NCBI GenBank assembly: GCA_014763895.1
Contig: JACXUM010000016.1
Span: 1-37,171 of the forward strand
Source: Campylobacterales bacterium
GTDB taxonomy: Bacteria; Campylobacterota; Campylobacteria; Campylobacterales; Sulfurovaceae
Length of the DNA stretch: 37,171 nucleotides
Direction: 5' to 3'
Part shown: positions 1 through 37,171 of the stretch, one piece after another
Layout: each line of letters starts with the position of its first letter
How positions within the stretch are numbered: the first letter of the stretch is position 1
Made by a program: the position numbers and the translations under genes
Notes under the pieces: model-generated
Databases searched by the model: none
Told to the model about the DNA's origin: nothing
The model's input: only the letters and a program-made list of their open reading frames with translations

Positions 1-29
1 TTAAACAGCTCTCGTTCATCAATTCTCAT
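1..29 (-). CDS. 5' end of an unidentified gene running off the left edge
   Basis: Only nine codons are visible (MRIDERELF), starting from an ATG at 29 on the minus strand. A GGAGAG ribosome binding site lies 5 nt upstream (about 34-39), which is why I believe the start is real. The protein continues outside the window and cannot be identified. It lies downstream of the LytTR regulator on the same strand but 262 bp away, so it probably has its own promoter. The shared promoter pattern described for other genes was not found upstream of it. Confidence 0.5.
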
Positions 30-291
30 TTTACTCTCCGTTTCTTTCTTCTGAAAGGGTATCGTAAATGAAAATTGCGAACTTTATTTTACACTATCCC
101 TTTTCTAGTGATACCTCTTAAAAAATCCCATTCATCATTTATTTTCCATCCCGATTTCGCATGTCGGATAAGATATAACGTTTTGATGATCCGCTCCTTC
201 AACCCCTTTGGTTATGAAAAAATTGCTATGTCTCAATGATAGTGTGTCTGTATGAAAAAATATGTAAGCAAAATCCTACAAAGAGGATATT
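30..291. other. intergenic region, no gene seen
   Basis: This AT-rich gap separates the LytTR regulator from the partial left-edge gene. A plausible -10 box (TAAAAT on the minus strand, about 97-102) could serve the partial gene. A small inverted repeat ATCCT/AGGAT (about 273-288) followed by TTTT on the minus strand could be a weak terminator for the LytTR operon. Nothing else is convincing. Confidence 0.3.
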
Positions 292-987
292 TCAGCCGGA
301 AAATCTATTCCTGAATAGTTTGGCCCCGTCTTTGCTAGACTCGATCTGATCGGTGATATCATGGAAACTGAAGCGGAGCTTGCTTTGTTCGATGGTATCC
401 ATCTCTTTGACCTTATTGAGATTTACAAGATATGAACGGTGAACACGAACGAACTCATATGGTTCTAAAAGCTTTTCAAGATCCGAAATTTTTTGTGTAT
501 AGTAAGAGAATCCCTTTTTGGAACGTAATATCACTTCACTGAGATCCGCTTGTATATAGTAAATGTCTTCAGGTTTCAACAAATAGTAGTTTTCTCCGTT
601 TTTTGTCATAAAACGCAATGCCTGGTCCCTGATAGGAACCGTTTTGACACGTTCAATACTTTCTTTAAGCTGTTCAATGCTGTAGGGCTTGACAAGATAG
701 CCGACCGCGCCGATGTCGTAGGCTTTAAGCGCATGCTGATCATAGGCAGTCTGGAAAATGATAGCGAGGTCTTTTTGATGGTACCTCAGTTCATAGCCCA
801 GTTCTAGGCCGCTTGTTTGGGGCATGTTGATATCAAGCAACACAAGATCATACGTATCAGCTTGAACAGCATCAAGCGCTTCTTGGGCAGAGCTTGCCTG
901 TATAATGTCGTGGTATCCAAGTGTCGCAAGCATACGCTGCAATCGTGAAAGGGCAAGCGCTTCATCATCAACAATGAGTATTTTCAT
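292..987 (-). CDS. LytTR-family response regulator
   Basis: This is a 231-aa two-component response regulator with an N-terminal receiver (about 1-118) and a C-terminal LytTR DNA-binding domain (about 125-228). The receiver shows the acidic pair D7-D8, the phospho-acceptor D52 in LLDINMP, T80 and the invariant K100 before P101. The LytTR part contains the typical EFVRVHRSYLVNL segment. The gene overlaps the end of the histidine kinase gene by 20 nt, so the two form one system translated from one message with hemH and the FAD oxidoreductase. LytTR proteins typically bind paired 9-bp direct repeats about 12 bp apart just upstream of, or on, the -35. Fourteen such repeats occur in this window, including one in front of this operon, so autoregulation is likely. 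The signal is unknown. Confidence 0.95.
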   Translation of the reverse strand: MKILIVDDEALALSRLQRMLATLGYHDIIQASSAQEALDAVQADTYDLVLLDINMPQTSGLELGYELRYHQKDLAIIFQTAYDQHALKAYDIGAVGYLVKPYSIEQLKESIERVKTVPIRDQALRFMTKNGENYYLLKPEDIYYIQADLSEVILRSKKGFSYYTQKISDLEKLLEPYEFVRVHRSYLVNLNKVKEMDTIEQSKLRFSFHDITDQIESSKDGAKLFRNRFSG

Positions 988-1975
988 GGCATTCTCCCAG
1001 GTAAATTTTAAAGGTAGGTGTTTGGGTATCGGTTATTTGGATTGTACCTTTACAGAGCAATTCAAGGCGCTGGATCAGATTGGTCAGGCCGATACCGAAT
1101 GTTGGTTGTTTTATTGGTTTACCGTTGTTACTTAGAGTGATTACATTCAGTGAGGGATCGTAAGAAAGGGTGATTTCCAATTCCTGCTTAGTGATCAATC
1201 CGTGTTTGATCGCATTCTCCACTAAAAGCTGGATAGAGAATTTTGGTACGTTGATGGAGGGAAGCGATGATATGGTGTGCATTTTTATCTTGCCTCCAAA
1301 TCGTATGTTTTCCAGCTCTATGTAATCGTTTACATTTTTCAGTTCGTCACGAAGCGGTATAAGTGCGGCTTCATTCATGGTATTTCGCAAGAATGAAGAG
1401 ACTTTCAAAATGGCCGTTTCTGCTTTGTACGGATCCTGGTGAATGAGTTCTGCGATGGAATTGAGTGCGTTGAATAAAAAATGGGGATTGAGTTGTGTTT
1501 CAAGGGAGCTAAGCCTGCTTTGAAGATAATGTTGATCGACGAGTTCTTTCGCATTGCGCATTTTGACAAAGCGATAAAGCAAGGCGCCTACGATATAGGT
1601 CAGCACACCTATGGATAATGAGATGCGTATAACATGCGACTCAAAAAGTGTGATAAGCTCAATGTGAAATGTATGTGCCAGAAAAATACTCGCCAAAGTC
1701 CCTGCAAACCCTGAGATAAATGAGAAAAAAACAGCCAAAGGCACCCAGTAATTTTTTGATACCTTTGGAAGAATCTTCTGATTCATCAACGTAATGAAAA
1801 TAAGTGAAAACAGAGTAATCGTAAATCCAAGAATTGCACCAAACACCGCACCATGAGTCCAGGTATGTTCCAGGAGCAGATAGCCCAGGGTGGAAAGCAT
1901 TGTAGAGAACATCACACCGGTGAATAATACATGAAGCCAGTCAGAAGGTTTGATTTTCAGTTCAAGGTCATACAT
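968..1975 (-). CDS. LytS/YehU-type sensor histidine kinase
   Basis: This is a 335-aa membrane sensor kinase of the His_kinase (PF06580) type. Hydrophobic segments at about 13-36, 42-64, 78-101 and 112-136 give four or so membrane spans with only short loops, so the sensing surface is probably within the membrane. The phospho-acceptor His165 lies in QLNPHFLFNALNS, the ATP-binding N box is LVENAIKHGL (N254) and the G box is GIGLTNL (about 294-300). There is no PAS, LOV or GAF sensor. It overlaps the upstream FAD oxidoreductase gene by 8 nt and the downstream regulator gene by 20 nt. Being cotranscribed with heme genes, it may sense a membrane or redox/photo-oxidative state, but that is inference. 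Confidence 0.93.
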   Translation of the reverse strand: MYDLELKIKPSDWLHVLFTGVMFSTMLSTLGYLLLEHTWTHGAVFGAILGFTITLFSLIFITLMNQKILPKVSKNYWVPLAVFFSFISGFAGTLASIFLAHTFHIELITLFESHVIRISLSIGVLTYIVGALLYRFVKMRNAKELVDQHYLQSRLSSLETQLNPHFLFNALNSIAELIHQDPYKAETAILKVSSFLRNTMNEAALIPLRDELKNVNDYIELENIRFGGKIKMHTISSLPSINVPKFSIQLLVENAIKHGLITKQELEITLSYDPSLNVITLSNNGKPIKQPTFGIGLTNLIQRLELLCKGTIQITDTQTPTFKIYLGECHENTHC

Positions 1976-3389
1976 GCATGACCTTTATGAGATTTTGCAC
2001 TCCTATCATGACACCCGGCCATCCCTGGGCTGCATACACCGTGTCACCCACATGATAAAGACCTTCTATCGGGGTATCGTTTGAAGGGAGTTTTGGAAGA
2101 AAGTTTTTCATTGTGATAGGGTTTCCTCCTAATTGGGCGCGGTTGATATAGCGTGCAAATGTCTTAGGCGTTGCTGCAAATTGATCGACGATCTGTTCTT
2201 TTTTGATATCGAGTATATCACATACAGACTTTATGAGTTCATTTTTCAGACTCTCTTTTTGCATTTTGTATGTTTCATTGTTTTCCCAGTACCGTGTATC
2301 AGTATGGATGGACACCGTGACACTGTAGTGACCTTTCGGGGCAAGCTCATTATCGTCTTTATCTGAAAATGATACAAAGAGGGCATTGGAGAGGGTATAT
2401 GGGTATGTGTTGTCTTGTATGAGTTGATAGTGATGTGCAAAGTCCGCATTGCTTTTGATGGTCATATACAGCATGAAAGAGCTTTGGTGGTTATTGAGCT
2501 TTTCATACGATTGGTAATATCCCTTGATCTGTGGATTTTCAAACAATGTATCGCTGTTGAACATGGTCGTATTGAGTATCACGTTCCTGGTTGAATAAAC
2601 TTCTTTGGATGTACACACAAGGTAATGATCGTCTTGTTTGATGATCTTTTCAACGGGTGTTGATCTCTTCATCATTTCGATCGAGGCAGTCAACCCATCA
2701 AAGAGTCTGCTAAAGCCGCCCGGTACGTAGTAGGTTTTGTTAAATGTATATCCCAGTGCAAGTGCAGCGGTCAGAAAATTGATCTCTTTGAGTGGGGCCT
2801 GTGCCACGATCAGCACCTGAGCTTCTAAAAATTTTAAGTATTCATCATCGAGGTCTTTGTATATGCCTGAGATGAATTGCAGGGCATTGGTGTAAAGGCA
2901 TTTTCTGAACTTGAGAGCCAATGGAAGATAGCTGAGCAGTGATAATATATTTTTTAATATAGAACGGTTGGAATAGTAATATCCCTGAACTTTATAAAAG
3001 GATTGGTTGATCTCATACACCATATGCCAGAATGTATTGTGCTGTGCATGAGGATAATTGGCTTGAAGCGCTTCTAAGAACAGATCAAGGTTTTGGTATC
3101 TAGGTGTGGTTTTGCCGTTTTGTATCACGGTAATCGCAGGATCGGTCTGTATCAGCGTAGGGGTAAACCCAACGGCATCGAACATCTGTTTGACAGGATG
3201 CCCCTCTTCATACCCGACCAATGTCGTAGCACCAGTATTGTATTTGTATCCGTGTCGCTTGAAGGTGGAGCTGCACCCGCCAAGGTAGGGTTCTTTTTCA
3301 AAAAGTACTGTTTTGAATCCTTTGGCCTGAAGGTAGGCGGCGATGGTGCTGCCTCCTATCCCTGATCCGACAACAGCATAATCGATCAT
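1968..3389 (-). CDS. phytoene-desaturase-like FAD/NAD(P) oxidoreductase (COG1233 type)
   Basis: This 473-aa flavoprotein has an N-terminal Rossmann FAD motif GSGIGG (8-13) with an acidic strand end LFEKE and then GGCSSTF. A typical C-terminal signature, LYHVGDTVYAAQGWPG, also contacts the cofactor. The family includes carotenoid desaturases and isomerases and distant relatives of protoporphyrinogen oxidase. No phytoene synthase or other carotenoid gene is present, so a carotenoid role is not supported locally. The start ATG overlaps the hemH stop in an ATGA (3386-3389), which indicates translational coupling to ferrochelatase. A role in tetrapyrrole oxidation, supplying or protecting the HemH step, is therefore possible but unproven. 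The substrate is unknown. Confidence 0.82.
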   Translation of the reverse strand: MIDYAVVGSGIGGSTIAAYLQAKGFKTVLFEKEPYLGGCSSTFKRHGYKYNTGATTLVGYEEGHPVKQMFDAVGFTPTLIQTDPAITVIQNGKTTPRYQNLDLFLEALQANYPHAQHNTFWHMVYEINQSFYKVQGYYYSNRSILKNILSLLSYLPLALKFRKCLYTNALQFISGIYKDLDDEYLKFLEAQVLIVAQAPLKEINFLTAALALGYTFNKTYYVPGGFSRLFDGLTASIEMMKRSTPVEKIIKQDDHYLVCTSKEVYSTRNVILNTTMFNSDTLFENPQIKGYYQSYEKLNNHQSSFMLYMTIKSNADFAHHYQLIQDNTYPYTLSNALFVSFSDKDDNELAPKGHYSVTVSIHTDTRYWENNETYKMQKESLKNELIKSVCDILDIKKEQIVDQFAATPKTFARYINRAQLGGNPITMKNFLPKLPSNDTPIEGLYHVGDTVYAAQGWPGVMIGVQNLIKVMHV

Positions 3390-4327
3390 GCACTTACTTT
3401 CATGCTTTGATAGATATCGGTGATACAGTTGACAAAATAGTGGTGATCGTTGGGAGCTTTGGCGACGCGGTACTCTTCGAAGCCCAATTCATCAGCTATC
3501 TCTCTGTACTCAACATCAAGCTCAAATTCTGTTTCGGAGTTATCGATCGTAAACGCGACAGGGTAGATGATTACCTTTTTTTTCTTCAGCGTTTTGAGTT
3601 TCTCATCAAGGTAAGGACGAATCCATTCCAAAGGTCCCAAACGCGACTGGTAGGCAAGATGTGTCTTATGGAAGGAGATACCTGCAAGTGTAAGCGCTTT
3701 TCTGGCGTGATAGACATTGTATTTGACATGGCGCTGATAGAGATCGCCTTTTTCGATGATCTTTTTTGGCAGTCCGTGTGCGGAGAAAACAAGCTCGAAC
3801 TCGCCTGGATCTTCTCCGTTTAAAGCCTCTTTGATACGTTCGACTATGGCAGCGATATAGTCTGGATGGTTATAGTAATGTGGTATCGTCTTCACTGTTG
3901 CTTTGATACCGTGTTTTTGTAAATTGTGATGCAGGTCGTCCATACTTGAAAGTGTGGTAGTGCTTGAATGATGAGGGTAAAGCGGGATAGCATAGATCTC
4001 ATCGATGTCTTGAAGATGATGGATGATATCTGCACAAAACGGCGGCGTATAGCGCATCACCATGTGCACCTTTGCATCGATTTTGGTTTGAAGGTGACGG
4101 ATAAGATTTTTGGTGTATCCCACGATAGGGGATTTACCTCCAAGCGCTTTGTAGTTCTCTTTGGCCTCATTTTTTCTTTTCCATGTGATGAACTTTGCGA
4201 TCATCGCCCGGATTGGCTGGGGCGCTGCGATGATACGTTTATCGTTGAACATATTGTTTAAAAATACTTCCACCTCGGAGAGGTTGTTGGGCCCTCCCAT
4301 ATTCATTAGCAAAACGGCGCGTTTCAT
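3386..4327 (-). CDS. hemH: ferrochelatase
   Basis: This enzyme inserts Fe2+ into protoporphyrin IX (or coproporphyrin III in other clades) in the last steps of heme synthesis. The 313-aa protein contains the N-terminal LLMNMGGP motif, the catalytic histidine H184 in VFSAHGLPKK, the YQSRLGPLEW segment, and the acidic metal-path motif DNSETEFELD (262-271). I chose the ATG at 4327 because GAGGAG sits 7 nt upstream. A TTG two codons earlier (4333) is only 1 nt from that Shine-Dalgarno sequence and is unlikely. It is the first gene of an operon with the FAD oxidoreductase and the LytS/LytTR pair. A shared-class promoter lies 27 nt upstream at 4354-4403. Confidence 0.96.
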   Translation of the reverse strand: MKRAVLLMNMGGPNNLSEVEVFLNNMFNDKRIIAAPQPIRAMIAKFITWKRKNEAKENYKALGGKSPIVGYTKNLIRHLQTKIDAKVHMVMRYTPPFCADIIHHLQDIDEIYAIPLYPHHSSTTTLSSMDDLHHNLQKHGIKATVKTIPHYYNHPDYIAAIVERIKEALNGEDPGEFELVFSAHGLPKKIIEKGDLYQRHVKYNVYHARKALTLAGISFHKTHLAYQSRLGPLEWIRPYLDEKLKTLKKKKVIIYPVAFTIDNSETEFELDVEYREIADELGFEEYRVAKAPNDHHYFVNCITDIYQSMKVSA

Positions 4328-4353
4328 GATCAAGCTCCTCGCTTTTTTATTAG

Positions 4354-4403
4354 ATTTTACAAGGAAAGCGCAGTTGTTGGTATGATAAAAATGTCAGTTC
4401 ATA
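4354..4403 (-). promoter_or_regulatory. promoter of the shared class, hemH-lytSR operon
   Basis: On the minus strand the upstream half-site TATGAACTG (4395-4403) continues into TGACA (4392-4396). The -35 is TACCAA (4377-4382) and the -10 is TAAAAT (4354-4359), separated by 17 bp. The two half-sites TATGAACTG and TACCAACAA are 21 bp apart in register. The reverse complement TCAGTTCAT fits the published LytTR half-site consensus at every position, and the operon encodes the LytTR regulator. Confidence 0.65.
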
Positions 4404-4411
4404 AAGTTATA

Positions 4412-4960
4412 TTATCGGAGCAGTTCCTCAATCTTCGCTTCAAGCTCTTTTGGCTTGGTCGATGATCCAAAACGTGCCACTACTTTTCCATCTCTATCGA
4501 CAAGAAACTTGGTGAAATTCCACTTAATCGCTTCAGTTCCAAGGATGCCGGACTGTTGTGATTTGAGATAGGCATAGAGTGGATGTGTATGGTCTCCGTT
4601 TACATCGATTTTGGCAAACATCGGAAAGGTCACGCCGAAATTGACGCGGCAAAAATTTTGTATTTCCTCTTCAGTACCAGGTTCCTGACCGGCAAACTGG
4701 TTGCATGGAAACCCCAGTACAACCAGACCGGCTTCTTTATATTTTTCATACAGTGCTTGTAGTCCTTCATATTGCGGCGTGTAACCGCATTTGCTAGCCA
4801 CATTGACGATGAGCATCACTTTACCTTTGTAAGAAGAGAGTGTAGTGGTTTGTCCTTCTATTGTTTTAACTTCAAAGTTATAAATCGTTTGCATAGCCGA
4901 ATCCTTTGCATAGAGCGTCAAAGCAGCGAGTATCCATAGTGTCATGATTTTTTTTAACAT
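4412..4960 (-). CDS. exported glutathione-peroxidase-family thiol peroxidase
   Basis: This 182-aa peroxidase starts with a hydrophobic signal-like segment (about 1-19, ending LTLYAKD), so it is probably periplasmic. The catalytic tetrad of the GPx fold is visible: peroxidatic C58 (ASKCGY), Q92 (FAGQEP), W147 and N148 (KWNFTKF). C104 (QNFCRVN) sits where thioredoxin-dependent GPx enzymes carry the resolving cysteine. A thioredoxin-like donor is therefore more likely than glutathione. It is the last gene of the lipocalin-cfa operon, 19 bp after the DUF3833 gene. That context suggests a role in removing lipid hydroperoxides from the membrane surface, which is inference. Confidence 0.92.
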
Positions 4961-4979
4961 CGTTTTGCCTTTGGCTCTT

Positions 4980-5525
4980 TTAATTTTTATATGGGAAATC
5001 TTTGATGATCGTGATCACCAGTTCTCCGACCTCAAAGCCGAATTTTTTCATTTTCGAGTGATTAAGTATCACACCATCTTCCTGTAAGTGGAGCCAGTCA
5101 CGTACGTCTATATCTATTGTTGAATTATTGTAAGGGACACGCATGGTATAGTCTATCATAACTGTGTTACCATTGGCAACCATATTTGCTACTCCTACGA
5201 TATCCTCGGCTGTTCCAACGAAGGTTTTTTCTCCGGTGGGTTTGAGGGTCCAGACCCTAGTTTGTGTCTCTCCATCGCTGTAGACAAACTTCTCATCGAG
5301 TGTTCCTACACCGTTGGCATCCCAACTTCCGACAAGCTCTCCTTTAAAAGATCGGATGATCTTTCCGTTTTGGTCCTTTACCAGTCCATAGGCTGTCATC
5401 GGGCCGTTGAAATATTTTTGGGGAATGAACTCCGGTGTGGTTTGGCTGAAATCTTCGATCTGCATCGAGGAGCATCCTGTAAGCAGTCCGCAAAGCCCAA
5501 ATGTTATCATCTGTTTAAGTTTCAT
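4980..5525 (-). CDS. DUF3833 family lipoprotein
   Basis: This 181-aa protein has a lipoprotein signal peptide with lipobox LLTGC (C18) and a mature DUF3833 domain. The domain contains the family's [13 protein letters not shown] and [15 protein letters not shown]-type segments and a predicted beta-rich fold. Biochemical function is unknown. DUF3833 proteins recur beside cyclopropane synthase and DUF1365 genes in many proteobacteria, which implies a role in the same membrane-lipid process. The start overlaps the cfa stop by 4 nt (5522-5525). GPx follows 19 bp downstream. Confidence 0.9.
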
Positions 5526-6748
5526 GCGACCAATCCTTTGTTAAGATGTATGTTCTGATCACGGGTAAAGGCAACCTGAACTAAGTTGATGTTGCGGGTA
5601 ATGAACGCCGCTTCACAGTAGCTTAGATACATTTTCCACATACGGATAAAGTACTCATCAAATCCTAATTTTTTAATATCTTCAAGTTTTTGCTCAAATG
5701 TCTCATGCCATAAGCGAAGTGTTTTGGCATAATCTTCTGTGAACTCTTCCATATGCAGCAGGTTCAGGCGTGTGTGTCTGGAGGTGGTCTCAAGTATCTT
5801 CCCGACACTTGGCAGATGGCCTCCCGGGAAAATATATTTTTGGATAAAGTCCGTACCCTTTGCATAGGCACTGTAGCGTTGATCAGGCATCGTGATTATT
5901 TGCATGACCATGATGCCTGACGGTTTGAGCATGGATTCACATTTTTTAAAGAAGATCTCAAAATACTCCTTGCCTACTGCCTCAAACATCTCTACTGCGA
6001 TGATCGCATCAAACGTGCCTTCAAGATCGCGATAGTCTTTAAGGAGTATCTCTATCTGATTTTCTACCTCTTCTTCTACAAAGCGTTTCTCACATAGGGC
6101 CTTTTGCTCTTTACTGAGAGTTACGGTGGTGACATCACATCCTTTTTCTTTTGCCAGATGTATCGCCATGGCACCCCACCCTGAGCCGATTTCGAGGACT
6201 TTCGCACCTGGTTTGAGTCGCAGTTTGTCTGCAAGTAGTCTGATCTTTCTACGCTGTGCTTCATAGAGGCTCTCATCAGATTTTTCAAAGACAGCACTGG
6301 AGTACATCATTGTCTCATCGAGCATTAGTTCAAAAAAGTCATTTGAGAGATCATAGTGTTCAGAGATGTTTTTCTGCGACTGTGTTTTGGAGTTTTTTCG
6401 CATCCAGTGTTTAATCTTATTGAACTGAGGCAAAAGATTGATAAATCCGTTCTTGGAACTGTCCTCACTTTTGGTTGCAAGTGTTTTTGAATTGAGCAGT
6501 GCAAGGGTAATAAGCGCAGTAATATCACTCGTATCGAAATCCCCATCAATATAGCTCTCGGCAAACCCGATATCTCCATACAAAGAGAGCCGTCTGAAAA
6601 ACCTGCTTTCGTATATCGTGATATCGGCTTTTGGCGCTTTGCCGTTTCCATATGTCTTTCGAGTGCCGTCATTATACATTACTTGTAGTGTTCCTTTTTG
6701 TATACCGCTAAGGTATCTATCACCTAAAATATTCCAAAATCCTTTCAT
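5522..6748 (-). CDS. cfa: cyclopropane-fatty-acyl-phospholipid synthase family methyltransferase
   Basis: This 408-aa enzyme uses S-adenosylmethionine to methylenate the double bond of unsaturated acyl chains in membrane phospholipids. The N-terminal lipid-binding part (about 1-125) is followed by the catalytic domain. That domain has HYDLSNDFFELMLDETMMYS (131-150), the SAM loop VLEIGSGWG (184-192) and the AVEMFEAVG segment. Its Shine-Dalgarno AGGAGG lies inside the last codons of the DUF1365 gene, so translation is coupled. Cfa next to DUF1365 and a COG2907 flavoprotein is a well-known arrangement. Related enzymes make other modified fatty acids such as furan precursors, so the exact product is not certain. 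Confidence 0.94.
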   Translation of the reverse strand: MKGFWNILGDRYLSGIQKGTLQVMYNDGTRKTYGNGKAPKADITIYESRFFRRLSLYGDIGFAESYIDGDFDTSDITALITLALLNSKTLATKSEDSSKNGFINLLPQFNKIKHWMRKNSKTQSQKNISEHYDLSNDFFELMLDETMMYSSAVFEKSDESLYEAQRRKIRLLADKLRLKPGAKVLEIGSGWGAMAIHLAKEKGCDVTTVTLSKEQKALCEKRFVEEEVENQIEILLKDYRDLEGTFDAIIAVEMFEAVGKEYFEIFFKKCESMLKPSGIMVMQIITMPDQRYSAYAKGTDFIQKYIFPGGHLPSVGKILETTSRHTRLNLLHMEEFTEDYAKTLRLWHETFEQKLEDIKKLGFDEYFIRMWKMYLSYCEAAFITRNINLVQVAFTRDQNIHLNKGLVA

Positions 6749-6749
6749 T

Positions 6750-7490
6750 TTAATACCTCCTAATTTGATCCGATGGGGTGGGCGAGTACCATGTGAGGCC
6801 TTTTCGCCAGAGTTTGAGTATCTGCCAGAGTGTTCTTGTAATCACCCACAGTGTCAAAAACGAATGCCTCGTAAAAAGTCTGAGAATGCTTTTACTGGCA
6901 AAAAGTCTAGCCTTTCCTGTAAAGGCCGCAGTGAGTTTTTTCTCTCCCTCTTCAAAGAGATCTATTTTGAGAGAGAGTTCTTCTTTGGTATAGGTAAGAA
7001 AAAACAGATACTCTCCTTTGGTTTCCAAAAAAGGTGAGACATACATATCTTTGGCTGCCTTTCCTTTGTAGGTATGGGTACCATTTGCCCTCAACTTTAC
7101 AGGATAGACTACTCTTCCACCGTTATAGTTATGTACCTCGGCAAATAACAAAGTGGGAGTATTGTCTTCAAAAAGGATCAAAATACTGATCGGATTGAAG
7201 ACGAAGTTCGCCACCCTTGGCAAAGTAATGAAATGCATCTTTTGAGTTGCAACGAGTCCAAATCTCTTTAGCAACTCATCTACATTTTTCAAAAAATCAT
7301 TACTTTGCCCAAAGTGGTCCCTGCTTTTGAAAGAGAAGAGGTTGAATCCTTCCAAAGAGAAGAGTCTGTTTTTTAGTGTATCCAACTGTGAAAGGTCGAT
7401 ATCCAGAAGATAAAAAGGGTAGGTAAATGCGTGCTCTTTGGGCGTATACCTCTTGTGATAGACCTTTCCTTCAAAAAATGTGTGACTCAT
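6750..7490 (-). CDS. DUF1365 family protein
   Basis: This 246-aa protein begins MSHTFFEGKVYHKRYTPKEH, the characteristic DUF1365 start, and contains FNPISILILFE and VHNYNGGR motifs of the family. The ATG at 7490 overlaps the previous gene's stop in an ATGA. A start 14 codons further upstream (7532) would run into the neighbour and precede the conserved domain, so I rejected it. The C-terminus is basic with a hydrophobic stretch (FLTLWVITRTLWQIL) that may bind the membrane. Function is unproven. The family travels with cfa and COG2907 oxidoreductases, and is thought to act in acyl-chain modification during photo-oxidative or membrane stress. Confidence 0.92.
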   Translation of the reverse strand: MSHTFFEGKVYHKRYTPKEHAFTYPFYLLDIDLSQLDTLKNRLFSLEGFNLFSFKSRDHFGQSNDFLKNVDELLKRFGLVATQKMHFITLPRVANFVFNPISILILFEDNTPTLLFAEVHNYNGGRVVYPVKLRANGTHTYKGKAAKDMYVSPFLETKGEYLFFLTYTKEELSLKIDLFEEGEKKLTAAFTGKARLFASKSILRLFTRHSFLTLWVITRTLWQILKLWRKGLTWYSPTPSDQIRRY

Positions 7491-8722
7491 AACACACACC
7501 CCATACTCTTGGCAATCGTATCTGCACTCCACAACCCATCTTCATGGAATCCGTAACGCCAGTATGCACCGGCATAGTAGGTGTTGTTCTTGCCGTTGAT
7601 CTCTTCACGTCTGTTTTGCATCGTGATCGCATTCGCATCAAACTGAGGGTGGGCATAGTGGATGGTTTCGATCACTTTGCTTAGTGCAGCAGTCTCATTG
7701 AGCGAAACAAAGTACTCTTTTTTTGAAGTGAGGTTTTGAAGCCTGGTGATCCAGTAAGAGAGTGTTACGGCATCGCTCTTGCCGCCGGTTTTATAGTTCC
7801 AAGCAGCATAGATGCCTTTATCGGGATAGAGTGCAGTCGTATCATTGTGCAAAACAGCTTCATTCTCTTTGTAGGTAAATGCCGAGAGAATCTCTGTCTC
7901 TTTTGGGGTCGCATCTTGCAGTATCTGTAGTGCATCGGGTGCATGCATCGCAAGTACAACCTTGTCATAAAATTTTTCTTCGCCGTCTTCAGTGATGAGT
8001 AGAACACCATTTTCCTGACGTTTGATGCCAATGATCTTGCTCTCCAATATGATCTGACCTGAAATATGCGGAATGATTTTTTCGACATAGTTTTTTGACC
8101 CGCCGCTGACTGTTAGCCACTGGTGCTGGGTCGTCACGCCCAAAAGTCCGTGATTTTTAAAAAACTGTATAAAGGTACGTGCCGGAAAATCGTGCATCTT
8201 TTCACTGGGTGTTGACCAAATCGCTGCACCCATAGGGATGAGATAGCGTTCTTTAAATACCTTTGAGTAATTTTGAAGATACTGACCCAGTGATACATCC
8301 AGAGCCTCGGAGTTTGTATCGATGTCAAGATTGGCCTGTTTATTGAACCGTATGATGTCAAAGATCATGCGGTAGTGTGAAGGCGAGAAGAGATTTTTTT
8401 TCTGAAAGAACATCCCTCCAAGAGACTGGCCGTTGTATGCGGTGTTGGTTTTCTCATCCCAGAAACCAAAGCTCATATCGCTCGTTTCGATCTTTACATC
8501 AAGCTGTTCAAAGAGTTTGGTTAGCAGCGGGTATGTTTCATGATTAAATACCAAAAATCCCGTATCGACGCCGAAATTTTTTCCATCTTCCTCTACCATC
8601 GTTGTACGGGCATGACCGCCAAGACGTCCCTCTTTTTCATAGAGATCAACTTCGTGCTTTTGGCTAAGAAGATAGGCGCTCCCCAGTCCGCTGATTCCTG
8701 CTCCGAGTACTGCTATTTTCAT
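7487..8722 (-). CDS. FAD-dependent amine-oxidase-like protein (COG2907)
   Basis: This 411-aa flavoprotein has the dinucleotide motif GAGISGLGSAY (7-17), the acidic strand end LYEKE and then GRLGGHARTT. Its C-terminal flavin-contacting segment is YYAGAYWRYGFHEDGLWSA. The COG2907 subfamily is annotated loosely as NAD/FAD amine oxidase. It is nearly always found with DUF1365 and cfa, so a lipid substrate such as a methylated or cyclopropanated acyl chain is more plausible than an amine. It is coupled by ATGA overlaps on both sides, to the lipocalin (8719-8722) and to DUF1365 (7487-7490). Confidence 0.92.
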   Translation of the reverse strand: MKIAVLGAGISGLGSAYLLSQKHEVDLYEKEGRLGGHARTTMVEEDGKNFGVDTGFLVFNHETYPLLTKLFEQLDVKIETSDMSFGFWDEKTNTAYNGQSLGGMFFQKKNLFSPSHYRMIFDIIRFNKQANLDIDTNSEALDVSLGQYLQNYSKVFKERYLIPMGAAIWSTPSEKMHDFPARTFIQFFKNHGLLGVTTQHQWLTVSGGSKNYVEKIIPHISGQIILESKIIGIKRQENGVLLITEDGEEKFYDKVVLAMHAPDALQILQDATPKETEILSAFTYKENEAVLHNDTTALYPDKGIYAAWNYKTGGKSDAVTLSYWITRLQNLTSKKEYFVSLNETAALSKVIETIHYAHPQFDANAITMQNRREEINGKNNTYYAGAYWRYGFHEDGLWSADTIAKSMGCVL

Positions 8723-9234
8723 TTGTATGTTCCTTTCTCATCCTGGGGTGTATATATGAGTCTATTGAGGTCTAAGTTGTTTTCCAGTTTTGCAAGGATT
8801 TTTTTCAGTTTTGTATCTTTCATTTTGGGTGCACGACTCATGATCCAAACCTGTTCCATGTTTTTGTCTGCAACAACGGCTGCCGAGTAGTCGTTCTCAA
8901 GATGGATCACAAGGTACTCTTTGGTGAATATATAAAAGTAGGTCATATCTATAGAAGACATCGATCTTCCATATGCAGGAGTAGCTGTGCCTCTGTACTC
9001 TATAAGATCTCCGCCGATTTTATATTTAAAACAACGATTGTAGACTTTGTATTCATTCTCTTTTTGAAGGACATACTCAACGGAGGATGCAACACAGTTT
9101 TCCTGATAACTGTTGTAGGTTCGAGCCACCTCGTACCATAGACCGCTGAATTTTTCTATATCTACATATGTCACAGGTATAGGAGCTTTGGCAGAGACTA
9201 AGGCTGAAAAAAAGATAAACAACAATGTCTTCAT
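8719..9234 (-). CDS. secreted lipocalin family protein (Blc-like, no lipobox)
   Basis: This 171-aa lipocalin has a cleavable signal peptide (about 1-17, ending VSAKA) but no lipobox cysteine, so the product is probably soluble in the periplasm. The lipocalin signature FSGLWYEVART (29-39) is clear, and two cysteines, C47 and C68, could form a disulfide. Bacterial lipocalins bind fatty acids or lysophospholipids, and here it leads the cfa/DUF1365/COG2907 operon. GGAG lies 6 nt before the ATG. A second, lipobox-bearing lipocalin is encoded at 21542-22063. Confidence 0.9.
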   Translation of the reverse strand: MKTLLFIFFSALVSAKAPIPVTYVDIEKFSGLWYEVARTYNSYQENCVASSVEYVLQKENEYKVYNRCFKYKIGGDLIEYRGTATPAYGRSMSSIDMTYFYIFTKEYLVIHLENDYSAAVVADKNMEQVWIMSRAPKMKDTKLKKILAKLENNLDLNRLIYTPQDEKGTYK

Positions 9235-9261
9235 GCTTCACTCCAATTTATTCATAACTTT

Positions 9262-9311
9262 ATTTTATGCTGTATTAGAATATTTTTGTATGGGTATTAT
9301 GTCGGTTGGTT
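9262..9311 (-). promoter_or_regulatory. promoter of the shared class, lipocalin-cfa-GPx operon
   Basis: On the minus strand the upstream half-site is AACCAACCG (9303-9311) leading into CGACA. The -35 is TACAAA (9285-9290) and the -10 is TAAAAT (9262-9267), with a 17-bp spacer. The upstream repeat overlaps the stop codon of the preceding methyltransferase gene (9310-9312). Confidence 0.65.
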
Positions 9312-9771
9312 AGAACCATCGGCGAGTGTGCTGTGTATAGGAAGTGAATTGCGCTTTGAAATATGAATGCAGTTGTGCCTCCTCTTCTGGTATGATGTAT
9401 CTATCAAGCATCTGCCACAAAATAACTGTACCAATGATTATCCAGAACATATCCACTATCATTCCTAAACCTAAATGAGAGAGCATGAGCGCTAAATAGA
9501 CAGGATTTCTACTGTATCTAAAGATCCCGTCTTGGATCAGTAATTTTGGTTTGGAAAAAGGTGCGTAGGGAGTGTGATGTTTTTTGAAAGCATTATATGC
9601 CATTAGATTAAGAATCAATGCAACTAAAAGGATACCTATACCAACAATAGAGATTATCTCTCTGGATAAGAATACAGAACTCAAAGACACAGGAAAAATG
9701 ATATTCAGAACGATACCTCCGGCAAGTGTCAGTACAAAAAGGTGTGTCGGAGTGAGCCTATAGATCTTCAC
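9310..9771 (-). CDS. isoprenylcysteine carboxyl methyltransferase/PEMT-like membrane methyltransferase
   Basis: This 153-aa integral membrane protein has about four hydrophobic spans (10-30, 38-58, 90-105 and 106-122). It also has the family's cofactor-binding pattern FRYSRNPVYLALML, later EEEAQL and a C-terminal RRWF. The ICMT/PEMT superfamily methylates lipids or small hydrophobic acceptors with SAM. In bacteria it usually lacks a known substrate. It overlaps the MFS gene by 14 nt and is the last gene of its operon, ending inside the next promoter. Methylation of a lipid product is the likely role, but this is inference. Confidence 0.85.
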   Translation of the reverse strand: MKIYRLTPTHLFVLTLAGGIVLNIIFPVSLSSVFLSREIISIVGIGILLVALILNLMAYNAFKKHHTPYAPFSKPKLLIQDGIFRYSRNPVYLALMLSHLGLGMIVDMFWIIIGTVILWQMLDRYIIPEEEAQLHSYFKAQFTSYTQHTRRWF

Positions 9772-11020
9772 GGTATCCTCTCATTAGCCAGAATGCGATC
9801 ATCTTTATGAGTACGGGTGCTGCACCATAAAGCAGGGAAAGTGTGAACAATGCCAAAGGCGCAGGTGCCTCGGGTTGGAATCCTACCACCCCCAATATGA
9901 CAAAACCGATTCCAACTGCAAGTGCTAAAGCCAGTTTGGTCAACATCGCCCAGATACCAAAAAGTATCCCTGCAAAATAACTCTCATCACGCTGTACCTT
10001 TTGTGCGATGTCTGCCTGTATAGAGGAGGGTAGAGCCATATCAGCGCCCAGTGAAAGCCCGGAGACAAAACTGATCAGTGCAAAGTATAAAATATCACCG
10101 CTTCCAATAAACGGTACAAAAGAAAATGCTACTGAAGCAAGGAGCATTGAAGCCATCCAGCTTTTACGTTTGCCTGTCTTTTTGGCAAGCATATTCCAAA
10201 ACGGAAGTCCGAGGATACCTGAAGCAAAGTAGAGCAGAAGTAACGGTCCTGTCTGTTCATCTTTCTTCAGCACCAGCTGCACAAAAAATAAAAAGAGAGT
10301 AGCAGGAAGGGCATTGGCAAGAGAATTGAGGAAAAATGCACTCTGAAGACGCGGCAGTGAGGGTATCTGGGCCCAAATCAATCTGATATTTCTAAAAGAC
10401 AGATTTGTTTTGGATGGTGAGAATTTTTCTTTTACGCCAAACAGTGTGAATGGTGCAAATAGAATAAGGGTGATCATAAAAGCGCTGTACAATATACCTA
10501 AGCTCTTACTTGCAGACTCTGAAATCCCGTAGAGATAAGGTATGAGCAAGGCAGTGACTGCACCCACAATGGTCAAAAGTTCTCTGGCACTGCTCAGCCG
10601 TGTCTTATCGTGGTAACCGTTGCTGATCTCTGCACTCCATGCCAGATAAGGGATGGAAACGATACTCCATCCAAGATAGACCAGCATCGAAAAGATCAAA
10701 AGCCAGATCGCAGTGTTTGTCTGAGGAGGATGGACCAGCGCATAAAATGAGCTTGCCAAGAGCAGCGAACCAAACACTATAAAAGGTTTTCTTTTGCCAT
10801 ATGGACTGTTAAACCTGTCGCTGTAGATCCCGACTAGAGGGTCAGTAATTACATCTGTCAACCTGGCCAAAAAAAGAATTACACCTGCCAGGGTGACACT
10901 CAGCCCAGCATCTTGTGCATAATAGGTCGGAAGATAGATATAAAGTGGCAGTCCAAGCATTGCCAGAGGGATGGCTGTCGCACCGTAAGAAAACAGCGCG
11001 CTAAAATTGAGTCTTTTCAT
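9758..11020 (-). CDS. MFS transporter of the GPH (melibiose carrier-like) family
   Basis: This 420-aa protein has about twelve membrane spans and the GPH signature RLTDVITDPLVG (53-64), followed by a basic loop SPYGKRKPF. The ATG at 11020 makes a 4-nt ATGA overlap with the NTF2-like gene. A longer reading frame to 11062 adds a hydrophilic tail inside the neighbour and is rejected. The substrate is unknown. GPH-like transporters are common in cfa/DUF1365/SDR/NTF2 clusters, where a lipid or flavin-derived product rather than a sugar may be moved. Confidence 0.9.
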   Translation of the reverse strand: MKRLNFSALFSYGATAIPLAMLGLPLYIYLPTYYAQDAGLSVTLAGVILFLARLTDVITDPLVGIYSDRFNSPYGKRKPFIVFGSLLLASSFYALVHPPQTNTAIWLLIFSMLVYLGWSIVSIPYLAWSAEISNGYHDKTRLSSARELLTIVGAVTALLIPYLYGISESASKSLGILYSAFMITLILFAPFTLFGVKEKFSPSKTNLSFRNIRLIWAQIPSLPRLQSAFFLNSLANALPATLFLFFVQLVLKKDEQTGPLLLLYFASGILGLPFWNMLAKKTGKRKSWMASMLLASVAFSFVPFIGSGDILYFALISFVSGLSLGADMALPSSIQADIAQKVQRDESYFAGILFGIWAMLTKLALALAVGIGFVILGVVGFQPEAPAPLALFTLSLLYGAAPVLIKMIAFWLMRGYREDL

Positions 11021-11445
11021 GTATGTCCGTTTTGTATCTTTCTTTTGATCCACCGAATGCAAGAACCCAGTAGAGGAAGTTTTTCATAGATATGTTCACC
11101 CGCATCCCAGTAGTCAATATGTGTAGAGATCTTTCCGTTTTCATCATAAACAATTCTGCTGACACCTACAAAATTTTGAAGGGTTGATTCACCTTTAAAT
11201 TGATAGATAAACTTCCATCTCACATAGGCGACATCTTGATTGCTTAGATATTCGATCATTTTAAATGTCGGGTTATCGAGCCTTTGGTACATCTGTTGGA
11301 AGATATTATAAACATCAGCCACATCATGTACATCATGAAATGGATCTTTGAAATGGACTTTTGATGCGTAGATCTCTTTGAACATTTCCAAACTTGTATC
11401 TGATGAGAGAGATTCGAAAAACTCTGATAGGCGTTCCTGTGTCAT
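11017..11445 (-). CDS. NTF2-like/SnoaL-like small protein
   Basis: This 142-aa protein has a cone-shaped NTF2-like fold signature: an N-terminal helix, then YASKVHFKDPFHDV, VAYVRWKFIYQF and ISTHIDYWDAGEHIYEKLP. Members are small-ligand binders, isomerases or enzyme partners, and this subtype accompanies SDR enzymes in photo-oxidative stress clusters. It is coupled by 4-nt overlaps to the SDR upstream and the MFS transporter downstream. No catalytic residue can be assigned with confidence. Confidence 0.88.
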   Translation of the reverse strand: MTQERLSEFFESLSSDTSLEMFKEIYASKVHFKDPFHDVHDVADVYNIFQQMYQRLDNPTFKMIEYLSNQDVAYVRWKFIYQFKGESTLQNFVGVSRIVYDENGKISTHIDYWDAGEHIYEKLPLLGSCIRWIKRKIQNGHT

Positions 11446-12197
11446 GGAATCATCCTTCGGGTGATAGCAAGTGATATCTTGTATGGCAAGATTTTAAGCA
11501 GCTGGAGAAATGTTGAGAGCTTGAAAGGGAAGTGGATCTCAAAACGGTAAGGTTTTTCAGTACGCTCAATGATCTGCTTTGCAGCCGCTTCGGGAAGCAT
11601 GAGTTGGGGCATCTCAAATTTGTTCTTGTGTGTGAGCCTTGTTTTGACAAATCCGTGGTTAATCACCTGAAGTTCAATCCCTTTTTCAATAAGTTCCGGC
11701 TGCAGAGATTCGGCAAGATTAAGCAGCGCTGCTTTAGGAGCGCTGTAGCCTCCTCCGAATGGAAGACCAAAATAGCTTGAAAGGCTTACATTCCATATCC
11801 ATCGCCCACTTTTTTGATCTTCAAAATAGGGCAGTAGAGCGTGCATAACACGAACAGCGCCCATATAGTTGATCTGCACCATAGATTCAAAGTGTTCTAT
11901 ATCCCACTCTTTTGCAGACATCACTTCATAGACTGCAGCATTATAAAACCAGGTATCGATCCCGTTAAATCGTTTCCATGCTTGAGGTACCGCCCTCTTC
12001 ACGGACTCTTGTGAACTGACATCCATATCGACTATCTGTAACTGGGCTTCATACACCGTTTTGAGTGCCAACAGTGATTTACTGTAGCTTGCTTTTCTTG
12101 CACTCACGACGACAGAACATCCCTCATTGAGCCATTCTTTGACAAGTTCAAGTCCTATGCCGCTACTGCCGCCGACTATCCATATTTTTGAGGACAT
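11442..12197 (-). CDS. short-chain dehydrogenase/reductase
   Basis: This 251-aa classical SDR has the cofactor loop GGSSGIG (9-15), a degenerate NAA motif (87-89), a serine-rich strand VSLSSYFG and the catalytic pair Y152 and K156 in YSAPK. The Ser-Tyr-Lys centre is complete, so it should be an active NAD(P) oxidoreductase. AAGGAG lies 5 nt before the ATG. It is the second gene of the operon, 21 bp after the flavoprotein. The substrate is unknown. The neighbouring NTF2-like protein suggests a shared small hydrophobic substrate. Confidence 0.92.
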   Translation of the reverse strand: MSSKIWIVGGSSGIGLELVKEWLNEGCSVVVSARKASYSKSLLALKTVYEAQLQIVDMDVSSQESVKRAVPQAWKRFNGIDTWFYNAAVYEVMSAKEWDIEHFESMVQINYMGAVRVMHALLPYFEDQKSGRWIWNVSLSSYFGLPFGGGYSAPKAALLNLAESLQPELIEKGIELQVINHGFVKTRLTHKNKFEMPQLMLPEAAAKQIIERTEKPYRFEIHFPFKLSTFLQLLKILPYKISLAITRRMIP

Positions 12198-12218
12198 CTT
12201 TACTCCTTTGCGGTGTTT

Positions 12219-13661
12219 TTATGATATTGCTATTTGTCTATTTCTTTTTGAGAGAGAACCCGGATAAGCTCTGAGTATAGCTATGTTTTGGGCAGATGTT
12301 TTTATCTTCTCTTCATTTAGACTGACCACACTTTCTTGTGGCAAGAGGCGGGCATGATCTTTGCTTATGATGCCAAGATGTTGAAGATCTGCATGTATCG
12401 CTTTTGCCATGTCTATTGATGAGGATACCTTGACGATCTCGCACCTTGCATAACCTTCTTTGGGAAAAGAGACTTCTGCTACACGCAAAGAGGGATCATC
12501 TCCACGGATTTGCTGAGCGCCGTATAAAGGTTTGGAGCCCACTGTAGCGTAAGAGAACGAAGGAATAAACCTTGCGACATGGTCGATTGCCTTTTGCGTA
12601 CGTACCTCAATCTCATCATGCTCCCATCCACAGTCTATTTTTTTCAAAAAACTCTGATCTAGTTTTGGTTGAGCACTGAGGCTAGAGTTTGCAACCAGAC
12701 CGTTTTCGTACAGTGTGATCTCTTTGGTCATGCCATGGAGCTGAAAATACCCTCCCGGATAGGGTGTGAACTGTGCCATGCCTTTAGGTGTTCCGCGTTC
12801 GCCATGAAATATGATTTCAGGAAAAGAGATATCGGCAAAACGATCACATTTGCTTATATAGGATGCTTTGAATTCAACCATCCTTTGTGTCATTACATCG
12901 ACCATATCATCGATCTCACCTGATCTAAAACCTGACGCATTGATAAGATAGTCAAAAACTTCACTCTGTGTAGTACCCGATGCAGTTTGATACGATACTT
13001 CCCATTGTTTGCCTTCTTGTTTTATCTTTAGTACCTTGGATTGTATTTGAATCTTGATATTGGAAAATTTTTCTAATGAAAACATGGAACCAGCAGCCAA
13101 ACGAAACATATTGAGCCCATATTCTTGAACCATGATCAGCGGATACTGTATTGCATCAAGGTTGAGATGTTTTGCTACAGGTATCATCCACTCATCCATA
13201 CTATCAGGCATCGATACGATCTGTTTTGTTTTGAGGGCTTCCATCTTAGTGCGATCATAAAGTTTATAATAGTTTTGCCACTTCCCCAAAACTTCATTTG
13301 TGCCATCTTTTTCAACTAAGTTTCTGTATTCGTTTTTGAGATACTCAAGTCTTGGCATAAGCTGTTCGACCATTCCTGTATCATCCAGAGGTAAGGCAAG
13401 GACGGTAGGGCGGTAATCTACTACATAAGGATAAAATTTTGCAAAATCTATAGATTGCTTTAGTAGGGTAGCACATTGTTCGTCGCTTATTTCACGATAT
13501 AGATTTCCACCCGCATGCAAATGACACCACGGCGGTCCGTCTACAAGAGTGCGCTTTTCTTCAAACAAGGTTATGTCCAACCCCATCCGGCCTAAATACA
13601 AAGCTGCAGTTACTCCGGAAACGCCACCGCCAACGATAGCTATTTTTCTTTTCTTTGGCAC
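12219..13661 (-). CDS. FAD-dependent oxidoreductase (halogenase/DAO-like)
   Basis: This 480-aa flavoprotein has the Rossmann motif GGGVSGVTAA (11-20), an acidic strand end LFEEK and a later INASGFRSGEID segment. The overall organisation is like DAO or tryptophan-halogenase-type monooxygenases, but I do not see a clear halogenase WxWxIP motif, so the reaction is left open. The start is a GTG at 13661: AAGGAG lies 5 nt upstream, and the nearby ATG at 13663 is out of frame and soon hits a stop. It is the first gene of the operon with the SDR, NTF2-like, MFS and methyltransferase genes. Confidence 0.8.
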   Translation of the reverse strand: MPKKRKIAIVGGGVSGVTAALYLGRMGLDITLFEEKRTLVDGPPWCHLHAGGNLYREISDEQCATLLKQSIDFAKFYPYVVDYRPTVLALPLDDTGMVEQLMPRLEYLKNEYRNLVEKDGTNEVLGKWQNYYKLYDRTKMEALKTKQIVSMPDSMDEWMIPVAKHLNLDAIQYPLIMVQEYGLNMFRLAAGSMFSLEKFSNIKIQIQSKVLKIKQEGKQWEVSYQTASGTTQSEVFDYLINASGFRSGEIDDMVDVMTQRMVEFKASYISKCDRFADISFPEIIFHGERGTPKGMAQFTPYPGGYFQLHGMTKEITLYENGLVANSSLSAQPKLDQSFLKKIDCGWEHDEIEVRTQKAIDHVARFIPSFSYATVGSKPLYGAQQIRGDDPSLRVAEVSFPKEGYARCEIVKVSSSIDMAKAIHADLQHLGIISKDHARLLPQESVVSLNEEKIKTSAQNIAILRAYPGSLSKRNRQIAIS

Positions 13662-13703
13662 ATGAACTCCTTAGTTGTGTGTGGTTGAGTTGCTTTTGAT
13701 ACT

Positions 13704-13753
13704 ATCTTATAAATTTCAGAAATGTTTTTGTATAGAAAATTTGTCATTTGAAT
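13704..13753 (-). promoter_or_regulatory. promoter of the shared class, flavoprotein-SDR operon
   Basis: On the minus strand the upstream half-site is ATTCAAATG (13745-13753) leading into TGACA. The -35 is TACAAA (13727-13732) and the -10 is TAAGAT (13704-13709), with a 17-bp spacer. It is divergent from the SRPBCC promoter at 13814-13863. Confidence 0.6.
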
Positions 13754-13813
13754 CGTTTATGAAGATATATCGCCCAATATTTTGAAACTAGTAAATTTGT
13801 CCATTTTTTATCT

Positions 13814-13863
13814 GATGAAATGTCAAATCACGGCTATGAATAGAATGCCTGGTTTTGTAAAAT
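13814..13863 (+). promoter_or_regulatory. promoter of the shared class, SRPBCC gene (leaderless)
   Basis: The upstream half-site GATGAAATG (13814-13822) leads into TGTCA. The -35 is TATGAA (13835-13840) and the -10 is TAAAAT (13858-13863), with a 17-bp spacer. The ATG begins only 6 nt after the -10, so the message should start at or next to the start codon. Confidence 0.6.
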
Positions 13864-13869
13864 ACCAGT

Positions 13870-14340
13870 ATGAAACATATAATCACTTACGAAACACTCA
13901 TCCATTGCAATGTCGAAAATCTCTTTGAATTTCATGCTGATACAGCCAATTTGCCTTTGATCACACCCCCCGATATCGATGTAGATATCATCAAGATATC
14001 CACGCCGCTGAAAGAAGGGAACGAGGCACAACTGAAAATAAAAAAGTGGCCTTTTTCTTTTGAGTGGGAACTCTTGTTTGAACATGTGGTTTATCCAGAA
14101 CTGATCGTAGATGTCGCTTTGCGTTCTCCATTTAAAACATTCAGGCATGAACATCATTTTATCGAAGTGGACGAATCATATACATTACTCAAAGATGTTG
14201 TAACCTTTTCTCTCCCTTTTGGATGGTTTACGCTGCCATTTACCTGGTTGATAAAGCGTGATATGAACAAGATGTTTTCCTATCGCCACGCAAAGACAAA
14301 AGAGTTTATTGCTCGATCACGCGATAGTATCCAAAGGTAA
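13870..14340 (+). CDS. SRPBCC family (START/Bet v1-like) protein
   Basis: This 156-aa SRPBCC-superfamily protein starts MKHIITYETLIHCNVENLFEFHADTANL in two parts, with the helix-grip pattern of cyclase/dehydrase-like members. A later FRHEHHFIEVDESYTLLKDVV segment and a C-terminal amphipathic helix complete the fold. These proteins bind hydrophobic ligands. SRPBCC genes accompany photolyase and cfa clusters in other proteobacteria. There is no Shine-Dalgarno sequence, and the ATG follows the -10 box by 6 nt, so translation is probably leaderless. It is transcribed divergently from the flavoprotein operon and convergently with queF. Confidence 0.85.
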   Translation: MKHIITYETLIHCNVENLFEFHADTANLPLITPPDIDVDIIKISTPLKEGNEAQLKIKKWPFSFEWELLFEHVVYPELIVDVALRSPFKTFRHEHHFIEVDESYTLLKDVVTFSLPFGWFTLPFTWLIKRDMNKMFSYRHAKTKEFIARSRDSIQR

Positions 14341-14554
14341 GAATCGAAACTGTTTTGAGAAGATAAAAAAAAGTATGGCGCTTTTTTGTATAGATGATCG
14401 TTTTGAAACTTTTAAGCGTTTTATATCTGAACTGCCAATAGGCAAACGTAAAGAGGGTAAGTCTATTGTGCTCATCGATGACAAATGCGACTTCTTTGTC
14501 TCCCTCTTTGAGCCATTTGGCTGCTTTTTCAATATTCCTTGTTTTGTACAGCAT
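14306..14554 (-). CDS. possible small basic protein downstream of queF
   Basis: This 82-codon frame begins MLYKTRNIEKAAKWLKEG, followed by DKEVAFVIDEHNRL, and is rich in lysine and aromatic residues. An AGGTG lies 6 nt before the ATG, and the frame starts 16 bp after the queF stop. Its 3' end overlaps the convergent SRPBCC gene by 35 nt. I recognise no family. The overlapping frames on either strand look worse, but chance cannot be excluded, so it is a weak call. Confidence 0.3.
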   Translation of the reverse strand: MLYKTRNIEKAAKWLKEGDKEVAFVIDEHNRLTLFTFAYWQFRYKTLKSFKTIIYTKKRHTFFYLLKTVSILTFGYYRVIEQ

Positions 14555-14569
14555 GTCACACCTGGATAT

Positions 14570-14950
14570 TCAAATGGAATCCTGACTGTCAATTTCTATA
14601 ACAGTGTGTACATTGCCTCTTGGATTGAAATCAGCTCTGAGTTTCATGTGTTTAGGCTGCAAAACTTTCAACAGGATGCCATAAATCTCATTGGCGGCAT
14701 CTTCGTGGGAAATACTTCTGTCTCTGAATGTATTTATATAGAGTTTAAGCGCTTTAAGTTCCACGACGTAATCAGCGGGGACATATTCCAGATACAGGGT
14801 TGCAAAATCGGGATAACCGCTTCTTGGGCAAAGGGATGTGAATTCCGGAAGTGTGACTTTGATGGTATAATCGCGTTCGTGTTCATTTTTCCACACTTCA
14901 AGATCTTTGGATGGATCAAATGACTTAATTTCTTTTTCACCGTATTTCAT
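14570..14950 (-). CDS. queF: NADPH-dependent 7-cyano-7-deazaguanine reductase (preQ1 synthase)
   Basis: This single-domain (YkvM-type) QueF reduces the nitrile of preQ0 to preQ1 for queuosine in tRNA. The 126-aa form shows the thioimide-forming C41 in SLCPRSGYPDFA, D48, the substrate motif ELKALKLY (64-71) and ISHEDA with H82-E83. The ATG at 14950 is preferred because the alternative ATG at 14962 has an AAGAG directly abutting it. Neither choice has an ideal Shine-Dalgarno spacing. The gene is followed on the same strand by a doubtful small ORF and then meets the convergent SRPBCC gene. Confidence 0.95.
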   Translation of the reverse strand: MKYGEKEIKSFDPSKDLEVWKNEHERDYTIKVTLPEFTSLCPRSGYPDFATLYLEYVPADYVVELKALKLYINTFRDRSISHEDAANEIYGILLKVLQPKHMKLRADFNPRGNVHTVIEIDSQDSI

Positions 14951-14975
14951 TTTACTATACATCTCTTTTTGATTA

Positions 14976-15025
14976 ATTGTATATGTTCATTCGATTTTTT
15001 AGTATAGGCTATTTGTCGGTTCGTC
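14976..15025 (-). promoter_or_regulatory. promoter of the shared class, queF
   Basis: On the minus strand the upstream half-site is GACGAACCG (15017-15025) leading into CGACA. The -35 is TACTAA (14999-15004) and the -10 is TACAAT (14976-14981), with a 17-bp spacer. Read on the plus strand, CGGTTCGTC is close to the AlgR-type (LytTR) site CCGTTCGTC. Confidence 0.6.
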
Positions 15026-15084
15026 AAAATCAACTTGGATGTTAGAAATACATAGAAGCTTGTATTCTTAAATGCACTTTACCT

Positions 15085-16323
15085 TTAAATCTTTGCATAG
15101 GCTTTCCTCTCGATTCTCCATGAAAGAAGAAACATTCCCAGATAGGCCATCGCTAAACCAAAAACAACTGCGATGGAACTCTCTGAAAAATAGCGTGTCA
15201 GATAGAAAAAAAGGATAAAAAAGCCCAATCCGCTAAGACGTATGAGAAGTGCATAACCAAATGCCCCCGAAGCTTTGATAAACGCGACCTGATACGCGTT
15301 GAGCATCACGAACAAGAAAAAGAAACTTAAGTGGCTTAGATAGAGATAGGCGCCTGCATACTCTGATGGAAAAATATAAACAATGATCTTTTCTCCAAAG
15401 AAATAAAAAAAAGATATGAAAAGGAAGCTTACCACGAAACTGAAAGTATAAAACCATTTTTTGAGTTTGTCTATTTCATCTTTGTTTTTTTCATAGAACA
15501 ACTTACTCAGTTCAGGCAGCAAAAACTGGAAAACCGGAAATACAAAGAGGGTGATCATGCCCATCAAAACAGGTTTGGTCACCACTTGAAAATCACCAAG
15601 TTCGCCTAAAGAATAGTAGTGGCTGAAAAAGAATACCGCCATGTAGATAAGCATCATGCCTGAACTGAACTCCAAAGTAGAGATGAGGGATTTTTTAATG
15701 AACTGACGTAACTCGGAATCGATAATCACCCTTTTGATGACCGGTTCTTTGCTCTTTTTCGATTTGAGTACAAAAATGTATGCAGAGAGTGAAAAAGATG
15801 CCATTGCACTCATGATAAACAACGCTTGCAATCCTTTGACACCTGCTGCATAAAAGGCTAGCAGAAACCAGAATATTGACAATAGCGGCTCTATAAAACT
15901 GCTGCGGTTCATGAGTGTATAAAGCCGATACATTGCAAGCTGATTGCTCAAATACAGGTAAAGACTCATTGACAATATGGTTGCAACCAAATACCAATAG
16001 TCGACCTCTACACCCAGCCGGTGCTTCACATATGGGATCACAAATCCCCATGACGCCAACAACGCCGCTAGAATAAAGTAACGAAAAATATTGACTATCC
16101 CGCTATCTTCTTTTGTTTTGTTATAACTCACCACCATAGAGGAACGAAAACCTATCAGTACTAAAAGCGAGAAAGAAAAGATATCAATGGCTGTATAGTA
16201 AAGCGCCAGCGTCACTTTTTCTATCACAGTTGCAAGATAAATCTTTAACCCAAAACCCAGAAGTACGGAAAAAAGAGAGATTCCTATAGCTGAATAAAAG
16301 TGTTGTTGAATCGTTTTTTTCAT
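15085..16323 (-). CDS. MOP-superfamily oligosaccharide flippase-like membrane protein
   Basis: This 412-aa protein is almost entirely hydrophobic with about twelve membrane spans and short basic loops, as in Wzx/O-antigen translocases and related MATE-like flippases. It starts MKKTIQQHFYSAIGISLFS. No glycosyltransferase genes sit beside it, so the exported lipid-linked saccharide cannot be named. AGGA lies 6 nt before the ATG. Its promoter looks like ordinary sigma-70 and not like the shared class seen for most genes here. Confidence 0.85.
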   Translation of the reverse strand: MKKTIQQHFYSAIGISLFSVLLGFGLKIYLATVIEKVTLALYYTAIDIFSFSLLVLIGFRSSMVVSYNKTKEDSGIVNIFRYFILAALLASWGFVIPYVKHRLGVEVDYWYLVATILSMSLYLYLSNQLAMYRLYTLMNRSSFIEPLLSIFWFLLAFYAAGVKGLQALFIMSAMASFSLSAYIFVLKSKKSKEPVIKRVIIDSELRQFIKKSLISTLEFSSGMMLIYMAVFFFSHYYSLGELGDFQVVTKPVLMGMITLFVFPVFQFLLPELSKLFYEKNKDEIDKLKKWFYTFSFVVSFLFISFFYFFGEKIIVYIFPSEYAGAYLYLSHLSFFFLFVMLNAYQVAFIKASGAFGYALLIRLSGLGFFILFFYLTRYFSESSIAVVFGLAMAYLGMFLLSWRIERKAYAKI

Positions 16324-16359
16324 CTCTTTTCCTAAAATTGAGGCTATAAAGCAAGTTGA

Positions 16360-16388
16360 TTGATAAAATAAAAAGTGAGTATAGTCAA
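16360..16388 (-). promoter_or_regulatory. canonical-type sigma-70 promoter of the flippase gene
   Basis: On the minus strand TTGACT (16383-16388) is followed after 17 bp by TATCAA (16360-16365). The -35 is near consensus, and there is no upstream AAnYGACA element. It is a useful contrast to the shared promoter class. Confidence 0.4.
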
Positions 16389-16452
16389 TCCTTCTTAATA
16401 TTCTCTTCGTCTGTATGAACTAATCAAACAGATAAAAATTCAACTAACCACA

Positions 16453-18132
16453 CTAGGCTACAGACGATACAGATCTTTTGGGATGATCTATATGAATTGC
16501 TGAATTTTGATCTGTTGAAGCGATGGCATCATACAGCTCCTTGGCATAATAGGTATTTTTTGTAATTGTTTTTAAACTTTGATATTTTTTATCTTTTGAG
16601 ATGGAAAACATTTTTTCTTCAAATATCAGTAATGTGATGTTGTTTTCTTGACAGAAAGAAACAATTCGATCATCAAGTTTGTTTTCAAAACAGATGAGAT
16701 GTGTAGTATCTTTAGTTATTCTGTCTCCTATGGAGATATTTTCTTGAGCGATTCCAAATTCTTGTAAAGTCGTTGTGATACCAAACGTGTCTATACTAAG
16801 AGGATCGTTCGTGTAAACAACAAATTTTTTGTTATGGGTAAAGAAAGAAGAAAAATAAGACTCCTCTTTGATGACATCCACAGGTATATCAAAATAAAAC
16901 GTGCTTCCAATATCAACTTTACTTTCAAGTTTTAAAACACCGCCAAGATCTTGTACATATTTTGCACTGATGGCAAGTCCAAGTCCTGTACCTCCAAATT
17001 TGATACTAGTATCTTCCTGTGCCTGTTTAAAAGCCTTGAATATTTCATTTTGCCGTTCTTTAGGTATCCCGATTCCTTCATCCTTGACAGTAAACATGAT
17101 CGAATGATTATGTTTTTTATAATCAACACGAAAAGTGATTATTTTATCGGAAGGCGTGAATTTGTAGGCATTGCCAATCAAATTGATAAGTATGCGTTTT
17201 AGTTTTAATGAGTCAACTTGTACTTCTTTTGGAATGTTTGGATCAATTGAAACAGTGTAATGGATTTTTTTATCTGTCATATTCGCAGTGAAAATATTGG
17301 CAATCCAAGAAAAAAAGTCTACACTTGAGATAATGTTTATTTCGGATTTAGATGATTCATGCATATATTTCACACGATCAAGAATCGAATCGGTTAAAGT
17401 ATTGATGAATATTGCACTCTCTTTTGCACCACTGAGAAATTGCAGCAGTTTTGGATCATTCACATACTCTTCCATCAACTCCAAAAATCCATATAAGCTG
17501 TTTGCAGGTGTACGTATATCATGCACAGTATTGGCAAGAAACAGCATAGCATCATTAATATCATCGTTGTCACTGGAAGTTTGTTTGGTGATATGCTTGA
17601 TTTCTGAATGTATTAAAGAATGGTTAACAGGTGTGAGTTTAGTTTCTGTGTTGTTCAAAATATGGACTAGTTGCAAAAGATACTGCTCAATGGATTTCAG
17701 CAGCGCTATCTCATGATTGGTGTAGTGTTGGGACTGCTTGACGGATCTTGAAGCTCTCAGAATTCCTATAAGTTTTTCATTTTCTTTTACTGGAAAAATA
17801 AGCTGTGATTTGATCTTCAAATCATCAGGATTGTCAATATTGGGATCATAATGTTTTTCACTTTTGACATGATTAAAATAAACAGGAGACTTTGATTCCA
17901 AGGCACGTGCCAGAAGGCTTGATGGAATAGCAACAGGTACATTTTTTCCGTCATTGATGCTCTTAAATTGTTTATTGTCTTCATCAAACACAAATAATGT
18001 GACATACTCAGAGCATAGCATTTCTGATAAGAAGTTTTCTGCAATCGTACTGATTTCTTCTGGCTTGTTGGCATTGGAAATGTTTTCCATGCCTTTCACT
18101 AAGATAGAGATGATTTCGGTGGTGTTTTTCAT
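16453..18132 (-). CDS. GAF-domain sensor histidine kinase with a C-terminal pseudo-receiver-like region
   Basis: This 559-aa cytosolic kinase has no membrane span. An N-terminal GAF domain (about 10-155) is followed by a HisKA dimer domain with H204 in VHDIRTPANS. The ATPase domain has N box LIGNAYKF (N321), G1 DEGIGI (351-356) and G2 FGGTGLGLAIS (379-389). The last 130 residues (about 425-550) have alternating strands and helices like a receiver but no clear DD...D...K phospho-acceptor set, so this part is probably a degenerate receiver. It starts 18 bp after trpB and is likely cotranscribed with it. No partner response regulator is adjacent. Confidence 0.9.
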   Translation of the reverse strand: MKNTTEIISILVKGMENISNANKPEEISTIAENFLSEMLCSEYVTLFVFDEDNKQFKSINDGKNVPVAIPSSLLARALESKSPVYFNHVKSEKHYDPNIDNPDDLKIKSQLIFPVKENEKLIGILRASRSVKQSQHYTNHEIALLKSIEQYLLQLVHILNNTETKLTPVNHSLIHSEIKHITKQTSSDNDDINDAMLFLANTVHDIRTPANSLYGFLELMEEYVNDPKLLQFLSGAKESAIFINTLTDSILDRVKYMHESSKSEINIISSVDFFSWIANIFTANMTDKKIHYTVSIDPNIPKEVQVDSLKLKRILINLIGNAYKFTPSDKIITFRVDYKKHNHSIMFTVKDEGIGIPKERQNEIFKAFKQAQEDTSIKFGGTGLGLAISAKYVQDLGGVLKLESKVDIGSTFYFDIPVDVIKEESYFSSFFTHNKKFVVYTNDPLSIDTFGITTTLQEFGIAQENISIGDRITKDTTHLICFENKLDDRIVSFCQENNITLLIFEEKMFSISKDKKYQSLKTITKNTYYAKELYDAIASTDQNSAIHIDHPKRSVSSVA

Positions 18133-18150
18133 ATCCTTCTTCCTTTTTTT

Positions 18151-19359
18151 CTATAGTTTCAACAGCTCCATTGCCTGTATCATATCTTTATCCCCCCGGC
18201 CTGAAAGGCTGATGATGATCGTTTTACCTTTGATCTGCTCTTTTGGCATTTTTTTAAGATAGGCGATTGCATGAGCGCTTTCAAAGGCCGGTACGATCCC
18301 CTCGCTTTGGCTCAGCCATACAAAGGCATCCAAGGCTTCTTCATCGGTCACTGCATCATAAAGAACTTTGCCCTGTTCCATCAGGTAGGAGTGCTCAGGC
18401 CCGATACCCGGATAGTCCAGTCCTGCCGAGATTGAGTAGGCTTCTTTGATCTGTCCTTCATCACTTTGCAGCAGATAGCTAAGTTGTCCATGCAGTATAC
18501 CTGGCCTGCCCAGCCTGAGCGATGCGCCATGTTCCCCGCTGGTCAATCCTTTGCCTCCTGCTTCAATGCCGATACACTGTGTTGACGGTTCATTGATAAA
18601 GTGTGCAAACATCCCCAGTGCATTCGAACCGCCCCCGATACAGGCGATGACATACTCAGGAAGTTTTCCGTGCTGAGTCAGTATCTGTGCTTTGGCCTCA
18701 TAACTGATGATGGCTTGAAAATCACGCACCATCAGCGGATAGGGGTGCGGGCCTGCCGCGGTGCCAATGACATAGAAAGTATCTCTGGCATTGGTTACCC
18801 AGTGGCGAATAGCTTCATTCATGGCATCTTTAAGGGTACGGCTGCCTGATTCGACTGCATGGACCTTTGCTCCCAGCAGTTTCATACGGAAGACATTGAG
18901 CTGCTGTCTTTCGACATCCTTGGCTCCCATGAAAACTTCACACTCCAGTCCCATAAGCGCCGCGATGGTCGCTGTTGCCACACCATGCTGTCCGGCGCCT
19001 GTCTCGGCAATGATCTTTGTCTTTCCCATCCGTTTGGCAAGCACTCCCTGGGCAATGGTGTTGTTGACCTTATGGGCGCCTGTGTGGTTGAGATCTTCCC
19101 GCTTTAAAAAGATATCTGCACCTATCTGCCTACTGAGGTTTTCGGTTTTGTAAAGCGGTGATGGTCTGCCTACATAGTCATTGTAGAGTGCGTTGACCTC
19201 TTGCCAAAATTCGGGATCAAATCGGTATTTTTTGTAGATGCTGTCCAGTTCTATGAGTGATGGCATCAAGGTTTCAGGGACAAAACGTCCGCCGAACTTG
19301 CCAAAATGCCCACGCTCGTCCGGGTCAAAATCAAATGCTTGCGGTATATAATCTCTCAT
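18151..19359 (-). CDS. trpB: tryptophan synthase beta subunit
   Basis: This 402-aa TrpB condenses indole and serine to tryptophan with PLP. The PLP lysine is K97 in [10 protein letters not shown], with the phosphate-binding loop GGGSNALG and the C-terminal [10 protein letters not shown]. It starts [20 protein letters not shown], as in classic TrpB1. No trpA or other trp gene is adjacent, so the operon is dispersed, as is common in Campylobacterota. An AAAGGA Shine-Dalgarno sequence precedes the ATG. A histidine kinase gene follows 18 bp downstream. Confidence 0.97.
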
Positions 19360-19379
19360 GTTATTCCTTTGTAAGGCAT

Positions 19380-19428
19380 ATTATAGTGCGCATAGTCTCT
19401 TTTGGTACGCTATTTATGTCGTTTAATT
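19380..19428 (-). promoter_or_regulatory. promoter of the shared class, trpB (16-bp spacer)
   Basis: On the minus strand the upstream half-site is AATTAAACG (19420-19428) leading into CGACATAA. The -35 is TACCAA (19402-19407) and the -10 is TATAAT (19380-19385). The spacer is 16 bp, the only exception to 17. The upstream element abuts the mirror-image element of the divergent gene at 19504. Confidence 0.6.
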
Positions 19429-19474
19429 AATTGACATAAACTGACTACGAATCATGTTTTTTTTAAGTTAATAT
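19425..19474 (+). promoter_or_regulatory. promoter of the shared class, gene at 19504
   Basis: The upstream half-site AATTAATTG (19425-19433) leads into TGACATAA. The -35 is TACGAA (19446-19451) and the -10 is TAATAT (19469-19474), with a 17-bp spacer. Together with the trpB site it forms the inverted pair TTATGTC...GACATAA (19415-19439). Confidence 0.55.
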
Positions 19475-19503
19475 CAAACACTAAATAAACATGAAGGATT
19501 AAT

Positions 19504-19800
19504 ATGAACGAATACAATGCACTCTTTGAAGATGAAAATGATATCATCGCAGGATCGCCCCGTAAACGATATTGGGATATCTGCGGACAGGTAGAAACTG
19601 ACAAAGTCCAAAACGAATTCGATAAAGTGATGGATAAAATATCAGCCATGGAACAGATGCTTATAGAAGAGTATGGAGAACAGGGTATTGACAGCATCGT
19701 AGCAAAATATATAGACGAAAACTTTGAGAGAATAGAGATGCATAAAAAGAATCTCTATCTTGAATATGCAGCAAAACTCATCTTCGCCCAGAACGACTGA
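19504..19800 (+). CDS. small acidic conserved-type hypothetical protein
   Basis: This 98-aa acidic, largely helical protein starts MNEYNALFEDENDIIAGSPR and continues KRYWDICGQVETDKVQNEF. A GAAGGA Shine-Dalgarno sequence sits 6 nt before the ATG. The long helices at about 32-60 and 65-92 could form a coiled coil. There is no signal peptide or membrane span, and I do not recognise a family. It is divergent from trpB, shares its control region, and is convergent with the flavin reductase 12 bp downstream. Confidence 0.75.
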   Translation: MNEYNALFEDENDIIAGSPRKRYWDICGQVETDKVQNEFDKVMDKISAMEQMLIEEYGEQGIDSIVAKYIDENFERIEMHKKNLYLEYAAKLIFAQND

Positions 19801-19812
19801 GGAAGTTGCTTT

Positions 19813-20328
19813 TTACAACACTTGTTTCACTATAGTCACCTGACTGGACGTGGTATACCTGCCACGTCCAGTGAAGAGTATAGGCTTGTTACTTTGATTT
19901 TCATTGACATAAATCTTTGTCACATCAGCGATGAAAATAGTATGATCACCGTTACTGTACGTGTCGCATATTTTGCATGTATAGATAAAATCTGAAGCCT
20001 TAAGCAGTACATTTCCATGCTCGTCATTGCCTTCTGTTTCAAGACCGCTCTTGGCAAGTTTATTTACTGTATTGCCGTGTATTCTTCCTGTCATATCTAC
20101 GATATCCAGATACTCAAAAGGAAGAAAGTTCAATGAAAATGCACCGTGTTCTTTTAGCAGTGTATGGGTGTAGTTTTCCTCACGTACTGCCACAGCATAG
20201 CGGAAAGGAGATTTGGATATAGGCATATGCCATGAAGCTGCCATAAGATTGTTTTGGCATGCCATGAGGGCCGTCACCCTTGGCTGGGAGTGATTGCTTT
20301 TTTCAAGCGAGGTGTAAACATCAAACAT
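19813..20328 (-). CDS. flavin reductase family protein (FMN-binding split barrel)
   Basis: This 171-aa protein starts MFDVYTSLEKSNHSQPRV and has the split-barrel motifs ALMACQNNLMAASWHMPIS and HGAFSLNFLP, followed by FIADVTKIYV near the C-terminus. Family members reduce FMN/FAD or act as small flavoproteins with a partner monooxygenase or diflavin enzyme. The ATG at 20328 has AGGA 6 nt upstream. The longer frame begins with a TTG that has no ribosome binding site. A flavoprotein (12219-13661) that might need reduced flavin is encoded elsewhere in the window, but the link is speculative. Confidence 0.88.
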   Translation of the reverse strand: MFDVYTSLEKSNHSQPRVTALMACQNNLMAASWHMPISKSPFRYAVAVREENYTHTLLKEHGAFSLNFLPFEYLDIVDMTGRIHGNTVNKLAKSGLETEGNDEHGNVLLKASDFIYTCKICDTYSNGDHTIFIADVTKIYVNENQSNKPILFTGRGRYTTSSQVTIVKQVL

Positions 20329-20349
20329 GAGCATTCCTGCTTTTTTCAA

Positions 20350-20399
20350 ATTTTATCTATTCAGTGAGGTATTTGGTAGGAATGGTATGTCAATTGATG
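20350..20399 (-). promoter_or_regulatory. promoter of the shared class, flavin reductase
   Basis: On the minus strand the upstream half-site is CATCAATTG (20391-20399) leading into TTGACATA. The -35 is TACCAA (20373-20378) and the -10 is TAAAAT (20350-20355), with a 17-bp spacer. Confidence 0.6.
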
Positions 20400-20444
20400 T
20401 CAATTTAAATCATCCGTAAAGAAGTGAAGTCCAAAAGAACAAAG

Positions 20445-21467
20445 TCAAGCTTTTAATTTGGCTTTGTTCTCCTTTTTCATGGCATACATGGCATTATCAG
20501 CAATTTTGATCAGTTCAGAAGCATCGAGTGCATCATTGGGGTATACAGAACAACCCACACTCACTCCCATCGGTAAAAGATGCCCTTCAAAATGACAAGG
20601 TTCATTGACTTTTTCGATAAATCTTTGCATAAAATCAGCGCACTCCTGTTTCTCTTTGAGATTGGGTAAAATCAAAGCAAATTCATCTCCGCCTAAGCGT
20701 GCGACAATGTCGTTCTCCCTTGTGATATTTTTAAGTCTTTGGGAAAATTCGATGATAGCGTTGTCTCCGGCTTGATGCCCGTAAGTATCGTTGATGGTCT
20801 TAAGTCCATCCATATCCAGTATGATAAGCCCGAAGGAAGAGACGCTCTGCTTGTGGGTGTTAAGCAGTTCAAATAAATGCTCATGAAATGAAGAAACATT
20901 ATAAAGACCTGTCAAAGCATCATGTGAAGCCTTGTGCAATAAATGGTCAATCGCATATTTGGCAGAATTGTGTATCAACGATGCAACGATTTCACTGATG
21001 ATTTTAAGTGTGCAGAAATCATGATGATCGAATGCATCGATTTTGGAAGAGACGATTTTCAATACGCCGACACTGGTTTCATTATGGATCAATGGCATGA
21101 TCACCATCGATCTTGCGTTGATCTTCACACATGTTGCCTGATCGACCCTTTCGTCCGTTGTAGTGTCTTTACTGTACATGATCTTTCCGCTTTGTAAACA
21201 CTTGCCTGAAAGACTCCCATCAATAAGCAGTTTCAATCCAAGAAAAGGATCAAGCGAACCGGCAACCGCTCTGTAGACCATGAACTCGTGCTCTGCCAAC
21301 TCGATGACCGCACCCTCAGAATGGGTGAGTTCCATGGACTTTTCTGTGATCAATGTCAGTATCGATCCCATATCAGGTCCGATTTTTGTGATGTCTGTCT
21401 GGAATTTGATGATTTCCAGCAAACTGTCTTTATCCAATATCGCCGAACATTGTGTTAATTCTATCAT
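20445..21467 (-). CDS. GAF-GGDEF diguanylate cyclase
   Basis: This 340-aa cytosolic enzyme makes cyclic di-GMP from two GTP. The N-terminal GAF sensor domain (about 20-165) is followed by the GGDEF domain (about 180-335), with the intact active-site motif GGDEF (259-263). The product-inhibition I-site RxxD (250-253, REND) is correctly placed five residues upstream. There is no EAL domain. AGGGG lies 10 nt before the ATG. It is a single gene, and its upstream region (21468-21541) does not contain the shared promoter pattern. Confidence 0.94.
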   Translation of the reverse strand: MIELTQCSAILDKDSLLEIIKFQTDITKIGPDMGSILTLITEKSMELTHSEGAVIELAEHEFMVYRAVAGSLDPFLGLKLLIDGSLSGKCLQSGKIMYSKDTTTDERVDQATCVKINARSMVIMPLIHNETSVGVLKIVSSKIDAFDHHDFCTLKIISEIVASLIHNSAKYAIDHLLHKASHDALTGLYNVSSFHEHLFELLNTHKQSVSSFGLIILDMDGLKTINDTYGHQAGDNAIIEFSQRLKNITRENDIVARLGGDEFALILPNLKEKQECADFMQRFIEKVNEPCHFEGHLLPMGVSVGCSVYPNDALDASELIKIADNAMYAMKKENKAKLKA

Positions 21468-21541
21468 CCTCTAACATCCCCTGTCATGATTAATAATTAT
21501 TAATATTAGCATGAAAGTACTTGAAAAAAACGTTCATATCT

Positions 21542-22063
21542 TTAGTTTGATCCTGATTTGTCTTGCTTGACAAAGATCAGTGCATCCGTATCAAAGCCTG
21601 CTACTTTAGCCTTTTCTATCAGGCGTGAGCGTATCTTTTCATCCATTACAGGTGTACGCGAAAGTATCCAAAAGTAGGAATGATCCGGTCCGCTGATCAT
21701 CGTGTATGTTTCATAGTCTGTATCCATGACGATATAGGCTCCGTAAAACGGTCCGAAAAATGAAACTTTCAAAAACCCTGTATCGTCATGCTCTACGAAG
21801 TAGGCCTTCCCCTCTGCTTCACTCCAGCGTCCGTCTTCTGTGTCGTATCCGCGGTTGATCACTTTCACTCCGCCGTCCTCTCGCATGGAGTAGGTGGCGG
21901 TGATCTGCTCCAACCCCCGTTCAAAAGAGTGGTCCAGTCTGGCGATCTCATACCAGGTACCAAGATAACGCTGAAGTTGAAAGTCTTGTACCGGTGTCAC
22001 ATGTTTGGGTGTCTCCACACAGCCTGTCAAAATAAACAGTAAAATGATCCATAAAATTCTCAT
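21542..22063 (-). CDS. blc: outer-membrane-type lipocalin lipoprotein
   Basis: This 173-aa Blc-type lipocalin has a lipoprotein signal (lipobox FILTGC, C15) and the strong signature LGTWYEIARLDHSFERGL, then the VINRGYD and YWILSRTP segments. Blc proteins bind lysophospholipids or fatty acids at the outer membrane. The start overlaps the UbiB-like gene by 4 nt, and AAGGAG lies 6 nt upstream. It is the last gene of the DUF2867 - phasin-like - UbiB-like operon. It is distinct from the lipobox-less paralogue at 8719-9234. Confidence 0.94.
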   Translation of the reverse strand: MRILWIILLFILTGCVETPKHVTPVQDFQLQRYLGTWYEIARLDHSFERGLEQITATYSMREDGGVKVINRGYDTEDGRWSEAEGKAYFVEHDDTGFLKVSFFGPFYGAYIVMDTDYETYTMISGPDHSYFWILSRTPVMDEKIRSRLIEKAKVAGFDTDALIFVKQDKSGSN

Positions 22064-23613
22064 CTTTTGCTCCTTAGAAAAAATAATCTAAGCGCTCCCG
22101 CGCCAAAAAGGAGGAGGGCAAAGTCCTCATAGTGTTTGTCATAGTTGACCAAAAAGATCGCTCCAAGCATCAACCCCAGCGTGATCGATACCGATGATAC
22201 TTTGGCGGCGAGTCTCTTTTCAAGCACTTCCAACTGCCGTTTGGAAAGCTCGACACTCAGGTTCTCTTCACTGATCTTGTAGATACTGTCCCTGAATGCC
22301 TTGATATCAAGCGGAAACTGTCTAAACTCATCGATCAGGGTCTCAAGAATGCTCTCTTTTGCACCTAGTGCCCTTGGGATATTTTTTTGCAGGATAGGAA
22401 GAATGTCCTTGATGCCGTTGAAATTCTCGATATAGGTGGTGCCAAGTCCCTCGATGATGGCGCTGACACGAAGGATATAGATCGCTTCCTGCGGAAGTTT
22501 GAAAGGAAGATTTCGGGTTTTCTCCAGCACTTCAAACGCAAGTTCCTGCATGCTTGCGCTATCGAGCGTATCGTTGTTGAATATCTCGAACATACTTTCG
22601 GTAAATTCTGCCAGTTCGCTTACCGGTGCATCATAGGCCACCGTACCAAGGCGTTTGCTTGCATTGACGTAGCGTTCATAGTCTTGTTCATTGGCAGCTT
22701 TTATGAGCTCTATGATGGCTACGCGCGTTTCGTTTGGCACACGTTTGACCATCCCAAAATCCAGTAAGATCAGCTGGCCCTCTTTGGAGATGAGCAGATT
22801 GCCCGGATGGGGATCGGCATGAAAGTATCCTTTGACTAGCATCTGCTCGGTGTAGAAAGAGACAAGTGTGTCGATAATGGGGTATATATCGATCCCACAG
22901 GCTTCAAGTGATCTCCTGTCATCAAAGCGGAACCCTTCCTCAAAGCGCATCACCAGTGCATCGTCACAGCTAAGTTCCTCGTACGTGCAAGGAAATCGTA
23001 CACCCATGTGTGCATATGTTTGGGAAAATTTTATAAGATTGGCTCTCTCATGATTGAGGCTGACCTCTTTGAGTATCATAGAAGAAAACTCAACGATCAC
23101 TGCTTCGATAGAGTGCTTGGTGTAGTGGGAAAACAAAGGACGGAAGAGTTGATTGAAAGCGGTCAGGATACGGATATCTGCTTTGACCTGTCTTTCTATC
23201 CCTTCACGGCGTAGTTTGACGGCAACTTTTACACCGTCATCCAGCCATGCTTCGTGGACCTGACCGATCGATGCGGAAGCGATGGGAGTAGTATTGAATT
23301 TTACAAATGGATTTGTTTTAAATGCACGCTCAAATACATGCTGCATCGTTGTCTGACTCATCGCGGGGAGTTCATCATGCAGCATTTTAAGAGCGTTGAG
23401 ATACTCTGATGGGAAAAAGTCATTACGCGTAGCAAGCACTTGCGCCAGCTTGATAAAACTGGCCCCCAGTGATGTAATGGTATCTACCAACCTTGCAGGA
23501 CCCAGTGGTGAAAATAACAAAAAGCGATCGCGTTTGCGTATCAACAGATAAAGGGTCAGCAACACTTGAAAAACATGCCATATCCTTACAGGAGAGTAGA
23601 GTTTGTATACCAC
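22060..23613 (-). CDS. ABC1/UbiB-family atypical kinase
   Basis: This 517-aa UbiB/ADCK-type protein has the KxxQ-type motif KLAQ (55-58), the alanine-rich loop ASIGQVHEAW (114-123), K133 in VAVKL, HADPHPGN (265-272) and DFG (285-287). The C-terminus has hydrophobic spans (about 475-510). UbiB homologues support quinone synthesis or extraction. Campylobacterota make menaquinone, and this paralogue sits with lipid genes, so a role in lipid handling is possible. The start is GTG at 23613, whose first base is the last base of the phasin TAG stop, with AAGAG upstream. Confidence 0.92.
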   Translation of the reverse strand: MVYKLYSPVRIWHVFQVLLTLYLLIRKRDRFLLFSPLGPARLVDTITSLGASFIKLAQVLATRNDFFPSEYLNALKMLHDELPAMSQTTMQHVFERAFKTNPFVKFNTTPIASASIGQVHEAWLDDGVKVAVKLRREGIERQVKADIRILTAFNQLFRPLFSHYTKHSIEAVIVEFSSMILKEVSLNHERANLIKFSQTYAHMGVRFPCTYEELSCDDALVMRFEEGFRFDDRRSLEACGIDIYPIIDTLVSFYTEQMLVKGYFHADPHPGNLLISKEGQLILLDFGMVKRVPNETRVAIIELIKAANEQDYERYVNASKRLGTVAYDAPVSELAEFTESMFEIFNNDTLDSASMQELAFEVLEKTRNLPFKLPQEAIYILRVSAIIEGLGTTYIENFNGIKDILPILQKNIPRALGAKESILETLIDEFRQFPLDIKAFRDSIYKISEENLSVELSKRQLEVLEKRLAAKVSSVSITLGLMLGAIFLVNYDKHYEDFALLLFGAGALRLFFLRSKR

Positions 23614-23873
23614 TATTTCTCTTTTTTCAGCGCCTCAATGTCTGCTTTGGTCGCAAGACCCATCTCATCGATCACTTCTTTAAGGGCTTCTTTTATCTTG
23701 GATTTGAGTTTTTCCTCTTCTTCTTCGCCGCGTGTTTGGAGTTTTTTGATGAAGTTATCGGCATCTTCTTTGCTTAGTTTGCCTTTTTCTTCAAGCTTTT
23801 TTATCTCTTCATCTACACGCTCTTTGAGCAAGATCGCGCCGCCAAGCCCGGTATATAGGATCTCTTTGATCAT
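23613..23873 (-). CDS. phasin-like coiled-coil protein
   Basis: This 86-aa, highly charged protein has a hydrophobic N-terminus (MIKEILYTGLGGAILLKERV) and then long Lys/Glu helices ending in ATKADIEALKKEK, as in PhaI/phasin-like granule-associated proteins (PF05597 type). AAGGA lies 6 nt before the ATG. Such small proteins are often encoded just before UbiB-like kinases, so it may be an accessory or localisation factor for the kinase. No PHA synthase is seen here. Confidence 0.82.
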   Translation of the reverse strand: MIKEILYTGLGGAILLKERVDEEIKKLEEKGKLSKEDADNFIKKLQTRGEEEEEKLKSKIKEALKEVIDEMGLATKADIEALKKEK

Positions 23874-23910
23874 GATGATTCCTTTTTTGTTTCATTGTAA
23901 CATGTAAGTA

Positions 23911-25362
23911 TCAATTTTCATAGCCTTTTTTTGACGGTTCATTTGTGTGTGCTTTTTGATAGATCGCGCGTATCATATTGCCAAACACGAGATAATGCAG
24001 CGGGGTAAGCAGGTACCAGTAAAGTCGTCCCCAAAGGCCGCGAGGGTAAAAATAGGCTGTCTGTATGAACTCATCTCCCTGTATCTTGAACTCCAGCCAT
24101 GCTTTGCCCGGAACCTTCATTTGTGCCCGCAGAAGCAGTCGTTCATTTTCAACAAGGTCTTCGACTCTCCAAAAATCAACGCTTTCACCGATACGCAGTT
24201 TGTATCTGTCACGTCGTCCCCTGTTGAGACCTGCACCGCCGATGAGTTTATCAAGAGCGCCTCGTACTTCCCAAAGCCACTCATAGCCGAACCATCCCCC
24301 TTTGCCTCCGATGGCACAGAAGGTTTCATAAAGTGTTTTTTTGTCGACATTTGTTATCTTTAAGGTCTGCCGATCCATCAGGATAGCGCTGGATGGATCG
24401 TGCTTGTGTTGCGCTTCCCATAGGTCTACGCCACCTCCCGCATCACTCCAGCGGCTATGTATCTGGTTATTTTCCATCTCTTGTATCGCTTTTTGTACCG
24501 CTTCTTGAAAGCTTGCGGGATGAATATGTGGAAAATATTTTTTGGCATGGTCGTTTTGTACGACCACCTCAGAGGAGAGGCCTTCTATGAGTGACTTTGC
24601 CACGTTATAGGGTACCGGAGTAAAGAGGTTGAGCCAGTAGGAAGAGAGTTTGATACTCAGCACGGGCAGGGGAATGATCCATCGCTTCAAACCCAGTGCT
24701 TTTGCGCAAGAAAGCATCATTTCTTTATAGGTCATCTTCTGGCTGCCGATGTCTACGATAAGATTGTTGTCATACTTCAGGTCTTTGGCGCTATCAAGGT
24801 AGCTGATGACATCATCGACGCCGATAGGCTGTGCAAGTGTGGAAACCCATTTGGGCGTGACCATGACGGGGAGCTTTTCACTCAGATGACGTATGATCTC
24901 AAAGCTTGCACTCCCTGAGCCGATGATGACTCCTGCGCGTATCCAGATGGTCTGTATCTCATCTGGTCTGCTTGAGAGTATCTCGCCGGTCTCTATACGG
25001 CTGAGAAGGTGTTGGCTTGCATGCTCTTTAATACCTAGTCCACCCAGATAGATGATGCGTTTGACCCCGCATTCTACCGCTGCATCAAGAAAGTTTTGAG
25101 CGCTTTGTTTATCAAGCTCACGATAGTTTTCTTCTTGTAAAGAGTGGATGAGATAGTAAGCCACATCGACACCCTCGAGAGCCTTTTGCAGCGCATGCAG
25201 ATCAAATGTATCCCCTTGGAAGACTTCAGCTCTTTCGTGTATGGTTTTGTCCAGACTTTTGGGATTTCGAACGAGAAGTCTCAAATCATGTTTTTGGATT
25301 AGCAGCTTTTGTTTGAGCCTTCTTCCGATATAGCCGTTGGAACCGGTGAGTAAGATTTTCAT
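23911..25362 (-). CDS. DUF2867-type extended SDR (NAD(P)-binding, nucleoside-diphosphate-sugar-epimerase-like)
   Basis: This 483-aa protein has an N-terminal Rossmann domain with TGSNGYIGRRL (6-16). It continues as an atypical extended SDR to about residue 290 and has a C-terminal DUF2867 domain (about 320-470). That domain includes GGKGGWFGYEWLWEVRG and RIGESVDFWRVE, with a membrane-associating stretch YWYLLTPLHYLVFGN. The catalytic YxxxK is not obvious, so it may be a binder rather than a dehydrogenase. It leads the operon with the phasin-like, UbiB-like and lipocalin genes. AAAGG lies 7 nt before the ATG. Confidence 0.9.
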   Translation of the reverse strand: MKILLTGSNGYIGRRLKQKLLIQKHDLRLLVRNPKSLDKTIHERAEVFQGDTFDLHALQKALEGVDVAYYLIHSLQEENYRELDKQSAQNFLDAAVECGVKRIIYLGGLGIKEHASQHLLSRIETGEILSSRPDEIQTIWIRAGVIIGSGSASFEIIRHLSEKLPVMVTPKWVSTLAQPIGVDDVISYLDSAKDLKYDNNLIVDIGSQKMTYKEMMLSCAKALGLKRWIIPLPVLSIKLSSYWLNLFTPVPYNVAKSLIEGLSSEVVVQNDHAKKYFPHIHPASFQEAVQKAIQEMENNQIHSRWSDAGGGVDLWEAQHKHDPSSAILMDRQTLKITNVDKKTLYETFCAIGGKGGWFGYEWLWEVRGALDKLIGGAGLNRGRRDRYKLRIGESVDFWRVEDLVENERLLLRAQMKVPGKAWLEFKIQGDEFIQTAYFYPRGLWGRLYWYLLTPLHYLVFGNMIRAIYQKAHTNEPSKKGYEN

Positions 25363-25396
25363 GCAAGAGCCTTTTAGTGAAGATCTTCTTTAGGTC

Positions 25397-25446
25397 ATTA
25401 TAGAATATTTTTGCGGGGATTGATAGAGTGTTTATGACGATTGGTT
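25397..25446 (-). promoter_or_regulatory. promoter of the shared class, DUF2867-UbiB operon
   Basis: On the minus strand AACCAATCG (25438-25446) and TATCAATCC (-35 region, TATCAA at 25420-25425) are near-identical 9-bp repeats 12 bp apart. The -10 is TATAAT (25397-25402) after a 17-bp spacer. This is the clearest direct-repeat example of the set. Confidence 0.65.
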
Positions 25447-25455
25447 GAGGGGACC

Positions 25456-25505
25456 TATGAAATGACATCAAAGAGGTATGAAAAGAGAAAGGAATGTATT
25501 ATCAT
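25456..25505 (+). promoter_or_regulatory. promoter of the shared class, metallophosphoesterase (leaderless)
   Basis: The half-sites TATGAAATG (25456-25464) and TATGAAAAG (starting 25477) are almost identical direct repeats. The -35 is TATGAA (25477-25482) and the -10 is TATCAT (25500-25505), with a 17-bp spacer. The ATG at 25511 follows after 5 nt. The divergent DUF2867 promoter ends only 10 bp away. Confidence 0.55.
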
Positions 25506-25510
25506 ACCTT

Positions 25511-26428
25511 ATGTGCAAAGAAAGAATAGAAAATACCTATATCATCGGCGATGTTCACGGATGCTTTCATACGATGCAAAAATTGATCGGCAGATTGCCT
25601 GTCAATGCAAGGATCATTTTCGTAGGCGATCTGTGTGACAAAGGCAACTTCTCCAAAGAGGTCATCGAGTACGTCATATGTAACGGGTACGAATGTGTCA
25701 AGGGAAACCATGAACATCTTATGGAGAAGTACCTGTATGATGCAGTGCATAAAGAGATACACAGTCCATGGAGCACAGACTACCGCTATGGAGGCATGCA
25801 GACCTATGAGAGCTACCTGAATGACCATGAAACGATGGACAGACATCTTGCATGGCTCTCAGCGCTTCCGATGTACATCGAGATAGAGCAGTACTTCATC
25901 ACGCACGGTTTTGCCCTGCCGTTTTATGAACACAGAAACAATCCTGTTTACTACAACGACTTTCTGCTTCACCGTTATGAAAAAGGGATGAATGTACCCC
26001 CAAGCAGCGTGGTCAACATCTTTGGACACTGTGTGTTCGATGAAGTGGTCAGCGGCGAGAACTTCTATGGTATCGATACAGGGTGTTCCTATGGCAATAA
26101 ATTGACTGCTATTGAGCTTGGCACCATGCAGATCATACAAGAACCGATGGATGCACGCGATTCGACATACGAGATCAAAGAGATGGCATTGCATCATCTT
26201 GGGGAAGTAGTAGATGAGACTGTAGCACTATCCGAGATTATCGCGCGTATCGACAGACGATTTTGTGAGTTTGATCTTCTTTCGACAGAAGTCGCACATC
26301 ATGTGGTATCAACATATGGCGAAGAGGGTGTGAATGCAGTGCACGGGATGCTGGAGAAAAAGCAGCTTTTTATGAAGCAGGCAAAAAAAGTCATAGAGAA
26401 TTTCGAAACAAAACGACTCATCAAATGA
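25511..26428 (+). CDS. calcineurin-like metallophosphoesterase (PPP/ApaH-like)
   Basis: This 305-aa phosphatase has the metal-binding motifs IGDVHGC near the N-terminus, VGDLCDKG and KGNHEH, then FGHCVFDE and IDTGCSYG, as in serine/threonine phosphatases and diadenosine-tetraphosphate hydrolases. The frame is open further upstream to an ATG at 25478, but that would include the -35 and -10 elements. The ATG at 25511, directly before the conserved domain, is therefore preferred and implies leaderless translation. The C-terminal third (about 220-305) is helical and not typical of ApaH. The substrate is unknown. Confidence 0.88.
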   Translation: MCKERIENTYIIGDVHGCFHTMQKLIGRLPVNARIIFVGDLCDKGNFSKEVIEYVICNGYECVKGNHEHLMEKYLYDAVHKEIHSPWSTDYRYGGMQTYESYLNDHETMDRHLAWLSALPMYIEIEQYFITHGFALPFYEHRNNPVYYNDFLLHRYEKGMNVPPSSVVNIFGHCVFDEVVSGENFYGIDTGCSYGNKLTAIELGTMQIIQEPMDARDSTYEIKEMALHHLGEVVDETVALSEIIARIDRRFCEFDLLSTEVAHHVVSTYGEEGVNAVHGMLEKKQLFMKQAKKVIENFETKRLIK

Positions 26429-26468
26429 CAAAATCGGCATACAAAAGATTCTTTGTTATCTGTAATAT
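26419..26468 (+). promoter_or_regulatory. promoter of the shared class, gene at 26495
   Basis: The upstream half-site CATCAAATG (26419-26427) leads into TGACAAAA. The -35 is TACAAA (26440-26445) and the -10 is TAATAT (26463-26468), with a 17-bp spacer. The upstream repeat overlaps the stop codon of the phosphoesterase. Confidence 0.6.
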
Positions 26469-26494
26469 ATAGTTAAAGATCAGGAGTTACCTTC

Positions 26495-26851
26495 ATGCCA
26501 CACATCGTACTTGAAAACATCGACAACACCAGAAAAGCCTTTGATGCAGTTAGCAGATTTGCAGAGAAAACTGAGAACGGCATACTCAAAGTGATGGAGA
26601 AATACATCAACGACAAAGAACAAAGCGTACTGGTAGACTCACTGGCCATCGAAAACGGCGTAAACCAAAACTTCTTCATCCAACTCTCATCCAAAAAGTC
26701 CAGCCTAACGGTCAGGCTACTGCCTCTGACCGACCCCGAAAAGACAAAGGGCGTCAAAAGTATCATGGCAATGGTGGAAAAACAGATCAAAGATACCGAT
26801 GAGAATATCACATATGGAAAAAACAATCTGGAAGATTTTTTGATACATTAG
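26495..26851 (+). CDS. hypothetical protein, 118 aa
   Basis: This 118-aa soluble protein starts MPHIVLENIDNTRKAFDAVS and has a central strand-rich stretch (NQNFFIQLSSKKSSLTVRLL) and a helical C-terminus. AGGAG lies 8 nt before the ATG, and the gene has its own promoter of the shared class, so I regard it as real. I recognise no family, signal peptide or membrane span. It lies between the phosphoesterase and a frameshifted DUF3592-like gene. Confidence 0.72.
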   Translation: MPHIVLENIDNTRKAFDAVSRFAEKTENGILKVMEKYINDKEQSVLVDSLAIENGVNQNFFIQLSSKKSSLTVRLLPLTDPEKTKGVKSIMAMVEKQIKDTDENITYGKNNLEDFLIH

Positions 26852-26880
26852 GCAAACTGTTCTTGGTTTGTCTTCCTTTA
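26851..26880 (+). terminator. possible weak intrinsic terminator after the 118-aa gene
   Basis: GGCAAAC (26851-26857) pairs with GTTTGTC (26866-26872) through an 8-nt loop with one G-U pair, followed by TTCCTTT. The U-tract is imperfect, so this is only a plausible terminator. Confidence 0.35.
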
Positions 26881-27055
26881 AGAGGATGAGAAGGTAAGGG
26901 TATAAGATTTTTTGATATTACAAAATATATGATTATAAGGTTTTTATTTTAAACTAATTTCAAAGTAGTTACTCAGCTCACATTTTTTATACTATTGATA
27001 CTTTAAAGAAGGGGAAGAGGACATTTTGTTCCTTTTAATATACAAGTTGAGCATC

Positions 27056-27488
27056 ATGAAATATAGCATTACTAAAATAATAAAAAATGATTGGCCTAGT
27101 TTGGCTGCATTCATTGGTCTCCCAATTGTATGGGCAATACATATGTTTTTCCCACTTATCAAAAAAACGTTAGATGGATTGCCTATTTTGTTTCCGGTCT
27201 TGCTAACTTTGTTCCTATTGTATAGTTTTATTGTGGCGAATAAAAAAGATTGTGAAGCTCTTTGCGAGTGGCCAAACTGTAGTTGGCACTGTTACTTCAC
27301 TAAACATTGTAAAAGATCGCGGACGCCTTGAGTTTTCATTTACGCATAATGGCTCCCATGCTTCATCATGGATTCCTGTCCATAAAACAAAACAGGTCCT
27401 TTCATTCACAGTAGGTACTCATGTTAAAGTGGCATATGATTCCAGCAATCCATCTAATGCTATTATTATGGAGCTTTATGCTAAATAA
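27056..27488 (+). pseudogene. DUF3592-like membrane protein interrupted by a frameshift
   Basis: The first frame (from ATG 27056, MKYSITKIIKNDWPSLAAF) encodes two hydrophobic spans ending LLTLFLLYSFIVA. The matching soluble beta domain (GQTVVGTVTSLNIVKDRG ... VKVAYDSSNPSNAII) continues only in the +1 frame to the stop at 27488. This TM plus V-x-G-x-V and VKVxYDPxNP-like tail is typical of DUF3592. The frames meet at a run of six A's (27242-27247). Either an extra base disrupts the gene, or the base is a sequencing or phase-variable indel. A TTG at 27026 with AGAGGA upstream is an alternative start. No shared-class promoter is seen. Confidence 0.65.
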
Positions 27489-27658
27489 GATCTTCGAGTT
27501 AAACTCTACACTGCATTAGTTTATGGTGAAACTAGAACTTCTCTATTCCACATGAAAACCTTATAAATTTCCAAGGTTTAAAGTTGTTATTTAATATTTT
27601 TTAATTTTAATATAAGAGTGGGCACTTTATAGCAGTATTTTTATATAACTGTTTAACT
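27489..27658. terminator. convergent intergenic gap with a possible bidirectional hairpin
   Basis: Between the DUF3592-like gene and the convergent repair gene, AAACCTT (27556-27562) and AAGGTTT (27573-27579) form a 7-bp hairpin with a 10-nt loop in very AT-rich DNA. It could terminate either strand. No gene is seen in the gap. Confidence 0.35.
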
Positions 27659-28390
27659 CTAAGACTTGAACTCGCTCATCAACTCCCGATACAGTAACGG
27701 GACGAAGTTACGCTGAACCTTATAGTTTTTTCTTGACTCGATGGCTACGGTATCGAAAAAGGTTTTCCAGAGTTTTTGGAAATGTTTTTCATCCTCATGC
27801 AGCGTTGGTTCGCTGGCTTCGAGGATGGGGTGCAGCTGCAGGTTTTGCCCGTCCCAGACACAGATCAGACCGCGCTTGATATCATGGATGATGAAGTGTT
27901 CGCTTTTGAGACGTTTGACAAAATGTTTTCCGATCAATGGCAGGACATTGCGTGGCGGAGCGATCTTGGCGTATAGCATCCCGTCATCCAGCATCTCAAA
28001 ACGGGTAAAGGCGTACATCTTGTGGATGGTAGTAAGCAGACGCTTCTGATACCCCTCAACAGCATAGACAACGGGATGCGAAAGATCATGAATCAGGCTT
28101 AGGTCTTTAAATCCCATACGAAGATAGAGCAGCAGGTCTAGTTCAAAGGGCATATCATCACACAAGAAGACATGAAAGATACGTTCGAGGATCTTTTTGG
28201 GAAAGCGCTCGTTGATGCTTTTGGATACTTTCGCAGCTGTTTCAAAATCCGTTTCTATGATCTCTCTCTCGTCAAGTAGTGTCAGGCCGGCGCTGTCCAT
28301 GGTGAGTTTTTCAGGAATATATTTATAAATATAACTTCTGTGAAGCGAAGTGAGGAACCCTTCAAAACTCCCATCATAGGTCCATATCAT
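27659..28390 (-). CDS. TIGR03915-family putative DNA repair/metabolism protein
   Basis: This 243-aa protein starts MIWTYDGSFEGFLTSLHRSY, the usual opening of the family that accompanies a radical-SAM/HhH protein. Further motifs are LSLIHDLSHPVVYAVEGYQK and PPRNVLPLIGKHFVKRL. In some bacteria it is fused to a uracil-DNA glycosylase-like domain, but that domain is absent here. The ATG at 28390 lies 1 nt after the partner's stop with AGGAG upstream. The frame extending to 28492 lies inside the partner gene and is rejected. A role in DNA modification or repair is inferred from the partner and from the adjacent photolyase. Confidence 0.88.
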   Translation of the reverse strand: MIWTYDGSFEGFLTSLHRSYIYKYIPEKLTMDSAGLTLLDEREIIETDFETAAKVSKSINERFPKKILERIFHVFLCDDMPFELDLLLYLRMGFKDLSLIHDLSHPVVYAVEGYQKRLLTTIHKMYAFTRFEMLDDGMLYAKIAPPRNVLPLIGKHFVKRLKSEHFIIHDIKRGLICVWDGQNLQLHPILEASEPTLHEDEKHFQKLWKTFFDTVAIESRKNYKVQRNFVPLLYRELMSEFKS

Positions 28391-28391
28391 C

Positions 28392-29627
28392 TCACAGCTC
28401 TCCTGTGGTACTTTGAATGATATCAAAAAGGCTTGGCTGTGTACCGGGCTTCGGCATTTCAAGCGCAAGCATCTTTGACTCAAGCCGCTCATAGCGAAGT
28501 TCGGTCTGATCTATAGGGCTGCCGCCTGCAGTGATGAAGTAACGTGCACGTTTAAGCGAGATCTTCATCGTATCAAGATCACGTGCCAGAAGCAGTTTCT
28601 GACGTCTGGCCCTGAGTATTTTGTTCACGCTACGTACGCCAAGTCCGGGTACACGAAGGAGTGTTTCACGGTCTGCACGGTTGATCTCGACTGGAAAATG
28701 GTGCAGGCTGCGTAACGCCCACGCAAGCTTGGGGTCGAAGCGTTCATCTAGAAAAGGATTCTTTTCACTGGCGATCTCATCAAAGGCAAATCCGTAAAAG
28801 CGCATCAGCCAGTCTGCCTGATAAAGCCGATGTTCTCTAAGTAGTGGTGGCGGAGTGTTTAGAGCCGGCAGATGCTTGTGCGTTGTAGTGGGGATGTAGG
28901 CTGAGAAGTAGACACGCTTGAGCAGGCTTTTGTTGTAAAATGTATCGCTGAGCTTGAGGATCTCATAGTCGCTTTCAGGACTGGCACCGATGATCATCTG
29001 TGTGCTCATACCCATGACCTTTTTGCCCTGTGTAAGCGCATCGTTTTTGACGATATGCAGAGGCTGAAATAGCTTCTCTTTTGTCTTATCAGGAGCAAGG
29101 AGCGCCAGGCTCTTTTGACTCGGTAGTTCGATGTTGGAGCTGACACGGTCTGCCAGAGCAGTAACGGCACGGATGAGATACTCCGAAGCTCCCGGGATAA
29201 GCTTCACATGGACATAGCCGTTAAAGCCGTGTTCATAGCGCAGGATCTTCAGGCTTTTGAGGATCAGCTCCATCGTATGGTCTTCACTGCCGATGATACC
29301 CGAGCTTAAAAAGAGCCCCTCGATGTAGTTACGTTTGTAAAAATTGACCGTCAGGTCAGCCACCTCTTTAGGGCTAAATGCCGCACGCTGTCTGTCGTTG
29401 CTGATGCGGTTGACGCAGTAGACACAGTCATAGATGCAGTGGTTGGTAAAAAGGATCTTTAGCAGCGAGATACACCGTCCGTCTGCAGAAAATGCATGGC
29501 AGATGCCGCTGGCATGGGTCGATCCTATACCGCCAAAGTCCTGTGTGCGTGTAGAGCCTGAAGAGGAGCAGGAAACATCGTACTTGGCTGAGTCTGTAAG
29601 TATAGCTAGTTTTTCTTCTACTGTCAT
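28392..29627 (-). CDS. TIGR03916-family radical SAM/helix-hairpin-helix putative DNA repair protein
   Basis: This 411-aa radical-SAM protein has the [4Fe-4S] motif CIYDCVYC (C64, C68, C71) preceded by the family segment GGIGSTHASGICHAFSADG. A C-terminal helix-hairpin-helix DNA-binding motif, LLRVPGLGVRSVNKILRARR, suits damaged or structured DNA. With its partner at 27659 it forms a widespread two-gene unit annotated as putative DNA modification/repair, with no proven reaction. It is divergent from the DUF2805-photolyase operon. No convincing Shine-Dalgarno sequence or shared-class promoter is visible upstream. Confidence 0.9.
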   Translation of the reverse strand: MTVEEKLAILTDSAKYDVSCSSSGSTRTQDFGGIGSTHASGICHAFSADGRCISLLKILFTNHCIYDCVYCVNRISNDRQRAAFSPKEVADLTVNFYKRNYIEGLFLSSGIIGSEDHTMELILKSLKILRYEHGFNGYVHVKLIPGASEYLIRAVTALADRVSSNIELPSQKSLALLAPDKTKEKLFQPLHIVKNDALTQGKKVMGMSTQMIIGASPESDYEILKLSDTFYNKSLLKRVYFSAYIPTTTHKHLPALNTPPPLLREHRLYQADWLMRFYGFAFDEIASEKNPFLDERFDPKLAWALRSLHHFPVEINRADRETLLRVPGLGVRSVNKILRARRQKLLLARDLDTMKISLKRARYFITAGGSPIDQTELRYERLESKMLALEMPKPGTQPSLFDIIQSTTGEL

Positions 29628-29699
29628 AGAGGTAGGATAGCCCTATTTTGGTTTCCCGTTTAAAAATATTTCAAAATGTCATACCCTTTGTACAGAAGC

Positions 29700-29749
29700 A
29701 TTGAAATGACTTTGTAAGACTACGAAAAGATTGTTTGATAGCATAAAAT
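29700..29749 (+). promoter_or_regulatory. promoter of the shared class, DUF2805-photolyase operon (leaderless)
   Basis: The upstream half-site ATTGAAATG (29700-29708) leads into TGACT. The -35 is TACGAA (29721-29726) and the -10 is TAAAAT (29744-29749), with a 17-bp spacer. The sequence TAAAATACCTGTATG to the start codon is nearly identical to that of the SRPBCC gene (TAAAATACCAGTATG). Confidence 0.6.
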
Positions 29750-29755
29750 ACCTGT

Positions 29756-30115
29756 ATGATTAAATTAGAACTGTATGAGTTGGAACCCAAAGAGATATAT
29801 GTAGACGATGGATGGCAAGAAGGTATACAGAGAATACCTCCCAAACGCCAAAATCAATCTTCCAAAACGGCTGTCAAGACAGAACTTACTCAGGAAGACC
29901 ACTATCGTATCGTCGAAATGGCATGGCAGGACCGTACCCATTTTGATGCGATCTATGCACAGTTTGGTTTGAGTGAAAATGAGGTCAAAAAACTCATGCG
30001 TAAACTGCTGTCGCCCAGTGTCTTTAAACAATGGCGGAAGCGGGTACAGGGCAGAAGTACCAAGCATGTGAAGAAGTGTATGCACACACCAAGACGTTTT
30101 GAAGGGCCGTGGTGA
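29756..30115 (+). CDS. DUF2805/TIGR03643 family protein
   Basis: This 119-aa protein has the DUF2805 domain at about 41-110: EDHYRIVEMAWQDRTHFDAI, then FGLSENEVKKLMRK and FKQWRKRVQGRSTKH. It looks like a small helix-turn-helix fold with a basic tail. The family is linked to photolyase/cryptochrome genes but has no assigned function. The ATG is 6 nt after the -10 box and has no Shine-Dalgarno sequence, so translation is probably leaderless. Its stop overlaps the photolyase ATG (TGATG). The proline- and lysine-rich N-terminal 40 residues are variable. Confidence 0.9.
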   Translation: MIKLELYELEPKEIYVDDGWQEGIQRIPPKRQNQSSKTAVKTELTQEDHYRIVEMAWQDRTHFDAIYAQFGLSENEVKKLMRKLLSPSVFKQWRKRVQGRSTKHVKKCMHTPRRFEGPW

Positions 30116-31497
30116 TGAATGCTTTTTTAGTCTTTCCCCATCAGCTTTTTAAAGATGTGACACCGCTTAAAGACTATAAGGTTTACCTTGTCGAAGAACC
30201 GCTTTTTTTCACACAATACCGCTTTCATGTACAAAAACTCATGCTCCACCGTGCAAGTATGAAGTGGTATGCCGATTATCTTGCTAGTCAGGAGATCGAG
30301 TCAGAGTATGTAGATGTAGACAGATACGAAGAGGTCATGGGCTCATTGGACGGCATCAGCTGCTATGACGTAGCGGACTTTGACTTGATGACAAGTCTGA
30401 AACAACGGTTTTCATCTGTCATCACTTTCTCCTCTCCCAATTTTTTCAATACGCATGACGATACCCGTTTTATGCACTACTTTTACATAAACCGGAGAAA
30501 AGAGATGAAGATTCTTATAGACCAGGGCAAACCCATAGGCGGGAAGTGGAGCCTGGACAGTGAAAACCGCAAAAAGCTTCCTCTTTCGCTTACTTTGCCC
30601 CAATGGCAGAGCTATGAAAATGCCTATATTGTAGAAGCGAGGGCGTATGTGTCGTGTTTTGATACGTTTGGAGAGTCAGAACCGTTTTACTATCCCGTTG
30701 ATTTTGCCGAGGCAGAGGCCTTGCTGGATGAGTTTCTAGCACACCGTTTTGCAAACTTTGGCGACTACCAGGATGCTATGACACTGAAGGATTCACCTCT
30801 TTTTCACTCGATGGTTTCCTCTGCGCTCAATATCGGGCTGCTTGATCCCGAAGAGATCGTCAAAAGGGCATTGGAAACTCCTGTTCCATTGAATGCGAAA
30901 GAGGGGTTTGTCCGGCAGATCATCGGTTGGCGTGAGTTCATGCGCCGTACCTACGATACCATCGGGGTGCAGCAGCGAACAACGAACTACTTTGGTTTTA
31001 CCAAATCCATACCCGCCAAAGTACTTGAAGGCAAGAGTGGGCTCCTGCCTTTGGACGATGTGATACAGAAGGTCAAAAAACGTGGTTATGCGCACCATAT
31101 TGAACGGTTGATGGTGCTGGGTAATTATTTGCTTCTCACCGAGTGCCATCCTGACAGCGTTTACCAGTTTTTTATGTCAGGCTTTATCGATGCGTATGAC
31201 TGGGTGATGGTGGGTAATGTGTACGGTATGAGCCAGTATGCAGACGGGGGACTGATCACCACCAAGCCCTATGTGAGCGGCAGCAATTATCTGCTGAAAA
31301 TGAGCGATTATCCCAAAGGGGAATGGTGTAAGATATGGGATGCACTCTACTGGCGGTTTATCTATGTGCATCAAGAGCAGTTTAAAAACAATCCACGGAT
31401 GCATTTTGCCCTGCAGGGATTAGAAAGGATTAAGGAGGATACACTCAATGCCCATCTTGAGAGGGCAGTAGCGTACCTGCACTGGCTTGAACGTTAA
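30115..31497 (+). CDS. photolyase/cryptochrome of the FeS-BCP-like (PhrB/CryB) clade lacking the usual cluster cysteines
   Basis: This 460-aa FAD-binding photolyase homologue has FVRQIIGWREFMRRTY, GYAHHIERLMVLGNYLL and the highly conserved WVMVGNVYGMSQYADGGL and TTKPYVSGSNY segments. This clade usually repairs (6-4) photoproducts and carries a [4Fe-4S] cluster. Here the region after KMSDY is short and only C344 and C405 remain in the C-terminal half, so the cluster is probably absent. The ATG at 30115 has GAAGGG 8 nt upstream and overlaps the DUF2805 stop. An upstream GTG (30109) is unlikely. It could repair DNA or act as a light sensor. Confidence 0.9.
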   Translation: MNAFLVFPHQLFKDVTPLKDYKVYLVEEPLFFTQYRFHVQKLMLHRASMKWYADYLASQEIESEYVDVDRYEEVMGSLDGISCYDVADFDLMTSLKQRFSSVITFSSPNFFNTHDDTRFMHYFYINRRKEMKILIDQGKPIGGKWSLDSENRKKLPLSLTLPQWQSYENAYIVEARAYVSCFDTFGESEPFYYPVDFAEAEALLDEFLAHRFANFGDYQDAMTLKDSPLFHSMVSSALNIGLLDPEEIVKRALETPVPLNAKEGFVRQIIGWREFMRRTYDTIGVQQRTTNYFGFTKSIPAKVLEGKSGLLPLDDVIQKVKKRGYAHHIERLMVLGNYLLLTECHPDSVYQFFMSGFIDAYDWVMVGNVYGMSQYADGGLITTKPYVSGSNYLLKMSDYPKGEWCKIWDALYWRFIYVHQEQFKNNPRMHFALQGLERIKEDTLNAHLERAVAYLHWLER

Positions 31498-31505
31498 GTT
31501 CACAG

Positions 31506-31523
31506 GCCTTTGCAGGCATTTTT
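31506..31523 (+). terminator. possible short intrinsic terminator after the photolyase gene
   Basis: GCCT (31506-31509) and AGGC (31514-31517) form a short stem with loop TTGC, followed by A and TTTTT (31519-31523). It lies in the narrow gap between convergent genes. The stem is only 4 bp, so confidence is low. Confidence 0.35.
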
Positions 31524-31524
31524 C

Positions 31525-32403
31525 TCAATGGAGAAATGCTGTTTTAAAGCGTTTTTCATCCAGTGATGTGATGCCGATCTCTTTAAAGAATTCAAGGATC
31601 GGCAGCGCTTTTAGAGAACTCGATGTGTAGTTTTCGTTGAAACATTCCAGCGTAGCGATGATGATATCGTCCATAAGTGCAGAGCGTTCCTGCCCGCTGT
31701 AGGTATAGTAATGCTTCAAAGATTTTTTGGGATGTTCACCGATCCATGCGATTGATTTTTTGAGTGCATCATTGAAGTCCCGGCACACTTTGGTATGGGT
31801 TTCATAAAATGTTTTGTTTGTGAAGAGATCAAGTGCGCTGAAATTGGCAAAGCCCGCATGCTCAGCATCCAGATAAAGCACTTCCATACCCTCATGCTGT
31901 GCTTCGATCCCTTCAAAGTTATAAAAGTATAGCCAACCCCCGTCAGCGCCTTCTTTCATGTATTTTATATGTTCAAAACCGTTAGGCTGAAACTTGATCT
32001 GGTTTTGAGTGACATTGATACCGTCTTTTCTAAAATAACGTCTAATGATCTCAAATCCTATCGAATCGGTCACAGGATTGGAGACAGGGGTGGTAATCAC
32101 AATGTTCTGACCCGTTTTTATCTTGTCGTAGGCTTCTTTTTTGAGAAGAACACCCCCTTTTGTTTCGAAAAAACTTCCTAAAGACAAGAACTTTTCATCA
32201 AACTGTTCGATCAGATGTAACGGTTCGTTGGTTGCAAAATGGATATTTCCCTTGCGTAGCTCTTCGAGTCCGTCATAGTGGGCATCGGGTTCAATGATCT
32301 CAAGTTCAAGACCGTAGTTTTCAAATATGCTTTCCTGTATCCCTACGATAAAAGGAAGGTGATCGGGGTTTAAAAACCATTCTATGGCAAGTTTGAGTTT
32401 CAT
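31525..32403 (-). CDS. THI5/NMT1-like protein (putative HMP-P synthase or precursor-binding protein)
   Basis: This 292-aa NMT1/THI5-fold protein begins directly with the fold (MKLKLAIEWFLNPDHLPFIV) and has no signal peptide, so it is cytosolic rather than a periplasmic ABC binding protein. H63 in TNEPLHLIEQ appears to align with the catalytic His66 of yeast Thi5. The Thi5 PLP lysine seems replaced by N59, and the fungal CCCFC motif is absent. It overlaps thiE by 4 nt, in an operon with thiD and close to pdxH, which makes PLP, the substrate of Thi5. A bacterial Thi5-type pyrimidine synthase is an attractive but unproven reading. Alternatively it binds a thiamine precursor. Confidence 0.8.
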   Translation of the reverse strand: MKLKLAIEWFLNPDHLPFIVGIQESIFENYGLELEIIEPDAHYDGLEELRKGNIHFATNEPLHLIEQFDEKFLSLGSFFETKGGVLLKKEAYDKIKTGQNIVITTPVSNPVTDSIGFEIIRRYFRKDGINVTQNQIKFQPNGFEHIKYMKEGADGGWLYFYNFEGIEAQHEGMEVLYLDAEHAGFANFSALDLFTNKTFYETHTKVCRDFNDALKKSIAWIGEHPKKSLKHYYTYSGQERSALMDDIIIATLECFNENYTSSSLKALPILEFFKEIGITSLDEKRFKTAFLH

Positions 32404-33020
32404 ATTTTCATTCCTTTTAAAAGATTTGACACATTGTGTGAAATATCACCTTTGAAGGCCGCGCTGACCACCGAGATCATATCGGTCTGAGTGGCTGCCA
32501 CCTGGTGAATGTTGAGCTGATCGATACCACCTATCGCACATACGGGGATGTCCAAAGCTTCTTTGGCTTTTTGAAGTGTATTCAGCGATATGATCCCTGA
32601 ATGCGGTTTTGTCGGAGAAGGGAAAAAAGAACCAAATGCCACGTAGTCGGCACCTTCTTCCTGTGCTTCTTTAGCCTTTTTGATGCTTCCGTAGCAAGAG
32701 ACCCCGATGATTCCTTGAGGAAAGATTTTACGCGCTTCGTCAAGCGGTAAATCGTCTTTTCCTATATGCAGACCGTCTGCCTTGATCTTTGTTGCCAGGT
32801 GCGGCCTGTCATCGATAATGAACGGTACATTGTATCGTTGACACAATGCCTGAAGTGCGATACAAGTATCTTCCACTTCATCATCTGATTTTGTTTTGTT
32901 TCTGTACTGTACAATGGAAGCTCCCGCGCAAAGTGCGTGTTTGACCTGTGTGCAAACGGTTTCATCGGGCGTAAGTATCTCATCGGTGATGACGTAGAGT
33001 CCTTTAAGCGCAAAAGACAT
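32400..33020 (-). CDS. thiE: thiamine-phosphate synthase
   Basis: This 206-aa ThiE joins HMP-PP and the thiazole phosphate to thiamine phosphate. It starts MSFALKGLYVITDE and shows IVQYRNKTKSD, GLHIGKDDLPLDEARK and the pyrophosphate loop FFPSPTKPHS. The ATG at 33020 has GGAGG 5 nt upstream and overlaps the thiD end by 17 nt. A longer open frame to 33188 lies within thiD and is rejected. It is followed by the THI5-like gene with a 4-nt overlap. Confidence 0.94.
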   Translation of the reverse strand: MSFALKGLYVITDEILTPDETVCTQVKHALCAGASIVQYRNKTKSDDEVEDTCIALQALCQRYNVPFIIDDRPHLATKIKADGLHIGKDDLPLDEARKIFPQGIIGVSCYGSIKKAKEAQEEGADYVAFGSFFPSPTKPHSGIISLNTLQKAKEALDIPVCAIGGIDQLNIHQVAATQTDMISVVSAAFKGDISHNVSNLLKGMKI

Positions 33021-33792
33021 GGTTTCCTCCTTGTTTGTGATTGATGGGCCCAGGCCCCATACCGATGGTTGGTGCATGCAGTAATGCCTGGGTGATGAAC
33101 TGCTTGGAAATGGCGATTGACTCCTCCAAAGAATGACCCAGCGCAAGATTTGCTGTAATGGCACTGGAAAATGAACAGCCTGTCCCATGGAGATTGGATG
33201 TTTTTACAAGAGGGGTTTTGAATACTTTCTTTTCCCGTTTCATGTAAAGCTGGTCGATACTGTATTTTTCATCTTTCAGATCTACGGCAATGTGTTTGAC
33301 AAGTATCGGTGTAGCGAGCTTCTGGATAGCTTTTAAAGAGTCTGTATCGCCATGCTTGTAACCAAAGAACTCATACGCTTCGTAGTGGTTTGGCGTGATG
33401 AGACTGACATGGTCAAAAAGCATAGGCATTGCGTCAACCGCTTCTTTTTCGATCAGAGGCGAAGCTGCTTTGGAAATGGCCACCGGATCAAGCACGATAG
33501 GTATAGTGAGGTCTTTGATGCATTCATAGACAGTATGGATAATCTCTTTGCTGTAAAGCATTCCTATTTTGATAGCCGAAACGTTAAAGTCCTTTAGTAC
33601 CATCTCAATCTGTTTTTTTACAAATTGAGGCTCCATCGGAACGATCTGCTCAACGCCTGTAGTGTTTTGTGCAGTGAGCACTGTGATCGCGGTGGTTCCA
33701 AAAACGCCAAATGCTTCAAATGTTTTGAGATCTGCCTGAATACCCGCGCCGCCACTGCTGTCTGAACCAGCAATACTTAATACAACTTTCAT
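33004..33792 (-). CDS. thiD: hydroxymethylpyrimidine/phosphomethylpyrimidine kinase
   Basis: This 262-aa ribokinase-fold ThiD phosphorylates HMP and HMP-P for thiamine synthesis. It starts MKVVLSIAGSDSSGGAGIQA, with the substrate loop DLKTFEAFGVFGTT and the C-terminal anion hole NLHGTGCSFSSAI. The ATG at 33792 has AGGAG 5 nt upstream. The GTG at 33798 lies inside that Shine-Dalgarno sequence. It is the first gene of the thiD-thiE-THI5-like operon and has its own promoter of the shared class. Confidence 0.95.
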   Translation of the reverse strand: MKVVLSIAGSDSSGGAGIQADLKTFEAFGVFGTTAITVLTAQNTTGVEQIVPMEPQFVKKQIEMVLKDFNVSAIKIGMLYSKEIIHTVYECIKDLTIPIVLDPVAISKAASPLIEKEAVDAMPMLFDHVSLITPNHYEAYEFFGYKHGDTDSLKAIQKLATPILVKHIAVDLKDEKYSIDQLYMKREKKVFKTPLVKTSNLHGTGCSFSSAITANLALGHSLEESIAISKQFITQALLHAPTIGMGPGPINHKQGGNHVFCA

Positions 33793-33810
33793 GAACACTC
33801 CTTTTTCGAG

Positions 33811-33860
33811 ATTCTATAGGAATGAAAGAAATGTTTGTAGAGCTTATTTGTTAGTTTGTT
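33811..33860 (-). promoter_or_regulatory. promoter of the shared class, thiD operon
   Basis: On the minus strand the upstream half-site is AACAAACTA (33852-33860) leading into TAACAAAT. The -35 is TACAAA (33834-33839) and the -10 is TAGAAT (33811-33816), with a 17-bp spacer. It deviates from the class by TAACA in place of YGACA. Confidence 0.5.
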
Positions 33861-33925
33861 TGGAGATTGAAGCTGATGAGCTTTGAACTATGCTGCACGT
33901 TCATGAGCAATGACATGGATGATGC

Positions 33926-34564
33926 TTATGGTGCGAGCCGTTCTATCTTCCAGTTGTTTTCTTCTTTGGTATAGAGGATACGGTCGTGCAGCCGGCTTGG
34001 TCTGCCCTGCCAAAACTCTATCTGCTCTGGGATGATGCGGTATCCGCCCCAGAAATCAGGCAGCGGGACATTGCCTTTTGCAAATTTCTGTTTCATCTTT
34101 TCTAACTGCATCGCAAAGGCTTTGCGGGAGGTAATGACACTGCTCTGGTCGCTGACCCATGCGCCTATCTGGCTGTCGCGGGAACGTTTCATGAAATAGG
34201 CAAGCGATTCTTTGGTACTGATCTTCTCGCATCTGCCCAGTATCCGTACCTGCCGTTCCAGCTCCAGCCACAAAAACTCTGAGGCTACTTTGGGATTCTG
34301 TGCGATCTCTTCAGCCTTAACACTGTTGTAGTTGGTAAAAAAGACAAACCCTTTTTCATCAAATATCTTCAAAAGCACTGCCCTGATGTTGGGCTGTGCT
34401 TTTGCACCGGAGGTTGCCAGAAGCATTGTATTGGGATCTTTAAGATGCGAATTGACCGCTTCACCAAACCACTGTTCGAAAAGCAAGTAAGGATCAGAGG
34501 GTACACTGTTTTCATCAAGCACCCCTTTGATGTAGTCTGTTCGCATATCCTGAAGATCAAGCAT
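33926..34564 (-). CDS. pdxH: pyridoxine/pyridoxamine 5'-phosphate oxidase
   Basis: This 212-aa FMN enzyme oxidises PNP or PMP to PLP. It begins MLDLQDMRTDYIKGVLDENS, with AQPNIRAVLLKIFDEKGFVF and FFTNYNSVKAEEI. FLWLELERQVRILGR and the C-terminal PLP/FMN-contacting WQGRPSRLHDRI follow. GAGGAG lies 6 nt before the ATG at 34564, which overlaps the photolyase end by 8 nt. The frame extending to 34603 is rejected. It shares an operon with the photolyase and DUF523 genes, and the thiD operon starts about 130 bp downstream. Confidence 0.96.
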   Translation of the reverse strand: MLDLQDMRTDYIKGVLDENSVPSDPYLLFEQWFGEAVNSHLKDPNTMLLATSGAKAQPNIRAVLLKIFDEKGFVFFTNYNSVKAEEIAQNPKVASEFLWLELERQVRILGRCEKISTKESLAYFMKRSRDSQIGAWVSDQSSVITSRKAFAMQLEKMKQKFAKGNVPLPDFWGGYRIIPEQIEFWQGRPSRLHDRILYTKEENNWKIERLAP

Positions 34565-35936
34565 GGTTCGCTCCTCGTGAGAGTTTGTGTTTGAAGTATG
34601 CAAGAGCTTTATTGGCAGCCTCTTTGTGGACTACCATCGGTCTTGGATAGTTCTCTATCTGGTATGATAGCATGAATGTCTCATCATGGATCTGTTTGGG
34701 AGGCAGGTTGATGAGTTCAGGGACCCACTTTTTGATATAGATCGCATCCCTGTCAAACTTTTTACTCTGAAGCCACGGATTGAAAATGCGGAAATAGGGC
34801 TGCGGATCAATGCCTGTCCCGGCACTCCACTGCCAGGAGAGGATGTTGGATGCCGCGTCATAGTCCAGCAGGTGTTTGGCAAAAAAGCTCTCTCCCCACT
34901 GCCACGGCAAGAGTAGGTCTTTGGTCAGGAACGAAGCGCAGATCATACGCACACGGTTATGCATCTGTCCTGTCTGAAGGAGTTCTCTGATCCCGGCATC
35001 AACGATAGGCACTCCGATTTGACCTGTACAGAAAGCTTCAAACTTTTTTTCATCAGGGATACCGTTGAAAGGATACTTGTAATTCTCCCACGCAAGGGTT
35101 GGGAAATGATAGAGCACAGACGCATAAAAATCCCGAAATACCAGCTGTCTGAAAAATGGTTCGGTGTCGATGCCGCGCTTTTTCTGATCGACCAGGAAAC
35201 GCAGAAGTTCCCTGATACCAAGCACGCCAAAACGAACTTCAAGCGAAAGATCGGAGGTGGCATCAATGGCTGGATAGTCTCTGTCCTGGGCATAGTCTGC
35301 AAGCTTGTTTTCCAGTGCATGGAGTTTTTCCTCACACGTAGGGATAGCTGGCATATTCGTTTCAAATCCCAGCGACTCCAGTGTAAGCGGCAATACGCGT
35401 GCAGTCTCTCCCTCGATGACAGTCAGATCTTCATAGGAGGCATTCAAAAGTGTTTGTTTGGCTAGATGATAGGTGTGCAGGTGTTTGGATGCAAAGATGG
35501 CTTTGGCTTTGTTGTAATAGGGAGTAAAGACAAGGTAGGGGGTACCGTCATCCTTATGTATCTCTTCTGGGGTAAAGATATAGGTGTCATGAAGATAGTT
35601 GAATGGCAGTATCATGGAGACTTTGGTGTCCCGCTCTTTGGCGTAGCTGTCATAATCTCCGCTCGCAGCCACTTCATCAAAACCGATGTTCTCCAAGTGA
35701 TTGAAGATCTCTACCGGATCGCCATAAAAGATATTGAGGTCAAGCCCTAGTTGTTGCAGTGCACTTTTAAGCGCCATGACATGATGAAAAATGTAAGAAA
35801 CCCTGCGGTCATCCTTGGAAAGTCTGCCCAGGATGTTGGTATCGAAGATGAAGATAGGCAACACTTCGCCTTCCAGTGAAAGCAGGGGATTGTCTGTAGT
35901 TCTCAGATCACGCCGAAACCAGAGTATCCGTCTCAT
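34557..35936 (-). CDS. phrB: deoxyribodipyrimidine (CPD) photolyase, class I
   Basis: This 459-aa enzyme uses blue light and FADH- to split cyclobutane pyrimidine dimers. The N-terminal antenna domain starts MRRILWFRRDLRTTDNPLL. The FAD domain carries FRQLVFRDFYASVLYHFP, GQMHNRVRMICASFLTKDLL and the highly conserved WQWSAGTGIDPQPYFRIFNP. The C-terminal ANKALAYFKHK segment completes a full-length protein. It overlaps the DUF523/DUF1722 gene by 4 nt, a pairing found in many bacteria. It is the second photolyase-family gene in the window. Confidence 0.96.
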   Translation of the reverse strand: MRRILWFRRDLRTTDNPLLSLEGEVLPIFIFDTNILGRLSKDDRRVSYIFHHVMALKSALQQLGLDLNIFYGDPVEIFNHLENIGFDEVAASGDYDSYAKERDTKVSMILPFNYLHDTYIFTPEEIHKDDGTPYLVFTPYYNKAKAIFASKHLHTYHLAKQTLLNASYEDLTVIEGETARVLPLTLESLGFETNMPAIPTCEEKLHALENKLADYAQDRDYPAIDATSDLSLEVRFGVLGIRELLRFLVDQKKRGIDTEPFFRQLVFRDFYASVLYHFPTLAWENYKYPFNGIPDEKKFEAFCTGQIGVPIVDAGIRELLQTGQMHNRVRMICASFLTKDLLLPWQWGESFFAKHLLDYDAASNILSWQWSAGTGIDPQPYFRIFNPWLQSKKFDRDAIYIKKWVPELINLPPKQIHDETFMLSYQIENYPRPMVVHKEAANKALAYFKHKLSRGANHA

Positions 35937-36880
35937 TTACCGCTTCTTATGTCTGATCTGAGGGCAAGTTCCTTAGGGTAAGGGTGTAGGAACTTCTGAT
36001 CAAGCAGATACTCTACCTGATACTCTTTTGCCAGCATATGCAGGGTGCTCAGCGGTGTGATAAGGGGGATGATCTTGTGCGCGTAGTCATGTATCTGGTC
36101 ATGGAGTGTCCGTTTTTCGACATCATTGATACATTTTTTCAAAAATCCCGCCATATGTTCAAGTACATTTCTGGTTTTCGCTATAGAACTTTTATGGCCG
36201 ATAGTTTGCTTGAAAAGTACTTCATAGTCCAGGAGTATCTCTTCAAAAGGCTTTTTGGCCTGATTGGCTACTATATTGCCAAGCTTACGGTAGTTTTGGT
36301 CATTTTTAGACTGGAGCATGAATTTATAGCTTTGGTGGAAGGTAACCAGTTCTTTCATCGCGGGGTGTGTGGCTTTGAATGTTTCAAAATCTTCGTAGGC
36401 AAAGATCTGCATGATGAAGTTTTCACGAAGCCATGGGTCAATGAGCCTTGCTTCTTCTTCAATGGGAACAAGAGGGAGGTGCTCTTTACACATCTTTGCA
36501 AACACTCCATCACCCTTTGACTGGGCATAACCATTGGTTCTGTAGATCACAGCGCTTCCCAGGCCGCAGCTTGGAGACTTGGCTTTGAGGATAATGCCGC
36601 ATATGGGCTGTTGTGAGATTTTGTCAAGTTCAGCCTTTGATGTTTCGATGAGTCTTGACGTGATGTCTTCAAGGGTTTTGTTGTTGTGTACGGTCACTGA
36701 CTCTTTATCGCTGACCAGCCGCAACGAGTCCCTTGGTGTACCAAATGCGAGGTGTTCGGGACAAAATGATACAAACTGTGCATATTTGCCAAGTGCGTCG
36801 GTGATAAATCTGTCATGCGTATGGCCGCCGTTATATCTTATATTTTCACCCAGCAGACATCCCGATACGGCTAAATACAT
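35933..36880 (-). CDS. DUF523-DUF1722 fusion protein (YbgA-like)
   Basis: This 315-aa protein has an N-terminal DUF523 domain (about 1-150) with cysteine motifs SGCLLG (C8), FCPEH and SPSCGLGSA. The C-terminal DUF1722 domain (about 190-310) includes FHQSYKFMLQSKN and YRKLGNIVANQ. Function is unproven; the family is genetically linked to photolyases. The ATG at 36880 has AAGGA 6 nt upstream. The longer frame to 36913 would start inside the -10 region and is rejected. It is the first gene of the operon with phrB and pdxH. Confidence 0.92.
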   Translation of the reverse strand: MYLAVSGCLLGENIRYNGGHTHDRFITDALGKYAQFVSFCPEHLAFGTPRDSLRLVSDKESVTVHNNKTLEDITSRLIETSKAELDKISQQPICGIILKAKSPSCGLGSAVIYRTNGYAQSKGDGVFAKMCKEHLPLVPIEEEARLIDPWLRENFIMQIFAYEDFETFKATHPAMKELVTFHQSYKFMLQSKNDQNYRKLGNIVANQAKKPFEEILLDYEVLFKQTIGHKSSIAKTRNVLEHMAGFLKKCINDVEKRTLHDQIHDYAHKIIPLITPLSTLHMLAKEYQVEYLLDQKFLHPYPKELALRSDIRSGK

Positions 36881-36901
36881 ACACATTCCTTTTTTATTTC
36901 G

Positions 36902-36951
36902 ATTATATAGCAAATTATTATAGTCTCGTAGCGACTATTTGTCGATTGGTC
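36902..36951 (-). promoter_or_regulatory. promoter of the shared class, DUF523-phrB-pdxH operon
   Basis: On the minus strand GACCAATCG (36943-36951) leads into CGACAAAT. The -35 is TACGAG (36925-36930) and the -10 is TATAAT (36902-36907), with a 17-bp spacer. The block ACCAATCGACAAATAG closely resembles the queF site. Confidence 0.6.
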
Positions 36952-36996
36952 ATAAAATGCAGGCTTTGACAAAGAGATTTGGCTACAATTGCTCCA

Positions 36997-37080
36997 TGAA
37001 TGAAACAGAATTTTACAGTAAACTTCTTGCCCTGCCTGAAGGTGCCAATGATGTATGGTACAACAACAAACGCTTATAAT
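36997..37080 (+). pseudogene. short interrupted ORF (27 codons)
   Basis: An ATG at 36997 opens MNETEFYSKLLALPEGANDV and runs 27 codons to a TAA at 37075-37080, where the sequence changes character. TACAAT followed 6 nt later by ATG resembles the leaderless starts seen elsewhere in the window. This could be the 5' remnant of a gene cut by an insertion. It is too short to identify. Confidence 0.3.
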
Positions 37081-37171
37081 GTCCCTGTTTGTCAAGACAG
37101 TTTTTTGAGAACTTCTTATTCCACCTATCATTATGCAGCCTGATCCATTTTCTTCATATAGACACTTAACG
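37079..37171. mobile_element. possible end of an insertion sequence at the right edge
   Basis: From about 37079 the sequence TGTCCCTGTTTGTCAAGACA begins with TG, contains the inverted repeat CTGT...ACAG and a T6 run, and abruptly ends the preceding ORF. On the minus strand a reading frame entering from the right edge ends with LSVYMKKMDQAA at a stop at 37131-37133, as a transposase C-terminus would. The other end is outside the window, so this is only a suggestion. Confidence 0.3.

Follow-up and report, generated by a model that had tools for sequence, protein, structure and literature searches.

The LytS–LytTR operon and its island

The window analysed here, a stretch of 37,171 nucleotides from a Campylobacterales genome, is a 37-kb island of DNA photolyases, membrane-lipid enzymes, and heme and vitamin enzymes, all light and oxidation protection genes. 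At its beginning we detected a response regulator (292–987, −) with a receiver and a LytTR DNA-binding domain (Pfam Response_reg 7.6e-28, LytTR 1.4e-19), which is the only LytTR gene in the genome (a single PF04397 match in G000). Residues D7/D8, D52, T80, and K100 are invariant in 11 orthologues, as is the FxRxHRS motif (F179, R181, H183, R184, S185); the FhRhHRS motif is a DNA contact in AgrA (PMC4227749). Fold comparison gave the clearer structural match, placing the predicted structure nearest to full-length ComE; a sequence search of solved structures returned, among the matches listed, only the receiver domain plus a weak LytTR match (3d6w). With a receiver Asp, a C-terminal LytTR domain, the FhRhHRS motif, and an adjacent LytS-type kinase, the protein meets the criteria for a two-component regulator of the LytTR (AlgR/AgrA/LytR) type.

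The gene for that LytS-type sensor kinase (968–1975, −; His_kinase, PF06580, 4.5e-24) overlaps lytTR and encodes about four N-terminal transmembrane helices and an invariant H165. No sensor domain was recognised in the kinase, and a fold search identified its catalytic core alone, not the transmembrane sensor. The gene immediately upstream of lytS, here and in those orthologous loci reaching far enough, encodes a CrtI/CrtD-like FAD oxidoreductase (1968–3389, −), which scores below NCBIfam cut-offs; NCBIfam gave no specific name to either this protein or the kinase. Upstream again is a ferrochelatase gene, hemH (3386–4327, −), the second copy in the genome, with the other copy (on C7) being 46% identical and lacking the promoter element described below.

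This element forms 15 predicted operators in the window. One (4370–4403, −; 26.8 bits, −10 GTAAAAT) heads hemH-crtI-lytS-lytTR as a putative autoregulatory site, which bears out the first-pass annotation of the LytS/LytTR pair as part of a hemH operon behind such a site; the half-site reported there, TCAGTTCAT, is indeed present in front of hemH, on the + strand at about 4392–4400. Others precede lipocalin-FAD-DUF1365-cfa-DUF3833-GPx (9278–9311, −; 32.4 bits), FAD oxidoreductase-SDR-SnoaL-MFS-methyltransferase (13720–13753, −; 24.3 bits) and a divergent SRPBCC-like gene (13814–13847, +; 21.0 bits), queF (14992–15025, −; 27.3 bits), and a trpB paralogue with a downstream GAF kinase (19395–19428, −; 22.9 bits), from which a 98-aa ORF (19504–19800) diverges behind its own site (19425–19458, +; 25.3 bits). 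Predicted operators also stand before a flavin reductase-like gene (20366–20399, −; 24.9 bits), a group comprising an 86-aa ORF (23613–23873), an ABC1/UbiB-like kinase, and lipocalin 2 (23910–23943, −; 26.0 bits), an NAD-epimerase-like gene (25413–25446, −; 21.5 bits), and a hypothetical gene at 26495–26851 (26419–26452, +; 25.3 bits). The remaining strong sites belong to DUF2805 and a second photolyase/cryptochrome-like gene (29700–29733, +; 20.6 bits), thiD-thiE-thi5-like (33827–33860, −; 26.1 bits), and DUF523/DUF1722-photolyase-pdxH (36918–36951, −; 24.0 bits). A weaker predicted operator (25456–25489, +; 16.3 bits) belongs to a metallophosphatase gene (25478–26428) and runs into its annotated start; the true start probably lies later than called.

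A direct repeat with LytTR-site geometry

The element is a direct repeat of 21-bp period, AYNAAYYRACA-N9-TAYNAA, and all 15 window sites score at least 15 bits, remaining at or above 15.9 bits under a weight matrix from whose counts the window was excluded. Markov-1 random sequence gave a mean of 0.00 matches at the threshold of at least 15 bits. Column self-similarity peaked clearly at a shift of 21 (5.35, with the runner-up at 2.91), as a LytTR operator requires, its pair of 9-bp direct repeats being separated by about 12 bp. Repeats of this period named in the first-pass annotation are present as AACCAATCG/TATCAATCC at 25413–25446 (−) and TATGAAATG/TATGAAAAG at 25456–25489 (+). Its description of imperfect 9-bp direct repeats needs correcting in that the half-sites are unequal, with a long and strong repeat 1 (AYNAAYYRACA) and a repeat 2 conserved merely as TAYNAA. 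Repeat 2 lies on the −35 itself. This placement follows from the −10: of 39 upstream sites, 35 have a TANNNT box starting 17 bp past the final A of repeat 2, a fixed distance at which repeat 2 occupies the −35 hexamer. The −10 is TATAAT-like, and the −35 position reads TAYNAA, not TTGACA.

Over all offsets and both strands, the LytTR consensus [TA][AC][CA]GTTN[AG][TG] fits best on exactly the two half-sites, upholding the geometry originally proposed. The fit averages 7.59/9 on repeat 1 (at least 8 in 55 of 86 sites) and is weaker on repeat 2 (6.5/9), and on both it runs against the direction of transcription. The element thereby departs from the placement seen in most known LytTR activators, whose sites lie some 10 bp upstream of the −35 and point towards the gene (PMC6193735). 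No third repeat 21 bp away, as in CoxC, was conserved among the aligned sites. Among promoters, conservation is limited to the half-sites, the −10, and a purine-rich ribosome-binding stretch, and the intervening sequence carries almost no shared information.

Across genomes, every lytS-lytTR operon with a visible start (17/17) has a site 67–83 bp upstream, regardless of whether it begins with hemH, crtI, DUF523, or an FAD gene. The autoregulation suggested in the first-pass annotation is thus supported by conserved site placement, without binding data.

Distribution within the genome and among relatives

Genome-wide counts, made with the IUPAC pattern rather than the weight matrix, revealed 12 exact matches in the 1.77-Mb genome, 10 of them in the window. 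With one mismatch allowed there were 16 matches, 12 of them in the window; of the four outside it, one was at the second photolyase locus of this genome (C35), which has lost its own lytTR and kept the site, as expected of a trans-acting regulator. We found no matches at 12 bits or above in 24.5 kb of other genome stretches, and no site at the copies of hemH and trpB that lie beyond the island. Presence of the motif before most housekeeping genes, one of two refutations named in the first-pass annotation, is thus not borne out, given the concentration of one-mismatch matches in the window.

We compared 80 relatives, 12 with an orthologue of the regulator and 68 without. At least two sites were present in 9/12 genomes with the orthologue versus 1/68 without (Fisher p 9e-9): nine of the twelve orthologue-bearing genomes had 2–12 pattern matches, and 67 of the 68 others had 0–1, near the reversed-pattern control. 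Retention of the motif by relatives lacking the LytTR protein, which the first-pass annotation had named as a refutation, is therefore confined, at multiple sites, to a single genome. That exception, G029, lacks LytTR in a 99% complete assembly and yet has three pattern matches (five matrix sites), and its photolyase is decayed. Elsewhere, G033 has one clear site and a lytTR present merely as a deletion scar, and the fragmented assemblies G001 and G041 have one site each; all four genomes count against control by LytTR. Three further families of the order show the co-occurrence as well (p 1.5e-4), and the motif was present in 9/10 held-out Sulfurimonadaceae/Arcobacter loci. A within-genus pair illustrates the pattern, as G055 has LytTR, a photolyase, and two sites, and G073 has a photolyase, no LytTR, and no sites. 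The p-values ignore phylogeny, and the counts are inflated by co-inheritance, as the regulator and its putative sites share an island and move with it. In 1.13 Mb around other LytTR and response-regulator genes there were two matches, and both lacked a −10 where one would be expected.

Proposed regulation and alternatives

We consider it highly probable that the 292–987 regulator has its operator in the shared element, and more likely than not that it activates the island regulon. The motif, its geometry, its restriction to the island, its co-occurrence with this LytTR, and the conserved autoregulatory placement are shown by the sequence data, whereas binding, phosphorylation, stimulus, and activation are all inferred. 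The LytS-type kinase would phosphorylate Asp52 of the regulator in response to a membrane or redox/light signal of unknown identity, and a regulator dimer would then bind the two half-sites one 21-bp period, or two helical turns, apart. With the downstream half-site covering the −35 position of sigma70 promoters in which that element departs from consensus, the bound dimer may recruit RNA polymerase, switching on the operon that encodes the regulator and some 14 other promoters of the photo-oxidative protection island, including those of the second hemH and trpB copies.

ComE, a receiver-LytTR regulator, acts mostly as an activator. For the island we lean towards activation, though the −35 overlap leaves repression open. 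It is possible, if less than probable, that the LytTR protein represses from the same operator, blocking the −35 until released by a stress signal. The coincidence of repeat 2 with the −35 hexamer resembles the placement of the LytTR repressor CoxC (PMC11347149), and the half-sites are oriented opposite to tabulated activators. However, CoxC needs three repeats and no third is conserved here, promoters with TAYNAA instead of TTGACA should be weak if unaided, and the receiver-LytTR regulators AgrA, YpdB, and SilA are mostly activators (PMC4227749, PMC4847170, PMC2766830). A more elaborate version of activation, which we hold to be rather unlikely, is that a photo-oxidative regulon common with Gammaproteobacteria was rewired in Campylobacterota to a dedicated LytS–LytTR pair, with the reversed half-site replacing the −35 and the CrtI-like flavoprotein, whose gene consistently adjoins lytS, forming part of a light or singlet-oxygen sensor.

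We give little credence to the motif belonging to another regulator, with LytTR as a passenger, even though the same gene set is under RpoE2-ChrR in Shewanella (PMC4336711) and, in Vibrio cholerae, under MerR together with ChrR (PMC5241685). An ECF sigma with ChrR was rejected because the genome has a single sigma70 region-2 gene and none found for an ECF sigma, and because the −10 is TATAAT-like, not a CGTAT-type box. A MerR/LitR-CarH operator, considered for the gene content, was rejected because the sole MerR match lies in a 131-aa open frame, too short for a B12 receptor. DUF2805 adjoins the second photolyase, but it occurs in only 3/80 genomes, is absent from most motif-bearing ones, and was likewise rejected. 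Still possible is a regulator that escaped recognition, has its gene at another place, and was lost jointly with LytTR.

In the phylum Campylobacterota promoters are rich in AT and have no clear −35, and a −10 nearly always follows the element; an upstream element and −10 forming a general sigma70 promoter class of the lineage is nonetheless very improbable, given the clustering of exact matches in the window, the lack of matches at 12 bits or above in the 24.5 kb of other stretches, and the absence of the motif from most relatives. Recent promoter duplication within a mobile island would account for the clustering of sites, but is scarcely credible as the sole reason for their similarity, since the sequence between the conserved parts is almost unshared and sites precede unrelated genes in several families.

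If LytTR control of the island is correct, an orphan LytTR system found across Sulfurimonadaceae and Arcobacteraceae gains a function, and its regulon is compact, with about 15 promoters, one genome island, and one regulator. This raises the question of how light or oxidant is sensed by a kinase that has four helices and in which no sensor domain was recognised. Our literature search found no paper linking LytTR to photolyase control or describing such a regulon.

Comparison with known systems

ComE, AgrA, YpdB, BtsR, and SilA share the receiver-LytTR architecture and 9–10-bp direct repeats of about 21-bp period, and several are autoregulated. Their targets are competence, virulence, pyruvate uptake, and bacteriocins, whereas the inferred targets in the island are photoprotective, and their sites usually lie upstream of the −35 and read forward, whereas the island sites are reversed and on the −35. 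LitR and CarH govern the induction by light of photolyase, cfa, and related genes, but are B12-binding MerR proteins; the single MerR of this genome is encoded elsewhere than the island and does not meet that criterion. The one-component LytTR regulators CoxC and RcoM have direct repeats two turns apart, and those of CoxC overlap the −35, both as in the island element; they differ in having three repeats and a gas-sensing domain fused to LytTR, and CoxC is a repressor (PMC11347149).

The closest likeness in gene content is to the RpoE2-ChrR regulon of Shewanella, Vibrio, and Rhodobacter, which is also autoregulated and whose targets are largely those of the island, including a ybgA(DUF523/1722)-phrB-cfa operon, glutathione peroxidase and a second hemH, and a photolyase with an SDR (PMC4336711, PMC5241685). 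There an ECF sigma acts on TGATCC/CGTAT promoters, a criterion not met in this genome, whereas the island has sigma70-type promoters with a LytTR-like operator. The Vibrio MerR light regulator, like the proposed island system, governs photolyase, cfa, and related genes, which in Vibrio are light-induced (PMC5241685). A regulon controlled elsewhere by a sigma factor or by a B12-dependent light receptor thus appears here to be under a LytTR switch, which, if true, suggests that a conserved photoprotection gene set is transferable between ECF sigma, B12-MerR, and LytTR two-component regulators.

Putative operator and predicted regulon

A weight matrix built from the upstream regions of the island genes (the window's cluster of light and oxidation protection genes) in the window and its relatives returned 53 sites of at least 15.3 bits, the next score down being 6.9 bits; Markov random sequences yielded none at the same threshold. 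The window holds 15 sites, and the same 15 were recovered by a matrix counted without it. Read 5' to 3' towards the gene, the consensus is A-Y-N-A-A-Y-Y-R-A-C-A-W-A, 6–7 less conserved bases and C-T-A-Y-N-A-A, followed after 17 bp by a TATAAT-like -10. The LytTR-site geometry proposed in the first-pass annotation was borne out: self-similarity of the matrix columns has a clear maximum at shift 21, and when the literature consensus [TA][AC][CA]GTTN[AG][TG] was fitted at all offsets on both strands over 86 extended sites, the two top fits were exactly the two half-sites, on the reverse strand (7.59 and 6.50 of 9 versus a mean of 4.59).

Sites precede hemH-crtI-lytS-lytTR, lipocalin-FAD-DUF1365-cfa-DUF3833-GPx, FAD-SDR-SnoaL-MFS-methyltransferase, an SRPBCC gene, queF, trpB, a flavin reductase gene, 86-aa ORF-ABC1-lipocalin, an NAD-epimerase gene, a hypothetical protein gene, DUF2805-photolyase 2, thiD-thiE-thi5 and DUF523-photolyase-pdxH; names outside Pfam and NCBIfam results are our reading of the translations. 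Divergent from trpB, a 98-aa ORF of unknown function (19504-19800, + strand) has a site of 25.3 bits, and a weak site overlaps the called start of a metallophosphatase gene (25478-26428), translation of which probably begins further in, at an ATG near 25511. Also within the island, a putative DNA repair protein of the radical-SAM type (TIGR03916) and the protein partnered with it (28392-29627 and 27659-28492) lack their own site in this window. With one mismatch allowed, the whole genome holds only four matches outside the window, one at a photolyase locus on contig C35, so the motif is not a general element before housekeeping genes. The window HemH and TrpB are second copies, and the other copies, on contigs C7 and C12, have no site upstream. 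By inference, the heme, PLP and thiamine enzymes of the island are probably versions used under stress.

Regulator and probable autoregulation

The window corresponds to contig C17; the genome, of 1.77 Mb, has a single LytTR gene, at 292-987(-), which encodes receiver and LytTR domains (Pfam). It forms a chain with the LytS-type kinase gene (968-1975), a CrtI/CrtD-like FAD protein gene (1968-3389) and hemH (3386-4327), each gene overlapping the next, consistent with a single operon. Asp52, Lys100 and the FxRxHRS motif, which contacts DNA in AgrA (PMC4227749), do not vary across 11 orthologues, and the C-terminal SSKDGAKxFR is mostly invariant. The predicted fold best matches full-length ComE, and it also matches the LytTR domain of 3d6w. 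In the kinase model, short loops connect four long N-terminal helices and the kinase core is GanS-like; neither this model nor a fold search revealed a recognisable sensor domain.

Orthologous systems occur in Sulfurimonadaceae, Arcobacter, Aliarcobacter and other Campylobacterales, which makes it very probable that the window is of Campylobacterota origin. Among ten orthologue-bearing loci from a different collection, none used in matrix training, nine carry the site and the tenth ends before the operon start. All 17 lytS-lytTR operons whose 5' end is visible, some of them from the training set, have a site 67–83 bp upstream of the first gene, whether this is hemH, crtI, DUF523 or a FAD gene; the site therefore tracks the regulator rather than any one enzyme. 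This is the best evidence for the suggested autoregulation, which it supports in the absence of binding data.

Distribution and regulator loss

Across 80 whole genomes, a strict pattern including the -10 matched 61 times, versus 9 for the reversed control. The expected co-occurrence with the regulator held: genomes with an orthologous LytTR have 12, 5, 6, 2, 2, 9, 4, 1, 2 and 2 matches, plus 1 where lytTR is broken and 0 in a 78%-complete genome, and among the 68 remaining genomes 55 lack any match, 12 contain a single one and G029 has three. The association is seen again in three further families within the order, although its p-values take no account of phylogeny. The sole other LytTR gene found, a non-orthologue in G028, has no site with it. 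Photolyase is present in 10/12 genomes with lytTR versus 6/68 without; G073, a congener of G055, has photolyase and neither LytTR nor site.

Three exceptions look like recent losses of the regulator and show that sites can persist afterwards. In G033, hemH-crtI-lytS-lytTR is deleted, leaving the last ~20 lytTR codons, spacing to the next gene as in relatives and one clear site. The C35 photolyase locus retains a 17-codon lytTR remnant and one site; there, judging by sequence, the operon seems deleted, and the window's regulator copy can be available in trans, though binding data are lacking. G029 has no LytTR and a photolyase cut down to its C-terminal end.

The G033 scar (L133:16720) ends at nearly the same codon as that on C35, where L140:9160-15301 is a second DUF523-photolyase-radical SAM locus, its photolyase 66% identical. 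The G029 island (L131:7845-17383), with a decayed photolyase, a split SnoaL gene, five remaining matrix sites and no LytTR, is a case for following site decay after regulator loss. In G011, crtI-lytS-lytTR is degenerate and frameshifted (L076:6286-7403), and another part of that genome holds a degraded photolyase fragment.

Proposed mechanism and comparison with known systems

Most likely, a signal acts through LytS and LytTR to activate sigma70 promoters. The signal would reach LytS and stimulate its autokinase activity, LytS would phosphorylate Asp52, and the regulator would bind cooperatively, repeat 1 first and repeat 2 next, recruiting sigma70 polymerase to promoters without a consensus -35; the hemH-lytTR operon would provide positive feedback. 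Binding, phosphorylation and sign of regulation are inferred from family knowledge; that the signal is light or photo-oxidative stress is inferred from gene content only.

Repeat 2 takes the position of the -35 hexamer, which resembles the repeat placement of CoxC (PMC11347149) and differs from typical LytTR activators, where ~10 bp separate the end of the repeats from the -35 downstream (PMC6193735). The RpoE2-ChrR regulon of Shewanella comprises ybgA(DUF523)-phrB-cfa, GPx with a second hemH, and photolyase with SDR (PMC4336711), and control in Vibrio cholerae is by MerR plus ChrR (PMC5241685). Neither form of control seems available in this genome, because it has a single sigma70-like gene and its one MerR gene is short. 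The gene set is common to these systems; the switch appears different.
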